Positions 1-64,000 of a stretch of DNA of 64,000 nucleotides are shown here, in pieces. Positions within the stretch are counted from its first letter, which is position 1. Each line of letters opens with the position of its first letter. The translations under genes were made by a program, and so were the position numbers. Source of the stretch: Quatrionicoccus australiensis (GTDB taxonomy: Bacteria > Pseudomonadota > Gammaproteobacteria > Burkholderiales > Rhodocyclaceae); NCBI RefSeq assembly GCF_020510525.1, contig NZ_CP075188.1, positions 124,001-188,000 of the forward strand. The letters run 5' to 3'. Below the pieces are notes generated by a model, which did not search any database, was not told the DNA's origin, and worked only from the letters and a program-made list of their open reading frames with translations.

Positions 1-393
1 TCTGGCAGCCTCGATTTGCGCTTCCAGCTCGGCCACCAGTGCAGCCGCTTTCGCTTCGGCGCCGACCAGCCGGCCCAGGGTTTCGATCATGCCGAGGATG
101 TCGTCCACGCTGCGCATGTTGAAGGCGTATACCGGCACGCCGGCCTTGATCAGGTCGCGTGCGATGTCGGCCTGCAGGTCGGAGAAGGTGAGCACCAGAT
201 CGGGCTGCACGGCGAGGATCTTGTCGATGTCGCCGCTGGTGAAGGCATAGACCTTGGGCTTTTCCTTGCGCGCCTGCGGCGGGCGTACCGTGTAGCCGGA
301 AATGCCGGCGATGCGGTCCTGCTCGCCGAGTGCGTAAAGCACTTCGACGGTTTCGGTGGTCAGGCAGACGATGCGTTGCGGCAGGCGGCTCAT
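1..393 (-). CDS. BtuF-like periplasmic-binding-fold protein (3' part cut by window edge)
   Basis: This gene starts at 393 and runs off the left edge, so only its first 131 residues are visible. They read as the N-terminal lobe of a BtuF/FhuD-type substrate-binding fold: an RIVCLTTET opening strand-helix, a PDLVLTF strand, then the long helix that links the lobes. It begins directly at the fold with no signal peptide, so it may act in the cytoplasm or be a cobalamin-binding protein of the unsecreted type. It lies 7 bases after btuF and is the last visible gene of the riboswitch-led cobalamin operon. The family is clear; the exact ligand is inferred from context. Confidence 0.75.
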   Translation of the reverse strand, partial: MSRLPQRIVCLTTETVEVLYALGEQDRIAGISGYTVRPPQARKEKPKVYAFTSGDIDKILAVQPDLVLTFSDLQADIARDLIKAGVPVYAFNMRSVDDILGMIETLGRLVGAEAKAAALVAELEAQIEAAR

Positions 394-400
394 GCGGGGT

Positions 401-1288
401 TCATTTTGGGCGACGGCTACGTGCGACATCGAGATGCGCGCAAAGTTTCTCGGCGCCATCGAGAATGCGCGGCGTGTGGCGCTGCATGATGTCCGGGTTG
501 ATATGGAACAGGTTGCCGCGCTTGACCGCCGTCATGCGCGTCCATTTGTCCCAGTCATGCAGCCACTCCGGCCGGGCGTCACCCATGCCGGTGGCGACGA
601 TGGCCTCGGGGTCGGCTTCGAGCACGGCTTCGATGCTGACCGTCGGTGCCATCTTCGACATTTGTCCGAAGACATTGTCGCCGCTGCACAGACGGATGGC
701 ATCGGTGATGATCTGCTGGCCGCCGACGGTGACCAGCGGGTTTTTCCAGATCTGGTAGAAGACGCGCACCTTGGGCTTGCCGGCATTGGCGGCGCGCAGT
801 TTTTCCATGCGCTGGCGGAAATTGGCGGCCGCCGCATCGGCAATGGCCTGCGTGCCGGCCAGCTGGCCGAGCTGTTCGAGCTGGACGGCGACATCGGCCA
901 TCAGGTTGGGCTGGGTGATGAATACGGTCAGGCCGAGGGCGCGCAGCTTGTCGATCTGGACGGCAGCGTTGCCGCTCTGCCAGGCGATGACCAGATCAGG
1001 CTTGAGGGCGGCGATGGCTTCGAGGTCGAGGCGCGAATAACCGCCGACGCGGGTGACTTTCTTCGCCTCCGGCGGATAGTCGCTGTAATCGACAGTGCCG
1101 ACCAGATAAGCGCCGGCGCCAGCGGCATAGAGACTTTCCGCCGAATGCGGGGCGAGCGTGACGATGCGCCGGGCCGGCGCCTTGAGGCGGACATCCTGGC
1201 CGCTGTCGTCGCGCACCACGATATCGGCGTGCGCGGCGGATAAAGCGGCGAGCGTAGCGGTCAACACCGCAAAAAGGCGCATTTTCAT
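401..1288 (-). CDS. btuF: Vitamin B12 ABC transporter, periplasmic substrate-binding protein BtuF
   Basis: This is a 295-residue periplasmic binding protein that would capture cobalamin or cobinamide and deliver it to a BtuCD-type importer, which is not in the window. Residues 1 to about 21 form a signal peptide ending in AHA. After it come the RIVTLAPH first strand, KPDLVIAW, and the second lobe (GGQQIITDAI onward), as in BtuF/HutB-type proteins. I chose the start at 1288 because its ATG overlaps the cobD stop as ATGA, the usual sign of translational coupling. An ATG 12 bases upstream at 1300 would only lengthen the signal peptide. It sits inside the bluB-cbiB-cobD operon. Confidence 0.85.
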   Translation of the reverse strand: MKMRLFAVLTATLAALSAAHADIVVRDDSGQDVRLKAPARRIVTLAPHSAESLYAAGAGAYLVGTVDYSDYPPEAKKVTRVGGYSRLDLEAIAALKPDLVIAWQSGNAAVQIDKLRALGLTVFITQPNLMADVAVQLEQLGQLAGTQAIADAAAANFRQRMEKLRAANAGKPKVRVFYQIWKNPLVTVGGQQIITDAIRLCSGDNVFGQMSKMAPTVSIEAVLEADPEAIVATGMGDARPEWLHDWDKWTRMTAVKRGNLFHINPDIMQRHTPRILDGAEKLCAHLDVARSRRPK

Positions 1289-2277
1289 GGCTGGCTCCAT
1301 TCGCCGAGGGCGGCGCCCAGGCGTTGCCAGGCGGTCTCGCTGTCGGGCAGACCAAAGCGCAGCAGCGCCTGTTGTTCGAAACGGCGCACCAGGATGCCGC
1401 GCCGGGCGAGAGATTCATGCAGTTCGGCCGGCTGGTCGCAGGTCAGCGTCGCGAACAGCGGCGTGCTCTTGACCTCGCCGTGCGCGCTCAGCAAGGCGTG
1501 CAGACGCTGGCTGGCGGCGTGCAGGCGCTCGCGTGCCGCGCTCTGCCAGGCCGTGTCCTGCAAGGCCAGACGTGCCGCGGCACGGGCCGGGCCGGCGATG
1601 GTCCATGGCCCCATCGCTTCCTGCATGCGGTTGAGCAAGTCGGATGCGGCAAAAACGAAGCCGACGCGGGCGCCGGCCAGGCCGAAGAACTTGCCGAGCG
1701 AACGCAGCACGATCAGGTTGGGCGCCTCCTCGGTGCCGGCCAGGCTGGCCAGGCTTTCCTCCGGCGTCGGATCGATGAAGGCTTCGTCGACGATCAGCCA
1801 GCCGCCACGCTTTTTGAGCTGTTGCGCGGCGTCGACCGCGACGGCGCGCGGATGCTGGTCGGCAGTCGGGTTGTTCGGATTGCACAGCAGCACGTAGGGC
1901 GTCGCGACGCCCAGGGCGCGGCTCAGCGTCGCGTTCTGCAGAAAGCGCAGGCGATGCCCGGCGCGTTGCCAGGCCTGCGGGTGTTCGGCATAGATCGGGC
2001 TGATGCAGGCGACCACGGCGCGCGGCAGCAGGGTCGGCAGCAACTGGATGGCGGCCTGTGAGCCGGCCACCGGCAACAGGTTGGCGTTGCCGTAATAGGC
2101 GGCGGCCGCGGCTTCCAGGCCGTCGCCGGCTTCCGGCAGGCGTTGCCAGACTTCCGGCGGCAGCGCCGGCACCGGCCAGGCCTCGGGATTGATGCCGGTC
2201 GACAGGTCGAGCCAGTCGGCGAGCGGGATATCGTAGTGGGCTGCGGCTTCGCGCAGGCGTCCGCCATGCTCAAGCAT
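1285..2277 (-). CDS. cobD: L-threonine-O-3-phosphate decarboxylase CobD
   Basis: This 330-residue fold-type I PLP enzyme decarboxylates threonine phosphate to (R)-1-amino-2-propanol O-2-phosphate, the linker of the cobalamin nucleotide loop. Visible family marks are the N-terminal HGG and LDLSTGINP, the cofactor-binding NPNNPT at about 133-138, DEAF at about 164, and [12 protein letters not shown] with the Schiff-base lysine near residue 196. Its start overlaps the cbiB stop by 8 bases and its stop overlaps btuF. CbiB, the next enzyme to use its product, is encoded immediately upstream. Histidinol-phosphate aminotransferases share the fold, but the HGG/STGINP start and the neighbours point to CobD. 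Confidence 0.92.
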
Positions 2278-3204
2278 GCAGGGCTCCGGTAATGATGAAC
2301 AGCACGGTCAACCACAGCCAGAGGCTGTTTTTGACCAGGGAAATGGCGCGCCGCAGGTCGCTGGCGACCGGCGCTGGTCCGGCGCCAAGCGGCGGCCGGA
2401 TTTCGAGTTCGCCATGATAAACGGCGGCGCCACCCAGCGCGATGCCCAGACTGCCGGCGCCGGCCGCCATCACCGGCCCGGCGTTCGGGCTGTCCCAGCC
2501 CGGCGCCTGGCTGCGCCAGCAGGTCAGCGCCAGGCGCGTCTTGCCGAGCAGCGCGTAGGACAGCGCAGTCAGGCGGGCCGGGATGTAGTTGAGCGCATCG
2601 TCGAGACGCGCGGCGCAGCGCCCGAACAGGTTGTAGCGTTCGGTGCGGTAGCCCCACATCGCATCCAGCGTGTTGGCCAGGCGAAAGAGCAGGGCGCCCG
2701 GGCCGCCGAGCAGCGCAAACCAGAACAGCGCGCCGAAGATCGCATCGTTGCCGTTTTCCAGCAGCGATTCGCAGGCCGCCTTGGCGACGCCGGATTCGTC
2801 TAGGGTCGCCGTCTCGCGCGAAACGATCCAGCCGACGCGCTGCCGTGCCGCCGGCAGATCGCCGGCCTGCAATGGCGCAACGATGGCCTCGGCATGTTCG
2901 CCCAGGCTCTGCGCGCCGAGCGCAAAATAAAGCAGCACGACATCGACCGCGAACGGCGCCAGCGGCCGCAGGGCAAAAGCCAGCGCCACCCAGGGGCCGA
3001 CCGCGAGCAGCCAGGCCAGGCTACCGGTCAACAGCGAATTCCGGTTCATTTTGCCTTCCAGCCAGGCGGCCAGATTGCCGAACCCGACCAGCGGATGCCA
3101 GCGCGACACTTCGCCGAGCGCCCTGTCGAGCAGCACGGCGGCGAGCGCCGCGAGCGGCATGGCGAAGATGCCGGCGAGTTGGCCGGCAGTTTCGATGGGC
3201 AGGC

Positions 3205-3208
<4 letters not shown>
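2270..3208 (-). CDS. cbiB: Adenosylcobinamide-phosphate synthase CbiB
   Basis: This 312-residue integral membrane protein is of the CbiB/CobD family, which joins the aminopropanol phosphate arm to adenosylcobyric acid. Hydrophobic segments lie near the N-terminus ([12 protein letters not shown]), around residues 60-100, in the middle ([12 protein letters not shown]) and at the C-terminus. The family marks HPLVGFGNL near residue 38, GWIVSRET near 125 and the later [11 protein letters not shown] are present. It overlaps the helix-hairpin-helix gene upstream by ATGA and cobD downstream by 8 bases, so the set is probably translated in series. Confidence 0.93.
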
Positions 3209-4250
<1,042 letters not shown>

Positions 4251-4260
4251 TCAATCATCT

Positions 4261-4420
4261 CCCGGCCGGTCTTCTGACTCGGAATCAAGCGAACGATGCG
4301 CCTTCCCGGGTTACCCCAGTGGCCTGTGCATCGCCCATCCTCCTTACAGCGTTGGGCACGTGGCGGAGTTGCACCGCCTTCCCGATTCTCCGTTCGGCAA
4401 GGCCGAACGACACCCGGAGA
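4261..4420 (-). promoter_or_regulatory. Cobalamin (AdoCbl) riboswitch upstream of bluB
   Basis: Read on the minus strand, this leader contains the ordered conserved blocks of the cobalamin class: GGGAA followed by GGTG, a GCTGTAAGG segment, the B12 box with GGCCACTG, GGGAAGGCG, and the closing GAGTCAGAAGACCGGCC. It lies about 60 bases before the bluB start. A self-complementary arm (TTCGGCC/GGCCGAA) is seen near 4393-4409. It should lower expression of the six-gene operon when adenosylcobalamin binds. Confidence 0.9.
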
Positions 4421-4533
4421 TACGAAGGCGAGAGGATATCAGGAGGGGCGGGCGGGGGCGATGGAATTGGCGTTGAATCAATCATCATCAGCCTGATTTG
4501 GCTAACTGACCGGGGTCTTGAAGGACTGTTGTA

Positions 4534-4983
4534 TCACCCCGGTGCCGCAAAAACCTGGGCAAACGTAAACGCCTCCTGCGTCGCCCCAAACCGCCGCACC
4601 AGCTCCAGCTTTTCCTTCGCTTCCTGCGCCGTCGGCAAGTGGCCGGCGGGGACCCACCACAGTGCGAGCTGGATTTCGTTCATCTTGGCGAACCAGGCGT
4701 GGCGGGCACGGATGGTGTCCATATGGACGGTCTTGTAGACGTAATTTTTCAGCGAGCCGACATCCCGCCACAGGCTGACGTTCATGATCACCAGCGGGTC
4801 GGCGTAGGGGCGGATCGAGGTGTAGTCGCCGCCGCTGCCGAGCATGCGCCAGATGAAGCCGTCAGCCTGGTCGGCGAGCTGGTTCATGGCGTCGAGCTGA
4901 TCCATGAAACCGCGCATGACGTCCGTGTCCATCTCGGCCTTGGCGCGGGCGACATTGACTTGGGCGAGGTGGCAGGCGGACAT
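4534..4983 (-). CDS. DUF3291 domain protein
   Basis: This 149-residue soluble protein matches the DUF3291 family, which folds like dimeric alpha-beta barrel monooxygenases but has no assigned reaction. It opens with [13 protein letters not shown], has [12 protein letters not shown] near residue 44, [16 protein letters not shown] near 70-85 and HAWFAKM near 95. The ATG at 4983 is chosen because the family consensus begins there; 36 extra codons upstream are possible but look non-coding. It is divergent from cobQ and lies before the bluB riboswitch, so it is probably not part of that regulon. Confidence 0.75.
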
Positions 4984-5134
4984 GAGGCGGCTGGCGGGCG
5001 TGGCGATGCGGGATATTGTATGCGCCGGTACGGGGCTTGCGCTGCCTGCCTTGTGCGTTGCCGGCGGCATTTTTCTTGGGCGGGGCGGCAAAGCGGTTTA
5101 TCCTCGCGCCGTTTCCTGGTTACGACGCTTTCAC

Positions 5135-6601
5135 ATGCCCTGTTTCTCCCTGATGGTGCAAGGCACCACTTCCGATGCCGGCAAATCGACGCTGGTTGCC
5201 GCCCTTTGCCGCATCCTCAAGCGGCGTGGTGTGCGCGTCGCGCCGTTCAAGCCGCAGAACATGGCGCTCAATTCTGCCGTAACCGTCGATGGCGGCGAGA
5301 TCGGCCGGGCGCAGGCGCTGCAGGCGCTGGCTTGCGGCCTGCAGCCGCATACCGATTTCAACCCGGTGCTGCTGAAGCCGACCACCGACAAGAAGGCGCA
5401 GGTCATCATTCACGGCCAGGTTGCCCTCGACCTGAATGCCCGCGATTACCACGAGTACAAGCCGCGCGCGATGCGGGCGGTTTTGGCCTCCTGGGAACGG
5501 TTGACCGCCCAGTACGAATGCGTCGTCGTCGAAGGCGCCGGTTCGCCGGCCGAGATCAACCTGCGGGCGCGCGACATCGCCAACATGGGTTTTGCCGAGG
5601 CGGTGGATTGCCCGGTGATTATCGTCGCCGACATCGACCGCGGCGGCGTCTTCGCGCATCTGGTTGGTACCTTGGAGCTGCTTTCGCCGTCCGAGCAGAA
5701 CCGCGTCAAGGGCTTTGTCATCAACCGTTTCCGCGGCGACATCGCCCTGCTCGAACCTGGCCTGGTCTGGCTGGAAGAACGTACCGGCAAGCCGGTGCTC
5801 GGCGTGCTGCCCTACCTGCACGGCCTGATGCTCGATGCCGAGGACGCGATTGCGACGGCAGCGGTCGACGGCAAAAAAACGGCCAAATTGAAGGTCGTCG
5901 CGCCGGCCTACCCGCGCGTCTCGAATCATAACGACCTCGACCCGCTGCGCCTGCATCCGGAAGTCGATTTCCGCTGGATCGGGCCGGGCGAAACGCCGCC
6001 CGCCGCCGACCTGATCGTCCTGCCCGGCTCCAAGGCGGTGCGCGCCGACCTCGACTGGCTGCGCACCCAGGGCTGGGACAAGGCGATCGCCAGACACCTG
6101 CGCTACGGCGGCAAGGTGATCGGTTTGTGCGGCGGCTACCAGATGCTCGGTTGCCTGCTGCACGACCCGCAGGGCCTGGAAGGGCAGGCCGGCAGTACGC
6201 CGGGACTGGGCGTGCTCGCGGTCGACACGACGCTGGAAGCAGAAAAGCAGCTGCGCAATGTCAGCGGTCATCTGTGCCTGCCGGGCCGCCCGGCGATGAC
6301 GGGCTACGAAATCCATCTTGGCGTCACGGCCGGCGCCGGTCTGGCTGCGGCGGCAGTCGAGCTCGATGACGGCCGGCAGGATGGCGCCGTTTCGGCCGAT
6401 GGTCAGATTTTCGCCACCTATTGTCATGGCGTTTTCGATCATCCCGAGGCGTTGACCGCCTTGCTTGCCTGGGCTGGCATGGTCGAGAGCGAACAGGTCG
6501 ATTTCGCGGCGCGCCGCGAGGCCGATCTCGATCGCCTCGCCGATTCGGTCGAGGCGGCGCTCGACTGGGACAAGCTCAGGCCTTTGTTGCCGGGGATTTA
6601 A
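5135..6601 (+). CDS. cobQ: Cobyric acid synthase CobQ
   Basis: This 488-residue glutamine-dependent amidotransferase amidates four side chains of adenosylcobyrinic acid a,c-diamide. An N-terminal ATP-binding domain carries the P-loop-like GTTSDAGKS at residues 10-18 and [13 protein letters not shown] near 130. A class I glutaminase domain has [10 protein letters not shown] with the nucleophile Cys near 332 and the catalytic YCHGVFDHP near 431. The ATG at 5135 gives the usual family length; an open frame further upstream is not typical. It faces cobU tail to tail, overlapping it by 26 bases. No riboswitch is seen in front of it. Confidence 0.93.
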
Positions 6602-7139
6602 GGGGCAGCGGCAAGCCGGCGGCGACCAGCGTCACCTGGTCGCAAAGTGCCGCGACGCGCTGGTTGAGGCGGCCCTGCTCGTCGGCAAAGAGGCGCGACA
6701 CCGGGTGCATGGGCACGATGCCCCAGCCGACTTCGTTGGAAACGAGAATGATGCGGCCGGGCAATTGCGGCAGCAGGTCGAGCAGGGCCTGCGTTTCGGC
6801 GTTGAACAGCGGGCAGTCGATGGCGGTGCCGGCCTCGGCCTGGGTTGCCGCCTGGCCGGCAAAAAGCAGGTTGGACAGCCACAGGGTCAGACAATCGACC
6901 AGGATGCAGGTGTCCGAGGCTGCCAGCTCACGCAATTTGGCGGCGAGGTGCAGGGTTTCTTCGGCGCAGCCCCAGTCGACCGGTCGACGCTCGCGGTGAT
7001 GCGCGATGCGCCGGCTCATCTCGCCGTCTCGCGCTTCCGCCGTCGCCAGGTAAACGACGCGCAGGCCGGATTCCGCCGCCCGCTTTTCGGCGAGCAGGCT
7101 CTTGCCCGAACGGGCGCCGCCAAAGATCAGTTCTTTCAT
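6576..7139 (-). CDS. cobU: Adenosylcobinamide kinase / adenosylcobinamide-phosphate guanylyltransferase
   Basis: This 187-residue bifunctional enzyme phosphorylates adenosylcobinamide and then transfers GMP to give AdoCbi-GDP, the substrate of CobS. The P-loop GGARSGKS is at residues 7-14, the histidine region [10 protein letters not shown] near 44-53 (the guanylylated histidine lies here in the Salmonella enzyme), [12 protein letters not shown] near 80 and [11 protein letters not shown] near 133. Its 3' end overlaps the cobQ 3' end. Its promoter should lie in the 7140-7430 stretch, and no riboswitch on this strand was found there. Confidence 0.92.
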
Positions 7140-7440
7140 CCTTGAAACCTCAGTTGGACGAGGCTGTTGGTGCGTTTGGGCGGGATGGCCGGCGCGAAGC
7201 GACGATATGGTCCCGGCGCAGCAGGGATCGGTATCCCTTGCGGACGCGGCAGGCTCATGCCTGCAAGGAGGAGCGACAAAGTCGGGCGCCCGACCAGGCG
7301 TGCCAGCGGCCGCGTAGCGCTTTCACCTTTTGGGTTAATCACCTCGAAGGCATGGAAGTCAGTGTTCATGCGGTTGGTCACAGATGGATAAGCGGTCAAC
7401 TGGGGTTTCAAGGATCAGCCGGCACTTTAGGTGATTGCAC
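7140..7440. other. Non-coding stretch between cobU and the cobT riboswitch
   Basis: No gene can be supported here. A minus-strand frame from 7369 to 7136 (77 codons) overlaps the cobU start by 4 bases and ends in a motif faintly like an outer-membrane receptor C-terminus. It has no recognisable domain and could be chance or a remnant. The stretch must hold the cobU promoter and the promoter for the riboswitch transcript. Confidence 0.4.
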
Positions 7441-7618
7441 GGCGTCCCGGCAAGCCGGATAATCCGCCCCGATCCGATGAAACGGAACCCGGTGCGAATC
7501 CGGGGCGGGCCCGCCGCTGTAACCGGGGACGACTGCCGCACGATGCCACTGCATGGGGAAACAGACCCGGCGGGAAGGCGCGGCATTCGGCCGATCCGGA
7601 AGCCAGAAGACGTATCGG
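7441..7618 (+). promoter_or_regulatory. Cobalamin (AdoCbl) riboswitch upstream of cobT
   Basis: The plus strand carries the cobalamin aptamer blocks in order: GGAACCCGGTGCGAATCC, the CCCGCCGCTGTAACCGG segment, GCCACTG at about 7544, GGGAAGGCG at about 7571, and GGAAGCCAGAAGACG at about 7598. About 100 bases separate it from the cobT ATG. That gap includes GC-rich inverted segments before a run of T residues (7682-7698), which could be the switching terminator. Confidence 0.92.
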
Positions 7619-7716
7619 ATTGTTCGGGCCGGAAACCTGTGGACAGGGTTTCGTCGTTGCGTTCGCAAGAGCGCGGCGGCGAGGCCCTTTTTGCTTTTTC
7701 GAACAGGAAGAATCGG

Positions 7717-8766
7717 ATGCATTCAAAATTCAACATCAGCGCCCCGGATCAGGGGCTGGCCGCTGCCCTGCAGCACAAGATCGACCAGAAGACCAAGCCG
7801 CGCGGCGCGCTCGGTCAACTCGAAACGGTGGCCAAAAAGGTCGGCCTGATCCAGCAGCGCCTCGACCCGGAATTCGGCCAGCCCTACATGCTGGTCTTTG
7901 CCGGCGACCACGGCGCGGCCAGGGCTGGTGTCTCGGCCTACCCGCAGGACGTGACCTGGCAGATGGTCGAGAATTTCCTTGCCGGCGGTGCCGCGATCAA
8001 TGCCTTTGCGCGTCAGAACGACCTGCATCTGGCGATCATCGACGCCGGCGTCGCGCATGACTTCGGCAAGCGCCCCGGCCTGATCAACGCCAAGGTAGCG
8101 TCCGGCACCGCCAATTACCTGGAAGAACCGGCGATGAGCGCCGAACAATGCGCCACCGCGATCGAGCGCGGCGGCGAGTTCTGCCGCAACCTGTCGCTGA
8201 ACGGTTGCAACCTGGTTGGTTTCGGCGAAATGGGCATCGGCAATACGGCGGCCGCGTCCCTGATCACGCATTGCCTGACCGGCGCCACGCTGGCCGATTG
8301 CGTCGGGCGTGGCACCGGCCTCGACGATGCCGGTCTGGCGCGCAAGCAGGGCTTGCTCGAACAGGCCTTGCAGCGCTACCGCGCCGCCGGTGGCGACAAC
8401 GATCCGGCGCGCGTGCTCGCCGAATTCGGCGGCTTCGAGATCGCCATGATGGTCGGCGCCATGCTCGGCGCGGCGGAAGCGAAGATGACCATGCTGATCG
8501 ACGGTTTCATCGTCGGCGCCGCGGCGCTGACTGCGATTCGTCTGGTGCCGGCGGTCGCCGATTACTGCGTCTTCTGCCACCGCTCGGCCGAACCGGGCCA
8601 CGCGGCGCAACTGCAGGCGCTGGGCGCCGAACCGCTGCTCGACCTTGGTTTGCGCCTGGGCGAAGGCACCGGTGCCGCCCTGGCCTATCCGCTGGTGCTG
8701 GCCGCAGTCAATTTCCTCAATGAAATGGCCAGCTTCGAATCGGCCGGTGTGTCGGATAAAGACTGA
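7717..8766 (+). CDS. cobT: Nicotinate-nucleotide--dimethylbenzimidazole phosphoribosyltransferase CobT
   Basis: This 349-residue enzyme activates the lower ligand made by BluB, forming alpha-ribazole phosphate from nicotinate mononucleotide and dimethylbenzimidazole. Visible family motifs are [12 protein letters not shown] near residue 24, [16 protein letters not shown] near 62, [13 protein letters not shown] near 168-180, and [12 protein letters not shown], where Glu316 corresponds to the catalytic Glu317 of the Salmonella enzyme. The ATG at 7717 follows GGAAGAATCGG. The frame stays open upstream through the riboswitch, but that part is RNA leader. Its stop overlaps the cobS start by one base (TGATG). 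Confidence 0.95.
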
Positions 8767-9527
8767 TGCTGCGCCGCGAGCTGGAGTATTTCTTCGGCGC
8801 CATCCGCTTCTTCACACGCTTGCCGGTGCCGGCCTGGGTCGGACATTCGGCGGAAGCGCTGAACCGCTCGGCGCGCTGGTTCCCGGCGGTCGGCCTGGTG
8901 ATCGGCGGGATCGGCGCGCTGGTCTATCTCGCGGCACTGCAACTCTGGCCGCAGCCGGTCGCCGTGCTGTTGTCGATGGTCGCAACGCTCCATGCCACCG
9001 GCGCCTTCCACGAGGACGGTCTCGCCGACACCGTGGATGGCCTGGGTGGCGGCTGGGACAAGGCGCGCATCCTCGAGATCATGAAGGACTCGCGGGTCGG
9101 CAGTTACGGCGTGGTCGCCACGGTGCTGGCCCTGCTCGGCAAATTCACGCTGCTTGCGGCGCTCGACAGCACGCTGGTGCCGTGGGCGCTGCTTGCCGGT
9201 CATGTGCTGTCGCGCTTTTGTGCAGTCACGCTGCTGGCGGGTATGGATTACGTGCGCGAAGACCTGCAGTCCAAGGCCAAACCGCTGGCGACGCGACTGT
9301 CCATCGGTCAACTGCTGTTTTCATGGCTTTTTGTGCTGACGGCGCTGGCCGGCTTGCCCATCGCAAAGGCCGTGGCCGGCTGCGCGTTGGCGGCATTGGG
9401 CACCGTCTGGCTGGCTGCCAAGTTCAAGCGCTGGCTGGGCGGCTATACCGGCGATTGCCTGGGAGCGACGCAGCAAGTTGCCGAAATCGCTTTCTACCTC
9501 GGCTTGCTCGCCCAGTTGCCCGGGTAA
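8766..9527 (+). CDS. cobS: Adenosylcobinamide-GDP ribazoletransferase (cobalamin synthase) CobS
   Basis: This 253-residue polytopic membrane enzyme joins AdoCbi-GDP with alpha-ribazole (phosphate) in the last assembly steps of B12. The N-terminal FFTRLPVPAWVG, the magnesium-binding acidic motif FHEDGLADTVDGLGGG near residue 80, and SRVGSYG-like residues near 110 are family marks. The C-terminal segment GGYTGDCLGATQQ is also typical. It is translationally coupled to cobT by a one-base overlap and falls under the same riboswitch. Confidence 0.95.
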   Translation: MLRRELEYFFGAIRFFTRLPVPAWVGHSAEALNRSARWFPAVGLVIGGIGALVYLAALQLWPQPVAVLLSMVATLHATGAFHEDGLADTVDGLGGGWDKARILEIMKDSRVGSYGVVATVLALLGKFTLLAALDSTLVPWALLAGHVLSRFCAVTLLAGMDYVREDLQSKAKPLATRLSIGQLLFSWLFVLTALAGLPIAKAVAGCALAALGTVWLAAKFKRWLGGYTGDCLGATQQVAEIAFYLGLLAQLPG

Positions 9528-9583
9528 ATTTGCCGCCTGCGCCGGCTTGGCCGATCATGGCGATTCATCGATCCGGGAGCACC

Positions 9584-10177
9584 ATGGAAAAGCCGATCGC
9601 CCCTTCCTGCGAGAAGAATCGCGAACCCATCCTCGAGGTGCTGCGCGAGCATTTCGCCGACCGCCGCCATGTGCTGGAAATCGGCAGCGGCACCGGGCAG
9701 CATGCGATCTTCTTTGCCGAACATTTGCCGCATCTGCGCTGGCAAACTTCCGACCGCGCTGAAAACCTGCCCGGCATCACTGCCTGGCTGCAGGAGGCGG
9801 CGCTGCCCAACACCGTCTTGCCGCTCGAACTCGACGTCACGGCGGCCTGGCCGGAACAGCGGCACGATGCGGTGTTCTCGGCCAACACCTTGCACATCAT
9901 GCCCTGGTCCGCCGTCGAGTGCCTGTTCGCCAGGCTGCCCGATGTGCTTGTTGCCAATGCCAGACTGGTCATCTACGGCCCCTTCAACTACGGTGGCCAA
10001 TTCAGCAGTGACAGCAACGCTGCATTCGACCGCTGGCTCAAGGAAAAGGCGCCGCATCAGGGCATCCGCGATTTTGAACGGGTGCATGCACTGGCGCAGG
10101 CGGCGGGCCTGGAACTGCTCGAGGACCGGGCCATGCCGTCGAACAACCGCTGTCTGGTCTGGCAAGCATCGCAATGA
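9584..10177 (+). CDS. DUF938 family SAM-dependent methyltransferase-like protein
   Basis: This 197-residue protein matches DUF938, a class I methyltransferase-like family. The SAM-binding motif I is seen as VLEIGSGTGQHAIFFA near residue 30, followed by DVTAAWP near 85, ANTLHIMPW near 100 and YGPFNYGGQFSSDSNAAFD near 130. It lies 57 bases after cobS on the same strand, so it could ride on that transcript, but nothing ties it to cobalamin. The substrate is unknown. An open frame upstream overlapping cobS is not the true start. Confidence 0.85.
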   Translation: MEKPIAPSCEKNREPILEVLREHFADRRHVLEIGSGTGQHAIFFAEHLPHLRWQTSDRAENLPGITAWLQEAALPNTVLPLELDVTAAWPEQRHDAVFSANTLHIMPWSAVECLFARLPDVLVANARLVIYGPFNYGGQFSSDSNAAFDRWLKEKAPHQGIRDFERVHALAQAAGLELLEDRAMPSNNRCLVWQASQ

Positions 10178-10274
10178 CCGGCTTGCTATGCCATGCGAAT
10201 TGCGGCACGATCCGCCGCTCGTGCAATCCTTGCCGGGCGATCATGCAGGCGCCCGCCCTGACCAGAGAGACGCG

Positions 10275-10661
10275 ATGAGCATCCGTGTTTGTATTCTGCC
10301 TACCCAGTACGACATCATCGATTTTCGCCAGGGGCGCCGTCCGGAAAACATTCTCGTGCGCGAGTTTGCCAGTGCGGCCGAGGTGCGGGCCTACGAAGAC
10401 GGGATCGACGCCATCGACGATGAATATGACCGGCTCGAAGAGATCAGGGTGGTGGGCAGCAAGGTCATCCACAGCCATCGCTCGGAAGACCCCGAGATCG
10501 AAGGCCTGCTCCGGGTTGCCGAACAGGCTTTCGCCACGCCGGCCGAAGCCGCCGCCTTCTGCCTGGGCATCGCCGATGCCGACGGTTATGCCGCACCGCT
10601 GCTGGTCGACGATACGGACGATCGCTTCGCGCAACTGCTCGCCTGGTCCGGCGCAGCCTGA
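10275..10661 (+). CDS. Hypothetical soluble protein, 128 residues
   Basis: I do not recognise a named family. The 128-residue protein is acidic and soluble: it opens with SIRVCILPTQYDIIDF, has an Asp/Glu-rich middle (IDAIDDEYDRLEE) and an alanine-rich helix (ATPAEAAAFCLGIADADG). There is no signal peptide or membrane segment. The ATG at 10275 follows a weak GAGAGA ribosome site. GC-rich codon use like its neighbours supports it being real. It lies between the DUF938 gene and a CopD-like gene on the same strand, which gives no strong hint of role. Confidence 0.65.
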   Translation: MSIRVCILPTQYDIIDFRQGRRPENILVREFASAAEVRAYEDGIDAIDDEYDRLEEIRVVGSKVIHSHRSEDPEIEGLLRVAEQAFATPAEAAAFCLGIADADGYAAPLLVDDTDDRFAQLLAWSGAA

Positions 10662-10721
10662 GACGGAACGGGCACGCTTTAACCCGGTAAGATAGGTCCG
10701 TCCTGTTCCGAGGTTGTCCCC

Positions 10722-11180
10722 ATGCGTTCCTTCCTGCTTTTCCTGCATCTCGCCGGCGTCATCATCTGGGTGGGCGGCATGTTTTTCGCGCATTTCTGCC
10801 TGCGTCCGGTCGCTGCCGAACAATTGCCGCCGGCCCAGCGTCTGCCCTTGCTGTCGGCGGTGCTCGGGCGGTTTTTCGTGGTCGTGGCGCTGGCGGTTGC
10901 CGTCATCCTGGCCTCGGGTTTCGCCAGTCTCAAACTGACCGGTTTTGCGCTGGTGCCGCTGCACTGGCATGCGATGTCGGGTCTCGGCTTGCTGATGGCC
11001 GGAATCTTTGCCGTGATCTATTTCCGCGGTTATCCGCGCCTGCGGGCCGGCGTCGCGGCGGCCGACTGGCCGGCGGCAGGGGCGGCGATGAACCGGATCC
11101 GCCTGCTGGTGGCGACCAACCTGCTGCTCGGCGGGCTGACCCTGGCGGTGGCGACGCTGGGTGCCTACCTGGTTCCATGA
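10722..11180 (+). CDS. CopD-like integral membrane protein
   Basis: This 152-residue protein has four hydrophobic segments at about residues 2-22, 48-68, 80-100 and 128-150, with HLAGVIIWVGGMFFAHF at the start. That layout matches the short CopD-type/DUF2269-like four-helix proteins, in which conserved histidines may hold heme or copper. Histidines are present near residues 9, 24, 83 and 85. Its function in this organism is unknown. It ends just before the cobC start on the same strand (about 17 bases). Confidence 0.7.
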   Translation: MRSFLLFLHLAGVIIWVGGMFFAHFCLRPVAAEQLPPAQRLPLLSAVLGRFFVVVALAVAVILASGFASLKLTGFALVPLHWHAMSGLGLLMAGIFAVIYFRGYPRLRAGVAAADWPAAGAAMNRIRLLVATNLLLGGLTLAVATLGAYLVP

Positions 11181-11196
11181 GCGCTGTTGCCACGCC

Positions 11197-11709
11197 ATGA
11201 TCCTGCATCTGATCCGCCATCCCCAGCCGGTGGTCGAAGCGGGCATCTGCTACGGTCGACTCGATCTGGCGGCCGAAAATGCCGCCGAGGTCGCCGCCCG
11301 TTTGCGTGCCGAATTGCCGCCGGGGCTGCCGGTCTGGAGCAGCCCGCTACGCCGTTGCCGCGAACTGGCCGGTTTGCTGCATCCGCAGCCGATACTCGAC
11401 GAACGTCTGGCCGAGATGGATTTCGGCGCCTGGGAAGGGCTGGCCTGGGATGCGATCCCGCGCACCGAACTCGATGCCTGGGCCGCCGATGTCGCCGGTT
11501 ACGCCCCGCCCGGCGGCGAGTCGCCGCGCCAGTTGCAGCAAAGGGCGCTGGCCTTCGTGGCCGACTTGCGCGAGCCGGAGGCGGTGATTGTTACCCACGC
11601 CGGGGTGATCCGCGTTTTGCTGGCCGCCTGGCAGGGCCTGCCGGCTTCTCGCTGGACCGAACTTTCCTTTGCCTACGGGTCGTGTACGCGGTTGGTGCTT
11701 GGCTCTTAG
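11197..11709 (+). CDS. cobC: Histidine phosphatase family protein, probable alpha-ribazole phosphatase CobC
   Basis: This 170-residue histidine phosphatase would remove phosphate from alpha-ribazole-5'-phosphate or adenosylcobalamin-5'-phosphate. It begins HLIRHPQP, carrying the phosphorylated histidine near residue 8 (the usual RHG is RHP here), then SSPLRRCRELA near 48, DERLAEMDFGAWEG near 68 and THAGVIR near 132. The ATG at 11197 starts exactly at the fold. DFGAWEG is typical of CobC rather than general phosphoglycerate mutases, and the cobalamin locus supports this, though other small phosphatases cannot be excluded. Confidence 0.8.
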   Translation: MILHLIRHPQPVVEAGICYGRLDLAAENAAEVAARLRAELPPGLPVWSSPLRRCRELAGLLHPQPILDERLAEMDFGAWEGLAWDAIPRTELDAWAADVAGYAPPGGESPRQLQQRALAFVADLREPEAVIVTHAGVIRVLLAAWQGLPASRWTELSFAYGSCTRLVLGS

Positions 11710-11746
11710 TGCGACAAAAGCGGGGCCGGGCACTAAAATGGCGGCC

Positions 11747-12901
11747 ATGAAAATTGCCATCATTCGTCAGCGTTACAACCCTTTCGGCGGAGCCGAGCGT
11801 TTCGTCGAACGGGCTTTGGGGGCGCTGGCCGGGCAGGGGGCCGAGGTCAGCCTGATCACCCGCAACTGGGATGGCGCACCGGCCGCAGGTTTTCGCCAGG
11901 TGACCTGCGATCCGCCGTATTCCCGGCTGTTCGGCGGACGTGCCGCGCGCGACCGCTCCTTTGCCGCGTGCGTGCAGCAGGAAATGGCGCAGGGCGGCTA
12001 CGACATCACCCAGTCGCACGAACGCATTCCCGGCTGCATGATCTTTCGCGCCGGCGACGGCGTGCATGCTGCCTGGCTGGCACACCGGGCGCGCATTCTC
12101 GGGCCGCTGCAACGGCTGGCGCAGGGGTTTTCCGGTTTCCATCGCTACATCCTGACGGCTGAAAAGGCGATGTTTGAACACCCGGCGCTGCGTGCCGTGA
12201 TCTGCAACTCGCAGATGGTGGCCGATGAAATCGTGCATTTTTACGGGGTCGACCGCTGCAAGCTGCATGTGATCTACAACGGGGTCGATACGACGGTTTT
12301 TCATCCGGGCCTGGCCGACGAGTTTCGCGCGTCGACGCGCCGCGAGTTCGGGATTCCGGAAACCGCGCCCCTGTTGCTCTACGTCGGCAGCGGTTTCGAG
12401 CGCAAGGGCGTGCCGCAACTGCTGGCGGCCTTTGCCGCACAGCCCGGACAAACGGCGCATCTGGTCATTGTCGGCGCTGATCGCAAGCTCAAGGCGACGC
12501 GGCGCGAAGTTGAACGGCGCGGTCTGGCCGGGCGTGTGCATGTCCTCGGTGCGCTCAAGGATGTCCGCCCCTGGTACGGCGCGGCCGATGGTTTTGTCCT
12601 GCCCACCCTCTACGATCCCTGTCCGAACGCGGTGCTTGAGGCGATGGCTTGCGGCCTGCCGGTCGTGACCTCGACCAGTTGCGGGGCGCGTGAATGGGTG
12701 GTCGATGGGCAAAACGGCTGGGTGGTCGATGCACTTGATGCGAAGGGGCTGGCGGCGCGACTGGCTGATCTGGCCGCGCTGGCCGGCAATGCCGAGGCCC
12801 GTTCCGCCGCCCGCCGGGCAGTCGAGGCCCTGACCCTGCCGGCGATGGCCGAACGATTGCTTGGCCTCTATGCGCAACTCAATTCGGCCTCGGGGGGATA
12901 G
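11747..12901 (+). CDS. Glycosyltransferase family 4 protein (WaaG-like, LPS core)
   Basis: This 384-residue GT-B glycosyltransferase has QRYNPFGGAERFVERAL at the N-terminus. The C-terminal GT4 domain shows LLYVGSGFERKGV near residue 205, the nucleotide-sugar-binding PTLYDPCPNAVLEAMACGLPVV near 285-306, and GQNGWVVD. The arrangement and length resemble LPS glucosyltransferase I (WaaG) and its relatives. It lies just before msbA, which fits LPS core assembly. The ATG at 11747 is preferred because the fold begins there, although in-frame starts exist upstream. The exact sugar and acceptor are not readable. Confidence 0.85.
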   Translation: MKIAIIRQRYNPFGGAERFVERALGALAGQGAEVSLITRNWDGAPAAGFRQVTCDPPYSRLFGGRAARDRSFAACVQQEMAQGGYDITQSHERIPGCMIFRAGDGVHAAWLAHRARILGPLQRLAQGFSGFHRYILTAEKAMFEHPALRAVICNSQMVADEIVHFYGVDRCKLHVIYNGVDTTVFHPGLADEFRASTRREFGIPETAPLLLYVGSGFERKGVPQLLAAFAAQPGQTAHLVIVGADRKLKATRREVERRGLAGRVHVLGALKDVRPWYGAADGFVLPTLYDPCPNAVLEAMACGLPVVTSTSCGAREWVVDGQNGWVVDALDAKGLAARLADLAALAGNAEARSAARRAVEALTLPAMAERLLGLYAQLNSASGG

Positions 12902-13038
12902 GTATAATGCCCACCTTTTGGATCCTCGGTCATGCGGCCTTGCTTCGATGCTGTAGCCGTATCCGGCTCAGCTGATGCCGAGTATCTTGGCAGGGCTTAC
13001 TGCCTCAACTCTTATTCTATGACAGGATGCAGCGTTCT
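12902..13038 (+). promoter_or_regulatory. Leader of msbA with a possible -10 element
   Basis: A consensus-like TATAAT lies at 12903-12908, right at the end of the GT4 gene. No good -35 box is found 16-18 bases upstream. The remaining roughly 120 bases before msbA contain short inverted segments (such as around 12960-12985) and no gene. It is a candidate promoter and 5' leader only. Confidence 0.35.
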
Positions 13039-14826
13039 ATGAAGTCAGACAAACATGTAGGGGTACTTAATAGTCGGACCCTGTATCGTCGGCTCATGGT
13101 TTTCGTCCGTCCTCATTGGAAGATGTTGTTGCTTGGGCTGTTTCTTAGCGCGCTGGCTGCGGCAGTCGAGCCGTTCTTGCCTGCCCTGATGAAGCCCCTG
13201 CTCGATAACGGATTTCGCCCCAAGGGCAATGGGGATACAACGGACACCCTGCTTGGTCAGTCGCCATGGATTATTCCGACGGTCATCTTGCTAGTGATGA
13301 CTTTTCGCGGGATTGTGACCTTCTGTGCCGGCTACGCGATGTCATGGGTCCAGATTCGTTTGGTAAATAATTTGCGCCAGCAGATGTTCGAACATCTTGT
13401 CTGTTTGCCCATGAGCTTTTTTGAGCAAAATGCTTCGGCGCGCAATATCACCAGAATCACCAATGACGTAAATAGTATTGGCAATGCCGCGACTACCGTC
13501 GGCGTGACTATCGTTCGCGAATCATTGTCTTTTGTCGGCCTGATGGCCTGGCTGGTGTACTTGAATTGGCAACTTACGCTGGTCACGCTAACGGTGGCTC
13601 CGTTTATCGCTTGGGTAACCAAACTCATCGGCCGACGACTCAGGAATATGAGTCGAGCATCACAGGTCGGCCTTGCCACGATGACGCAAAGCGTTCAGGA
13701 AGCAATCCTTTGCCAGAAAGTACTCAAGGTTTTCGGTGGAGAGAAGCAAAGTGCCGCGCATTTTTCTCGGGTCAACGATGCCATGCGCGGATATGCGACC
13801 CGAACGGCGGTTGCTGCCTCGGCAGGAACGCCTCTCGTACATTTTTTTGTCACCATTGCCATTGCTGTCGTTATATTCATGGCATTGACGCAGGCTCAGG
13901 ATGGCGCGACAACGGTTGGCTCTTTCGTATCATTCATCACGGCCATGCTCATGCTCCAGGCGCCCCTGAGGGCCCTCGCAGGGGTCAATGGTCCCCTGCA
14001 ACGTGGTTTGGCCGCTGCCGAAAGTATTTTTCAGTTGCTCGACACCCATCGCGAGCCAGACCCGGGAACTATTGCAATTGACCGGGCCAAAGGCCGCATT
14101 GAGCTGCGCTCTCTTCATTTTCGCTATCCCGGAAGCGAGAATGATGCTTTATCCGACATCAATCTTGTCATCGAACCTGGCCAGACAGTTGCTCTGGTCG
14201 GCTCCTCGGGGAGTGGTAAAACAACCTTGGCAAGCCTCTTGCCACGTTTCCATTCCCCGACTCAGGGAAATCTGTTGATCGATGATATCGACTGTCGGAA
14301 TTTGACCCTGGCAAGCCTGCGTTCGCAAATTGCGATCGTTTCCCAGGAAACCTTGTTATTCAATGATTCAATTCGCGCAAACATTGCTTATGGTGCGATG
14401 GCAAATGCTTCCGCCGAAGCGATTGAGGCTGCTGCCGCCGCCGCCAATGCGCTCGAATTTATTCACGCGCTACCAAACGGATTTGATACCGTCATCGGTG
14501 AGAACGGTTGCCGTCTTTCCGGCGGTCAACGACAGCGTCTCGCAATTGCCCGAGCCATGCTCAAGGACGCTCCGATCCTGATTCTGGACGAAGCGACCTC
14601 GGCGCTGGATAACGAATCGGAGCGGATAGTCCAGGAAGCTCTCGAGCATCTCATGGAAAATCGAACGACACTGGTCATTGCCCACCGATTGTCGACCATA
14701 GAAAAAGCCAATCTGATTGTTGTCATGCAGCAAGGGCAGATCGTGGAGTCGGGAACTCATGCCGATCTCACGAAGGCAAACGGCGTTTACGCCCGTCTGC
14801 TCGGCACGCAATCCCTGTTGGACTGA
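13039..14826 (+). CDS. msbA: Lipid A export ABC transporter MsbA (permease/ATPase)
   Basis: This 595-residue half-transporter flips lipid A-core across the inner membrane. An N-terminal transmembrane domain (about residues 20-320, six helices, with NRT-like coupling region residues ARNITRITND) is fused to an ABC ATPase. Walker A GSSGSGKTT is near residue 388, the signature LSGGQRQRLAIARA near 493 and Walker B ILILDEATSALD near 514. I chose the ATG at 13039, which has AGGA 11 bases upstream; the ATG at 13027 is possible. It sits among LPS glycosyltransferases, which supports MsbA over other half-transporters. Confidence 0.9.
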   Translation: MKSDKHVGVLNSRTLYRRLMVFVRPHWKMLLLGLFLSALAAAVEPFLPALMKPLLDNGFRPKGNGDTTDTLLGQSPWIIPTVILLVMTFRGIVTFCAGYAMSWVQIRLVNNLRQQMFEHLVCLPMSFFEQNASARNITRITNDVNSIGNAATTVGVTIVRESLSFVGLMAWLVYLNWQLTLVTLTVAPFIAWVTKLIGRRLRNMSRASQVGLATMTQSVQEAILCQKVLKVFGGEKQSAAHFSRVNDAMRGYATRTAVAASAGTPLVHFFVTIAIAVVIFMALTQAQDGATTVGSFVSFITAMLMLQAPLRALAGVNGPLQRGLAAAESIFQLLDTHREPDPGTIAIDRAKGRIELRSLHFRYPGSENDALSDINLVIEPGQTVALVGSSGSGKTTLASLLPRFHSPTQGNLLIDDIDCRNLTLASLRSQIAIVSQETLLFNDSIRANIAYGAMANASAEAIEAAAAAANALEFIHALPNGFDTVIGENGCRLSGGQRQRLAIARAMLKDAPILILDEATSALDNESERIVQEALEHLMENRTTLVIAHRLSTIEKANLIVVMQQGQIVESGTHADLTKANGVYARLLGTQSLLD

Positions 14827-14831
14827 TATTG

Positions 14832-15758
14832 ATGTACAAGCCACCGTTGGTGATTTATCACAAACAGCTTGGTGATGTCTTGCTACTCGAGCCTGCGCTT
14901 GCCAAATTGGCTTCCTGGGCGGGAGGGAGTGTCACGCTCGCCACGCGTCCGGGATTTTCGCCAATGATCCAATTGATGGACAGTGTCGAGCCGATTCCAA
15001 ATGGGATTTTCCGACAGGCTTCCCAGGTCGTTTCTTTTGATCCGCGTTCACGAGGATGCTTGCTGTCACTGACCACCTGGGCTCGGGAAAAGCGTTTGAT
15101 CGTTTCCCAAAAAAAACACCTCAAGGCGTGGCACGCCTTGTTTTTCCCGACTCAGCGCCGCGTTGCAAGCGACTCCCGATATTATCGGGCCGAGTACTTC
15201 TTTGATGTAATGCCGTGCGAATCGAAGATGGCTTTTCGTCCTCCGAAGTTGTCTCGCCCCCCAGGCGACTGGCACCCTCAATCGCTTCCGGAAAATTACG
15301 TTTTATTGCATCTGACCTCGGCCTGGCAACGGAAGTCCTGGCTGGCGGAACGTTGGGTTGCGACGATCAATGAACTGTCCCGCCAAGGGTGGGGGCCGTT
15401 TGTCATAACAGGCGGAGGGGCTGAGTGGGAAAAGCAATATATTCAGACCATCGTGAATTCGGTCGATGTTGAAATCATCGACATCAATGGCCGTACCAGT
15501 TTGTCGCAATATCTCTCCGTAATTGCAAATGCCAAGGTCTTGTTGTGTATTGATGGATCGTCCTCACATATCGCATCTGCATTCGGAATTCCCTGTGTAA
15601 CTTTGTTTGGGCCGAGCAATCCATTACATTGGCATTGCCCAACGCAGGGGGCGATTGCAATTGATGCGCGCAAATACAGTAGCGAACCCAAGCCTTCAAC
15701 ATCCTTTATTTCGGTAGACTCGGTTGTTTCTGCATCTTTGCTATTAATGAATAATTAA
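14832..15758 (+). CDS. Glycosyltransferase family 9 (heptosyltransferase-like)
   Basis: This 308-residue protein resembles ADP-heptose:LPS heptosyltransferases. It starts LVIYHKQLGDVLLLEPALAKL, the usual GT9 opening (I..hlGDvl..tP). Later it has LHLTSAWQRKSWLAERW near residue 157, ITGGGAEWE near 195, and CIDGSSSHIASAFGIPCVTLFGPSNPLHW near 235-260, the typical GT9 acceptor/donor-binding region. It starts 5 bases after msbA and is probably co-transcribed. A TTG just before the ATG is in frame, but ATG is preferred. Its donor could be heptose or another sugar. Confidence 0.85.
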   Translation: MYKPPLVIYHKQLGDVLLLEPALAKLASWAGGSVTLATRPGFSPMIQLMDSVEPIPNGIFRQASQVVSFDPRSRGCLLSLTTWAREKRLIVSQKKHLKAWHALFFPTQRRVASDSRYYRAEYFFDVMPCESKMAFRPPKLSRPPGDWHPQSLPENYVLLHLTSAWQRKSWLAERWVATINELSRQGWGPFVITGGGAEWEKQYIQTIVNSVDVEIIDINGRTSLSQYLSVIANAKVLLCIDGSSSHIASAFGIPCVTLFGPSNPLHWHCPTQGAIAIDARKYSSEPKPSTSFISVDSVVSASLLLMNN

Positions 15759-15793
15759 CGATGGGCATTTAAAGAATTGGAACTATTGCATTA

Positions 15794-16906
15794 ATGAAAC
15801 CAAAAAATGTACTTTATGTATATAGCGGAAAAGCTAGAGCAAAAGCCGGCGGTTTGGACTTGGTTGTAAGACAACAACTACAGGCCTTGGTTGAATCGGG
15901 TTATAAAGTCACATTTGTTTCTCGTGGTGTTTACGAACATCCCTTGGTGCGGAATGTTTCATTAAAGGTAACTCCCGCACATGTTTTTTCTTCGCTAAGA
16001 TCCAAATATTATTACAATGCCCAGCATCGATTTTTCTCTTTTTTGGGAGGCTTGCTGCTGCGAGTAAGTGATTTTGATATGGTGATTTCCTGGGCCCACC
16101 AGAGTAAATATTTATTTGGTGTGGCTAATGGAAAAGGCGTAAAAACATTTTTGAATTGTCCCGCGAGTTATGCAGAGCGCAAGCCGGGGGCGAGCCAAGA
16201 AATATTTCTCTGGCCATCCGTTAACGAAAAATATGCCGAAGAAGAGCGCAAACGCGCTGATTTTCTGTTGACTCCGTCCGACTACGCAAGGAATTCATAT
16301 ATATCTGCAGGTTTTTCTCCCGACGTGGTTTTTAATATTGGAAGAGGGGCCGATATCCAACGTTTCTCCCCGGAAACTACCGCTGGAGAGCCATTTCGTC
16401 TCGTTTTCTTTGGTCTGGTCTGCGATCGAAAAGGTATCGTTCAGGCGCTTGAGGCATGGCGGCGTGCCGCTGTAAAGAATGGCGAATTCTGGATTATTGG
16501 CCACCTGCTTAATGATTTCGGGCTTGATTTATCGAAAGATCTCCCGGATGGCGTGTTCTTGAAGGGGTTCTCCAACAGTCCTGAAAAATACATTAAACAA
16601 TGCCATGTCCAGATATTGCCTACCCGACATGAGGGAATGGCAAAAAGCTTAGTCGAGGGAGCCGCCTGTGGCCTGGTGACAATCACAACGCCTGAGTCCG
16701 GTTTCCCTGTGCTGGAAGGAGAAACCGGCTATTTTGTGAGCAGGGATGATGTTGCCCGGATGTCCGAATTGATTCGATATTTGGCGGACAATCCTGTAGC
16801 TCGGTGCGAAATGGCGAAGAAATCCCGCAAGTTTGTGGAAGACAATTTGACCTGGCCTATTTTCAGAGAGCGCTTTGTGTCGGTAATAAAGGAAAATCAG
16901 GGTTAG
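15794..16906 (+). CDS. Glycosyltransferase family 4 protein
   Basis: This 370-residue GT-B enzyme opens with NVLYVYSGKARAKAGGLDLVVRQQLQAL. A C-terminal GT4 domain shows LVFFGLVCDRKGIVQALEAW near residue 200, LPTRHEGMAKSLVEGAACGL near 275 and GFPVLEGETGYFV. It belongs to the LPS/glycan locus, but its base composition is clearly AT-richer than msbA or cobT, suggesting transfer. Its 3' end overlaps the 3' end of the next gene, on the opposite strand, by 44 bases. Donor and acceptor are unknown. Confidence 0.8.
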   Translation: MKPKNVLYVYSGKARAKAGGLDLVVRQQLQALVESGYKVTFVSRGVYEHPLVRNVSLKVTPAHVFSSLRSKYYYNAQHRFFSFLGGLLLRVSDFDMVISWAHQSKYLFGVANGKGVKTFLNCPASYAERKPGASQEIFLWPSVNEKYAEEERKRADFLLTPSDYARNSYISAGFSPDVVFNIGRGADIQRFSPETTAGEPFRLVFFGLVCDRKGIVQALEAWRRAAVKNGEFWIIGHLLNDFGLDLSKDLPDGVFLKGFSNSPEKYIKQCHVQILPTRHEGMAKSLVEGAACGLVTITTPESGFPVLEGETGYFVSRDDVARMSELIRYLADNPVARCEMAKKSRKFVEDNLTWPIFRERFVSVIKENQG

Positions 16907-17906
16907 TTCTTTCCGGTGTCTCGAGTATGTTTATCAGCCGCTGGGAAATGACCTGTTCGGAAAAGTATTGATCGACTATTCGTTTTCCCTCTTCTCCCAG
17001 TTCCCTTCTGGTTTTTTCCGAAGCCATTAATTTATTTATTGCCTCGACCATTTCCTCGTTATTTTTTGTCGCGTAGCCAGCTCCGTGTGTCCACTGTGCA
17101 TTGATGCCCACGTCACTGACCACGACAGGCTTTCCGAAACTCATGTATTGCAAGGCTTTGTAAGCGCATTTGCCCCTGGTGTGTTCGTTATCCGCCAGCG
17201 GCATCAATCCGATATCAATTTGATTCAAGAATTCCATCTCGGCTGCGGCAGACCATTTGGTAAATTTGAACTCTGTGAATGATTCAAGTTTTGGCGGCTT
17301 GTCGCACATGATGGAAAGCTGGAATTTTTTGTGTTCCGACATCAGCTTTAAAAAAATGGGTTCCATCTCTTCGAGGTAGGGCAGATTTGCCGCCGTTCCT
17401 ATCCAGCCTAAGGTAATCGTTTCGTTGTTGGTTTCCTGGCCGGGGGGGGACTGGATCGCCAGGGCGGTCGGTAGTATGAATACTTTTTTTGCACCATATT
17501 CTTCGGCCTTTTCCTTCAAGAAGGAGTTTCCCGCTATTGCCGCATCAACTATGCTGCAAACAAATTTGAATCGACTCCTGCATTTTCTCGATACCTTGTA
17601 GTCCCCATTTTTCGTATGGCGGATGTGGACCGAGTCGTCAAAATCGAAGTAAAGTTTTTTGGCAACTGCCCTTATGATCAATAATAGCAGTGGTGATAGC
17701 AGCTGTTTTTGTATTATTACGATGTCTGCTTTTCTGATCAGAGGGATTGTTTTGAATAGTTGAATGATGCCAAGAGGAGCAGGGGTACGTAATTGCCGAA
17801 ATTTTTCTGCAATATATGGCTCAAGTTTTATAATTCTGAGGCGAAGGCTCGGCAGGTTCGCATTATTGTCTTTTGTTAACCAGAGAATTAGTGGCTTTTG
17901 GGTCAT
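16863..17906 (-). CDS. Glycosyltransferase (GT4-like)
   Basis: This 347-residue protein has a degenerate N-terminal lobe with a DIVIIQKQLLSPLLL segment and KLYFDFDDSVH, typical of GT4 proteins of surface-glycan loci. The C-terminal lobe shows TLGWIGTAANLPYLEEMEP near residue 168, IDIGLMPLADNEHTRGKCAYKALQYMSFGKPVVVSDVG near 230-268, and the usual C-terminal helix. The gene is AT-rich and runs against its neighbours, ending inside the previous gene. It lies 24 bases downstream of the sialyltransferase-like gene on the same strand, so those two form a small minus-strand unit. Confidence 0.75.
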   Translation of the reverse strand: MTQKPLILWLTKDNNANLPSLRLRIIKLEPYIAEKFRQLRTPAPLGIIQLFKTIPLIRKADIVIIQKQLLSPLLLLIIRAVAKKLYFDFDDSVHIRHTKNGDYKVSRKCRSRFKFVCSIVDAAIAGNSFLKEKAEEYGAKKVFILPTALAIQSPPGQETNNETITLGWIGTAANLPYLEEMEPIFLKLMSEHKKFQLSIMCDKPPKLESFTEFKFTKWSAAAEMEFLNQIDIGLMPLADNEHTRGKCAYKALQYMSFGKPVVVSDVGINAQWTHGAGYATKNNEEMVEAINKLMASEKTRRELGEEGKRIVDQYFSEQVISQRLINILETPERTNPDFPLLPTQSAL

Positions 17907-17930
17907 TTTTTGCTCGACTATTTTTGCTGT

Positions 17931-18674
17931 TCAAACGTTTTCTATTAAAGGAATGCCGCTTTCTTTCGAGAACTCCTCATCATTCGTAAAAATCGGAAGT
18001 CCTACTTCAACAGCCCTGCGTAACGTCAACAGATCCCCGGTGGTATGCGCCCTTTTGAAATTTAGGTTGTTGTAAGCATGTCCTTGTTTGCTTAACGAAA
18101 AGCCGCTCATCAACACTCTTTCGGCACCGAGATGCAGTGCCAGAAGAACGGTGAATATCCCGTTCGAAGGTTGTTGCTCTCTCTCGGGAAGCTTCATGCG
18201 GAGAATGTCTTCCATGATGGAAATTCTATCGGAAGTGCTGAGAATCGATAGCGTTTTATATCGATAGTTCAGCATGAGAAGTCGGAAAATGACATGAAGT
18301 TTTTTCCGAAAACTGGTGCTTCCGCTGAGTACTACAAGATTTTCGGTACGACATCCGCGTAGCACTTTTCTGGCTGCTACGTTGACATTGTATTTGGTCT
18401 TGATCAAAGATGTATTGAATATGGTTGCGGTTGGTGTTGTTTCCAATCCCAGCTTTTCTAAGCTGGCTTGGGATCCATTTATTGTTATGACTTCCCAGTC
18501 TTCCTTCTTTCCCGGGGGGGGAGATGCGCCGGGAGCTGATCCTAGTGCAAAGACCGGTTTTTTGTTAAAGTCGAACAATAAAGAGCTCTTTTTCTGATTC
18601 ATGATATTATTGAATTGTCCAAGTGTTTTTGATTTTCCGGGTGCCGAAATAAAATATTTCGTATGGCATTGCAT
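17931..18674 (-). CDS. Putative sialyltransferase-like protein (weak GT42/GT29-type motifs)
   Basis: I do not recognise this 247-residue protein with certainty. Its layout recalls bacterial sialyltransferase-fold enzymes: an N-terminal PVFALGSAPGASPP nucleotide-binding-like loop near residue 40, ITINGSQASLEKLG near 63, TIFNTSLI, and SNGIFTVLLALHLGAERVLMSGFSL near 168-192 followed by GHAYN. In the CstII/GT42 families a comparable loop and TSG...GYKEIYLSG-type segment form the CMP-sugar site. It is AT-rich and lies in a glycan locus. An alternative start is the ATG at 18602. No CMP-sialic acid synthesis genes are in the window, so the donor may be another sugar. Confidence 0.5.
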   Translation of the reverse strand: MQCHTKYFISAPGKSKTLGQFNNIMNQKKSSLLFDFNKKPVFALGSAPGASPPPGKKEDWEVITINGSQASLEKLGLETTPTATIFNTSLIKTKYNVNVAARKVLRGCRTENLVVLSGSTSFRKKLHVIFRLLMLNYRYKTLSILSTSDRISIMEDILRMKLPEREQQPSNGIFTVLLALHLGAERVLMSGFSLSKQGHAYNNLNFKRAHTTGDLLTLRRAVEVGLPIFTNDEEFSKESGIPLIENV

Positions 18675-18780
18675 TTAAAGTGCCTTGTGTATGGCGATTA
18701 TTTTCTTCCGGAATTCCATTCGTGTCAAACTGCATTGCTTTGTCTAAGGTAATGTATTTATTAATTTTAGATTATTGTAT

Positions 18781-19542
18781 ATGTCAAAACTCTCGGTTTG
18801 TATTCTAACTTTTAATTCAGGCAGAACACTGGAGCGATGTTTGCGTCCTGTCCTATCCATAGCAGACGAGATTGTTGTGGTTGACTCGGGGAGCACGGAT
18901 GAGAGCAATGCTATTTCGAAGAGTCATGGAATATCTCCCCATTTTCAAGTCTATGAAACGCACGCGAAGCAGATGAACTTTGCAATCAGTCTGGCCGCTC
19001 ATGACTGGGTACTGTGTTTGGACAGCGATGAATTTCTTGATGAAGTTTCGATTGCGAATATTTGCTCGTTAAAACCGGACCTGATCGATGATGGTGTTGG
19101 GTATCGCATCACTCGATACTGGCATGTTCTGGGTGAAAAAGTAAGGGCTATTTATCCGGTTTCATCACCCGACTACCCTGTTCGCTTATTCAACAGAAAG
19201 AAGGTTCGATTCAATGACCAACCTGTTGATGACAAGCCGATGGGATTTTCGTCGGTGGCTTTGATCCACGGCGCAGTAGTGCACGACACTTTTTTTTCTC
19301 TGGATGAGGTTTTTTCCAAGGCCAATAGTTACACGACGCGTTTGGTTAAAAACAAGTCGATCGATGCAAGTGTTGCAAGTGTTTTTCTCAGTCCTCTGTT
19401 TGCATTTGCCAAATGGTATTTCCGGAAAGGCGCCTGGCGAGACGGAGCTATCGGTCTTGTCACGGCAGGTTATGCCGCTGTGTATTCTTTCTTGAAGTAT
19501 TTGAAAGCCTGGGCGAAAAAGCGGGATATGCCGCTTAAATGA
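18781..19542 (+). CDS. Glycosyltransferase family 2 (WaaE/KdtX-like)
   Basis: This 253-residue GT-A glycosyltransferase resembles the LPS core beta-1,4-glucosyltransferases WaaE/KdtX. It has LSVCILTFNSGRTLERCL at the start, EIVVVDSGSTDES near residue 32, HDWVLCLDSDEFLDE near 75-89 (the DxD metal site), PDYPVRLFNRKKVRF near 130-145 and a conserved HGAVVHD near 170. A C-terminal hydrophobic stretch (FAFAKWYF, YAAVYSFLKYL) may touch the membrane. The ATG at 18781 is preferred over an in-frame TTG two codons earlier. The 106 bases before it hold AT-rich promoter-like sequence. Confidence 0.82.
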   Translation: MSKLSVCILTFNSGRTLERCLRPVLSIADEIVVVDSGSTDESNAISKSHGISPHFQVYETHAKQMNFAISLAAHDWVLCLDSDEFLDEVSIANICSLKPDLIDDGVGYRITRYWHVLGEKVRAIYPVSSPDYPVRLFNRKKVRFNDQPVDDKPMGFSSVALIHGAVVHDTFFSLDEVFSKANSYTTRLVKNKSIDASVASVFLSPLFAFAKWYFRKGAWRDGAIGLVTAGYAAVYSFLKYLKAWAKKRDMPLK

Positions 19543-19659
19543 TGTTTATCAATTGTTTGGTCATCTTCCTGTCTTGATCTTGTCCTTTTGCGGGTTGGGG
19601 CACGAAATTTAATTCGCTTCTTGAACGTTTTATTAACACTTTGATTTGAGTTGGTTAAT

Positions 19660-20268
19660 ATGAAAATATTGAATCCCGATCTTGAGGCTAGTCTGAGCCG
19701 CGGCGAAGCAATTAAATTGGAGCTAGGGTCCGGGGGGAAGCGGCGAAGCGGGTTCTTCGGGGTTGATATTTTGGAAATGGACGGCGTCGATGTCGTTGCC
19801 GACCTGAATGAGCCTCTCAGTTTGTTTCCGGACAATTGCTGCGATAGTATTTTTAGCAGTCATGCTTTTGAGCATGTTGATAAGTTCATGCAACTGATGA
19901 AGGAAATTCATCGGATCGTGAAGCCCGGTGGACGGGTGGAAATAGTGGTTCCCCACTTTTCGAATGTTTACGGATTTTCCGATCCGACGCATGTGCGATT
20001 TTTTGGCCTGTACACCATGAATTATTTCGTCGATAAAGCGAAACAGCCCAAGGTCAGGAAAGTCCCGGTTTTTTATTCGGATACTAGGTTTGGCGTTGAT
20101 TTGGTAAGGATCGAGTTTTACAGGGCCTCGTTTTTCGATAAATTAATCTACCCATTCATAAAGACCATCGTTAATTTTAGTAGTGGAACACAAGATACCT
20201 ACGAAAGAAGGTTTGCGTTCATGTTTCATGCACGCCAGATAAGGTATGTTCTGCGGCCGGAAAAATAG
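19660..20268 (+). CDS. Class I SAM-dependent methyltransferase
   Basis: This 202-residue protein has a SAM-binding fold of the Methyltransf_11 type: KLELGSGGKRRSGFFGVDI near residue 16, DVVADLNEPLSLFPD near 43, the motif-II-like SIFSSHAFEHVDKF near 65 and IVKPGGRVEIVVPHFSN near 87. Methyltransferases with this SSHAFEHV pattern are common in O-antigen and core loci, where they cap or modify sugars. The ATG at 19660 is taken rather than an in-frame TTG 9 bases earlier. It is the last gene of the LPS island and faces polA tail to tail. Confidence 0.78.
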   Translation: MKILNPDLEASLSRGEAIKLELGSGGKRRSGFFGVDILEMDGVDVVADLNEPLSLFPDNCCDSIFSSHAFEHVDKFMQLMKEIHRIVKPGGRVEIVVPHFSNVYGFSDPTHVRFFGLYTMNYFVDKAKQPKVRKVPVFYSDTRFGVDLVRIEFYRASFFDKLIYPFIKTIVNFSSGTQDTYERRFAFMFHARQIRYVLRPEK

Positions 20269-20291
20269 AGCGTTAATCATTAGAATCCATA

Positions 20292-20314
20292 TTCCGAAAA
20301 TATGATTTTCGGAA
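20292..20314. terminator. Hairpin between the methyltransferase gene and polA
   Basis: A perfect 10-base inverted repeat (TTCCGAAAAT / ATTTTCGGAA) with a 3-base loop lies 23 bases past the methyltransferase stop. It lacks a long T-run but has T-rich arms. It may end transcription from both converging genes. Confidence 0.5.
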
Positions 20315-20481
20315 ATCGTCGAGCGATGACCTGAGAAACTGGCTCGACTTTTGAGGCTTGTCGATCGATACCGGCAGCTTTCCCGGAAGCAATATTGCCA
20401 TTATCGCGCCTCGTCGCTTTTATTCGAGTGCAGCTTGATGGGCGACGGGTTTCCGGGAAGGAGCCTTGCGCGCCTGCTGGC
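20315..20481. other. Stretch downstream of polA, nothing seen
   Basis: These bases between the hairpin and the polA stop codon hold no supported gene, RNA or repeat. Composition changes here from the AT-rich island back to GC-rich core sequence. Confidence 0.4.
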
Positions 20482-23208
20482 CTAGTGCGCCGCTTCCCAG
20501 TTTGCCCCAACGCCAACTTCGACGAGTAGCGGCACCTTCAGTTCGGCGACCTGGCACATCAGGCCGGGCAGTTGGGTACGGACTTCACTTAGCTCGGCGT
20601 CGGGCACTTCGAGCACCAGTTCGTCATGCACCTGCAACACGAGGCGTGATTGCAGCGCGGTGGCGTTCAGCCAGTCCTGCACGGCGATCATCGCCAGCTT
20701 GATCAGGTCGGCGGCGGTGCCCTGCATCGGCGCGTTGATCGCGGCGCGTTCTGCGCCCTGGCGGCGGTTGCCGTTGCTCGAGCGGATATCCGGGAACCAC
20801 AGGCGGCGGCCGAAGGCGGTTTCGACGTAGCCGGTCTGGCGCGCCATTTCGCGGGCTTCTTCCATGTAGCGGGCGACGCCGGGGTAACGCGCAAAATAGC
20901 GGTCGATATAGGTCTGTGCCGCGCTGCGTTCGAGGTCGAGCTGGCGGGCCAGGCCGAAGGCGCTCATGCCGTAGATCAGGCCGAAATTGATGCTCTTGGC
21001 GACGCGGCGCTGGTCGGGGCCGACCTCGCCGAGGGCGACGCCGAAAATCTCGGCGGCGGTCGCCCGGTGCACGTCTTCGCCGAGGGCAAAAGCCTCGAGC
21101 AGGCGTTCGTCGCCGGAGAGATGCGCCATGATGCGCAGCTCGATCTGCGAATAGTCGGCCGAGACGATGCTGCTGCCGGCCGGCGCGATGAAGGCAGTGC
21201 GGATCTTGCGGCCTTCCTCGCTGCGCACCGGGATGTTCTGCAGGTTGGGATCGCTCGAGGCGAGCCGCCCGGTGACTACGGCGGCCTGCGAGAAGTGCGT
21301 ATGGACGCGGCCGGTCTGCGGATTGACCATGCGCGGCAGCTTGTCGGTGTAGGTGCCCTTGAGCTTGGACAGGCTGCGGTGTTCGAGCAGCAGCTTGGGC
21401 AGCGGGTAGTCGAGGGCGAGTTCGGAAAGCACTTCCTCATCGGTCGACGGCCCGCCCGAGGGTGTTTTCTTCTTGACCGGCAGGCCCTGTTTCTCGAACA
21501 GGATTTCGGCGAGCTGCTTGGGTGAGGCGAGATTGAAGGGCTGGCCGGCGAGTTCGTAGGCCTGTGCCTCGAGCGCCATGATCTTCTGGCCCATCTCGTG
21601 GCTCTGCCGCGCCAGCACGGCGCTGTCGATCAGGATGCCGTTGCGTTCGATCTGCCAGATCACCTGGCGGGCCGGCATTTCGATGTCGTGATAGATGCGG
21701 TGCAGGCCGGGTTCGCCGGCGAATTGCGGATGCAGCACGTTGTGCACGCGCAGCGTCACGTCGGCATCTTCGGCGGCGTAGGTGGCGGCGCGTTCGATAT
21801 CGACCTGGTCGAAACCGATCTGCTTGGCGCCCTTGCCGCACAGGTCTTCGTAGGCGATGGTGGCGAGCCCGAGGTGGCGCGAGCAGAGCTGGCCGAGGTC
21901 GTGGCCCTTGTCGGACTCGATGACGTAGCTCTGCAGCATGGTGTCGTGGGCGATGCCGGCCAGCGCGATGTCGTGATTGGCGAAGACGTGCTGGTCATAC
22001 TTGGCGTTTTGCAGCACTTTCTTGCGGTCGACCGCTTCCAGCCAGGGTTTCAGCTTGGCCAGCACTTCGTCCAGCGGCAATTGGTCGGGCGCGCCCGGCG
22101 CGGTGTGGCCGAGCGGGATGTAGCAGGCCTCGCCCGGCGTCACCGCCAGCGAGATGCCGACGATGCGTGCCTCGAAGGAACCGAGGCTGGTCGTTTCGGT
22201 ATCCAGGGCGGTCAACGGCGCGTTTTCGATCTTTTTCAGCCAGGCTTCAAGCTGCGCCCAGGTGAACACCGTCTCGTAGTTCACTTCGATGCTCGATGCC
22301 GCTGCCGCCGGGGCGGCTTCTTCTGGCGTCGAGGTGCGCGCCGGCAGGGCGGCGCCGGCCTGGGCGCCGTCGATTTCGCTGAGCCAGCTGCGGAACTGGT
22401 AGCGCGTGTACAGCGTGCGCAGGGTGTCGTTGTCGCGCGGCGTCGCGGTGAGCTGGCTGGGGGCCGGCAGGTTGGAGAGATCGCAGGCCACGGTGACCAG
22501 TTTCTTGCCGAGCGGCAGGAAGGCGAGGTGGTCGCGCAGGTTCTGGCCGACCACGCCGCCGATTTCGTCGGCATGCGCAACGATTGCATCGAGCGAGCCG
22601 TACTGGTTCAGCCATTTCAGCGCCGTCTTCGGGCCGCACTTGGCAACGCCGGGCACGCCGTCGACGGTATCGCCGACCAGCGCCAGGTAATCGACGATCT
22701 TGCCCGGCGGTACGCCGAACTTGGCTTCGACGCCGGCCTCGTCGAGCAGCTCGTTGCTCATCGTGTTGTACCAGCGCACCAGCGGATTGACCAGTTGGGT
22801 CAGGTCCTTGTCGCCGGTGGAAATCAGCGTTTCCAGGCCGTCGACCGTGGCGCGCGTGGACAGCGTGCCGATCACGTCGTCAGCCTCGACGCCGTCGACC
22901 ATCAGCAGCGGCCAGCCGGCGGCCTTGATGGCGGCGTGCAGCGGTTCGATCTGGCTGACCATCTCGGGCGGCATCGGTGGCCGGTGTGCCTTGTATTCGG
23001 GATACCAGTCGTCACGGAAGGTCTTGCCCTTGGCGTCGAAGACGACGGCCTTGTAGTCGGCCTTGTAGTCGCTTTCCAGACGACGTAGCATGTTCAAAAC
23101 GCCGTAGATGGCGCCCGTCGGCTCGCCAGCCTGGTTGCGCAGGTCGGGCAGGGCGTGGAAGGCACGATAAAGGTAGGACGAACCGTCCACCAACAACAAG
23201 AGAGGCAT
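20482..23208 (-). CDS. polA: DNA polymerase I PolA
   Basis: This 908-residue repair and Okazaki-fragment polymerase has all three domains. The 5'-3' exonuclease (about 1-290) starts LLLVDGSSYLYRAFHALP. The 3'-5' proofreading exonuclease has an intact metal motif TALDTETTS near residue 335. The polymerase domain carries SADYSQIELRIMAHLSGD, RRVAKSINFGLIYGM (O-helix) and the VHDELVLEV motif near 867. The ATG at 23208 gives the standard start; 22 codons further upstream overlap the divergent gene. Its start codon lies only 5 bases from that of the divergent LOG-family gene. Confidence 0.96.
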   Translation of the reverse strand: MPLLLLVDGSSYLYRAFHALPDLRNQAGEPTGAIYGVLNMLRRLESDYKADYKAVVFDAKGKTFRDDWYPEYKAHRPPMPPEMVSQIEPLHAAIKAAGWPLLMVDGVEADDVIGTLSTRATVDGLETLISTGDKDLTQLVNPLVRWYNTMSNELLDEAGVEAKFGVPPGKIVDYLALVGDTVDGVPGVAKCGPKTALKWLNQYGSLDAIVAHADEIGGVVGQNLRDHLAFLPLGKKLVTVACDLSNLPAPSQLTATPRDNDTLRTLYTRYQFRSWLSEIDGAQAGAALPARTSTPEEAAPAAAASSIEVNYETVFTWAQLEAWLKKIENAPLTALDTETTSLGSFEARIVGISLAVTPGEACYIPLGHTAPGAPDQLPLDEVLAKLKPWLEAVDRKKVLQNAKYDQHVFANHDIALAGIAHDTMLQSYVIESDKGHDLGQLCSRHLGLATIAYEDLCGKGAKQIGFDQVDIERAATYAAEDADVTLRVHNVLHPQFAGEPGLHRIYHDIEMPARQVIWQIERNGILIDSAVLARQSHEMGQKIMALEAQAYELAGQPFNLASPKQLAEILFEKQGLPVKKKTPSGGPSTDEEVLSELALDYPLPKLLLEHRSLSKLKGTYTDKLPRMVNPQTGRVHTHFSQAAVVTGRLASSDPNLQNIPVRSEEGRKIRTAFIAPAGSSIVSADYSQIELRIMAHLSGDERLLEAFALGEDVHRATAAEIFGVALGEVGPDQRRVAKSINFGLIYGMSAFGLARQLDLERSAAQTYIDRYFARYPGVARYMEEAREMARQTGYVETAFGRRLWFPDIRSSNGNRRQGAERAAINAPMQGTAADLIKLAMIAVQDWLNATALQSRLVLQVHDELVLEVPDAELSEVRTQLPGLMCQVAELKVPLLVEVGVGANWEAAH

Positions 23209-23213
23209 GAGAA

Positions 23214-23942
23214 GTGACGGAAAGTGAAAAACTGGTGATGGGCGTGGAATCCGAGGCCCTGTTGCAATCGGCATCGGCCCGGGAATCCTGGCGGATTTTC
23301 GGCATTATGTCAGAGTTCGTCGAGGCGACCGAACGTCTGGCGGCGATCAAGCCGGCCGTGACCATCTTCGGCAGCGCCCGCGTCAAGGAAGGCTCGCCTT
23401 ATTACGAACTGACCGAAAAGACCGCCCGCCTGCTCTCCGACTCCGGTTTCTCGGTCATCTCGGGCGGTGGCCCGGGCATCATGGAGGCCGCCAACAAGGG
23501 CGCCTTCTACGGCAAATCGCCGTCGGTCGGCCTCAACATCCAGTTGCCGCACGAGCAGCAGAACAATCCCTACCAGGACATCTCGCAGACCTTCCGCCAC
23601 TTCTTCGCGCGCAAGTACATGTTCGTGCGCTTTGCCAGCGCCTATGTCGTGATGCCCGGCGGTTTCGGCACCCTCGACGAACTGATGGAAGCGCTGACCC
23701 TGATCCAGACCGGCAAGGCGCGCAAGATTCCGCTGATCCTGGTCGGCACTGATTTCTGGAAGGGCATGATCGACTGGTTCAGGGAGAAACTCGTCGAGGA
23801 AAAAATGGTCGACCCTGAAGACATCAAGCTGATCCAGTTGATCGACCAGCCGGAGCAGGTTGTCGAGGCCATTTTCAAGCATTACGAAGCGCGTCCGTTC
23901 ACGCCCCTGCCGAACGAGCGCGAACTGATGCTCAACCTGTAA
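23214..23942 (+). CDS. LOG family protein (TIGR00730-type nucleotide phosphoribohydrolase)
   Basis: This 242-residue protein is of the lysine-decarboxylase-like LOG family; characterised members cleave cytokinin nucleoside 5'-monophosphates or purine nucleotides. It shows VTIFGSARV near residue 50, SVISGGGPGIMEAANKGA near 78-95, and the catalytic MPGGFGTLDELMEALT near 147-162. An N-terminal extension (ESWRIFGIMSEFVEA) is usual for the proteobacterial group. The GTG at 23214 has AGAGG 8 bases upstream; ATGs at 23238 and 23307 are alternatives. It diverges from polA with almost no spacer, so its promoter must lie inside polA's 5' end. Confidence 0.82.
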   Translation: MTESEKLVMGVESEALLQSASARESWRIFGIMSEFVEATERLAAIKPAVTIFGSARVKEGSPYYELTEKTARLLSDSGFSVISGGGPGIMEAANKGAFYGKSPSVGLNIQLPHEQQNNPYQDISQTFRHFFARKYMFVRFASAYVVMPGGFGTLDELMEALTLIQTGKARKIPLILVGTDFWKGMIDWFREKLVEEKMVDPEDIKLIQLIDQPEQVVEAIFKHYEARPFTPLPNERELMLNL

Positions 23943-23975
23943 TAAAATCAGGTCCAGATTACCGAGGAAACCTTC

Positions 23976-24302
23976 ATGCGCCGCCTTCTTCCCCTGTTGT
24001 TGCTTGCCGCCCTGCCTGTCTGGGCGCAGACCGAGCCGCAGCCGCTGCCCGCCATTCCGCCGCCGCCACCCGGCATGGAAGCCTTCGATGCCGCCCTCGA
24101 GCCGCAGGTCACCATCGTCAAGTCCGAAAAGGACTCGCGCGAGGAGTTCCGCATCAAGGGCAAGCTGTACATGATCAAAGTCACCCCGTCGGTCGGCAAG
24201 CCGTACTACCTGGTTGACCGTCAGGGCGACGGCAATTTCATCGAAGCCGATATCGCACCCAATCCGGTCCGCCCGCCGATGTGGGTCATCCACAGCTGGT
24301 AA
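23976..24302 (+). CDS. DUF2782 family periplasmic protein
   Basis: This 108-residue protein carries a clear signal peptide (residues 1-17, ending VWA), a proline-rich stretch (PAIPPPPPG) and a folded C-terminal part with EPQVTIVKSEKDSREEFRIKG and YYLVDRQGDGNF. This matches DUF2782, a small exported family found mainly in beta- and gammaproteobacteria, often near polA and thrB. Its role is unknown. It ends 3 bases before the thrB start and probably shares a transcript with it. Confidence 0.85.
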   Translation: MRRLLPLLLLAALPVWAQTEPQPLPAIPPPPPGMEAFDAALEPQVTIVKSEKDSREEFRIKGKLYMIKVTPSVGKPYYLVDRQGDGNFIEADIAPNPVRPPMWVIHSW

Positions 24303-24305
24303 GCC

Positions 24306-25232
24306 TTGTCGGTCTACACCACAGTCGGCCGCAGCGAACTGGCCGACTGGCTCCGGCCGCTCGGCCTGGGTGAGTTGCTTGAGCATGCCGGTATCGCTGC
24401 CGGCATGCAGAACTCCAATTATTTCGTGACGACAGCCAGCGGCCGCTACGTGCTGACGCTGTTCGAGCATATCGACGCTGCTGCCCTCGATTTCTATCTG
24501 GCCTTGATGGATCACCTCGCGGTGCGCGGCATTCCCTGTCCGCAGCCGCTGGCCGATCATGCCGGCCGCCGCTGGCGCACGCTGGCCGGTAAGCCGGCGG
24601 CGTTGCTCAGCTGCCTGCCGGGCGCGCCGCTGGACGCACCCGCAGCGGTCGACTGCGAAAAACTGGGCGAAATGCTCGCCCGCCTGCATCTGGCTGCTGC
24701 CGATTTCAGCGACCCCTTGCCCAATCCCTGTGGCGCCGCCTGGCGGGCGCGGGTCGGTGCCTGGCTGCTGCCGCAGGTCGCGCCGGCCGAGCGCGAGCTG
24801 CTCGCCGACGAACTGGCCTTTCAGGCGGCGCAGGATTATTCGGCGCTGCCGCAGGGCGTGATCCACGCCGACCTGTTCCGCGACAACGTGTTGTGGGCGC
24901 CGGATGGTCGACTGTCCGGCGTGCTCGATTTCTATTTCGCCGGTGCCGATGCCTGGTTGTTCGATCTGGCCGTGGTCGCCAACGACTGGTGTTTCACTGA
25001 CGCAACACTCGCCGCGCTGCTCGCCGGCTATGCCGGACAACGCCCGCTCACACCGGCGGAGATGGCCGCCTGGCCGGCCATGCGGCGAGCCGCGGCACTG
25101 CGCTTCTGGCTGCTCCGGCTTGAGGTCAGGCACCGTCCACGCGCCGGTGAAGTGGTGACAATCAAGGATCCGGACGATTTTGCCCGCCTTTTGCAGCGTT
25201 TTCGCCTTGCCGACGCGGCCTCGCCCCGTTAG
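24306..25232 (+). CDS. thrB: Homoserine kinase ThrB (choline-kinase-like type)
   Basis: This 308-residue aminoglycoside-phosphotransferase-fold enzyme phosphorylates homoserine in threonine synthesis. It is the non-GHMP type found in Pseudomonas and betaproteobacteria. Its opening SVYTTVGRSELADWL, GMQNSNYFVTT near residue 35, the catalytic-loop VIHADLFRDNVLW near 187-199 and the metal-binding LDFYFAGADAWLFDLAV near 205-222 are clear. The start codon is TTG at 24306, right after the previous stop; no ATG fits the conserved opening. Downstream genes on the same strand are membrane proteins of another role. Confidence 0.9.
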   Translation: MSVYTTVGRSELADWLRPLGLGELLEHAGIAAGMQNSNYFVTTASGRYVLTLFEHIDAAALDFYLALMDHLAVRGIPCPQPLADHAGRRWRTLAGKPAALLSCLPGAPLDAPAAVDCEKLGEMLARLHLAAADFSDPLPNPCGAAWRARVGAWLLPQVAPAERELLADELAFQAAQDYSALPQGVIHADLFRDNVLWAPDGRLSGVLDFYFAGADAWLFDLAVVANDWCFTDATLAALLAGYAGQRPLTPAEMAAWPAMRRAAALRFWLLRLEVRHRPRAGEVVTIKDPDDFARLLQRFRLADAASPR

Positions 25233-25241
25233 CATCCGCGC

Positions 25242-25988
25242 ATGAACGAAACTACCGCTTTTCCCATGGCGCCGGCCGCTTTTACCGGCGAAAGCCGCGA
25301 AGTCGACCCGGGCGCCTGTTTTGACTGGCTGCGTCAGGGCTGGGCCATGTTCCTGGCCAATCCGGGTGTCTGGATCGGTTGTTCGGTCCTGATGCTGATC
25401 ATGCTGATGGCCATCTCCATCGTGCCTTTCTTCGGCCAGGTTGCCGCGCATCTGCTGGTGCCCCTGTTCGGCGCCGGCATGGTGCAGATTTGCCGGCATC
25501 TGGCGAACGGCCAGGAGCCGCAGATTGCCGACCTGTTTGCCGGTTTTCACCACCAGGCCGGGCAACTGGTCATGGTCGGCGTCTTTTTTGCCGCCGGCGT
25601 TTTCGGCATCGCCTTCATCGCTTTCCTGCTGGTGACCGGCGGTGTGCTCGGTGGCGTCGTGACCGGCCGCGTTGCCGGCTTCGGCATTGCCTTCGGTGGC
25701 GTCATGCTGGCCGGCCTGCTGGTCATGGTCTTGTCCATCCCGGTGATCATGGCAACCTGGTTTGCCCCGGCGCTGGTCTTCTTCCATGACATGAAGCCGC
25801 TCGATGCGATGAAGGCCAGCTTTGCCGCCGGCGCCAAGAACTGGCTGGCGATGACCATTTTTGGCGTCTTCCTCGTTGTCGTGCTGTTCTTCGCCATGCT
25901 GCCGCTCGGCCTCGGTCTGTTGCTGCTGCTGCCAGTCTTCTCCGGTGCGGTGTACGCCTCGTACCGCGACATTTTCGTGGGCAGCTGA
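25242..25988 (+). CDS. BPSS1780 family membrane protein (first copy)
   Basis: This 248-residue protein has an N-terminal soluble leader (REVDPGACFDWLRQGWAMF) and several hydrophobic helices to the C-terminus, ending YASYRDIFVGS. The layout matches the BPSS1780 family of betaproteobacterial integral membrane proteins, which have no known function. It is followed two bases later by a paralog with the same arrangement and the same SYRDIF-like ending, so this is a tandem duplication that has diverged. Confidence 0.75.
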   Translation: MNETTAFPMAPAAFTGESREVDPGACFDWLRQGWAMFLANPGVWIGCSVLMLIMLMAISIVPFFGQVAAHLLVPLFGAGMVQICRHLANGQEPQIADLFAGFHHQAGQLVMVGVFFAAGVFGIAFIAFLLVTGGVLGGVVTGRVAGFGIAFGGVMLAGLLVMVLSIPVIMATWFAPALVFFHDMKPLDAMKASFAAGAKNWLAMTIFGVFLVVVLFFAMLPLGLGLLLLLPVFSGAVYASYRDIFVGS

Positions 25989-25990
25989 CG

Positions 25991-26764
25991 GTGCGCGCCC
26001 AGACGCTTCCTGCCGTTGCCGGCTGGCGCTGGATCGGAACCGGCTTCCTGATCTTCCGCCGCAATCCGCCGATGCTGGCGATCCTGGTGGTGACCTACTG
26101 GTTCACGCTGATTTTCCTCAACATCCTGCCGGTACTCGGTGCGCTGGCCGCCTCCATGGTCGTGCCCGGCCTCTCGGTCGGCCTGATGCAGGCGGCGCGC
26201 AACCTCGAGCGCGGTCAGCCGGTCAGCATCCAGACGCTGTTTGCCGGCCTCAAGGAAAACACCCGCACGCTGGTCGCCCTCGGTGCCCTCTACCTGTTCT
26301 GCACGCTGGGCATACTCGGGGTTTCGGCGTTGGTCGATGGCGGCGACCTGCTGCGTTACATGCTGGCAAACACCCGCGCCGAGCGCGCCGCTGTCGAGGA
26401 TGCCGATTTCCTGCTGCCCGGGCTGGTCGTCATGCTCCTGCTCGTGCCGCTGCTGATGGCCTACTGGTTTGCGCCGGTGCTGGCTGCCTGGCATCGCCTG
26501 TCGCTCGCCAAGTCGCTGTTCTTCAGTTTTGTCGCCTGCTGGCTGAACTGGCGTCCCTTCCTGACCTACTGTGCCGGCTTGCTGGTCGTTGCCGGGGTGA
26601 TTCCCGGTCTGCTGCTCGGCATCCTGCTGATCCTGTTTCCCGGCGCCGAGGGCTTCATTACCACGCTGGTGACGGTGCCGATGGCACTGTTCGTTGCGCC
26701 GGTCATCTTCGCCAGCTTCTACGCCGCCTACCGCGACATCTTCGGTATATCCGAAATTGTCTGA
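25991..26764 (+). CDS. BPSS1780 family membrane protein (second copy)
   Basis: This 257-residue protein starts with GTG at 25991, two bases after its paralog stops. It shares the same plan: AVAGWRWIGTGFLIFRRNP entry, hydrophobic segments near residues 28-60, 90-110, 138-160 and 190-235, and an AAYRDIFG ending. The ending resembles the first copy (YRDIF), supporting common origin. Its stop overlaps the nadD start region, so the two are translationally linked. Function unknown; likely an inner-membrane protein. Confidence 0.75.
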   Translation: MRAQTLPAVAGWRWIGTGFLIFRRNPPMLAILVVTYWFTLIFLNILPVLGALAASMVVPGLSVGLMQAARNLERGQPVSIQTLFAGLKENTRTLVALGALYLFCTLGILGVSALVDGGDLLRYMLANTRAERAAVEDADFLLPGLVVMLLLVPLLMAYWFAPVLAAWHRLSLAKSLFFSFVACWLNWRPFLTYCAGLLVVAGVIPGLLLGILLILFPGAEGFITTLVTVPMALFVAPVIFASFYAAYRDIFGISEIV

Positions 26765-27410
26765 ACCGCTCGGCATTTTCGGCGGGACTTTCGATCCCGT
26801 CCATTTCGGCCATCTGCGTCTGGCCGAGGAGTCGATCGGTCATCTCGGTCTTGGCGGCGTGCGCTGGATTCCTGCCGGCCAGCCACCGCATCGTGGCGCA
26901 CCGCAGGTAACCGCGGCACAGCGCCTCGAGATGGTCAGGCGGTCGACGGCGGGAAATGCCCGTTTTTCAGTCGACGCCAGCGAGGTCGAGGCCGCGGCGC
27001 CGAGTTACACCATTCATACCCTGGAGCGTTTGCGCCGCGAACTGGGCAGCACACAGTCGCTGGTCCTGCTGGTTGGTGCCGATGCCTTTGCCGGCCTGGC
27101 GAGCTGGCATCGCTGGCGCGATATTCTTGCCCTGGCGCACATTGCCGTGTCGCACCGGCCGGGTTTTCCGGTCGAAATGGCGAGCCTGCCCGACGAACTC
27201 GCCAGCGAATTCAACGCCCGCCGGCTGAGCGATGTTGCCGGCCTGAAAGCCTCTGCCAGTGGGGCTATCGTCACTTTCGCAATGACCCAGCTGGCGATTT
27301 CGGCAACCCAGATTCGTAAGCTGCTGGCCAACGACCTGTCGGCGCGCTATTTGCTGCCGGATGCCGTTCTCGACTATATTCAGACTAATTCCCTCTACAG
27401 AAACTCCTAA
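26757..27410 (+). CDS. nadD: Nicotinate-nucleotide adenylyltransferase NadD
   Basis: This 217-residue enzyme adenylates nicotinate mononucleotide in NAD synthesis. It carries the nucleotidyltransferase signature GIFGGTFDPVHFGHLRLAE near residues 6-24, LLVGADAFAGLASWHRW near 107, and the ISATQIRKLL motif near 185. The start is TTG at 26757, which gives SEPLGIFGG, the normal family beginning, and overlaps the previous stop by 8 bases. It heads the nadD-rsfS-rlmH-maf block. Confidence 0.93.
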   Translation: MSEPLGIFGGTFDPVHFGHLRLAEESIGHLGLGGVRWIPAGQPPHRGAPQVTAAQRLEMVRRSTAGNARFSVDASEVEAAAPSYTIHTLERLRRELGSTQSLVLLVGADAFAGLASWHRWRDILALAHIAVSHRPGFPVEMASLPDELASEFNARRLSDVAGLKASASGAIVTFAMTQLAISATQIRKLLANDLSARYLLPDAVLDYIQTNSLYRNS

Positions 27411-27775
27411 TGGACATACGCAAGCTGCAAAAAATCGTCGTTTCCGCCCTCGAAGACATCAAGGGCAAGGAAATCGAAGTCATCAACACCAGCAAGCTGA
27501 CCTCGATGTTTGATCGCATGGTCATCGCTACCGGTGATTCCAATCGTCAGGTCAGGTCACTGGCCAACAACGTGCAGGAAAAGGTCAAGGAAGCCGGCGG
27601 TGAAGTGCTCTCCACCGAAGGCGAAGACTCCGGCGAATGGGTGCTGGTCGATCTGGGCGACATCGTTGTCCACATCATGCAACCGACCGTGCGCCAGTAC
27701 TACAACCTCGAAGAACTCTGGCAGGCTACGCCTTCCCAGCGCAAAAAAGCCGCGGAGCAGGGCAAGCCTGAATGA
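27410..27775 (+). CDS. rsfS: Ribosome silencing factor RsfS
   Basis: This 121-residue protein binds ribosomal protein uL14 and blocks subunit joining during starvation. The family core is visible: KKIVVSALEDIKGKEIEVI near residue 6, SMFDRMVIATGDSNRQVRSL near 27 and WVLVDLGDIVVHIM near 83-96 with YYNLEELW. It overlaps nadD by one base (TAATG) and rlmH by four (ATGA), an arrangement conserved in many proteobacteria. Confidence 0.96.
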   Translation: MDIRKLQKIVVSALEDIKGKEIEVINTSKLTSMFDRMVIATGDSNRQVRSLANNVQEKVKEAGGEVLSTEGEDSGEWVLVDLGDIVVHIMQPTVRQYYNLEELWQATPSQRKKAAEQGKPE

Positions 27776-28242
27776 AATTGAGCGTACTCGCCGTCGGCCA
27801 TCGCCAGCCCGGCTGGGTCAGCGAAGGTTGCGCCGAGTACCTCAAGCGCATGCCGCGCGAGCTGCCGGCCAGTGTCACCGAAATCAAGCCTGAGCCGCGT
27901 GGCTCGAAAACCCGCGAGCAGTTGCTGGCGGCCGAAAAGGCGCGCATCCGCGAAGCCCTCGCCGCCGGTAGCCGCATCGTCGTGCTCGACGAGAAGGGCG
28001 ACGATCTGACCACGCTCAAGCTCGCCAAACGTCTCGAAACCTGGATGCTCGACGGGCGCGATGTGGCGCTGCTGATCGGCGGCGCCGACGGCCTCGACGA
28101 AGAATTCAAGCAGCAGGCCGACGACCGCCTGCGCCTGTCCAGCCTGACCCTGCCGCATGGCATGGCGCGGCTGCTGCTCTGCGAGCAGCTTTACCGCGCG
28201 GTCAGCGTGTTGAAAAACCACCCCTATCACCGCGAGGGTTAA
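27772..28242 (+). CDS. rlmH: 23S rRNA pseudouridine(1915) N3-methyltransferase RlmH
   Basis: This 156-residue SPOUT methyltransferase modifies pseudouridine 1915 in helix 69 of 23S rRNA. Typical parts are LSVLAVGHRQPGWV at the start, RIVVLDEKGDDLTTLKLAKRL near residue 66, the knot-forming LLIGGADGLDEEF near 100 and the C-terminal LPHGMARLLLCEQLYRA...HPYHREG. Its start overlaps the rsfS stop by ATGA. Confidence 0.96.
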   Translation: MKLSVLAVGHRQPGWVSEGCAEYLKRMPRELPASVTEIKPEPRGSKTREQLLAAEKARIREALAAGSRIVVLDEKGDDLTTLKLAKRLETWMLDGRDVALLIGGADGLDEEFKQQADDRLRLSSLTLPHGMARLLLCEQLYRAVSVLKNHPYHREG

Positions 28243-28248
28243 CCGCGC

Positions 28249-28854
28249 ATGCGTATTTATCTTGCCTCGCGCAGTCCGCGCCGGCGTGAACTGCTGACCC
28301 AGATCGGCATTGCCTTCGACACCGTGCTGTTTCGTGACGGCGAGCGGGCCGATCCGGAAACCGACGAAACCCCCTTGCCTGGCGAGCCGGCGCTGACCTA
28401 TGTCGAGCGCGTCGCGCGTGCCAAGGCCGAGCATGGCGGGCGCATCATCGGCTGGCGCAAGCTGCCGCCGCGTCCGGTGCTGTCGGCCGACACGACTCTC
28501 GAGTTCGACGGCGAGATCATCGGCAAGCCGCTCGATGCGGCCGATGCCACGGCCATCCTGCGTCGCCTTTCCGGGCGCACGCACCGCGTGCTGACCGGCG
28601 TGGCGGTCAACCATCTGGGACGCACCGAATTCATGCTCTCCTCGAGCGAAGTGCGTTTCCGCGAACTGAGCGGCGAGGAAATCCGTCACTACGTGATGAG
28701 CGGCGAACCGATGGACAAGGCCGGTGCCTATGGCATCCAGGGCCGGGCCGGGGTTTTCGTCGAATATCTTTCAGGGAGTTATACTGGTGTGATGGGTTTG
28801 CCTGTTTGTGAAACAGGTGAGTTGTTGAAACGACTGGGTTTTTCTTCGTTTTGA
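28249..28854 (+). CDS. maf: Maf family nucleotide pyrophosphatase
   Basis: This 201-residue house-cleaning enzyme hydrolyses non-canonical or pyrimidine nucleoside triphosphates. It shows the Maf hallmark LASRSPRRRELLTQIG at residues 4-19, VLSADTTLEFDGEIIGKP near 79-96 and SGEPMDKAGAYGIQGRAGVFVE near 157-178. The combination TTLE/KPLD suggests the YhdE-type dTTP/UTP pyrophosphatase branch. In related bacteria rng usually follows maf; here about 200 non-coding bases and the ligase island follow instead. Confidence 0.94.
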   Translation: MRIYLASRSPRRRELLTQIGIAFDTVLFRDGERADPETDETPLPGEPALTYVERVARAKAEHGGRIIGWRKLPPRPVLSADTTLEFDGEIIGKPLDAADATAILRRLSGRTHRVLTGVAVNHLGRTEFMLSSSEVRFRELSGEEIRHYVMSGEPMDKAGAYGIQGRAGVFVEYLSGSYTGVMGLPVCETGELLKRLGFSSF

Positions 28855-29056
28855 TGGTGGGAGTGTTTTACCTGGAATGAACTGATTGCTGATCCACTGT
28901 TTCCTTCTGTTTGTATCAGGGAAGCGGGATACTCCCCGGCTTTAACGTAGCAGTGCCGCGGAATCCGAGCTTATCTAGTGCGATTTTGGATTAGCGTTGT
29001 AAGAGTGCAGTGATGCGGTACCGGCGTTCAGAAATCGCTTCAGAAAGTTTGTCACC
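28855..29056 (+). promoter_or_regulatory. Intergenic stretch between maf and the adenylate-forming ligase gene
   Basis: About 200 bases, AT-richer than maf, with no gene. It probably holds the promoter of the ligase gene, but I see no convincing -35/-10 pair. An imperfect inverted segment (GGGATACTCCCC) lies at about 28926-28937. This is the left junction of the island described in the findings. Confidence 0.35.
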
Positions 29057-30562
29057 ATGGATTCCCCTGCTTCTATATTTTCCAGGCTCTCCGATTATTC
29101 GATGACTCTGGGCGAAAAGCTAGCCGTCATAGGCGAGGATGATTGCCTTACGTTTCGACAGCTGAATTTTCTGGTTGGCCAGTTGGCAGCTGATTGCCGA
29201 GGTATCGGGGCAGTCCCCGGACGGGTGGTCGGGTTACGATTTGGCGATCCACTTAAACATCTGGTTGTCAGCTTGGCCTTGCTGAAAGAGCGGGTGACGC
29301 AGGTAGCAATTCCTCCGGGTGGGAGTGCTTCCGTCCAGAAAAAAATACTCGATAGTACGGCAGTGGGGCTGATCGTCGGCGATGTCATTGAGCCATTGTT
29401 CGAAGGTGTACCTCTTGCTTTGATCGATTCCGACTGGCATTGGCGTTGGGAAAAGCCTTTTCCTGTGCGAACTGATCGAATTGCTGTTGATTTGCAAGTT
29501 GCCGGTCCGGCTTTGGTTTTTCTGGGGTCTGGAACCACAGGGCAGCCCAAGGTTATGGCAGTTGATTTTGATTTGCTGAGCCACCTGATAAAGCGGGATT
29601 TGGCAGTTCGTGATTTCAGGGAGGGAGAGCGGCATTATTGCGAGTCATCTCTCGATTACTACACGGCAAAACGACGTACCTTTGGTTGTCTAGCCGCGGG
29701 CGTGACGGTGATGCTTCCCCGGGGACCGGCCCATCGTCTGGTGGCTTACTGTCAGGAACACGGAGTACATCATGTTTCGCTGACGACAAGCCAGGCAACG
29801 ACCATGCTGGCACGCGAACAGGCATTTCCCACTTCTGATTTCCCTCGATTACCTGCCTTGCGCTCGATTTTTGTGGGCAGTTCCCCGGTGAGTGAAAATA
29901 CCCGCCAGCGCATACGCCGTGAAATTTCAGGCCAACTTTTTGTGGTTTACGGTGCGAATGAATTCGGTGAGGCAACCGTTGCTTCACCTGATGACCTGGA
30001 CAGGCATCCTGGTACCGTGGGCAGAGCGTGTCCAGGTGTCTTGCTGGAGGTTGTGGATGATTCCTGCAAGCCTTGTCGGGCTGGCGAGAATGGGCATATT
30101 CGCCTCCAGTCATCGCCGATGATGCATGGATATGAAGGTGATTCCTCCGCCTCGAACAAGAATTTCCGGGATGGCTGGTATTACCCGGGAGATCTCGGGA
30201 GTCTGAGCGAGGACGGTAACCTGATATTTCGGGGAAGACTGGACGACATGATGATTTGCCGGGGGGTGAATATTTACCCGCGGGAAATAGAAGTGGTTCT
30301 GGAGTCGCATCCAGCTGTCAGCGAAGCTGCAGCCTTTCCCATGCGGACTGAAACACTGGACAACTTGCCCTTTGCCGTCGTCGTGTGTGCGGAAAATGTC
30401 AGCGAAGCCGAGCTGATGAAGTACTGCCAGACGCACTTGGGGTGGCGCAGGCCACTGAGAATATTTTTTACCGCAGCTTTGCCACGTAATCAGGCCGGCA
30501 AGGTACTGAAGCGCGTTCTAGCCCAAACTGTGGCGGAGCGGATCAACGCCAGGAAAGTGTAG
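29057..30562 (+). CDS. Adenylate-forming acyl/amino acid ligase (AMP-binding enzyme)
   Basis: This 501-residue ANL-superfamily enzyme should activate a carboxylic acid as acyl-adenylate and pass it to a thiol or amine. Motifs are intact: ALVFLGSGTTGQPKV near residue 152 (A3 phosphate loop), VVYGANEFGEATVA near 296 (A5), GDLGSLSEDGNLIFRGRLDDMM near 379-400 (A7/A8), the hinge ICRGVNIYPREIE, and the catalytic lysine in RNQAGKVLKR near 482 (A10). No carrier domain is attached, and no acyl carrier gene is seen nearby. Closest kinds are acyl-CoA or fatty-acyl-AMP ligases; the substrate is unknown. It converges with the SDR gene at its 3' end. Confidence 0.85.
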   Translation: MDSPASIFSRLSDYSMTLGEKLAVIGEDDCLTFRQLNFLVGQLAADCRGIGAVPGRVVGLRFGDPLKHLVVSLALLKERVTQVAIPPGGSASVQKKILDSTAVGLIVGDVIEPLFEGVPLALIDSDWHWRWEKPFPVRTDRIAVDLQVAGPALVFLGSGTTGQPKVMAVDFDLLSHLIKRDLAVRDFREGERHYCESSLDYYTAKRRTFGCLAAGVTVMLPRGPAHRLVAYCQEHGVHHVSLTTSQATTMLAREQAFPTSDFPRLPALRSIFVGSSPVSENTRQRIRREISGQLFVVYGANEFGEATVASPDDLDRHPGTVGRACPGVLLEVVDDSCKPCRAGENGHIRLQSSPMMHGYEGDSSASNKNFRDGWYYPGDLGSLSEDGNLIFRGRLDDMMICRGVNIYPREIEVVLESHPAVSEAAAFPMRTETLDNLPFAVVVCAENVSEAELMKYCQTHLGWRRPLRIFFTAALPRNQAGKVLKRVLAQTVAERINARKV

Positions 30563-30596
30563 GTTTGCCGATGCGCTTTTTGAAGCTTGTCCGGGG

Positions 30597-31364
30597 CTAG
30601 TAACGGGATATTAGAAGGCCACCGTCAACGTGGATGGCCTCGCCGGTGGCAAAAGGCAGCTTTCCGGTTGCCAATGTTTCGACTGCATTGGCGACATCCG
30701 CTGGCTGGCCCCAGCGATTAATGGGGGAAAATCCGTTGGACAGCCTGCTTTCGTAGGCATCCCTGACCGGCCGGGTCATGTCTGTGGCGATCAGGCCCGG
30801 CCTGATTTCGAAGACATGGATGTTCTCGTCGGCCAGACGAACGGCGAAGAGCTTGGTCATCATGCTCAGGGCCGACTTTGCGATGCAGTATTCGCCGCGG
30901 GTGGTCGAGGCAGCCTCGGCGTTGGACGACGATATGGTGATTATCGAACGGTACGAATTTGTTGGGTTCGCGATCATCCAGCGAGCAATGCGCTGAGTCA
31001 GAAAAAAGTGGGCACGTAAATTGACCGCTATTTGCTCATCGAATGACTCTTCGCTGATGTCCAGTAAATCCCCACGGCTCCTTACCGAGATGCCGGCATT
31101 GTTCACCAGGCAGTCAATGCGTCCGAATCGCTCGATAACGGCGTGCAAAACTCCCTCATGGCGTGTGGTGTCGGAAATATCGAAAGGCAGGGTCAGTACC
31201 TTTGCCCCAAGATTCAACAATCGCTCTTCGGCTGCCTGTAGTGCAGGAGAGTCCTTTTTACCGTTAAGAACGATCGAGAACCCGGCGTCGGCCATGCGCT
31301 CAGCTGTGGCCAGGCCGATACCGCGACTGGAGCCGGTAACCAGTACTACAGGTTTTTCTTCCAT
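30597..31364 (-). CDS. Short-chain dehydrogenase/reductase (FabG-like)
   Basis: This 255-residue NAD(P)-dependent SDR has the cofactor motif VTGSSRGIGLATAERM near residue 10, LVNNAGISVRS near 86, and catalytic serine, tyrosine and lysine in ITISSSNAEA and GEYCIAKSALS near 139-162. The C-terminal PINRWGQPADVANAV...GEAIHVDGG is typical of 3-oxoacyl-ACP reductases, so the substrate may be a beta-keto acyl group or a sugar. I chose the ATG at 31364, which has AGGAAA about 6 bases upstream; an earlier ATG would overlap the ATP-grasp gene. It is the last gene of a three-gene minus-strand unit. Confidence 0.85.
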   Translation of the reverse strand: MEEKPVVLVTGSSRGIGLATAERMADAGFSIVLNGKKDSPALQAAEERLLNLGAKVLTLPFDISDTTRHEGVLHAVIERFGRIDCLVNNAGISVRSRGDLLDISEESFDEQIAVNLRAHFFLTQRIARWMIANPTNSYRSIITISSSNAEAASTTRGEYCIAKSALSMMTKLFAVRLADENIHVFEIRPGLIATDMTRPVRDAYESRLSNGFSPINRWGQPADVANAVETLATGKLPFATGEAIHVDGGLLISRY

Positions 31365-31374
31365 GACGTATTTC

Positions 31375-33183
31375 CTAGCAGACATAGGATTTTAGGTGTG
31401 CGACAAGTCTTTCAGCGCTCGATGTATAGCCCTTCTTTGTGCTTGAAGAAATGTTTTTGCCAACCGTGGTCAATTTGTTGATTTGGTCGACCGGCATGGT
31501 GGTGTAAAGCAATTCGTCGGTTTGAAGAAGAAGAATGATTGCCTCGACGCGGCGGTCAAGCAATAGGGCCTGACAGCGCCTGCTTGCCCCGATGAAGGGA
31601 TAGGGCATGGTTTGTCCTGCCGGGTTGCAGGTGTGTTCGTGGCTGGTGAGAAAACATTGTGTTCCACTGCTGACGAATTCCTGTTGCCTTTGCCGTGCTA
31701 CTGCCAGTGCGGTCTGGTCGCCCACGATGACCTCAATCGGAATGCGGCCATCGTTCGCCAGCAGCCGGTGAAGAAATGCTGGGATATGACTTCGTGAAAT
31801 CTCGGCCCCACCAAACAGGGGGGCGAAATTTACCTCGTTGATGATGGCGCCGTTCTTGTGCCATGGCACTTCAATGTCCGGGGAAATGATGTCGACGCCA
31901 ACGACTTCCAGACCGAACAAACTGGCCGCACGCAGAGCGACGTCCAGATTGTCCGGGTGGAGGCGCTCGGTATACTCTTCATCATGACCACCGCTTGCGG
32001 TCGATTCTATTGCCCTGAGCGGAATCCATACGCCTTCCGGTGGTATCGAGTGCAGTGAGAATCCTGCCGCGGTGATTGCCTGCACGGCGAGGTCGTCGTC
32101 AGGGAAGTGTTCGCTCTTGAGCCATGGTGGACTGTTTGCCTCAATCCGGTTTGCCTCTGCAATCAACTCGGCCACGGTTTGTGTGCCGTTCCCCCGGATG
32201 GATTTTGGTAGTCGTTTCACGGCATAAAGTAATTTGCCGGCAAAGATGAAAAGCCGATGGCAGACACCCGCGACTTCGCGTTCGATGATGATCTGCCTCG
32301 ATTTGGATAGTTTGCTGGCAGCTTCGAATGCCTGGGCAAGTTGCTCGTCGTTGCCTATGCCGACGCTTATTCCCTCTCCTCGGTCCAGGTCGGTAGGTTT
32401 CACGACCACCGGCCAGCCGAGTTTCCGGGCAACCTGAACGGCGTCATCGATGCTGTTGACCACCCCATGCTCAGGGGCAGGAAGCCCCGCCATGCGAATC
32501 AGGTTGGCCGACCAGACCTTGTTCTGGGAAAGCTTGGAACCCATGGCGGAATCTGCGTCTGTCGTTGAACGATCCATTCGCCTTGAATTCGCACCCCAGC
32601 CCAACTGATATACCCCTGCTTCAAGGTGCATGAAGGGAATGTTGAGTCTATGCGCTACGCGAAGTACCGGAATCGTCGATTTCCCGGCAACAACCATCTT
32701 CTGCAGGGATGGTTTGATTTTCTTCTCGATGGTGTTGTAAAGACGCTCCGTGTTTTTCGGTGTCCGTGGCGTGTCAACGCACCATTTCAGCAACTTGACG
32801 GAAAATTCAATCGCGGTTGAAAAGGCTCTTGGCGGAATGTGCTGAATGCTGACGGTCGAGATATCGGCGTTCCAGAGAGAGGAATCCATCTCCTTTCTAA
32901 CGACCTTGTGAATACATCCCGTGTCGAAGGCCGGGATGTTTCCCAGTTGCAGTAGTGCCGTGTTCAACAAAAGGCAGCGCCAAACAAATTCCAGAGGGGT
33001 ACTGCTTACGGCATCATCTGCCTGGTCGGAAGCCGGCTTGACAGGCTTGATGGCCAGAGTGTTTTCAAGCCAGTCGTCGAGTTGCGCAAAATCGATGTGG
33101 TCCGGGCAGTCCAGAACCAGGGTGCGCCGGCGCATTGGTTGCCGTAGTGTATTTGCGGTCTCGGCTGGGAACGAAGTGCTCAT
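31375..33183 (-). CDS. Cyanophycin-synthetase-like ATP-grasp protein with a truncated Mur-type region
   Basis: This 602-residue protein resembles the N-terminal two thirds of cyanophycin synthetase CphA1. Residues 1-200 match its N domain, with the landmark FMHLEAGVYQLGWG near 192. Residues 215-480 form the ATP-grasp domain: LSQNKVWSANLIRMAGLPAP, GWPVVVKPTDLDRGEGISVG, QIIIEREVAG and INEVNFAPLFGG, the expected metal-binding Asn and Glu. The last 110 residues loosely follow the start of the CphA Mur-ligase half (LLLDRRVEAIILLLQTDELL) but lack its GTxGKT P-loop and everything after, so it should catalyse only one ligation. It overlaps the P-loop gene by ATGA. Confidence 0.78.
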   Translation of the reverse strand: MSTSFPAETANTLRQPMRRRTLVLDCPDHIDFAQLDDWLENTLAIKPVKPASDQADDAVSSTPLEFVWRCLLLNTALLQLGNIPAFDTGCIHKVVRKEMDSSLWNADISTVSIQHIPPRAFSTAIEFSVKLLKWCVDTPRTPKNTERLYNTIEKKIKPSLQKMVVAGKSTIPVLRVAHRLNIPFMHLEAGVYQLGWGANSRRMDRSTTDADSAMGSKLSQNKVWSANLIRMAGLPAPEHGVVNSIDDAVQVARKLGWPVVVKPTDLDRGEGISVGIGNDEQLAQAFEAASKLSKSRQIIIEREVAGVCHRLFIFAGKLLYAVKRLPKSIRGNGTQTVAELIAEANRIEANSPPWLKSEHFPDDDLAVQAITAAGFSLHSIPPEGVWIPLRAIESTASGGHDEEYTERLHPDNLDVALRAASLFGLEVVGVDIISPDIEVPWHKNGAIINEVNFAPLFGGAEISRSHIPAFLHRLLANDGRIPIEVIVGDQTALAVARQRQQEFVSSGTQCFLTSHEHTCNPAGQTMPYPFIGASRRCQALLLDRRVEAIILLLQTDELLYTTMPVDQINKLTTVGKNISSSTKKGYTSSAERLVAHLKSYVC

Positions 33184-33800
33184 TCGCTGGTATTCCTTCT
33201 TGCCCTGAGGCGATTTAGCAACTCGCGCACTTGATCAACACGTTGGTCAACCGTACTTGGCTGCGAGGAAAGATAGAGTCGGGGCACGGTAGTCAGTTGC
33301 TCAAGCAAACCCCGGTACATGGCGTGGGAGAGAATGCGCGGACTCAAGCTCTGCTGTCGATGGAGTCCCGCCTCGTTTAACTGCTCATCCTGCAGTCTGA
33401 TCATGGGGGTGATGATGACGAGATCCAATTGTTGAGCCTCTTTTTGTACATGTCCGAGAAGCTTGCGTGTAAGGAGGTCGTTGTCTCGTTGGATCCCGGC
33501 GATCAGCCAGCGCTGAAGTATGTCAAGAGCCCAGCGGTCGGCGATAAAGCCACCGGGGAATTTTTCGTGAAGGGCAACGCGACCATTGAGCCAGCCCTCG
33601 CAGACTTGCCCATAGGCACGCTCTGCACGAGAGATTCTCTCGGGGGATGTCTCGCCTTGTCTCGCTCTGTGGACCTGATTGATTGCTTCGACTACCGGTT
33701 GAAGTTGTTCTTCAATTGCGGGTAGGCCAAGGGCAGCTGACAAGGCATGGCAAAGCGTGGTTTTCCCCGTTCCCCCGGAGCCGGATATCGCGATTTTCAA
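33180..33800 (-). CDS. P-loop kinase-like protein (AAA_28/NadR-type)
   Basis: This roughly 206-residue P-loop NTPase starts KIAISGSGGTGKTTLCHAL, a Walker A of the NadR/deoxynucleoside-kinase-like AAA_28 type. It continues with an acidic EEQLQPVVEAI segment, GGFIADRWALDILQRW (an LID/DRW-type base, as in dNK) and LDLVIITPM. These features suggest phosphorylation of a small molecule rather than a motor ATPase. I propose the TTG at 33800 as start, because GGAG lies 5 bases upstream and the Walker loop follows at once; an ATG at 33851 adds 17 unlikely residues and has no ribosome site. It is the first gene of the minus-strand unit. Confidence 0.65.
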   Translation of the reverse strand: MKIAISGSGGTGKTTLCHALSAALGLPAIEEQLQPVVEAINQVHRARQGETSPERISRAERAYGQVCEGWLNGRVALHEKFPGGFIADRWALDILQRWLIAGIQRDNDLLTRKLLGHVQKEAQQLDLVIITPMIRLQDEQLNEAGLHRQQSLSPRILSHAMYRGLLEQLTTVPRLYLSSQPSTVDQRVDQVRELLNRLRARRNTSE

Positions 33801-33982
33801 TTGATCTCCAAATTTGCAGTTGGGTGCAGGATTTCGACCTGTGCCCCTCATTTATTGGTGATGATAAATCAGTGGCGCAGCTCCGGCGTAACTCGCTGCC
33901 GTCAGGCATTTTTTTGTAAAGAGCGATCTGGTCTTGAAGGTTTCCTTCCATTAAAGTTCAAGACTTGAGGAGCTCAGCGATT
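33801..33982. promoter_or_regulatory. Divergent intergenic region between the kinase-like and nucleotidyltransferase genes
   Basis: About 180 AT-rich bases separate two divergent starts and must hold promoters for both units. A GAGGAG ribosome site lies at 33967-33972, upstream of the nucleotidyltransferase start. I see no clear operator. Confidence 0.4.
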
Positions 33983-34798
33983 ATGGATGATCTGGCAAGA
34001 GCATTGGCGGCGATTGATGGTGTGATGGCCGTTGGATTAGGTGGGTCGAGAGGGCTCGGAATCGCCGATGAGCATTCGGATTATGATTTCGTGCTTTTCC
34101 GCGACGGGGGTGATCCGGTCGATGCCGGACGCATCGGGGCAGCTATCAAGCCATTCGTTGATCGCGCCGATCTGCAGGTAAGTGGCAATTTTGTTCAGGC
34201 ACAGGTTCAGGGAAGAAAGCTTGAAGTCTTTCAAAACGATCTGGCAGTAATAGCGCGTGAAATAGGGATGGCGCAGGCCGGCAAATTTCGCTGGACTGTT
34301 CACCCACTTCTGCCGCACGGCGATCTTAGTACGCGCTCGATAAGCCATTTGGTGTTTACTGAAATCTGTCATGAGAACAATTCAGTAATTCGCACCCTCA
34401 GGGCGAAGGCTCTGCCTTTCCCTTTTCCCCTGAAAAATTCACTGGTCAGGCATTTTATCAGGCAGTCATCCTATTTGATGACGCATGCTGGAAAAGTCAG
34501 AAAAGCGGAGGACGTCCAGAACCTGATTGCATTGATTTCCGGGTTCGTCTATTTCGTGAACATTGTCATTTTTTCCCTGAACGATATGTATCCGGTCCTG
34601 GAGAAGGGAGCAGCCCGGCTTATTCCGACCTTGGCCTATTGCCCTCAAGAATATACCGGAATGGTCAGGGGGCTGTTTCAGGCTGCCCTTGATGGTAATT
34701 CCAAGTCAGTTAATCGGATAATGGCCGGGGTGGTTGGGGAGCTCAAAACTCGTGCTGGAATTGGATTAGGGAAAAATAACGCTCTGATCCATCCTTGA
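33983..34798 (+). CDS. Nucleotidyltransferase-domain protein
   Basis: This 271-residue protein begins with a minimal nucleotidyltransferase fold: AVGLGGSRGLGIADEHSDYDFVLF near residues 15-38 supplies the GS motif and the paired aspartates that bind metal. A helical C-terminal part follows (NLIALISGFVYFVNIVIFSLND), similar to aminoglycoside-nucleotidyltransferase/DUF4037-like proteins. It could transfer a nucleotide to a small molecule, a tRNA-like RNA or a protein. The ATG at 33983 follows GAGGAG by 10 bases. It is divergent from the kinase-like gene and ends before a strong hairpin. Confidence 0.7.
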   Translation: MDDLARALAAIDGVMAVGLGGSRGLGIADEHSDYDFVLFRDGGDPVDAGRIGAAIKPFVDRADLQVSGNFVQAQVQGRKLEVFQNDLAVIAREIGMAQAGKFRWTVHPLLPHGDLSTRSISHLVFTEICHENNSVIRTLRAKALPFPFPLKNSLVRHFIRQSSYLMTHAGKVRKAEDVQNLIALISGFVYFVNIVIFSLNDMYPVLEKGAARLIPTLAYCPQEYTGMVRGLFQAALDGNSKSVNRIMAGVVGELKTRAGIGLGKNNALIHP

Positions 34799-34830
34799 AT
34801 TGAGTACTGAATCCTTCGCGACAATAGAAA

Positions 34831-34855
34831 ACGCCCGATGAAATCCATCGGGCGT
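34831..34855. terminator. Bidirectional terminator hairpin
   Basis: A perfect 10-base stem (ACGCCCGATG / CATCGGGCGT) with a 5-base loop lies 32 bases after the nucleotidyltransferase stop. The minus-strand reading ends in TTTTC, so it also fits as the terminator of the large repeat protein gene. Confidence 0.85.
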
Positions 34856-34979
34856 CTTGTTGACCAAGGGTTGAGCTAGCCAATCCTTCGTAAAAGGTGA
34901 CAACCTATTTCAGGACGGGTTACGTTCGAAAGGAAAGACCACCACAAGGGCAGCCTTTCTTCAAACGTTTATGTCAGGG

Positions 34980-37900
34980 TCAGCCATCTAACAAGTTGCT
35001 GGAGATGATGAGCTCATTCCCAGAAAGATTGACACTGGAAGCCGTCAGACTCTTCAGGCCACCGCCTTGGATCAAGCCGATCTGTTCGAACGAGTAATCG
35101 GAGCCTGAACCATCTGCATCGTAATAGAGTTTACCGGATGAGGTATCCAGCGCCAGTCTGTAGTCACCTGTGGACGCACTGGTCAGATCAATTTTCGCAC
35201 CAATCAGTACTTCATCAATAGTGATCATCGTGTCGTAGGTATCGAACACTAGCTGGTCTTCCGAATTGAAGCCGATGACCGTAGTAAATGCCGGTTCATC
35301 ATTGCCGACGGCATCGAAAAAGTCTTCGCCGAAGCCTGCCCAGTCTATTGCGCTATCACCACCCAGATCAACACTATTGACGCCAGCACCAGCATCGACC
35401 CGATCTTCCCCGCCTCCCAGCCTGATCGTGTCATTACCAGCCCCAGTGTAAACCTGATCAGTGTCGGAACCACCAGTAACCACATTGTTACCATCGCCGG
35501 CACTCACGTAGTTGTAGCCATTGCCGAGTTTGATGGTGTTGTTGCCGTCATCGACATAAACATAATCGGTGCCGGAGCCAGCGGTAATGGTGTTGTCGCC
35601 ATCTTCGCCATGGAAGTGGTTGTCGCCATTCCCGAGCTTTATGGTGTTGTTGCCGTTGCTGACGTAAATATCATCAGTGTCGGCACCGCCGGTGATAGTG
35701 TTGTTACCATCGCCAGTGCTCACGTAGTTGTAGCCATCGCCGAGTTTGATCACGTTGTCGCCATCGCCGACGTAAACATAATCAGTGTCGGCACCGCCGG
35801 TGATGGTGTTGTCACCGTCCTCGCCATAAACATAGTTATCACCGTTACCGAGTTTGATGACATTGTTGCCGTTGCCGACGTAAATATCATCTTCACCGGC
35901 ACCACCTGTGATGACATTGTTGCCATCGGCTCCGTCGAAGTTATACAGGTAGCCATCATCATTAACGAAGTTACCAGCGTAGACAACATTGTAGCCATCG
36001 CCAAGCTTGATCACGTTGTTGCCGCCACCCACGGCGATGTAATCCTCACCATTGCCAGTGGTAATCTTGTTGTCGCCATCGGCGCCGGTAAAGGTGAATG
36101 TGCTGTCTTCGCCATCATAGACAAAGTCACCCGCGTAGATGTAGTTGTTACCGTCTCCGGCCTTGATGGTGTTGTTGCCGCCACCGACAGCAATGAAGTC
36201 ACTGTCTTCGCCACCAGTAATGGTGTTGTCGCCATCTGCACCGCTAAAGCTTCGGTCGCCACCGCTATAGTCGTAGGTGTAGTTGCCGGCATAGACCACG
36301 TTGTAGCCATCTCCGGCATTGATCTTGTTGTCGCCACCGCCAACCCGGATCAGGTCTTGATCATCGCCGGTAGTGATCTTGTTGTTGCCGTCTTCGCCAC
36401 CGTTGAAGCTGATCACGCTGCTGTTGTAAGAAAGATCGCCTGCATAAACGATGTTGTAGCCATCGCCGAGGCTGATTGTGTTGTCACCATTGCCAACGGC
36501 AATGAAATCTTCACCGTCGCCACCGGTGATCTTGTTGTTGCCATCTTCTCCGTAGAAATAGGTGCCACCCATGCCATAACTCAAGTCACCGACATAAGCG
36601 GTGTTGTTGCCATCGCCGAGATTGAGCGTGTTGGTGCCGCCACCGACATAAACCCTATCATCACCGTCGCCACCGGTGATCTTGTTGTCGCCGTCGCCGC
36701 CGTAAACGCTGTAATCCGTGCCGTGGGAAACGGTGCCAGCATAGACAACGTTGTAACCGTCACCGACATTGATGGTGTTGTTGCCGTCGCCCACGAAAAC
36801 ACGGTCTTCACCCGCACCAGTGGTGATCTTGTTGTTGCCGTCGCCACCATTTACGTGGAAACCACCCATGTCGTATGTCACATAATCAGCGGCATAGACG
36901 GTGTTGTACCCGTCACCGGCGTTAATCGTATTGTCGCCGCCACCAACGAAGATGCGATCCGTGTCCTCGCCATCGCTGCCGCCGGTGACCTTGTTGTTGC
37001 CATCTTCGCCAAAGAAGGTGAAGGCGCTCGAATTCGAGAAAATGTCGCCGGCATAGACTGCGTTGTAGCCATTGCCCGTGCTGATGGTGTTGTTGCCACC
37101 ACCGACGTAGATATAGTCGCTGTCAGCGCCGCCGGTGATCTTGTTGTCGCCGTCTGCACCATAGAACGAGAAGGATGTGCTTTCTCCGCTGTCGACATAA
37201 TCACCTGCATACACGACGTTCGAACCATCGCCGGTGATGATCGTGTTATTACCGCCGCCGACTGCAATGAAGTCGGCGTCTGAGCCAGTGGTGATCTTGT
37301 TGTTGCCGTCGGCACCAGTGAAGGTGTCGTCGATATCAGAAGTCGTGCTACCGGCATAGACAGCGTTGTAGCCATCGCCAGCGACGATCTTGTTGTTGCC
37401 GCCACCTACCTGAATGTAATCGTCGTCTTCGCCACCGGTAATGATGTTGTTGCCGTTGCCGGTATGTACGAAGTTTTCGCCGTCACCGGTGACGATCTTG
37501 CTGTTGCCGTTTGCGGTTTCGATATAGTCCTCGCCCGCACCGCCGGTAATGTTGTCGTTACCGTCGAAGGCCCAAATTTCGTTGCCGGCATCGCCGCCAA
37601 CGATCTTGTCGTTGCCGGCGCCGCCGAAGATGTAGTTGCTGTGCGTGGCATCACCGACAATATTGTCGTTGCCAGCGTAAATCAGAGAATTGAACTGAAC
37701 ATTGATGAAGTCATCAGGGGTTCCATCCGACCAACCCTTGGTGTCGATGAACGAGAGTAGTGCCATGGCCTGGACGTTAAGGCCGGTGATGCTGTTGGTT
37801 TGTGTTTCACCGTCTCCCCAATAAATGCCAGTTACTTTACCGCCGGTAACATTGCCTGCATTCAGGGTGAACTTGCCGGTCAAGGTTAGATACAAGTCGC

Positions 37901-38006
37901 CTGACTGAAAGGTGACCGTGGTTGCTGTGTTTGCAACTGTCGCATCTGCGGCGTCGAAGCCGATTTCGTCTACCCAGTTGTTATAGTTGGTTGCCTGGAT
38001 TGCCAT
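34980..38006 (-). CDS. Large RTX-like repeat protein, probable type I secretion substrate
   Basis: This 1008-residue acidic protein has no signal peptide and no cysteine-rich part. Residues 1-105 form an N-terminal domain (TFQSGDLYLTLTGKFTLNAGNVTG) shared with the 717-residue protein downstream. Residues about 108-890 are nonapeptide-like repeats of the GGxGxD type, most with Asn in place of Asp (GGGNNTI, GDGYNVVYAG). Ten units of about 50 residues carry a variable loop after YAG; later units are 36 residues without it. The last 110 residues (DYRLALDTSSGKLYYDADGSGS) match RTX C-termini recognised by type I exporters. The ATG at 38006 has GAGGAGG upstream. Role unknown: surface layer, adhesin or matrix protein are possible. 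Confidence 0.8.
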   Translation of the reverse strand: MAIQATNYNNWVDEIGFDAADATVANTATTVTFQSGDLYLTLTGKFTLNAGNVTGGKVTGIYWGDGETQTNSITGLNVQAMALLSFIDTKGWSDGTPDDFINVQFNSLIYAGNDNIVGDATHSNYIFGGAGNDKIVGGDAGNEIWAFDGNDNITGGAGEDYIETANGNSKIVTGDGENFVHTGNGNNIITGGEDDDYIQVGGGNNKIVAGDGYNAVYAGSTTSDIDDTFTGADGNNKITTGSDADFIAVGGGNNTIITGDGSNVVYAGDYVDSGESTSFSFYGADGDNKITGGADSDYIYVGGGNNTISTGNGYNAVYAGDIFSNSSAFTFFGEDGNNKVTGGSDGEDTDRIFVGGGDNTINAGDGYNTVYAADYVTYDMGGFHVNGGDGNNKITTGAGEDRVFVGDGNNTINVGDGYNVVYAGTVSHGTDYSVYGGDGDNKITGGDGDDRVYVGGGTNTLNLGDGNNTAYVGDLSYGMGGTYFYGEDGNNKITGGDGEDFIAVGNGDNTISLGDGYNIVYAGDLSYNSSVISFNGGEDGNNKITTGDDQDLIRVGGGDNKINAGDGYNVVYAGNYTYDYSGGDRSFSGADGDNTITGGEDSDFIAVGGGNNTIKAGDGNNYIYAGDFVYDGEDSTFTFTGADGDNKITTGNGEDYIAVGGGNNVIKLGDGYNVVYAGNFVNDDGYLYNFDGADGNNVITGGAGEDDIYVGNGNNVIKLGNGDNYVYGEDGDNTITGGADTDYVYVGDGDNVIKLGDGYNYVSTGDGNNTITGGADTDDIYVSNGNNTIKLGNGDNHFHGEDGDNTITAGSGTDYVYVDDGNNTIKLGNGYNYVSAGDGNNVVTGGSDTDQVYTGAGNDTIRLGGGEDRVDAGAGVNSVDLGGDSAIDWAGFGEDFFDAVGNDEPAFTTVIGFNSEDQLVFDTYDTMITIDEVLIGAKIDLTSASTGDYRLALDTSSGKLYYDADGSGSDYSFEQIGLIQGGGLKSLTASSVNLSGNELIISSNLLDG
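35340..37685 (-). repeat. Tandem coding repeats of the RTX-like protein
   Basis: The DNA encodes nonapeptide-type beta-roll turns in tandem. Ten longer units of about 150 bases each contain a variable loop; after them come 108-base units without loops. Recurrent translated blocks are ADGDNKITGG, DYIYVGGGNN and GDGYNVVYAG. The array is prone to recombination, so copy number may vary between strains. Confidence 0.8.
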
Positions 38007-38126
38007 GATTGACCTCCTCATTATTAATTGAAAATCCCCGGGCTGTACGGACAACCCATTAGGTTTTTAGTCTATCTGTGACTCTATGGGTTGACAAGTA
38101 AATAAGGGTCAATTTGCTTGCCTTTT
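38007..38126 (-). promoter_or_regulatory. Promoter candidate for the large repeat protein
   Basis: On the minus strand a TTGTCA box (38090-38095) is followed after 17 bases by TAGACT (38067-38072), a moderate sigma-70-like pair. The leader then runs to the GAGGAGG ribosome site at about 38013-38019. No other gene is seen. Confidence 0.45.
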
Positions 38127-39230
38127 TTACTCCGTTGTGGGAAAGAGGTTGTACTTGTTTGGGGATATCTGTGTGGTCGGGTGACGCCCTGCAGCCCGAA
38201 TCATTGCTGCTGCTTGTGTTCCCCCATCGGCGCAGGGTGGGGGGAGGGTGGGCTTTGACCAGAGTTCTTCGAGCGCAGTCTGAACATTTCCCCTTTTTAA
38301 GGCTTCGGCATCGATTTCCCGGCTGTTGCCATTTCTGGCCAACCAAGCGATGAGGCATTCTTGTTCCGGCCAATCGACGCGGCGTAGATAAAGTACTGGC
38401 GTGCCATTGCAGGCTGCTTCGGTGAAAGTGCCGTAACCGGGTTTGGTAATGATGGCGTCTACCGAGCAGAGTAGATCGGTAAAGCTTAGGCCGAATTGTT
38501 CAAGTGCCATGGCATTGGGGTGAGTGCAGTGCCAGCTACCTGGCACCAGCCAGCGAATACCGGATTGTTGTGGCCAGTTTTCCAACGGAATGCGATGCTG
38601 GATACCTCCCATTGCGACAAGAACAACACGGTCGGAACCGAGGCCGAGATCATGGCTCTTTCCCGATGCGGCAATCGGGTCAAGTATTTTGACGTTGTCG
38701 AGCATTTTCATCGGCATCCCGGGCGTAACGCGCAGGAATGCCCAAGCGGTGCGATAGGCCTCAAGCATGTCGGCGTGAATTGGCGTGGCCCAGCTTTCGC
38801 CGCCGAAAAAATGGGCAAACAGATCAGCCCAATTCAGCGAGCAGATGCTCAGCGCCGGAATGCCGTTCAGCGCGGCGCCGGCCAGCGGCAGATAGCTGAC
38901 ATTGCTAAGCACGCGGTCGACCTGCCGGCTGGCCAGTAAACGGCCTTCGCCGGCGACTCGCGCCGCCCAGCCGGCATGCGCGGCGCGGTAGGCGCGGGCG
39001 CTGGCCGGGCGGTCGATGCGGGTGGCATCCTGCATCACGTAGCCAAAGTCGCTGGCCGCCCGAATGTGCTCGAATTCCTGGTGGATGCGCTGGCGCAGGA
39101 TTTCCGGTGCGAGGCCGCTCCTGACGGTCAACCTTAGATCAGGAGTGCTTTTTGCCAGTGCGTCAAGTACCGGAGCACTGATTGCAAGGTGTCCGAAGCC
39201 GTGGCTCGATATATCCGCAAAAATATGCAC
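38127..39230 (-). CDS. MurG/GT1-like glycosyltransferase
   Basis: This 367-residue GT-B-type protein opens HIFADISSHGFGHLAI, the GxGH start of MurG- and arabinokinase-associated glycosyltransferases. It has SICSLNWADLF near residue 130, VVLVAMGGIQHRIPLENWP near 205, and the acceptor/donor site DAIITKPGYGTFTEAACNGTPVLYLRR near 262-288, followed by WPEQECLIAWL. This is GT1/GT28-like. It lies between the two RTX-like genes on the same strand, so it may glycosylate them or a shared surface glycan; that is inference. Its codons are GC-richer at the N-terminal end. Confidence 0.75.
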   Translation of the reverse strand: MHIFADISSHGFGHLAISAPVLDALAKSTPDLRLTVRSGLAPEILRQRIHQEFEHIRAASDFGYVMQDATRIDRPASARAYRAAHAGWAARVAGEGRLLASRQVDRVLSNVSYLPLAGAALNGIPALSICSLNWADLFAHFFGGESWATPIHADMLEAYRTAWAFLRVTPGMPMKMLDNVKILDPIAASGKSHDLGLGSDRVVLVAMGGIQHRIPLENWPQQSGIRWLVPGSWHCTHPNAMALEQFGLSFTDLLCSVDAIITKPGYGTFTEAACNGTPVLYLRRVDWPEQECLIAWLARNGNSREIDAEALKRGNVQTALEELWSKPTLPPPCADGGTQAAAMIRAAGRHPTTQISPNKYNLFPTTE

Positions 39231-39272
39231 TCGGTGGAGCTTCTTGTCTGATATGAACCGTTGGGACAGGTG

Positions 39273-39299
39273 GTCGGGGCCGTCAAGGACGGCCCCGAC
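39273..39299. terminator. Hairpin terminator after the 717-residue RTX gene
   Basis: A perfect 12-base inverted repeat (GTCGGGGCCGTC / GACGGCCCCGAC) with a 3-base loop lies just past the minus-strand stop at 39312 and before the glycosyltransferase start. No T-run follows, so it may only weaken read-through. Confidence 0.65.
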
Positions 39300-39311
39300 T
39301 AGCGTGGTGTT

Positions 39312-41465
39312 CTACAGCGGGATGCTCCCGCTGTAGATGGTCAGATCGTTACCGTCGACCGTGATGTCGAATACCCCATTCAATCCCGCACCTTTGATCA
39401 GGCCGATTTGTATGGCGGCTTCACCGGTGCCCGTACCATCCGCATCGTAATAGAGTTTGCCGGAACTGGTGTTGAATACCAGATGGTAGTTACCTTCTGT
39501 GATTCCCGCATCCTTGCCAATCTTGATTTGCTCCTTGGTCAAGGCTTCTTCAAATTCCAGGTTAAAGCACAATTCGTCGCTATTATTGAAATTGGAGACG
39601 GTGTTGAGCGCCAGGGTCTTTGCATTGCCATCTGTGGCCGCCCACAGGAAATCGGAGCCAAAATATACGCTGTCCGATGCCGTGTCACTACCCAGGTCGA
39701 TCGTGTTTTTTCCTGCGCCAAGATCGGCCCAGTCGGAACCTGCGCCGAGCTTGGCGACATCATTGCCCTCCCATGCCCAGACTTCATCCGAACCTGCTCC
39801 GGTGGTAATGGTGTTGTTGCCATTGCCTTTGATCACCCCATTGCTGTCCTGGTAAGCAAGAAAGGCTGATTCGTCGCCCACGCCGATCCTGTTGCCACCG
39901 TCACCAGCAGTGATCTTGTTGTTGCCGGTGCCAACATGGACTTCGTTGAAGCCGCCTCCGACCGTTATCGTGTTGTTGCCATTGCCTGCAACGACGAGAT
40001 CGTCGCCCGAGCCCAAGGTGGTGATCTTGTTATTGCCGTTGCCGGCGAAGATCTGGTTAAGCCACTCTTCCGTGTCGGCGGCACTCGTCGTGCTGCCGGC
40101 CGTGATGGTGTTGTTGCCATCGCCGACCTGAATGACGTTGTAGCCATCGCCTGCGGTGATTTTGTTATTACCATCCACGGTGTTGCTATTGCCGGTTTTT
40201 GCATAGACGTAGGTATTGTTTACGACATCGTAACTGGCAAAGTAATCGTCATCGGTCGTGATGTAGTCATTGCCGTTGCCGGCAGTAATCGTGTTGTTAC
40301 CCAGTCCGGCCAGTACAACGTTATGGAATGCGAGGTCGCCGAAGTAATCGTCCGTGTATGCCTGAGGATTGCTGGTCGCCTCTTCGGCTAGTGAAAACCG
40401 CGTTGCAGCATCGTTCCCACCACCCACATTGATCTTGTCGTCACCTTTGCCTGCCTGCACCCAGTCGTTGCCATCGCCGACGTTAACGGTGTTTTTGCCG
40501 CCGGCGGCAAAAACAAAATTGTTACCGGACAGGTCGGTGATGGTGTCATTGCAGATAGTCAGGGATGCATTGGTTGCCGAATCCTGAGTGTCGCCGAAAA
40601 TCCTGTCGTCGCCGGCTCCGCCGATAATGGTGTCGTTGCCGGCTCCACCGACAATTACATCGTCGCCGGTGCCGCCATCAATCTTGTCATTCCCGGCGCC
40701 TGCGTCAAGGAAATCACTGCCAACGGTCCCGGTTAGCGTGTCGTTGCCGCTGTAGGCGAGGCTCATCAGACCACTGAAGTCAGCCGCATCCAATACGTCT
40801 TCGATCACTGTTGCGTCAATCTTGATTCCGGTGATTTTGTTGGTGACCGAAAAAACAGGATTTTCAGTATTGAAATTTACCGAGCCCCATTCGATACCGG
40901 TAACGTTCCCCGCTGAGAAATTGCCGTTGGCATCCATGGTGACGCTGCCGCTGAGTTTGACATAATAGGAAGCTTCACTATTCGGGTCTCCATTGTCGCA
41001 AGCCATATAGACATCTTTTAAAGACCCGCTGACGGTTCCGGTTTCGACATCCAGTTTTAGCGTGCCGTGATAGGCGATGCTGTAGCCGTCAGCTGAATCT
41101 ATCCACACTTCTTTTGCGGTAATTGCGGAGCTTACGGTTCCCGTATTCGTATCTATTTTGATATTGCCGCCTGAAATGCCAATATCAAGGCCGGTATTGT
41201 TGCCCAGTTCGAACATCTTGAGCGTGGCGATTCCGGTGCTATCGCTATAGCTTCCTTCGCCCCAGAGATAAGTTTGTTTGCTGTCGTTCCAGGAAGCTGA
41301 AAAAGAGCCATCCGGGTTGGATTGAAAATAAGGCGTTTGTGTCGTTATCAGGTTTGCAAGGTCACCAAGGCTGTTCTCTGCGGTATGGATGCCTGAAATG
41401 AAATCGGCGAAAGCAAAGTTGGGGTTAAAAATTGTGCTGTTACTAACATTGTTAAAAACGGCCAT
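39312..41465 (-). CDS. RTX-like calcium-binding repeat protein, probable type I secretion substrate
   Basis: This 717-residue protein shares the plan of the 1008-residue one. The first 250 residues include the shared SYYVKLSGSVTMDANGNFSAGNVTG-type domain, preceded by an extra 100-residue leader. Canonical RTX nonapeptides follow near residues 255-300 (GAGNDKIDGGTGDDVIVGG), then Asn-rich variants (GDGNNTITAG) to about 600. The C-terminal 110 residues repeat the NYHLVFNTSSGKLYYDADGTG block. Canonical repeats bind calcium after export. No signal peptide is present. It has no neighbouring HlyB/HlyD/TolC genes. Confidence 0.82.
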   Translation of the reverse strand: MAVFNNVSNSTIFNPNFAFADFISGIHTAENSLGDLANLITTQTPYFQSNPDGSFSASWNDSKQTYLWGEGSYSDSTGIATLKMFELGNNTGLDIGISGGNIKIDTNTGTVSSAITAKEVWIDSADGYSIAYHGTLKLDVETGTVSGSLKDVYMACDNGDPNSEASYYVKLSGSVTMDANGNFSAGNVTGIEWGSVNFNTENPVFSVTNKITGIKIDATVIEDVLDAADFSGLMSLAYSGNDTLTGTVGSDFLDAGAGNDKIDGGTGDDVIVGGAGNDTIIGGAGDDRIFGDTQDSATNASLTICNDTITDLSGNNFVFAAGGKNTVNVGDGNDWVQAGKGDDKINVGGGNDAATRFSLAEEATSNPQAYTDDYFGDLAFHNVVLAGLGNNTITAGNGNDYITTDDDYFASYDVVNNTYVYAKTGNSNTVDGNNKITAGDGYNVIQVGDGNNTITAGSTTSAADTEEWLNQIFAGNGNNKITTLGSGDDLVVAGNGNNTITVGGGFNEVHVGTGNNKITAGDGGNRIGVGDESAFLAYQDSNGVIKGNGNNTITTGAGSDEVWAWEGNDVAKLGAGSDWADLGAGKNTIDLGSDTASDSVYFGSDFLWAATDGNAKTLALNTVSNFNNSDELCFNLEFEEALTKEQIKIGKDAGITEGNYHLVFNTSSGKLYYDADGTGTGEAAIQIGLIKGAGLNGVFDITVDGNDLTIYSGSIPL

Positions 41466-41578
41466 GCTGACTCCCTGTATTTGTAGTGAACTGGAATGCC
41501 GACATTTTAGCTGTATGGACTATGCCTTTGGCGTTTTAATTAAAGTTGTTGTTATCCAGCCTTAAAGGTTGTTGTCTC

Positions 41579-42358
41579 TTAACGGTTTTTGAATGCTGCT
41601 TTGCGTTTCTCGGCGAAGGCGTTCATGCCTTCCTTCTGGTCTTCCAGGCCGAAGCTGGCGTGGAAGACGCGGCGCTCGAAGAGCAGCCCTTCGTTGAGCG
41701 AGGACTCGAAGGCGCGATTGACCGCTTCCTTGGTCATCATCAGCACCGGCAGCGAGAAGCCGGCGATGGTCTGGGCCGCCTTCAGGGTTTCCTCGAGCAG
41801 TTGCTCGGCCGGGTAGATGCGGGCAACCAGGCCGGCCTGCTCGGCTTCCGTGGCGTCCATCAGGCGGCCGGTCAGGCACATGTCCATCGCCTTGGCCTTG
41901 CCGATCGCGCGCGGCAGGCGCTGCGTGCCGCCGGCGCCGGGCAGGGTGCCGATCTTGACTTCGGGCTGGCCGAACTTGGCGTTGTCGGCAGCGTAGATCA
42001 TGTCGCACATCATCGCGAACTCGCAGCCGCCACCCAGCGCGTAACCAGCCACGGCGGCGATCACCGGCTTGCGCGCCGTCTTGATGCGCTCCCAGCGGGC
42101 GGTGATGAAATCGGTCTTGTAGGCGTGCATGTAGTCGAATTCGGCCTGCTTCATGACGCTGATGTCGGCACCGGCGGCGAAGGCCTTCTCGTTGCCGGTC
42201 AACACGATGCAGCCGATGTTTTCGTCGGCTTCGAAGGCGTCGACCGCGGCGGCAATGCCGCTGACCACGGCATCGTTCAGCGCATTCATCGCTTCCGGCC
42301 GGTTGATTCGGATCAGGCCGACCCGGCCGTGAATTTCGCTGAGGACGACTTGGCTCAT
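41579..42358 (-). CDS. Enoyl-CoA hydratase/isomerase family protein
   Basis: This 259-residue crotonase-fold enzyme should hydrate enoyl-CoA. It starts VLSEIHGRVGLIRINRPEAMNALN. The oxyanion-hole motifs are FAAGADISVMKQ near residue 60 and AVAGYALGGGCEFAMMCD near 100-117, and the catalytic glutamates appear as GQPEVKIGTLPGAGGTQRL near 128-146. This last pattern (two glutamates) is typical of active hydratases. The ATG at 42358 has an AGGAG-like site; codons upstream belong to the shared promoter region. It diverges from acetoacetyl-CoA synthetase, suggesting joint control of short-chain acid or branched amino-acid catabolism. Confidence 0.92.
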   Translation of the reverse strand: MSQVVLSEIHGRVGLIRINRPEAMNALNDAVVSGIAAAVDAFEADENIGCIVLTGNEKAFAAGADISVMKQAEFDYMHAYKTDFITARWERIKTARKPVIAAVAGYALGGGCEFAMMCDMIYAADNAKFGQPEVKIGTLPGAGGTQRLPRAIGKAKAMDMCLTGRLMDATEAEQAGLVARIYPAEQLLEETLKAAQTIAGFSLPVLMMTKEAVNRAFESSLNEGLLFERRVFHASFGLEDQKEGMNAFAEKRKAAFKNR

Positions 42359-42419
42359 CTGCTTTCTCCTGCTTTGTGGAATGATTATTCCGGTCCGGAG
42401 TTTGTCCGGCCGGCGACAG

Positions 42420-42438
42420 TTGACGTTAACGTTAACCT
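42420..42438. promoter_or_regulatory. Palindromic operator candidate between hydratase and acetoacetyl-CoA synthetase genes
   Basis: The sequence TTGACGTTAACGTTAACCT contains the perfect 12-base palindrome GTTAACGTTAAC, midway between two divergent starts. It resembles the TTxACGTxxACGTxAA-type sites I associate with LiuR (MerR family) in proteobacteria, which control branched-chain and acetoacetate catabolism. The match is from memory. Confidence 0.5.
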
Positions 42439-42477
42439 GATATTCTGTCATGCAAAATCGACACAAAAGGAGACAAC

Positions 42478-44436
<1,959 letters not shown>

Positions 44437-44472
44437 CCGCCGCGGCCGGGCTCAGCCACGGCCGTCCGCGTT

Positions 44473-45582
44473 TCAGGCGCGGCGGGCGAACAGCGCGCCG
44501 AGCAGGGGCAGGCGGCCGGCCAGCTCCTGCACTTTCTCGAACAGCCAGCCGAGGGCTGCGGTGATGCGCGCGCTGGCGGCCGGACTTTCGATCCAGCGGT
44601 AGAAGGCGGTGGCGGCCAGCAGGCTGGCGGTCAACGCGGCGACCAGGCCCAAAATGGCCGAGGTCGGCGAGTCCAGTTCAAGTCGCGTATAGACGGCGTT
44701 GGCAAGCAGCAGCACCGGGAAATGCACGAGGAAGACCGAGTAGGAAATCTGGCCGAGGAAGGACAGCGGCCGGAAGTTCGGCCACTGGTCGAGCAGGCCG
44801 GTGCGGCGGCTGAAGCCGAGTGTCATGGCGACGGCCAGGGCGAGTGCGATGCGCAGGCGGAAATCGACGACCAGCGCGGCGATCGCCACGGTGGCGATGA
44901 CCCCCAGCCAGGCCGACATCTGGCGGCGGTCGGAGGCCCACCAGGCGGCAGCGCCGAGGCCGTAGGAGCCGAAGAAGTAGATCGCCCAGTTGTCGAGTTC
45001 GGCATCGCGGTTGAACCAGAACAGCGACGCGGTGGCGACGAGCAGAACCAGTGCCGGCGCCAGGATGCGGATGCGGCCGGACCAGAGCAGGACAGCCATC
45101 AGTGCGAAGAGCTGGAAGTCGATCGCGATGTACCAGACGCCGGCCGACAGCGCGTCGATGCCGAGCACGCCGTGCAGCAGCAGCGCATGTGCCAGCCACT
45201 GGCTGAAGGTGGCGCGGGCCGGGATCGCCTCGTCGTCCATCCATTGGTCGGCGAGCGCGGCGGCGGCAATGGCCAGGCCGATTGCTGCCAGGTAAGGTAC
45301 GGCCAGACGCAGGTAACGTTTCCAGAGCAGCGGCAGCGGCGACACGGCGAGCGCCTGGCCTTCGCGCGACAGGGCGCGGGCGGCGAGGAAGCCGGCGATG
45401 ACCAGGAAAATCTGGACAGCCATGCGGCCGTATTCGAAAAGCCAGCCGAACAGGCCCGGAAACGCATCGCGGGCAATCGCCGCGAGCGGGCCGTAGGACG
45501 AAAAGTGATTGGAGAGAACGAGCAGGGCCGCGATTGCCTTGAGGGCGTCGATCAGCGGCATGCGATTTGAATTGATAGCCAT
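44473..45582 (-). CDS. Acyltransferase family 3 (OafA/YrhL-like) membrane protein
   Basis: This 369-residue protein has about ten membrane helices. It begins PLIDALKAIAALLVLSNHFSSYG, with the H...R-type catalytic region of acyltransferase-3 proteins, and continues with GRMAVQIFLVIAGFLAARAL near residue 52. Family members O-acetylate sugars of LPS, peptidoglycan or oligosaccharides. The C-terminal SYSVFLVHFPVLLLAN near 278 is also typical. It is the only gene on its strand here, facing the synthetase tail to tail. Its substrate is unknown, but it may modify glycans made by the LPS island. Confidence 0.85.
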   Translation of the reverse strand: MAINSNRMPLIDALKAIAALLVLSNHFSSYGPLAAIARDAFPGLFGWLFEYGRMAVQIFLVIAGFLAARALSREGQALAVSPLPLLWKRYLRLAVPYLAAIGLAIAAAALADQWMDDEAIPARATFSQWLAHALLLHGVLGIDALSAGVWYIAIDFQLFALMAVLLWSGRIRILAPALVLLVATASLFWFNRDAELDNWAIYFFGSYGLGAAAWWASDRRQMSAWLGVIATVAIAALVVDFRLRIALALAVAMTLGFSRRTGLLDQWPNFRPLSFLGQISYSVFLVHFPVLLLANAVYTRLELDSPTSAILGLVAALTASLLAATAFYRWIESPAASARITAALGWLFEKVQELAGRLPLLGALFARRA

Positions 45583-45648
45583 GGCGAGTTATTTTACACC
45601 GCGTGCTGCGGTGCACAAATCAGATTCCCGGGTGTTTTGTAGGGGTAA

Positions 45649-46941
45649 TTACACAAAACGCGCGACGAAGGATTTGGTGTACAAGGCCGGCAAATCAACC
45701 CAGACCCGGTGACCGCTGCCCGGCGCGACGGTGATGGCCTCGCCGGCCTTGTTTTCCATGCGCAGCAGTTGCCAGACATGGTTGCCGGCCGGATGCACGC
45801 ATTCGAGGCGGTCGCCGACGGTAAACTTGTTTTTGACCTCGATTTCCATCAGGCCGCGTACCTCGTCGAAACGCACGGCGTCACCGACGTAGAGGCTGCG
45901 TTCCGATTCCGAATGGCCGCGCAGGTAGTTCTGGTAATCGGCATCGTGGTGGCGCTGGTAGAAGCCATCGGTGTAGCCGCGGTTGGCGAGGCCTTCCAGT
46001 TCGCTGAGCAGTTTCGGGTCGAGCGGCCGGCCGGCGACGGCATCGTCGATCGCCTGGCGATAGGATTGCGCGGTGCGTGCGACGTAATACGGGCTCTTGG
46101 TGCGGCCCTCGATCTTCAGCGAATCGACGCCGATCTCGACCAGGCGCTGGACATGCTCGATGGCGCGCAGGTCCTTGGAGTTCATGATGTAGGTGCCGTG
46201 CTCGTCTTCCTCGATCGGCATCAGTTCGCCCGGACGCTGGCGTTCTTCGAGCAGGATTTCCTGGTCGGGGTGGCTGTAGAACTGTACCGGCTGGTTCAGT
46301 GTCTCGCCGGGCTTGTCCGAGCTCGACACCTTGTAATCCCAGCGGCAGGAGTTGGTGCAACTGCCCTGATTCGGATCGCGGTGATTGAAGTAGCCGGAGA
46401 GCAGGCAGCGGCCGGAATAGGCGATGCACAGCGCGCCGTGGATGAAGACTTCGAGTTCGATGTCCGGGCATTGCTGGCGGATTTCGGCGACTTCGTCGAG
46501 CGACAGTTCGCGCGACAGGATGATGCGGGTGAGCCCGAGCTTCTTCCAGAAACGCACGGCCGCCCAGTTCACGGTATTGGACTGGACCGAGAGGTGGACC
46601 GCCTGGTCCGGCCAGGTTTCGCGAACCATGTCGATCAGGCCGGGGTCTGACATGATCAGCGCGTCCGGCTTCAGTTCGATGACCGGCGCCATGTCGGCAA
46701 GATAGGTGGTGAGCTTGGCGTTGTGCGGGAAGATGTTGCTGACGACAAAAAACTGCTTGCCGCGGGCGTGGGCTTCGTCGATGCCTTCCTTGAGCGCGCC
46801 TATGGTGCTGAAGGAGTTGTTGCGCACGCGCAGGCTGTAACGCGGCTGTCCGGCGTAGATTGCGTCGGCACCGAAATCGAAGGCGGTGCGCATCATTTCG
46901 AGCGAGCCGGCAGGGGCGAGAAGTTCAGGCGCCTTGCGCAT
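45649..46941 (-). CDS. trhP: U32 family tRNA hydroxylation protein TrhP (YegQ)
   Basis: This 430-residue U32-family protein is related to YegQ/TrhP, which is needed for the 5-hydroxyuridine step of wobble-uridine modification in tRNA. It starts PELLAPAGSLEMMRTAFDFGADAIYAG, then VSNIFPHN near 72. The cysteine cluster IAYSGRCLLSGYFNHRDPNQGSC...C near 165-190 probably binds an iron-sulfur centre. KIEGRTKSPYYVA near 275 completes the family signature. The ATG at 46941 is only 36 bases from the divergent rng start. An open frame further upstream crosses rng and is not real. Confidence 0.9.
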   Translation of the reverse strand: MRKAPELLAPAGSLEMMRTAFDFGADAIYAGQPRYSLRVRNNSFSTIGALKEGIDEAHARGKQFFVVSNIFPHNAKLTTYLADMAPVIELKPDALIMSDPGLIDMVRETWPDQAVHLSVQSNTVNWAAVRFWKKLGLTRIILSRELSLDEVAEIRQQCPDIELEVFIHGALCIAYSGRCLLSGYFNHRDPNQGSCTNSCRWDYKVSSSDKPGETLNQPVQFYSHPDQEILLEERQRPGELMPIEEDEHGTYIMNSKDLRAIEHVQRLVEIGVDSLKIEGRTKSPYYVARTAQSYRQAIDDAVAGRPLDPKLLSELEGLANRGYTDGFYQRHHDADYQNYLRGHSESERSLYVGDAVRFDEVRGLMEIEVKNKFTVGDRLECVHPAGNHVWQLLRMENKAGEAITVAPGSGHRVWVDLPALYTKSFVARFV

Positions 46942-46977
46942 AGTAGAATCCAGCAAAAACCGCGAATTGTAGAGTGT

Positions 46978-48429
46978 ATGAGCGAAGAAATACTGATCAA
47001 TTTCACGCCGCAGGAGACCCGCGTTGCCGTGATGCAACAAGGCGTTGTCCAGGAATTGCATATCGAGCGCACCGCCAGCCGCGGTCTGGTCGGTAATGTC
47101 TATCTCGGACGCGTCGTGCGCATCCTGCCCGGCATGCAGTCGGCATTCGTCGATGTCGGGCTTGAACGCACCGCTTTCCTGCATGTTGCCGATATCTGGC
47201 AACCGCGCGAGACGGCCACCGAGCGGCCGATCGAGAAAATCCTCTTCGACGGTCAGAGCGTTCTCGTGCAGGTCGTCAAGGACCCGATCGGGACCAAGGG
47301 CGCCCGCTTGTCGACGCAGATTTCGATCGCCGGCCGCATGCTGGTCTATCTGCCGCAGGAAAAACATATCGGCATTTCGCAGCGCATCGAGTCCGAAGCC
47401 GAGCGCGAGATGTTGCGCGAGAAGATCACCCGCCTCGTGCCGGCTGACGAGAAGGGCGGTTTCATCGTCCGCACCATGGCCGAGAATGCCAGCGACCAGG
47501 AGTTCGCCAACGACATCGCCTACCTGCGCAAGACCTGGGCCGACATTCGCGAAAAGGCCCGCGTTTCGCCACCGCCCAGCGTGCTCTATCAGGAGCTGTC
47601 GCTCGGCCAGCGCGTACTGCGTGACTTCGTCAATCCGGAAACCGGCCGCATCGTCATCGACTCGCGCGAAAACTTTCAGAAACTGACCGGCTTTGCCGAG
47701 GAATACACGCCGGCCGTACTGCCCTTGCTTGATCACTACATTGGCCAGCGACCGCTGTTCGATCTCTACGGCGTCGAGGAAGAAATCCAGAAGGCGCTGG
47801 CCCGCCGCGTCGATCTCAAGTCGGGCGGCTACCTGATCATCGACCAGACCGAGGCGATGACCACCATCGACGTCAATACCGGCGGTTTCGTCGGCGTGCG
47901 CAATTTCGACGACACCATCTTCAAGACCAATCTCGAAGCCGCCGTCACCATCGCCCGCCAGCTGCGCCTGCGCAACCTGGGCGGCATCATCATCGTCGAT
48001 TTCATCGACATGGAAAACGAAGAGCACAAGAAGGCCGTGCTCGAGGAATTCAACAAGGCGCTGGCGCGCGACCATACGCGCCTGACGGTCAACGGCTTCA
48101 CGGCACTTGGTCTGGTCGAGATGACGCGCAAACGGACGCGCGAATCGCTCGCCCACATCCTCTGCCAGCCCTGTCCGACCTGTGGCGGGCGCGGCGAGGT
48201 CAAGACGGCGCGCACCGTGGCCTACGAAATCCTGCGCGAGCTGCTGCGCGAGGCGCGTCAGTTCAATGCCCGCGAATACCGCATCCTGGCCGGGCCGGCC
48301 GTCGTTGATCTCTTCCTTGACGAAGAGTCGCAGGCGCTGGCCATGCTTTCCGACTTCATCGAGAAGCCGGTTTCCCTGCAGTCGGAGCCGAGCTACTCAC
48401 CGGAGCAGTACGACATTGTTTTGATGTAA
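46978..48429 (+). CDS. rng: Ribonuclease G
   Basis: This 483-residue endoribonuclease matures 16S rRNA and trims mRNAs. An S1 RNA-binding domain occupies residues 35-120 (GNVYLGRVVRILPGMQSAFVDVG). The catalytic DNase-I-like part has TTIDVNTGGFVG near 297 and IIIVDFIDM near 338, supplying the metal-binding aspartates. The zinc-link CPTCGGRGEV near 399 fits the RNase E/G family. Length and lack of the long RNase E C-terminal arm indicate RNase G. It usually lies just after maf; here the island from 29 to 46 kb lies between. Confidence 0.95.
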   Translation: MSEEILINFTPQETRVAVMQQGVVQELHIERTASRGLVGNVYLGRVVRILPGMQSAFVDVGLERTAFLHVADIWQPRETATERPIEKILFDGQSVLVQVVKDPIGTKGARLSTQISIAGRMLVYLPQEKHIGISQRIESEAEREMLREKITRLVPADEKGGFIVRTMAENASDQEFANDIAYLRKTWADIREKARVSPPPSVLYQELSLGQRVLRDFVNPETGRIVIDSRENFQKLTGFAEEYTPAVLPLLDHYIGQRPLFDLYGVEEEIQKALARRVDLKSGGYLIIDQTEAMTTIDVNTGGFVGVRNFDDTIFKTNLEAAVTIARQLRLRNLGGIIIVDFIDMENEEHKKAVLEEFNKALARDHTRLTVNGFTALGLVEMTRKRTRESLAHILCQPCPTCGGRGEVKTARTVAYEILRELLREARQFNAREYRILAGPAVVDLFLDEESQALAMLSDFIEKPVSLQSEPSYSPEQYDIVLM

Positions 48430-48450
48430 TCAGAAAATGGAGACAGGCGC

Positions 48451-49326
48451 ATGCAAACCGATCCCGAGTTCGACAGTCTTGTTCCGGCACAGTCCTTCGA
48501 TCGCCGGAGATTTCTCGTGACCAGCCTGGGCGCAGGTTTTGCCGCGGCCGTACAGCCGGTGATGGCGCAGACGGCGATCAGTACCGATGTTGCCGGCCTG
48601 TTGGCAGGCGAGGTCAAGGTACCGGTCGGTGATGGCGAAATGGTTGCCTACCGCGCGACGCCTGCAGGCAAGGCCAAGGCGCCGGTCGTGCTGGTTGTCT
48701 CGGAGATATTCGGTGTGCATGAGTACATCAAGGACGTTTGCCGCCGCCTCGCCAAGCTGGGTTACTGCGCGATTGCGCCCGAATTGTTTGCCCGGCAGGG
48801 CGATCCGCGTCTGACCAGCAGCATTCCCGATATTCTTGCCAATATCGTCAACAAGACGCCGGATGCGCAGGTGCTGGCCGATCTTGATGCCTGCGTCGCC
48901 TGGGCGGCCGGGCAAGGAGCCGATGGCAAACGGCTGGCGATCACCGGCTTCTGCTGGGGCGGGCGTATCACCTGGCTGTATGCCGCCCACAATCCGCAGC
49001 TCAAGGCCGGGGTTGCCTGGTACGGTCGTCTGGTCGGGGCGACAAGCGAATTCATGCCGAAATATCCGATTGATCTCGTTGGACAATTGCAGGCGCCGGT
49101 GCTCGGCCTGTATGGCGGTCTCGATACCGGCATTCCGCTGGAAACCGTCGAGGCGATGGAGGCAGCCCTCAAGCAGGGCAACGCGGCGGCACGGGCTTCG
49201 CACATCGAGGTTTACGACAATGCACCGCATGCCTTCCACGCCGACTATCGGCCGAGCTACCGCAAGCCGGAAGCCGAAGATGGCTGGCAGCGCATGCTGG
49301 CCTGGTTTGCCCGCAACGGGGTCTGA
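48451..49326 (+). CDS. Dienelactone hydrolase family protein with Tat-type signal
   Basis: This 291-residue alpha/beta hydrolase matches the dienelactone hydrolase family. Residues 12-40 form a twin-arginine signal ([17 protein letters not shown]) ending near VMA, so it is probably exported folded. The catalytic triad is visible as Cys in [12 protein letters not shown] near 169, Asp in [10 protein letters not shown] near 220 and His in APHAFHADY near 257. Many such proteins hydrolyse unknown cyclic esters, so the substrate is open. It follows rng by 21 bases and ends before a bidirectional terminator. Confidence 0.85.
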
Positions 49327-49357
49327 TCAGGAAATTGGGAATGGGAAACCGGAAATG

Positions 49358-49387
49358 AAAAAAGGCCAGTCATCGACTGGCCTTTTT
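49358..49387. terminator. Bidirectional terminator between hydrolase gene and tRNA-Lys pair
   Basis: A 12-base stem (AAAAAGGCCAGT / ACTGGCCTTTTT) with a 5-base loop, flanked by A and T runs on both sides. It ends the plus-strand rng-hydrolase unit and the minus-strand tRNA transcript, just before 49394. Confidence 0.9.
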
Positions 49388-49393
49388 AGAATC

Positions 49394-49469
49394 TGGTGGG
49401 GCGCGACAGATTCGAACTGTCGACCTACGGATTAAGAGTCCGCTGCTCTACCAACTGAGCTAGCGCCCC
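49394..49469 (-). tRNA. tRNA-Lys (anticodon CTT)
   Basis: This 76-base minus-strand gene has a 7-bp acceptor stem GGGGCGC/GCGCCCC, a D-arm TAGCTCAGTTGGTAGAGC, an anticodon loop CTCTTAA with CTT, and a T-loop GTTCGAATC. The 3' CCA is encoded. It lies 19 bases downstream of the second tRNA-Lys gene and likely shares its promoter. Confidence 0.96.
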
Positions 49470-49488
49470 AGATTTCCCTTTTTCCGAC

Positions 49489-49564
49489 TGGTGGGTCGGG
49501 CGAGATTCGAACTCGCGACCAACGGATTAAAAGTCCGCTGCTCTACCGACTGAGCTACCGACCC
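49489..49564 (-). tRNA. tRNA-Lys (anticodon TTT)
   Basis: This 76-base minus-strand gene has acceptor stem GGGTCGG/CCGACCC, D-arm TAGCTCAGTCGGTAGAGC, anticodon loop CTTTTAA with TTT and T-loop GTTCGAATC, with encoded CCA. It is the promoter-proximal gene of a two-tRNA unit. The two tRNAs share their anticodon stems and read AAG and AAA/AAG. Confidence 0.97.
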
Positions 49565-49580
49565 GCCTAGGGAGCCGCGA

Positions 49581-49609
49581 ATTATATAGATGCCGCATGG
49601 GGTCGTCAA
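49581..49609 (-). promoter_or_regulatory. Strong sigma-70 promoter of the tRNA-Lys pair
   Basis: On the minus strand TTGACG (49604-49609) and TATAAT (49581-49586) are separated by exactly 17 bases. A GC-rich stretch (GCGGCTCCC) follows where transcription should start, as expected for stringently controlled stable-RNA promoters. Confidence 0.88.
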
Positions 49610-49734
49610 CGCACTTTTTGCTTTGTGAAGAATTGTTTTTGCCGGGTATCCAAAGGGATTCGCTGGCTAAAATGCCTCCGTTGGCAACATTTGTTGTCCA
49701 AGTGATTGAAATTTAAAATTTTTGGAGGATTGCG

Positions 49735-50559
49735 ATGACAGAACAGGATATTTCCCGCTATCAGGATCTTTTACTGACAACGGCCACCGATATTGGCCTG
49801 AAAATCCTGGCGGCAATCGTTTTCTGGGTCGTTGGCCGCTGGTTGATCGGTGTCGCCTTGAACATGGTGCGTGCTTCGCTGGAGCGCCAGAAGGTTGATC
49901 CAACCGTGTTGCGCTACCTCGGCTCGGTGATTTCGGTGACCCTGAATGTGCTGCTGGTGGTTGGTATTTTGGGTTATTTCGGTATCCAGACGACGACCTT
50001 CGCGGCCTTGATTGCCGCGGCCGGCGTCGCCATCGGCATGGCCTGGTCCGGCCTGCTGGCACATTTTGCTGCGGGTGCCTTCCTGGTCGTCCTGCGCCCG
50101 ATGAAGGTGGGCGATTTTGTCACCATCGCCGGCGTGACCGGTACCGTGACCGAGCTTGGCCTCTTCACGACGACCCTGAATACGCCGGACAACGTGCAGA
50201 CCATCATCGGCAACAACAAGGTTTTTGGCGACACGATCCAGAACTTTACGGTCAACCCTTTCCGCCGGGTTGATTTGAAATGCCAGTTGTCGGGCGCTGC
50301 CGATCATCAGGCAGCCATGGTTTTGTTACGTGAAAAGATTGCGTTGGTAGCGAATGTCTTGCCCGAGCCCAAGGTCGATGTCGAAATTCTGGATTTCAAT
50401 CTGGTTGGCCCGGTGCTGGCGGTACGGCCGTATTGCCATAACGACAATTACTGGCAGGTTTATTTCGATTGCAACAAGGTCTTGCGTGAAGCCCTGGCCG
50501 ATGCCGGTTTCCCGGCGCCGATGCCGGCCCAGAGCGTGATAGTCACGCAGGCGGCCTGA
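49735..50559 (+). CDS. mscS: Small-conductance mechanosensitive channel MscS
   Basis: This 274-residue MscS-type channel opens under membrane tension to release solutes after osmotic downshock. Three helices lie at about residues 20-45, 62-85 and 88-112; the pore helix is GVAIGMAWSGLLAHFAAGAFLV. The beta domain opens with RPMKVGDFVTIAGVTGTVTELGLF near 122-145, the MscS signature. IGNNKVFGDTIQNFT near 162 and a C-terminal domain complete it. GGAGG lies 9 bases before the ATG. It ends before a bidirectional terminator. Confidence 0.93.
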   Translation: MTEQDISRYQDLLLTTATDIGLKILAAIVFWVVGRWLIGVALNMVRASLERQKVDPTVLRYLGSVISVTLNVLLVVGILGYFGIQTTTFAALIAAAGVAIGMAWSGLLAHFAAGAFLVVLRPMKVGDFVTIAGVTGTVTELGLFTTTLNTPDNVQTIIGNNKVFGDTIQNFTVNPFRRVDLKCQLSGAADHQAAMVLLREKIALVANVLPEPKVDVEILDFNLVGPVLAVRPYCHNDNYWQVYFDCNKVLREALADAGFPAPMPAQSVIVTQAA

Positions 50560-50576
50560 GTCCGTCGGAAAAAAAG

Positions 50577-50598
50577 GAGCCCGTCGGGTGACGGGCTC
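50577..50598. terminator. Bidirectional terminator after mscS
   Basis: A perfect 9-base stem (GAGCCCGTC / GACGGGCTC) with a 4-base loop, preceded by a run of A and followed by TTTG. It ends mscS on the plus strand and the small exported-protein gene on the minus strand. Confidence 0.85.
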
Positions 50599-50639
50599 TT
50601 TGCAGGGAAAGCAGCTTTTCGCGGAAGACTTTCCGACTT

Positions 50640-50834
50640 TTATTCCTTGAACGGCTTTTTGCAGCCGGAGTCCGCGAAGGGTCCCTTGACCGCAACCCAG
50701 TCGTCGCCTGGTGAAAACTGTGCGCAGATCTCAATGTCGGCGGACGGGCTGCGCCACTTGTACCAGGCAGCTGGGCCGGCCCAGACGGTGGTGCAGAGCA
50801 GTGTTGCGGCGACGATCAGTGCGCTTGCCTTCAT
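50640..50834 (-). CDS. Small exported protein, 64 residues
   Basis: I do not recognise a named family. The 64-residue protein has a signal peptide (SALIVAATLLCTTVWA, cleaved near residue 19) and a mature part with YKWRSPSADIEICAQFSPGDDW and two cysteines (near residues 37 and 58) that could form a disulfide in the periplasm. A gene start with GGTGAAGACATG fits. It lies 36 bases downstream of metF on the same strand and ends before a terminator, so it may be the last gene of the tlyA-metF transcript or stand alone. Confidence 0.72.
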   Translation of the reverse strand: MKASALIVAATLLCTTVWAGPAAWYKWRSPSADIEICAQFSPGDDWVAVKGPFADSGCKKPFKE

Positions 50835-50870
50835 GTCTTCACCTATCCCTTGCCGTGATTGCGGGTTTGC

Positions 50871-51695
50871 TCAGCCGAGACGCTTGCAGATTTCCGTGGT
50901 CAGCGCCGACTGGTTCATTGAGTAGAAATGCAGGCCGGGGGCGCCGCCCTGGAGCAGACGTTCGCACAGTTCGGTGACGACATCGAGGCCGAAGGCGCGG
51001 ATCGAGTCGGCATCGTCGCCGAAGCTCTCGAACTTCTTGCGCATCCAGCGCGGGATGTCGGCGCCGCAGGCATCCGAGAAACGGGCCAGCTTGGTGAAGC
51101 CGACGATGGGCATGATGCCGGGGACGATGGGCACGTCGACGCCGAGCGCCTTGGCTTCATCGACGAAATGGAAGTAAGCGTCGGCGTTGTAGAAATACTG
51201 CGTGATTGCCGAATTGGCGCCGGCCTTGACCTTGCGCGCGAAGGCATCGAGGTCGTCCTTCGGGCTGCGTGCCTGCGGGTGCCATTCCGGGTAGGCGGCG
51301 ACTTCGATGCTGAACCAGTCGCCGGTTTCGGCGCGGATGAATTCGACCAGTTCGTTGGCGTAGCGGAATTCACCGGTTTCGGCCATGCCCGAAGGCAGGT
51401 CACCGCGCAGGGCAACCGTGCGCTTGATGCCGGCGGCCTTGTATTCGCCGAGGATCTCGCGGATCGAGTCGCGCGTCGAGCCGATGCACGACAGGTGCGG
51501 TGCGGCGTCGAAGCCCTCGGCGGCGATTTCCTTGACCACCGAGAAGGTGCGCTCGCGCGTCGAGCCGCCGGCACCGTAAGTTACTGAGAAGAAGGCGGGA
51601 TTGAGTTTGGCCAGCTCGGCGCGCACAGCACGCAGCTTATCGACGCCTTCCGGCGTTTGCGGCGGGAAAAACTCGATGGAGATTTCTTTGTTCAT
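50871..51695 (-). CDS. metF: Methylenetetrahydrofolate reductase MetF
   Basis: This 274-residue FAD enzyme reduces methylenetetrahydrofolate to the methyl donor for methionine synthase. It opens ISIEFFPPQTPEGVDKL with the catalytic glutamate, then FFSVTYGAGGSTRERTFSVV near residue 36, HLSCIGSTRDSIREIL near 67 and ALRGDLPSG near 95. The later ITQYFYNADAYFHFVD near 163 and PGIMPI near 190 complete the family. It overlaps tlyA by ATGA and belongs to a methyl-cycle neighbourhood with ahcY and metK. Confidence 0.96.
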   Translation of the reverse strand: MNKEISIEFFPPQTPEGVDKLRAVRAELAKLNPAFFSVTYGAGGSTRERTFSVVKEIAAEGFDAAPHLSCIGSTRDSIREILGEYKAAGIKRTVALRGDLPSGMAETGEFRYANELVEFIRAETGDWFSIEVAAYPEWHPQARSPKDDLDAFARKVKAGANSAITQYFYNADAYFHFVDEAKALGVDVPIVPGIMPIVGFTKLARFSDACGADIPRWMRKKFESFGDDADSIRAFGLDVVTELCERLLQGGAPGLHFYSMNQSALTTEICKRLG

Positions 51696-52435
51696 TTTTT
51701 CAACCAGATGAAGAATTCGCGGTTACCGTCGCCGCCGGTGATCGGACTGTCCAGCCATTGCCGGACGGTCAACCCGAGATTTTGGGCCGTTTTGCGCAGC
51801 TTGCCTTCGACTTCGCCGTACAGCGCAGGGTCGCGCACGATGCCGCCCTTGCCGATGTTTTCCGGGCCGACTTCGAACTGCGGCTTGACCAGCACCAGGA
51901 TGTCACCCTGATCGGCGAGCAGGGCCGGCAGTTGCGGCAGGATCAGCGTCATCGAAATGAAGGAGACATCGCCGACGATGAGATCGAAACCGCTGGCCGG
52001 AAAATGCTCGCCCAGATCGGCGGCGGTCAGGTTGCGACAGTTGATGCCTTCGATGGCGGTCAGGCGCGCTTCGCCGAACAGGCGGCGACTCAACTGGCCG
52101 TGTCCGACATCGACCCCGACCACGTGGCCGGCCCCGGCCTGCAGCAGGCAGTCGCTGAAACCGCCGGTGGACTGGCCGACATCGAGGCAGTGCTTGTTGC
52201 CAACTGAAATGCCGGTTTCGGTCAGTGCGCCGGCCAGTTTGAGGCCGCCGCGCGAGACGAAACGGTCTTCCGGATCACTCTGTACGGTCAACGTCGTTTC
52301 AGAGGGCAAATCCAGCGCCGGTTTCTTGACGATGCCGCCCGGCCAGCTCACCCGGCCGGCCGCGATCAGCCGCTGGGCGGCTGTGCGCGAAGCGGCGAGG
52401 CCGCTTTCGACGAGCAGTTGGTCGGCGCGTGCCAC
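51692..52435 (-). CDS. TlyA family rRNA (cytidine-2'-O)-methyltransferase
   Basis: This 247-residue protein has an N-terminal S4 RNA-binding domain (ADQLLVESGLAASRTAAQRLI) and a RrmJ/FtsJ-like methyltransferase domain, with CLDVGQSTGGFSDCLLQAGA near 89-108 as SAM motif I and VGDVSFISMTLILPQL near 153. The TlyA/HlyA family methylates ribose in 16S and 23S rRNA in some bacteria and is needed for capreomycin action there. Its start is one base from the stop of the holin-like gene; its stop overlaps metF. Confidence 0.88.
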   Translation of the reverse strand: MARADQLLVESGLAASRTAAQRLIAAGRVSWPGGIVKKPALDLPSETTLTVQSDPEDRFVSRGGLKLAGALTETGISVGNKHCLDVGQSTGGFSDCLLQAGAGHVVGVDVGHGQLSRRLFGEARLTAIEGINCRNLTAADLGEHFPASGFDLIVGDVSFISMTLILPQLPALLADQGDILVLVKPQFEVGPENIGKGGIVRDPALYGEVEGKLRKTAQNLGLTVRQWLDSPITGGDGNREFFIWLKK

Positions 52436-52786
52436 TCAGCGTTTTCCCGGTGAAAAGAGGATGGCGCTGAGTGCCCAGGAAATCAGGCTGTAAACGATGG
52501 AACCGAGCAAGGCAGACGAGAAGCCGCCGACATTGAAGCCGTCGACCAGATTGCCGGCGAGCTGGAAGAGCAGGGCGTTGATCACGAAAATGAACAGGCC
52601 CAGCGTCAGCAAGGTCACCGGCAGGGTCAGCAGAATCAGCAGCGGGCGCAGCACGGCGTTGATCAGCCCGAGAACGAGGGCGACGAGCAAAGCCGTGCCG
52701 AAACTCGCCACCTGGACCGACGGCACGACATACGGCAGCGCCAGCAGGGCGAGCGCGTTGATGGTCCAGATGGCAAGCAGGCGCAT
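52436..52786 (-). CDS. Phage holin family 4-type membrane protein
   Basis: This 116-residue hydrophobic protein has about four membrane helices (residues 2-22, 28-48, 53-75, 88-110) and the signature ALVLGLINAVLRPLLILLTLPV of the Phage_holin_4_2/YvlD-type family. These proteins are widespread in bacterial chromosomes and are not phage genes in most cases; their function is unknown. It starts 3 bases after ahcY stops and is probably co-transcribed with it. Confidence 0.85.
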   Translation of the reverse strand: MRLLAIWTINALALLALPYVVPSVQVASFGTALLVALVLGLINAVLRPLLILLTLPVTLLTLGLFIFVINALLFQLAGNLVDGFNVGGFSSALLGSIVYSLISWALSAILFSPGKR

Positions 52787-52789
52787 GGC

Positions 52790-54202
52790 TTAGTAGCGGT
52801 AGTGGTCGGCCTTGTACGGGCCTTCCTTCGGTACGCTGATATAGGCGGCCTGTTCGTCGGTCAGTTCCGACAGCTGGGCGTTCAGCGTCTTCAGTTGCAG
52901 ACGGGCGACCTTTTCGTCCAGGTGCTTGGGCAGCGTGTAAACGCCGACCGGGTACTTGTTCGAACCCTTGACGGCTTCCGTCCACAGTTCGATCTGGGCG
53001 ATGGTCTGATTCGCGAAGGACGACGACATCACGTAGGACGGATGGCCCGTACCGCAGCCGAGGTTAACCAGGCGGCCCTTGGCGAGCAGGATGATGCGCT
53101 TGCCGTCCGGGAAGATGACGTGATCGACTTGCGGCTTGATCTCTTCCCACTGGTACTTCTCGATCGAGGCGACGTCGATTTCGTTGTCGAAGTGACCGAT
53201 GTTGCAGACGATGGCGTTGTTCTTCATCGCGGCCATGTGGTCATGCGTGATGACGTGGAAGTTGCCGGTCGTGGTGACAAAGATGTCGGCCTTGTCGGCA
53301 GCGTATTCCATGGTGACGACGCGGTAGCCTTCCATCGCGGCCTGCAGGGCGCAGATCGGGTCGATTTCGGTAACCCAGACTTGTGCCGACAGGGCGCGCA
53401 TGGCCTGGGCCGAGCCCTTGCCCACGTCGCCGTAACCGGCGATGACGGCGATCTTGCCAGCGATCATCACGTCGGTGGCGCGCTTGATGCCGTCGACCAG
53501 CGATTCGCGGCAGCCGTAGAGGTTGTCAAACTTGGACTTGGTCACCGAGTCATTGACGTTGATGCCGGGGAACTTGAGTTCGCCGCGCGCATGCATCTGG
53601 TACAGGCGATGCACGCCGGTGGTGGTTTCTTCGGTGACGCCCTTGATCTGGGCCAGACGCACGGAATACCAGGTCGGATCGACAGCCAGCTTGGCCTTGA
53701 TGGCGGCGAACAGGATGGTTTCTTCTTCCGAACCCGGCTTGGCCAGAATCGAGATGTCCTTCTCGGCACGGGCGCCGAGATGCAGCAGCAGGGTGGCATC
53801 GCCGCCGTCGTCGAGGATCATGTTCGAATAACCGCCATCGGCCCATTCGAAGATGCGGTGCGTGTAATCCCAGTAATCAACGAGGGTTTCGCCCTTGACG
53901 GCGAAGACCGGGATGTTCTGCGCGGCGATCGCAGCGGCAGCGTGATCCTGCGTCGAGAAGATGTTGCAGGAAGCCCAGCGGACTTCGGCGCCGAGCGCGG
54001 TCAGCGTCTCGATCAGCACGGCGGTCTGGATGGTCATGTGCAGCGAACCGGTGATGCGCGCGCCCTTGAGCGGCTGGGTCTTCGCGAATTCTTCGCGAAT
54101 GGCCATCAGGCCGGGCATTTCGCCTTCGGCAATGAGGATTTCCTTGCGACCCCAGTCGGCAAGGGAAAGATCGGCAATAACGTAGTCTTTGAATTCAGCC
54201 AC
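52790..54202 (-). CDS. ahcY: Adenosylhomocysteinase AhcY (S-adenosylhomocysteine hydrolase)
   Basis: This 470-residue NAD-dependent enzyme splits S-adenosylhomocysteine to adenosine and homocysteine, clearing the methylation inhibitor. It has the family start [35 protein letters not shown] near residue 50, and the Rossmann loop [23 protein letters not shown] segment near 255-273 ([14 protein letters not shown]). The C-terminal KADHYRY is diagnostic. A roughly 40-residue insertion fits proteobacterial enzymes. An SAH riboswitch lies upstream, so its own substrate should raise expression. Confidence 0.97.
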
Positions 54203-54287
54203 AGTAAGCTCCTAAATAACTGTGACGGGGAGGGGAATAACGGCGTTGTTGCTCACCGGCGGCCCCCTGCGCCCGGCAGGGTTGATC

Positions 54288-54343
54288 AGTGAGCGCCGTT
54301 TTAAACCGAGCCTGGGAGAAATCTCCTGCAGCGCCCCTCGGTA
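54288..54343 (-). promoter_or_regulatory. SAH riboswitch upstream of ahcY
   Basis: On the minus strand the leader reads CCGAGGGGCGCTGCAGGAG, then CTCCCAGGCTCGG, then AACGGCGCTCA. These are the conserved blocks of the S-adenosylhomocysteine aptamer, with the pseudoknot pair GAGCGCC/GGGCGCT visible. It lies about 85 bases before the ahcY ATG. Known examples switch on their genes when SAH accumulates. Confidence 0.9.
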
Positions 54344-54351
54344 GGTTGCGG

Positions 54352-54357
54352 ATTATA
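54352..54357 (-). promoter_or_regulatory. -10 element of the ahcY promoter
   Basis: A perfect TATAAT on the minus strand lies 8 bases before the SAH aptamer begins, so transcription should start at the aptamer's 5' end. The -35 region, inside the 3' end of the HD-GYP gene, is weak. Confidence 0.6.
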
Positions 54358-54365
54358 AACCGCTT

Positions 54366-55571
54366 TCAGGCTGTTTCGGCAGCCCAGTAGCGGTCAACAT
54401 CCTTGATACCCCATTTTTCGGCATCCTCGCGGCCGGCAATTTTCTCGGCACTGCGCGCCAGATCAATGGTTTCGGGTTTGATGTAGGCCTGCGATCTGGT
54501 CGAAAAGAAAACTTTGACCCTGGGCTTGAGCAGCGACTGCTCGCCTTGCTCGGTAACAACGCCGAGCTTGCCCGATTCCAGGCGAACCAGCGAACCGATC
54601 GGGTAGATGCCCAGGCTCTTGACGAAGGCCTGGAAGACTTGCGGGTCGAAATGGCCTTTCCATTCGGCCATGCGCTTGATCGATTCGGCCGGGTCCCAGC
54701 CCGCCTTGTACGGGCGGTTCGAGGTGATCGCGTCATAGACGTCGCAGACTGCACCCATCTTGGCGAACAGGCTCAGTGTCTCGCCATTCAGTGCTTTGGG
54801 ATAACCGCTGCCATCAACCTTTTCATGGTGATGCAGGCAGACATCCTTGACCACGTCGCTGATGCCCTGGCCTGAGAGCAGAAGCTTGTGACCTTCAGCC
54901 GGGTGGGTCTTGATGATGGCGAATTCGGCATCGGTCAGCTTGCCGGGCTTGCTCAGTATTTCATTGGGAATCAGCGCCTTGCCAAGGTCGTGCAGCAGGC
55001 CCGCCATGCCGGCGTCGCGGGTCTGTTCCTCACTCAGGCCAAGCTGGCGAGAGAGTGCAATCATCAGGGCGCAGACGGCGACCGAGTGCATGTAGGTGTA
55101 ATCGTCGGAGGTCTTCAGACGGGCCAGGCTGATCAGGGCGCCCGGGTTGCGCATCACCGAATTGGAAATTTCTTCAACCAGCGGTGCCGCCGCTTCGGCC
55201 TCGATCGCCTTGCCCATGCGTGCTTCCTGGAACATCGAGACAACGGCTTCCTTGCCGCGTGCGCAGATTTTTGCCGCGCGCTTTACTTCATCGTTGAAGG
55301 AGGTTTTGGCAACGCTTTCCGGTGGCGGGGCCGGGATTTCCTCGGCGGTCGACGCCTCCAGATTGCCACTTTCTTCGCCGGGTTCGATGTCCAGACCCTT
55401 GGCCAGGTTGATCCAGACTTCCTTGATCTGGCTTTCCTGGATCAGGGCGATGTCTTTCGGATCGGTCAGAACAAACTTGGTCCGCCAGAACGGATGGTCC
55501 AGCCAGGCGCCGCAGAATGCCTGCAGGTGCATGCCGAGACGAACATGTTCAACGGAGATTTTTTTGAGCAT
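54366..55571 (-). CDS. HD-GYP domain protein (probable cyclic di-GMP phosphodiesterase)
   Basis: This 401-residue protein begins with the DUF3391-type domain often found before HD-GYP domains (MLKKISVEHVRLGMHL). The HD-GYP domain follows: YMHSVAVCALMIALSRQLGLS near residue 177, MAGLLHDLGKALIPNEIL near 207 with the HD pair, HPAEGHKLL near 241, LHHHEKVDGSGYPKALNG near 262 and GAVCDVYDAITSNRPYKAGW near 290, all metal ligands intact. It should degrade cyclic di-GMP. The start lies 19 bases after the metK terminator hairpin and has no clear ribosome site. Confidence 0.88.
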   Translation of the reverse strand: MLKKISVEHVRLGMHLQAFCGAWLDHPFWRTKFVLTDPKDIALIQESQIKEVWINLAKGLDIEPGEESGNLEASTAEEIPAPPPESVAKTSFNDEVKRAAKICARGKEAVVSMFQEARMGKAIEAEAAAPLVEEISNSVMRNPGALISLARLKTSDDYTYMHSVAVCALMIALSRQLGLSEEQTRDAGMAGLLHDLGKALIPNEILSKPGKLTDAEFAIIKTHPAEGHKLLLSGQGISDVVKDVCLHHHEKVDGSGYPKALNGETLSLFAKMGAVCDVYDAITSNRPYKAGWDPAESIKRMAEWKGHFDPQVFQAFVKSLGIYPIGSLVRLESGKLGVVTEQGEQSLLKPRVKVFFSTRSQAYIKPETIDLARSAEKIAGREDAEKWGIKDVDRYWAAETA

Positions 55572-55589
55572 ATTTGTTAATTTTAACGA

Positions 55590-55615
55590 AAAAAGGGAGC
55601 CGTAGCTCCCTTTTT
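55590..55615 (-). terminator. Intrinsic terminator downstream of metK
   Basis: A perfect 11-base stem (AAAAAGGGAGC / GCTCCCTTTTT) with a 4-base loop. The minus-strand reading ends in six T residues, fitting the end of the metK transcript, right in front of the HD-GYP gene. Confidence 0.88.
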
Positions 55616-55657
55616 GTATGCGGCGAGAATGCTGGCCTCGCCAGTTGTGCTCTTCGT

Positions 55658-55703
55658 GCTTACAGCCCGGCGTCGTTGCGCAGCACTGCCGCGCGATCCG
55701 TCG
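55658..55703 (-). repeat. Third, partial copy of the metK 3' end (46 bp)
   Basis: This 46-base stretch, from GCTTACAGCCC to GATCCGTCG, repeats the last bases of metK exactly, including its stop codon (TTA on the plus strand). It lies about 285 bases beyond the true end. The sequence between this copy and the second one (55704-55795) includes a perfect AACCTGGCC/GGCCAGGTT hairpin at 55733-55757. Confidence 0.9.
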
Positions 55704-55795
55704 AGTTGGCTTCGGCCGGCACAATGTGCCTTAACCTGGCCGGCGAGCGGCCAGGTTAGCCTCATCCGGCGAAGATTCGCGGCTTCGCCAGGGCT

Positions 55796-55935
55796 GCAAG
55801 CTGGCGCTTACAGCCCGGCGTCGTTGCGCAGCACTGCCGCGCGATCCGTCGCCTCCCAGGTGAATTCCGGTTCGTCGCGGCCGAAGTGGCCGTAGGCGGC
55901 GGTTTTCTGGTAGATCGGGCGCAGCAGGTCAAGCA
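55796..55935 (-). repeat. Second copy of the metK 3' end (tandem 137-bp duplication)
   Basis: These 140 bases match 55933-56072 (the real metK 3' end) without a mismatch I could find, offset by exactly 137 bases. The copy contains the last roughly 40 codons and stop of metK but no start, so it is not a separate gene. A 3-base shared junction (GCA) suggests a slippage or unequal-crossover origin. Confidence 0.93.
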
Positions 55936-55944
55936 AGCTGGCGC

Positions 55945-57108
55945 TTACAGCCCGGCGTCGTTGCGCAGCACTGCCGCGCGATCCGTCGCCTCCCAGGTGA
56001 ATTCCGGTTCGTCGCGGCCGAAGTGGCCGTAGGCGGCGGTTTTCTGGTAGATCGGGCGCAGCAGGTCAAGCATGTTAACGATGCCCTTCGGGCGCAGGTC
56101 GAAGTGCTTGCGGATCAGTGCGGTCAGGGTTTCGTTGCTGACTTTGCCGGTGCCGTAGGTTTCGACCATGATCGAGGTCGGTTCGGCGACGCCGATGGCG
56201 TAGGAAACCTGCACCAGGCAGCGCGAGGCCAGACCGGCGGCGACAATGTTCTTGGCGACGTAGCGGGTGGCGTAGGCAGCGGAGCGGTCAACCTTGGACG
56301 GATCCTTGCCGGAGAAGGCGCCACCGCCGTGCGGCGCGGCCCCGCCATAGGTGTCGACGATGATCTTGCGGCCGGTCAGGCCGCAGTCGCCCTGCGGGCC
56401 GCCGACAACGAAGCGGCCGGTCGGGTTGACCAGGAACTTGATGTCGCCCTTGATCAGTTCTTTCGGCAACACCGGCTTGATGATCTGTTCGATGGTCGAT
56501 TCGCGCAGGTCTTCCAGGCTGATGTCCGGCGAGTGCTGGGTGGACAGCACGACGGTGTCAATGCAGTAGGGTTTGCCATCGACGTACTTGATGGTGACCT
56601 GCGACTTGGCATCCGGACGCGCCCACGGCAGGCGGCCATCCTTGCGCAGCATGGCCTGGCGCTCGACGAGGCGGTGCGACAGGTAGATCGGCAGCGGCAT
56701 CAGCGACGGGGTTTCGTCGCAGGCGTAGCCGAACATCAGGCCCTGGTCGCCGGCGCCCTGATTGAGATTGTCGTCGTAGGCCTTGTCCACGCCCTGGGCG
56801 ATGTCCGGGCTCTGCTTGTCGTAGGCGACGAGCACGGCGCAGCCTTTGTAGTCGATGCCGTATTCGGTATTGTCGTAGCCGATGCGCTTGATGGTGTCGC
56901 GGGCAACCTGGATGTAATCGACGTTGGCGTTGGTGGTGATTTCACCGGCCAGGACAACCAGGCCGGTGTTGCACAGGGTTTCGGCAGCAACGCGGGAATG
57001 CTTGTCCTGGGCCAGGATGGCATCGAGGATGGCATCGGAAATCTGGTCGGAAACCTTGTCCGGATGACCTTCGGAAACAGATTCCGAGGTAAAGAAATAC
57101 TCGCTCAT
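55945..57108 (-). CDS. metK: S-adenosylmethionine synthetase MetK
   Basis: This 387-residue enzyme makes SAM from methionine and ATP. It begins [23 protein letters not shown], with the ATP-binding HPDK, then the [21 protein letters not shown] signature near residues 116-136, and [20 protein letters not shown] near 262-281 as the phosphate-binding P-loop-like motif. Length and motifs are complete. A SAM-II-like leader lies upstream. Its 3' end is followed by a perfect tandem copy and a shorter copy. It supplies SAM for the methyl cycle with metF and ahcY. Confidence 0.97.
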
Positions 57109-57160
57109 GGCTACTCCATTCGGTCCTTGGTCCGGCGTTACCGGCTTCGGACCACGAGCG

Positions 57161-57220
57161 GGCGACGCTTTAGCGGTATTTATTAGTCGCCCCGCAAGTT
57201 GTCTCTTTAACTCGGCGAAC
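57161..57220 (-). promoter_or_regulatory. SAM-II-like riboswitch candidate upstream of metK
   Basis: On the minus strand the leader holds a 5-base stem (TCGCC / GGCGA) enclosing GAGTTAAA and CTTGCGG, followed at once by AATAAATACCGCTAAAG. This order (stem, GATTTAA-like loop, TTGC, stem, ATAAAT, GCTAAA) follows the SAM-II class. The GGCGA arm can instead pair with downstream GTCGCCC, giving a rival hairpin. A TATTAT box lies just upstream at 57223-57228. The assignment is by eye; SAM-II is best known from alphaproteobacteria. Confidence 0.5.
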
Positions 57221-57266
57221 GGATAATACTAAACTTTTCTCGGCAGGTTTCAACCCCCGGAGCAGC

Positions 57267-58124
57267 ATGGTTTCTATCTTCCGTTTTCTCGGCTGGCTGC
57301 CGTTGTGGCTGGTGCATGTGCTGGGTGGGGCCCTTGGGCGCCTGGCCTACTGGTTGTCGCCGACCTATCGCCGGCACTTGCGCGAGAATCTCGCCCAGGC
57401 CGGCATGGATCCGGCTTTGCGTCTGGCGGCGGCCGCCGAGTCCGGCAAGCAGATGCTGGAGTTGTCGCGCATCTGGATGCGGACGCTGGATGAGGCTTGC
57501 GAGCAGGTGGTCGAGGTCGTCGGCTGGACGCATGTCGAGGCAGCCAGGGCGAGCGGCAAAGGCATCGTTTTCCTGACGCCGCATCTCGGTTGTTTCGAGA
57601 TTACGGCCCAGTATCTGTCGTCGCACTTTCCGATCACCGTGCTCTATCGACCACCGAAAAATGCCAGTTTCCAGTACCTGATCGAGACCGGCCGCCAGCG
57701 CGAACAACTGCACCTGGCACCGGCTGATCTGTCCGGCGTCCGTTCGCTGATCAAGGCACTCAAACGTGGCCAGGCGGTTGGTTTGCTGCCCGACCAGGCA
57801 CCGAAGACCGGCGAAGGTGTCTGGCTGGATTTCTTCGGTCGCCCGGCCTATACGATGACGCTGGCCGCCCGCCTGACCGAAACCGCGGCGACGACGCTGA
57901 TGACCTGGGGCGAGCGACTGCCGGATGGGCGCGGTTATCGCGTTCATTTTGCACCGCCGCAAACTGAGCTCACCGGTGATACGGTCAACCGTGCGCAGCA
58001 GATAAATTCCGAGGTCGAGCACCTGGTGCGCCAGTGCCCGGAGCAATATCTCTGGGGCTATAACCGTTACAAACGTCCTGCCGGTGCCGAAGCGCCGCCA
58101 GAACGACAAGGGATTTCACAATGA
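57267..58124 (+). CDS. LpxL/HtrB-like lysophospholipid acyltransferase (first)
   Basis: This 285-residue membrane-bound acyltransferase resembles the late lipid A acyltransferases. A hydrophobic N-terminus (RFLGWLPLWLVHVLGGALG) anchors it; the active site is seen as GIVFLTPHLGCFEI near residue 99 (H...E version of HxxxxD/E), YRPPKNA near 128 and LLPDQAPKTGEGVWLDFFG near 173-191. It overlaps the next, related gene by ATGA, so the two probably add secondary acyl chains to lipid A in order. Divergent from metK. Confidence 0.88.
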   Translation: MVSIFRFLGWLPLWLVHVLGGALGRLAYWLSPTYRRHLRENLAQAGMDPALRLAAAAESGKQMLELSRIWMRTLDEACEQVVEVVGWTHVEAARASGKGIVFLTPHLGCFEITAQYLSSHFPITVLYRPPKNASFQYLIETGRQREQLHLAPADLSGVRSLIKALKRGQAVGLLPDQAPKTGEGVWLDFFGRPAYTMTLAARLTETAATTLMTWGERLPDGRGYRVHFAPPQTELTGDTVNRAQQINSEVEHLVRQCPEQYLWGYNRYKRPAGAEAPPERQGISQ

Positions 58125-58996
58125 GGGCTGGCTTTACCTATCTTCTTCTTGGTTTCCTCTGGCTGTTGCACTGGTTGCCCCTGCCTGTCCTGCGCCTGAT
58201 CGGCCGCGGGTTGGGCAAACTGCTCTATGCTTTCGGACATGAACGGCGCAATGTCGCACTGATCAACCTGCGCCTGTGTTTCCCGGAAAAGACGGAAGCC
58301 GAGCGCGAAGACATCGCCCGTCGCCATTTCATTGCCCTTGCCCAATCCGTGCTTGATCGCACCCTGGGCTGGTGGGCATCGCCGGAGCGGCTGAAGCGCA
58401 TCATCCGCGTGCATGGTCTGGAGCATCTTACCGATTCCTGCGGTGCGCCGACCATCCTGCTTTCTGCCCACTTCGTCGGGCTCGATGCGGGGGCGACGCG
58501 CATCACCATGGATGTCGAGGGCTGCAACATCTACTCGCAGCAGAAGAACAAGGTGTTCGAGCGGGTCATGCAGAACGGCCGCAAGCGCTTCAAGGAAGGC
58601 ATCCAGCTGTCGCGTCAGGACGGCATGCGCAAGATCATCAAGGCGATCAAGGCGGGCTATCCGCTGTATTATTTTACCGATATGGATTACGGCCCCAAGG
58701 AGTCGATCTTCGTGCCCTTTTTCGGCGTTCCGGCAGCTACCATCACCGGTGTCTCGCGTCTGGTTCGCCTGACCGGTGCCCGCGTGGTGACTGCAATCAC
58801 GCGCCAGGTCGAAGATGGTTACGAGGTCGAGATCAGTCCGCCGTGGACGGATTTTCCACGTGAAAGCGTTGAGGCCGATACGTTGTACGTGAATCAGTAT
58901 ATTGAAAGCCAGGTGCTGCGCATGCCGGAGCAGTATTTCTGGGTGCATAAACGCTTCAAGACCCGGCCGCCCGGAGAACAGAGGTTTTACAAATGA
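58121..58996 (+). CDS. LpxL/LpxM-like lipid A biosynthesis acyltransferase (second)
   Basis: This 291-residue protein is a relative of the first acyltransferase. It has an N-terminal hydrophobic helix (LLLGFLWLLHWLPLPVL), TILLSAHFVGLDAGATRI near residue 111 with the catalytic His and Asp, YSQQKNKVFE near 137 and YFTDMDYGPKESIFVPFFG near 185-203. The final YFWVHKRFKTRPPGE is the usual LpxL/LpxM ending. It overlaps both the gene before and the GNAT gene after by 4 bases. Confidence 0.9.
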   Translation: MRAGFTYLLLGFLWLLHWLPLPVLRLIGRGLGKLLYAFGHERRNVALINLRLCFPEKTEAEREDIARRHFIALAQSVLDRTLGWWASPERLKRIIRVHGLEHLTDSCGAPTILLSAHFVGLDAGATRITMDVEGCNIYSQQKNKVFERVMQNGRKRFKEGIQLSRQDGMRKIIKAIKAGYPLYYFTDMDYGPKESIFVPFFGVPAATITGVSRLVRLTGARVVTAITRQVEDGYEVEISPPWTDFPRESVEADTLYVNQYIESQVLRMPEQYFWVHKRFKTRPPGEQRFYK

Positions 58997-59496
58997 ACAG
59001 CCTGAACATCGAAATTCGTCCCGTCACGCCACCCGACGTGCCGGCCATCTCGTCGTTGGCGCGTGAAATCTGGCAAGCCACCTACCCGGGCATCATCACC
59101 CAGGACCAGATCGACTTCATGCTCGAGCAGCGCTACGGGCATGAGCGCCTGTACGATGATCTTGAAGATGCCGACAAATGGCTGGACCAGGCCTTCCAGG
59201 ACGGGCGCCGGGTCGGCTTCGCCTTCAGCGAGATCTACAAGGGCGAGTTCAAGCTCGACAAGCTCTACATTCATCCGGATGTGCAGCGCAAGGGCGTTGG
59301 CGGCCAATTGATCGAGCACGTCGCACAGCGGGCAAGAAAGCTGGGTTACCCCTGCGTCATCCTGGCGGTCAACAAACGCAACGAAAAAGCGATCGGTTCG
59401 TACAAGAAATACGGTTTCGTCGTGCGCGAAACGATTGTTGACGACATTGGCCGCGGCTTCGTGATGGACGATTTCATCATGGAGAAAAAACTTTAA
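58993..59496 (+). CDS. GNAT family N-acetyltransferase
   Basis: This 167-residue protein has the GNAT fold: an N-terminal IEIRPVTPPDVPAI strand-helix, KLDKLYIHPDVQRKGVGGQLIEHV near residues 91-110 holding the acetyl-CoA loop RKGVGG, and a C-terminal NEKAIGSYKKYGF near 138. The sequence is close to RimI/YjaB-type small acetyltransferases acting on amino groups. Substrate unknown. It is translationally coupled to the lipid A acyltransferases, although a link in function is not evident. Confidence 0.85.
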   Translation: MNSLNIEIRPVTPPDVPAISSLAREIWQATYPGIITQDQIDFMLEQRYGHERLYDDLEDADKWLDQAFQDGRRVGFAFSEIYKGEFKLDKLYIHPDVQRKGVGGQLIEHVAQRARKLGYPCVILAVNKRNEKAIGSYKKYGFVVRETIVDDIGRGFVMDDFIMEKKL

Positions 59497-59555
59497 GAAT
59501 TTGAGGTAACTTGCTGCCTCTGTTATTCTTTTTTAATTAATCAACGGAGCAGCTT

Positions 59556-60386
59556 GTGAAGCTCAAATTCTCGAAAATGCATGGTTTGGGCAACGATTTC
59601 GTTGTCCTTGATGGCGTCCGCCAGGCGGTTTCCCTGACGCCGGAACAACTGCGCTATCTGGCCGACCGCAATTTCGGTGTCGGCTGCGACCAGATCCTGC
59701 TTGTCGAAGCGCCTGGCCAGGCCGGCGTCGATTTCCGCTACCGCATCTTCAATGCCGACGGCAGCGAGGTCGAGCAGTGCGGCAACGGCGCGCGCTGCTT
59801 CGTGCGTTTCGTGCATGAGCAAGGCCTGACCGACAAGCGCGAGATCAAGGTCGAGACGAAGCGCGGCATCATTACGCCGCGCCTCGAGGCGAACGGCAGC
59901 GTCACCGTGGACATGGGCGAGCCGCGCTTCCTGCCGGCCGAGATTCCCTTCCTGCACGACGAGGACGTGGTCATCTACAACCTCGATGTGGCCGACGAAA
60001 CGCTGGAAATCAGCGTCGTCTCGATGGGCAATCCGCACGCCGTACAGGTCGTCGATAGCGTAGACACGGCGCCGGTCGGTCAACACGGTCCGTTGATCGA
60101 AAACCACGAACAATTCCCGCAACGCGTTAACGCCGGTTTCATGCAGGTTGTCGACCGGCATGCGATCAAGCTGCGCGTTTTCGAGCGCGGTTCCGGCGAA
60201 ACGCTGGCTTGCGGCACCGGCGCTTGCGCCGCCGTGGTCACCGGTATCCGCCGCGGCCTGCTCGACTCGCCGGTGCGCGTCACGACGCGCGGCGGCGACC
60301 TCAATATCGCCTGGGGCGGCCCCGGCCGTCCGGTCCTGATGACCGGCCCGGCGATGACTGTATTCACTGGAGAAATCGAATTATGA
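59556..60386 (+). CDS. dapF: Diaminopimelate epimerase DapF
   Basis: This 276-residue cofactor-free epimerase converts LL- to meso-diaminopimelate for peptidoglycan and lysine. It has [13 protein letters not shown] near residue 6, the two catalytic cysteines in ECGNGAR-type [17 protein letters not shown] near 67-83 and [17 protein letters not shown] near 210-226, and [10 protein letters not shown] near 155. The start is GTG at 59556, after a CGGAGC ribosome site. It overlaps the DUF484 gene by ATGA, part of the conserved dapF-DUF484-xerC block. Confidence 0.96.
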
Positions 60387-61054
60387 GCGCGCTGTTCCCG
60401 GAAGAAGTTGCCGATTACCTGAAGAACAATCCCGGTTTCTTCGAGCAGTACGCCGATCTGGTGGCGCAGATTTTCGTGCCGCATCCGCACGGCGGGCGGG
60501 CGATTTCGCTGGCCGAACGGCAGATGCTGACGCTGCGCGAGAAGAATCGCCAGTCGGAAAGCAAGCTGGCCGAGTTGATCGCCTTTGGCGAAGAAAACGA
60601 CGCGATCAGCGAAAAGGTGCATCGCCTGGCGGTCGGCCTGGTCGCCGCGGAAACCTTCCAGGCGGTCATCCATTTGCTCAATTTTCACCTGCGTGACGAT
60701 TTCTCGGTGCCGCATGTTGCCTTGCGTCTGTGGAACAAGCCGGCCGATATCGATGATCTGCCGGAATTCGCTGCGGTCAGCGAGGAGTTGCAGGTTTTTG
60801 CCGAAACGCTGGGGCGGCCGTATTGCGGCTCGACCGCCGGTTTCGGCACGGCCTCGTGGTTCGGCGAGCACGCCAACCACATCCGTTCGCAGGCGCTGAT
60901 CGCGCTGCGCAACGGTGGCGGCACGATCGGCATGATCGCGCTGGGCAGCGAGGAAGCCCAGCGCTTTTACGCCGACATGGGCACGCTCTATCTCGAACGT
61001 CTGGGCGAGATGGTCTCGGCCGCGCTGGCCCGGGTGACCAAGAGCGTTCTGTGA
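60383..61054 (+). CDS. DUF484 family protein
   Basis: This 223-residue soluble protein matches DUF484, a GAF-like family encoded between dapF and xerC in many proteobacteria. It has a helical start ([39 protein letters not shown], in two parts), a coiled middle and a GAF-like end ([21 protein letters not shown]). Its role is unknown. The ATG at 60383 overlaps dapF and its stop overlaps xerC (GTGA). Confidence 0.93.
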
Positions 61055-61953
61055 GTCAGGCGGCTGACGCCGTTGCTGCCTGGCTGGCCGAGCTGGCCGA
61101 GCAGCGCCGGTTATCGCCGCACACGATCAGCAATTACCGGCGCGATCTCGACAAGTTGCTGAGCGCGGCCGGTGAAATGCCGCTCGCCGAATTGCACGGC
61201 CAGCAGATTCGCCGCTTCATTGGCCAAATGCACGCGCAAGGCCTGGGCGGTCGCTCGCTGGCTCGCACCCTGTCGGCCTGGCGCGGCTTTTTCGCCTGGC
61301 TCGGCAGGCATGGCGCAGTGCCGGCCAATCCGTGCGAGGGCGTGCGTTCCCCGAAGTCACCCAAACTGTTGCCCAAGGCCTTGTCGGTCGATGAGGTCAA
61401 TCGCCTGCTCGAGCCTTTCGCCGACGACGATCCGCTGCTGGCGGCGCGCGATACGGCGATGTTCGAACTGTTCTATTCCTCCGGCCTGCGTCTGGCCGAG
61501 CTGGCCGCGCTCGACCGCGATGCGCTCGATTCCATCCTGCACGAAGGCGAGGTCAGGGTGCTCGGCAAGCGCAGCAAGGCGCGCATCGTGCCGGTCGGGC
61601 GCATGGCGCAGCGGGCGCTGGCGGCCTGGGCCGAGGTGCGCGACCAACTGGCCGGTGCCGATGAGGTGGCCTTGTTCGTTGGCCAGCGCGGCCGGCGGAT
61701 CAGTCATCGCGTGATCGAGGATCGCCTGGCCAAGCGTGCCGTGCAGCTCGGTCTGCCGCGCCACGTGCATCCGCACATGCTGCGCCATTCGTTCGCCTCG
61801 CATGTGCTGCAGTCCTCCGGCGACCTGCGCGCGGTGCAGGAAATGCTCGGTCATGCCAGCATCGCGTCGACCCAGGTTTATACGCATCTCGACTTCCAGC
61901 ATCTGGCGCGAACCTACGATGCGGCGCATCCGCGGGCCAAGCGCAAGCCCTGA
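61051..61953 (+). CDS. xerC: Tyrosine recombinase XerC
   Basis: This 300-residue site-specific recombinase resolves chromosome dimers at dif with XerD. The N-terminal SAM-like domain holds LSPHTISNYRRDLDKLL near residue 20. The catalytic residues are all visible: Arg in YSSGLRLAELAAL near 147, Lys in VLGKRSKARIVPV near 172, HMLRHSFASHVL near 243 and the tyrosine in ASTQVYTHLDFQHL near 275. The start is GTG at 61051, overlapping the DUF484 stop. It is not linked to any integron or phage here. Confidence 0.95.
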   Translation: MSQAADAVAAWLAELAEQRRLSPHTISNYRRDLDKLLSAAGEMPLAELHGQQIRRFIGQMHAQGLGGRSLARTLSAWRGFFAWLGRHGAVPANPCEGVRSPKSPKLLPKALSVDEVNRLLEPFADDDPLLAARDTAMFELFYSSGLRLAELAALDRDALDSILHEGEVRVLGKRSKARIVPVGRMAQRALAAWAEVRDQLAGADEVALFVGQRGRRISHRVIEDRLAKRAVQLGLPRHVHPHMLRHSFASHVLQSSGDLRAVQEMLGHASIASTQVYTHLDFQHLARTYDAAHPRAKRKP

Positions 61954-62020
61954 TCCGGGCTGGCAAAATCGCCTGTGGCAGGCGGTCGACCGCTAAAAAA
62001 GCAGGAAAATCCGGCTTCAA

Positions 62021-62049
62021 TTGACCTGCGGGCTGTCTACCTCTATGAT
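62021..62049 (+). promoter_or_regulatory. Strong sigma-70 promoter before the 50-residue gene
   Basis: TTGACC at 62021-62026 and TATGAT at 62044-62049 are separated by 17 bases, one mismatch from consensus in each box. Transcription should start near 62056, giving a leader of about 33 bases to the ATG at 62089. Confidence 0.8.
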
Positions 62050-62088
62050 TCACGGTTTTGAAAATTCGCCGGAATCAAGGAGTTAGTC

Positions 62089-62241
62089 ATGGCTATCAAT
62101 CGCACCCGCCGCTCTTCCCTCGAGCGCCGCAGCATTTCCAAGTCTGCCAAGCGTCTGTTCAAGGGCGACGGCAAGACCGCATTCAAGGTCATCTACGCTG
62201 CCGAATGCCACGCTCGTAACCGCAAGGCACTGGGCGCTTAA
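62089..62241 (+). CDS. Small basic protein, 50 residues
   Basis: This 50-residue protein (AINRTRRSSLERRSISK at the start, YAAECHARNRKALGA at the end) is not in any family I know. It is rich in Arg and Lys, with a single central helix-like segment (KTAFKVIYAAE). It has AAGGAG 8 bases upstream, its own promoter and its own terminator, and codons like highly expressed genes, so it is very likely real. The charge suggests binding to RNA, ribosome or DNA; that is inference. It lies between xerC and an rRNA methyltransferase gene. Confidence 0.82.
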   Translation: MAINRTRRSSLERRSISKSAKRLFKGDGKTAFKVIYAAECHARNRKALGA

Positions 62242-62260
62242 GCTGCTGTACCGTATTTCG

Positions 62261-62290
62261 AGCCCCGGTTGCCGCAAGGCAGCCGGGGCT
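62261..62290 (+). terminator. Intrinsic terminator of the 50-residue gene
   Basis: An inverted repeat (AGCCCCGG ... CCGGGGCT) closed by a GCC-GCAA-GGC tip lies 20 bases past the stop codon and is followed by TCTTTC. The GCAA tetraloop makes it very stable. Confidence 0.88.
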
Positions 62291-62349
62291 TCTTTCATTG
62301 TGAAGCCGCTTTTTGCCGGCTTCGTGGCGCGACAAGGCGGAAAAATCTT

Positions 62350-63543
62350 ATGGCTCAACTGATCCTGATGCCGGGCAAGGAACGTTCGGCGTTCAAGCAG
62401 CATCATCCCTGGGTGTTCGCCGGCTCGGTCGGTCGCCTCGAAGGGCGTGCCCGCCCCGGCGATACGGTCGAGGTGCTGGCTGATAACCTGCGCCCGCTCG
62501 GGCGCGCCGCCTACAGCCCGAAATCGCAGATTCGTGCCCGCTTCTGGACTTTCGATGCCGAAGAGTCGATCGACGACGCCTTCTTCAAGCGCCGTGTCGC
62601 GAGCGCCGTTGAACGCCGTCGCGCCTTGCCCGAGTTGCGCGGCCAGCAGGGCCTGCGCCTGATCCATGCCGAATCGGACGGCCTGCCCGGCGTCATCGCC
62701 GACCAGTACGGCGACACCATCGTCGTCCAGCTCACCTCGGCCGGTGCCGACAAGTGGCGCAACGCCATCGTTGCCGGTCTGGTCAAGGCGACCGGCTGCG
62801 CCCGCGTCTATGAGCGCTCCGATTCCGACGTGCGCGGCATGGAAGGCCTGGAGCCAACCACCGGCTGGCTGTATGGCGAAGCGCCGGCGACACCGCTGTC
62901 CATCGACGAGAATGGCGTGCGCCTGGCGGTCGACGTCGTCGGCGGGCACAAAACCGGTTTCTATCTCGATCAGCGCGACAACCGTGCGCTGCTCGGCCAG
63001 CTCGCGGCCGGCAAGGACGTCCTGAACTGTTTCTGCTACACCGCCGGTTTCTCGCTGCAGGCGCTGGCCGGCGGTGCCGCCAGCGTGCTCTCGATCGATT
63101 CCTCCGGCCCGGCCCTGGCGCAGGGCAAGGCCAATCTGGCGCTCAATCCGCAATTGCCGGCCGAACGCGCGCACTGGCAGGAAGCCGACGTCTTCCAGGC
63201 CTTGCGCGATTTCAAAAAGGAAGGCCGTCAGTTCGACCTGATCGTGCTCGATCCGCCCAAGTTTGCGCCCTCCGCCTCGCACGCCGAGCGCGCCGCCAAG
63301 GCCTACAAGGACATCAATGTCTTCGGTTTCAAGCTGTTGAAGCCGGGCGGCCTGCTGATGACCTATTCCTGTTCGGGCGGTATCGGCCTCGAACTGTTCC
63401 AGAAGATCGTTGCCGGTGCGGCGCACGACGCCGGACGCGAGGCGCGCATCGTGCGCCGCCTGGCCGGTGCGGCTGACCACCCGGTCGCGTTGAACTTTCC
63501 GGAAGGCGAATATCTCAAAGGTCTGCTCGTCCAGGTCGATTAA
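62350..63543 (+). CDS. RlmI-like 23S rRNA (cytosine-C5)-methyltransferase
   Basis: This 397-residue protein has the RlmI plan: an N-terminal PUA-type RNA-binding domain (HHPWVFAGSVGRLEGRARPGD near residue 18-38), a middle domain (DGLPGVIADQYGD near 110) and a class I methyltransferase with KTGFYLDQRDNRALL near 202, VLNCFCYTAGFSLQALAGGA near 223 and the motif LIVLDPPKFAPS near 298. RlmI makes m5C1962. ATG at 62350 with AGGCGGAAAAATCTT upstream. Confidence 0.9.
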   Translation: MAQLILMPGKERSAFKQHHPWVFAGSVGRLEGRARPGDTVEVLADNLRPLGRAAYSPKSQIRARFWTFDAEESIDDAFFKRRVASAVERRRALPELRGQQGLRLIHAESDGLPGVIADQYGDTIVVQLTSAGADKWRNAIVAGLVKATGCARVYERSDSDVRGMEGLEPTTGWLYGEAPATPLSIDENGVRLAVDVVGGHKTGFYLDQRDNRALLGQLAAGKDVLNCFCYTAGFSLQALAGGAASVLSIDSSGPALAQGKANLALNPQLPAERAHWQEADVFQALRDFKKEGRQFDLIVLDPPKFAPSASHAERAAKAYKDINVFGFKLLKPGGLLMTYSCSGGIGLELFQKIVAGAAHDAGREARIVRRLAGAADHPVALNFPEGEYLKGLLVQVD

Positions 63544-63552
63544 GTTGCCATC

Positions 63553-63834
63553 TTGAATCCGCTGCGCCATCTCCTTCTCGTTGTTGTCCTCTGCTTCGCC
63601 CAACTGGCGGCGGGGGCGCATGCCGTCGAGCATGCCGCGGGCAAGGAAGGGACGCTGCCGGCGCATGCCTGCGAACTCTGCCTGGCGGCACACGACCTGG
63701 GGGCGGCGCTGCCATCGCTGGCGGTTCTGCCGCCGGTGGTGGCTGCCTGTCTCGTTCCGGAAGCGCTGCACTCGCATGCGCGTACGGCTTTCCCCTCGCC
63801 GCTGGCCCGCCAGCGCGATCCTCCTGCTGCCTGA
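63553..63834 (+). CDS. Small membrane/exported protein (DUF2946-like)
   Basis: This 93-residue protein starts with TTG at 63553 and has a hydrophobic N-terminal segment (LLLVVVLCFAQLAAGAHA). Its mature part has CELCLAAHDLGAALPS, and histidines and cysteines that could bind metal. The pattern is like the DUF2946/heavy-metal-associated small proteins that often sit upstream of outer-membrane receptors or metal exporters. The match is loose, and no ATG fits. It is followed by a gene for an exported protein. Confidence 0.6.
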   Translation: MNPLRHLLLVVVLCFAQLAAGAHAVEHAAGKEGTLPAHACELCLAAHDLGAALPSLAVLPPVVAACLVPEALHSHARTAFPSPLARQRDPPAA

Positions 63835-63930
63835 AAACTGCCCTTTTTGAAGCGTCGACCGTCTGACGCGCCTGTCTTTGCCGACAAGCGCTGACGCCGG
63901 TCGCAACCGTGCATTTTCAGGAGAATTCCC

Positions 63931-64000
63931 ATGCAAAAGTCCTTTGCCATGGCTGCCTTGCTTGCCGCGTCCTGCGCGGCCCAGGCGGCTGGCAGCGACG
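63931..64000 (+). CDS. Exported protein, 5' part only (window edge)
   Basis: The ATG at 63931 follows a good CAGGAGA ribosome site, 8 bases upstream. Only 23 codons are visible: a signal peptide (QKSFAMAALLAASCAAQAA). The window ends before any domain. From the DUF2946-like gene before it, an outer-membrane receptor is possible, but the sequence does not show it. Confidence 0.6.
   Translation, partial: MQKSFAMAALLAASCAAQAAGSD

Follow-up and report, generated by a model that had tools for sequence, protein, structure and literature searches.

In cyanophycin synthetase CphA2, an enzyme that polymerises β-Asp-Arg dipeptides, an N domain and an ATP-grasp domain are combined with a reduced Mur-like domain. 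Stand-alone adenylate-forming and ATP-grasp ligases share one NRPS-free pathway in the formation of dapdiamide, cystargolide, and E-64 (PMC12568646). Published aKG-HExxH peptide β-hydroxylases act on ribosomal precursor peptides (PMC12636437).

Here we describe a locus that pairs the same two types of ligase, found in a 64,000-nt stretch of Quatrionicoccus australiensis DNA (NZ_CP075188.1, assembly GCF_020510525.1, positions 124,001 to 188,000 of the forward strand), referred to as the window. The original prediction treated five enzyme genes in the window as one set, which could make and load a small molecule or modify the cell surface.

Results

The five open reading frames are all open and intact as originally drawn (Table 1). 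The adenylate-forming (ANL) ligase gene, ACS, converges with the SDR gene across a 34 bp gap, and the stop codon of the kinase gene shares the sequence ATGA with the start of the gene for GRASP, the ATP-grasp ligase, which in turn overlaps the SDR gene by 11 bp. The nucleotidyltransferase gene had also been said to end at a shared terminator: a perfect 10-bp inverted repeat does follow it, but the repeat was not listed by a terminator scan, which returned 8 matches where about 7.4 were expected by chance. Relatives of the kinase start at an inner TTG (at about position 33800), making this the likely start, and the nucleotidyltransferase more likely starts at an inner ATG at position 33983, because many of its relatives do.

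Table 1. Features of the Q. australiensis locus, in window positions
Feature	Position	Strand	Remarks
Inserted DNA	28855..38126		Flanked by maf and the glycosyltransferase-like (GT-like) gene; limits approximate
ACS, adenylate-forming (ANL) ligase, 501 aa	29057..30562	+	Core motifs intact
SDR reductase, 262 aa	30597..31385	-	TGxxxGIG, NNAG, and YxxxK found
GRASP, cyanophycin-synthetase-like ATP-grasp ligase, 602 aa	31375..33183	-	Mur-ligase P-loop absent
P-loop kinase, deoxynucleoside-kinase/NadR-like fold (predicted)	33180..33851	-	AAA_28, 27.8 bits
Nucleotidyltransferase, kanamycin/lincosamide-nucleotidyltransferase-like fold (predicted)	33965..34798	+	GGS and DxD motif
Perfect 10-bp inverted repeat, terminator-like	34831..34855		In the gap where the nucleotidyltransferase and RTX1 genes converge
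RTX1, RTX calcium-binding repeat protein, 1024 aa	34980..38054	-	PF00353, 194 bits; GC 0.529; inside insertion
GT-like protein	38127..39230	-	Label from sequence appearance; outside insertion
RTX2, RTX protein related to RTX1, 717 aa	39312..41465	-	Between the GT-like gene and an enoyl-CoA hydratase gene

The DNA that carries the five genes is best read as foreign-looking and, judging from its composition and distribution, horizontally acquired. The GC content of the insertion is 0.50-0.56, compared with 0.59-0.67 for most flanking windows, and positions 29057-34798 had no match among the matches listed from 25 genomes of the genus. In one relative (G839), maf and the GT-like gene adjoin, with 173 bp separating their aligned ends. 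The same site is almost empty in other relatives (for example L135, L139, and L141), and elsewhere it holds different cargo; 7 of the 16 fetched loci have a large NRPS-like gene there. Neither tRNA genes, absent from 26-44 kb of the stretch, nor repeats appear to bound the element: an alignment of two relatives' sites with both junctions, judged by eye, revealed no obvious common ends. The GT-like gene was there before the insertion: it occupies the site in relatives that lack the cassette and is kept in the genus with 57-66% identity; its product matched no Pfam or NCBIfam family. The unit is larger than the five genes first proposed: RTX1 belongs to the insertion as well, and was absent from the site in the relatives fetched. 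RTX2 lies just outside and, as the alignment indicates, was placed separately from RTX1; at its position in G839 the aligned ends are separated by ~7 bp.

Pattern searches of four of the proteins found the family motifs that we take to be diagnostic. ACS has an AMP-binding domain (114 bits) and an AMP-binding_C domain (41 bits), and the SDR protein scored 170 bits for its family and 353 bits for NF009386, above the cut-off of 250. In the ligase tree, the window ACS groups with the ligase of locus L054 (support 85/92), a placement made unsure by the long branch of the latter. The adenylation domains of NRPS enzymes in the genus form a separate starred clade, so ACS does not appear to be a part of these. 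Three NRPS adenylation-domain rows were omitted from this tree; the ligase set comprised matches covering at least 330 query residues, after removal of thirteen loci that were duplicates or came from Q. australiensis itself. None of the 19-kb regions read around the ACS paralogues in the Q. australiensis genome contains GRASP. A close SDR relative (46%) was seen beside an ACS in L054 only; the weaker SDR matches (24-33%; L078, L087, L090, L093, and L097) carry little weight because the family is so common.

GRASP resembles CphA1 and CphA2 across its ATP-grasp region and over some of the N-terminal region, scoring 243 bits against 7wac and 215 bits against 8fxh, which we take to be a CphA2 and which is similar in length. 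Residues that we presume to form the ATP-grasp site are invariant across a 32-row GRASP alignment. CphA1 combines ATP-grasp with a Mur ligase that has a P-loop, whereas GRASP has the ATP-grasp but ends at 602 aa, and its C-terminal part, although alignable with the beginning of the Mur-ligase domain, lacks the P-loop in the aligned stretch. Its scores for the cyanophycin-synthetase families (204 of 850 bits for TIGR02068, 223 of 877 bits for NF010623) are far below the cut-offs. GRASP is also unlike N-acetylglutaminylglutamine synthetase (TIGR03103, 120 of 569 bits), in which an acetyltransferase half precedes the ATP-grasp: the GRASP match is confined to the ATP-grasp part.

Structure prediction gave folds of recognizable type for the two remaining enzymes. 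The nucleotidyltransferase combines a two-domain predicted fold with the GGS and DxD motif of the aminoglycoside type, at ~10% identity to kanamycin/aminoglycoside and lincosamide nucleotidyltransferases. It had no Pfam or NCBIfam match and no significant sequence match among solved structures, and none of its 24 homologues bears a function name. The predicted kinase fold is like that of deoxynucleoside kinases and NadR ribosylnicotinamide kinase (~15% identity), and its matches to sequences of solved structures are mainly short P-loop matches.

ACS and GRASP form a true, widespread pair, which probably joins small acids to amines. Of 74 GRASP loci, 15 encode the two in a single open frame (L051 and L071 are examples of fused forms), 7 have them side by side on the same strand, and 6 contain both in another arrangement; locus L066 was scored as adjacent by the script, though both domains sit in one 1094-aa open reading frame. 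One-frame versions are spread over Betaproteobacteria, Alphaproteobacteria, and Campylobacterota, and are also present in bins that carry the labels of other phyla. Among the 120 GRASP matches listed, 11 have AMP-binding domains, 5 of these PF00501.

The other enzymes recur with GRASP in subsets, although no other locus examined holds all five genes, and conservation of the exact set originally proposed is not supported. The nucleotidyltransferase was found in 4 of 395 genomes of the family, all 4 among the 6 that have GRASP (p ~1.5e-8 by genome, 8e-5 by genus). The two genes are far apart in G324 and on different contigs in G453. Across 47 GRASP genomes the nucleotidyltransferase occurs in 2 (Q. 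australiensis and Thauera), which argues against a general partnership, though the match within the family is complete. The kinase, with 8 homologues found, is likewise not a general partner: it was detected in 1 of 399 genomes of the order (Q. australiensis itself) and in 2 of 47 GRASP-linked genomes besides. Only 7 first-look candidates, of often dozens, were scored per genome in the 399-genome search, so distant relatives could be missed. In G702, a kinase relative (32%) shares the contig of GRASP, which also carries ACS genes. For homologues of GRASP, the kinase, and the nucleotidyltransferase (P0012, P0125, and P0135), the recorded length of the metagenome contig is in each case 14461 bases.

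Surface-type genes are enriched around GRASP. In 6 places an autotransporter domain is encoded no more than 6 kb from GRASP, compared with 0.2 expected if each genome has one GRASP; environmental isolates with such neighbours include Castellaniella sp. S9 (L069) and Neptunomonas antarctica (L083). Large surface-type genes account for 16 of 94 genes near GRASP and 4 of 82 far from it in the 69 loci that remained of 74 once three duplicates and two poor matches had been removed, with a p of 0.009 that is soft because the 4 kb cut was chosen after the distances were seen and three of the four far genes are only 4.1-4.6 kb away. The neighbour-distance survey omitted L001, L002, L009-L031, and L106-L109. 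Genes in neighbouring loci came from a home-made caller that missed or shortened some in GC-rich DNA, and neighbours not assigned by a family search were labelled by reading their sequences. RTX repeats give at least 52 matches in the Q. australiensis genome, and because they are common in such genomes, adjacency to RTX1 alone is weak evidence.

Other neighbours of GRASP relatives include hydroxylases of the aKG-HExxH family TIGR04267, 9 of 11 of which adjoin GRASP relatives in other genomes; the Q. australiensis genome has none. TctC-type receptor genes are numerous in these genomes, and for this reason their occurrence near GRASP in 7 loci was given no weight; this census omitted eleven duplicate loci. 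Among 1062 genes of 83 loci (fourteen loci omitted), 7 genes in 5 loci carry a sulfotransferase-type motif, or 4 loci once L075 is set aside by eye, compared with 0 of 224 control genes. In Sulfurimonas, sulfate-assimilation genes neighbour GRASP; they suit a sulfation theme but could be housekeeping genes.

Discussion

What the sequences show is a set of intact enzymes, the pairing of ACS with GRASP, RTX1 within the insertion, and an enrichment of surface proteins around GRASP in other genomes. All substrates, the reaction sequence, the compound formed, and the connection to RTX1 are inferred. Our preferred reading, a tentative one at somewhat less than even odds, is that the cassette is a horizontally acquired, carrier-free system for amide assembly, with a product linked to the secreted RTX surface protein inherited with it. 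The SDR would shape a hydroxy or keto acid, and ACS would adenylate a carboxylic acid and hand the acyl group to an amine (or CoA). GRASP would then phosphorylate a second carboxylate to make another amide, like the ATP-grasp half of cyanophycin synthetase, and the kinase and nucleotidyltransferase would add phosphate or AMP to a hydroxyl, either of the product or of an intermediate. Once complete, the group would decorate RTX1 or be displayed with it. The one-frame ligases, the nucleotidyltransferase co-occurrence, the 14461-base contigs, G702, the autotransporters, RTX1, and the TIGR04267 hydroxylases speak for this reading; the absence of surface-type genes within 4 kb at 53 of 69 GRASP loci and of an ACS match at threshold at 46 of 74 count against it, as do the abundance of RTX repeats, the ACS paralogues of Q. 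australiensis with no GRASP in the regions read around them, and the lack of a TIGR04267 hydroxylase in this genome. The surface part of the original prediction gains from the enriched neighbours, and the joining of small carboxylates and amines from a real and often fused ligase pair; a conserved set of exactly these five genes is not supported.

The predicted kinase and nucleotidyltransferase folds are of the type found in small-molecule enzymes, which would also fit a free metabolite. The ANL enzyme as amide synthetase and the ATP-grasp ligase might make a diffusible pseudopeptide (a protease inhibitor, antimetabolite, or signal), with the kinase and nucleotidyltransferase serving self-protection or activation and the RTX protein a passenger. 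We consider this doubtful, yet nearly as likely as a product on a surface protein. Against it, no exporter gene was seen among the insertion genes, surface-type genes are enriched near GRASP, and the nucleotidyltransferase gene of G324 adjoins genes for a TPR protein, a sulfotransferase-motif protein, and an autotransporter-like protein.

If the ligases instead made an amino-acid or acyl side group of a surface glycan, the GT-like neighbour could participate, and GRASP in L054 and ACS-GRASP in L152 do sit amid glycan-type genes. Those labels, however, are readings of sequence starts rather than family searches, the sulfotransferase-type motif, which would also suit a glycan, differs little in frequency from the controls (7/1062 against 0/224), and the GT-like gene predates the insertion; we regard this explanation as improbable. 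Lower still is our estimate for coincidence, in which unrelated imported genes accumulated at an insertion hot spot. The varied or nearly absent cargo between maf and the GT-like gene would be expected from such a site, as would the lack of a second five-gene locus, but chance fits poorly with the one-frame ligases, the co-occurrence of nucleotidyltransferase and GRASP, and three homologues on contigs of one length. The links are weakest for the SDR.

Extending the preferred reading beyond this locus, ACS-GRASP may be central to an as yet undescribed system that modifies large secreted surface proteins, such as autotransporters and RTX adhesins, and that moves from genome to genome together with its protein substrate, a generalization that we rate as rather unlikely. 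The ligases would build or attach an amide-linked group, and the HExxH/2OG oxygenase, sulfotransferase, kinase, and nucleotidyltransferase would be alternative partners that prepare or cap a hydroxyl. Decoration of an adhesin would amount to an amide-linked modification of secreted bacterial surface proteins, absent among the literature matches listed; a free pseudopeptide would make ACS-GRASP a readable marker for an NRPS-independent natural-product family. A limited search of open-licence literature gave no account of the pair or assigned reaction among the matches listed.

The chemistry of the proposed cassette is already known. GRASP and an ANL ligase often share a single frame, which to our knowledge is not so for CphA. 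As in the carrier-free ANL plus ATP-grasp pathways, the window has stand-alone ligases of both types together. Unlike the pathways to dapdiamide, cystargolide, and E-64, the system involves a CphA-like ATP-grasp enzyme, frequent fusion of the ligases, an association with secreted surface proteins, and a kinase and nucleotidyltransferase as partners.

Integrity and layout of the five genes

The five reading frames named in the original prediction are all open, and the layout it described is right: ACS, the ANL ligase gene, converges on SDR with 34 bp between them, and the kinase gene overlaps the ATP-grasp ligase gene (GRASP) by ATGA; GRASP in turn overlaps SDR by 11 bp. The enzyme families it guessed agree with profile searches for four genes and, for the nucleotidyltransferase, with the predicted fold. 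In keeping with its shared terminator, the nucleotidyltransferase gene is followed by a perfect 10-bp inverted repeat, which does not appear in the list from the terminator scan. By pattern search, ACS has the ANL core motifs A3, A5, A7, A8, and A10, SDR has TGxxxGIG, NNAG, and YxxxK, the kinase has Walker A and DRW motifs, and the nucleotidyltransferase has GGS-DxD. In GRASP, the residues that we take to form the ATP-grasp site are invariant among 32 aligned sequences.

Features of the locus and of related loci
Feature	Location	Strand	Remark
ACS	29057-30562	+	ANL ligase
SDR	30597-31385	-	
GRASP	31375-33183	-	CphA-like ATP-grasp, 602 aa
Kinase	33180-33851	-	relatives suggest start near 33800
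Nucleotidyltransferase	33965-34798	+	relatives suggest start at 33983
RTX1	34980-38054	-	
GT-like gene	38127-39230	-	
RTX2	39312-41465	-	
Long ORF with U32 peptidase domain	45649-48156	-	overlaps rng; U32 peptidase gene proper probably starts near 46700
Large NRPS-like gene at the cassette's site	L129, L130, L131, L132, L133, L136, L137		genus relatives
Hydroxylase genes next to GRASP	L082 11758-12696; L118 10803-11849; nine other loci		often tail to tail
Second site with ACS-kind ligase genes (L146)	C1:1592000-1611000		own genome

A probable insertion between maf and the GT-like gene

GC content from 29 to 42 kb is 0.50-0.56 in 1-kb windows, compared with 0.59-0.67 in the flanks, where the last window (49 kb, 0.55) is the exception. 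When 25 genomes of the genus were searched at the DNA level, no counterpart of 29057-34798 was among the matches listed, which stop short of the weakest, whereas acsA, maf, and the GT-like and enoyl-CoA hydratase genes matched in many of them. In the genus relative G839, the alignments to maf and to the GT-like gene end 173 bp apart. Because of the low GC content, the lack of a listed genus match, and this short interval, the five genes and RTX1 appear to have been inserted where the 3' ends of maf and of the GT-like gene face each other. The related gene RTX2 lies apart from it, between the GT-like and hydratase genes.

At the same site, 7 of the 16 relatives' loci fetched encode a 1333-1341-aa protein with ligase similarity. 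One of these proteins, scanned against NCBIfam, is a Pls/PosA-family NRPS (812 bits; cut-off 423), and two scanned against Pfam contain AMP-binding domains. A small gene is called beside the NRPS-like gene in five of the seven loci; the one in L130 matches phosphopantetheinyl transferases below the cut-off (19 bits; cut-off 25). The GT-like gene may be the partner of the relatives' NRPS-like gene.

ACS and GRASP as a ligase pair

Among 5.8 billion proteins searched, 7999 candidates were scored and 581 of these are GRASP homologues, of which 120 were listed. AMP-binding domains occur in 11 of those listed (PF00501 in five), and two (P0048, P0096) have a SapC domain (PF07277) fused ahead of the ATP-grasp ligase. 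Among 74 GRASP loci from a genome scan, ACS and GRASP form one open frame in 15, are same-strand neighbours in 7, and both lie somewhere in the locus in 6, while ACS had no match at threshold in 46. The nearest relatives of GRASP among solved structures are cyanophycin synthetases (CphA). CphA has a Mur-ligase P-loop, whereas the aligned stretch of GRASP lacks it, so that, judging from sequence, only the ATP-grasp site should be functional.

The genome itself encodes three further full-length ligases of the ACS kind, each of which groups, starred in the tree, with GRASP-fused ligases from other bacteria; no GRASP was found in the surroundings of any of the three, over the 19 kb examined per site. 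At L146, one of the ligase genes is apparently incomplete, and they adjoin sulfotransferase-like pieces. Separately, L117 (19.5 kb) is a single cluster with four ATP-grasp paralogues and glycosyltransferase and phosphodiesterase genes.

Partner genes of GRASP

Of 395 family genomes, four encode the nucleotidyltransferase, and all four are within the six of 395 that have GRASP at E 1e-55 (two draws, with identical handles where listed). The chance value of this overlap is 1.5e-8 when genomes are counted and 8e-5 when genera are counted, with the caveat that G324 and G453 belong to one genus. Beyond the family the tie is weak, with the nucleotidyltransferase in 2 of 47 GRASP genomes (our own and Thauera). 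The kinase is rare, with eight homologues found, and was found in 1 of 399 order genomes (only seven candidates scored per genome). Among 47 GRASP-linked genomes, a 32% kinase relative shares a contig with GRASP and ligase genes in G702, and one in G725 has neighbours that look autotransporter-like and RTX-like. Homologues of GRASP (55% identity), the kinase (53%), and the nucleotidyltransferase (54%) are each recorded on a 14461-base contig, which we take to be one contig.

In eleven loci, a member of one gene family lies no more than 1 kb from GRASP; the called lengths are 137-365 aa, and the shortest are fragments. The two scanned are both TIGR04267, aKG-HExxH peptide beta-hydroxylase. Searching 48 genomes for TIGR04267 yielded 12 matches, or 11 after merging one genome reached twice, and nine of the 11 adjoin GRASP (exceptions in G700 and G704). 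Published aKG-HExxH members hydroxylate ribosomal peptides (PMC12636437). Elsewhere, three Sulfurimonas loci (L034, L036, L086) have an ornithine-cyclodeaminase-family gene immediately upstream of the ATP-grasp gene, and a fusion of acetyltransferase and beta-keto-acid-cleavage domains occurs in L040, L043, L053, and L092.

Surface proteins and the possible product

Autotransporter domains gave 60 matches in 45 genomes, and six of them are no more than 6 kb from GRASP (L055, L069, L070, L083, L085, L092), where 0.2 were expected. With a 4-kb cut chosen after the distances were known, large genes that are GSTN-rich or RTX-like by composition account for 16 of the 94 up to that distance from GRASP and for 4 of the 82 beyond it (p 0.009); such a gene lies within 4 kb in 16 of 69 loci. 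Examples of RTX neighbours of GRASP are an RTX protein that adjoins a LapD-type gene in L032, with L051 arranged alike, and a protein of 2611 aa in L049/L112, accompanied by what look like type I secretion genes.

In the best-supported chemistry, the ANL ligase and the ATP-grasp ligase would together form an amide without a carrier. As to its role, we favour a link to RTX1, given the shared insertion and the neighbour statistics; that the product is instead a free metabolite is almost as probable.

Comparison with known systems

Among the matches listed from open-licence papers, we found neither a protein that fuses an ANL ligase with a CphA-like ATP-grasp ligase nor a link between such a protein and surface proteins. 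CphA2 is described as repolymerising beta-Asp-Arg with a single active site (PMC10206079). The cystargolide and E-64 pathways use the chemistry favoured here, carrier-free amide formation through an ANL ligase and an ATP-grasp ligase (PMC12568646).
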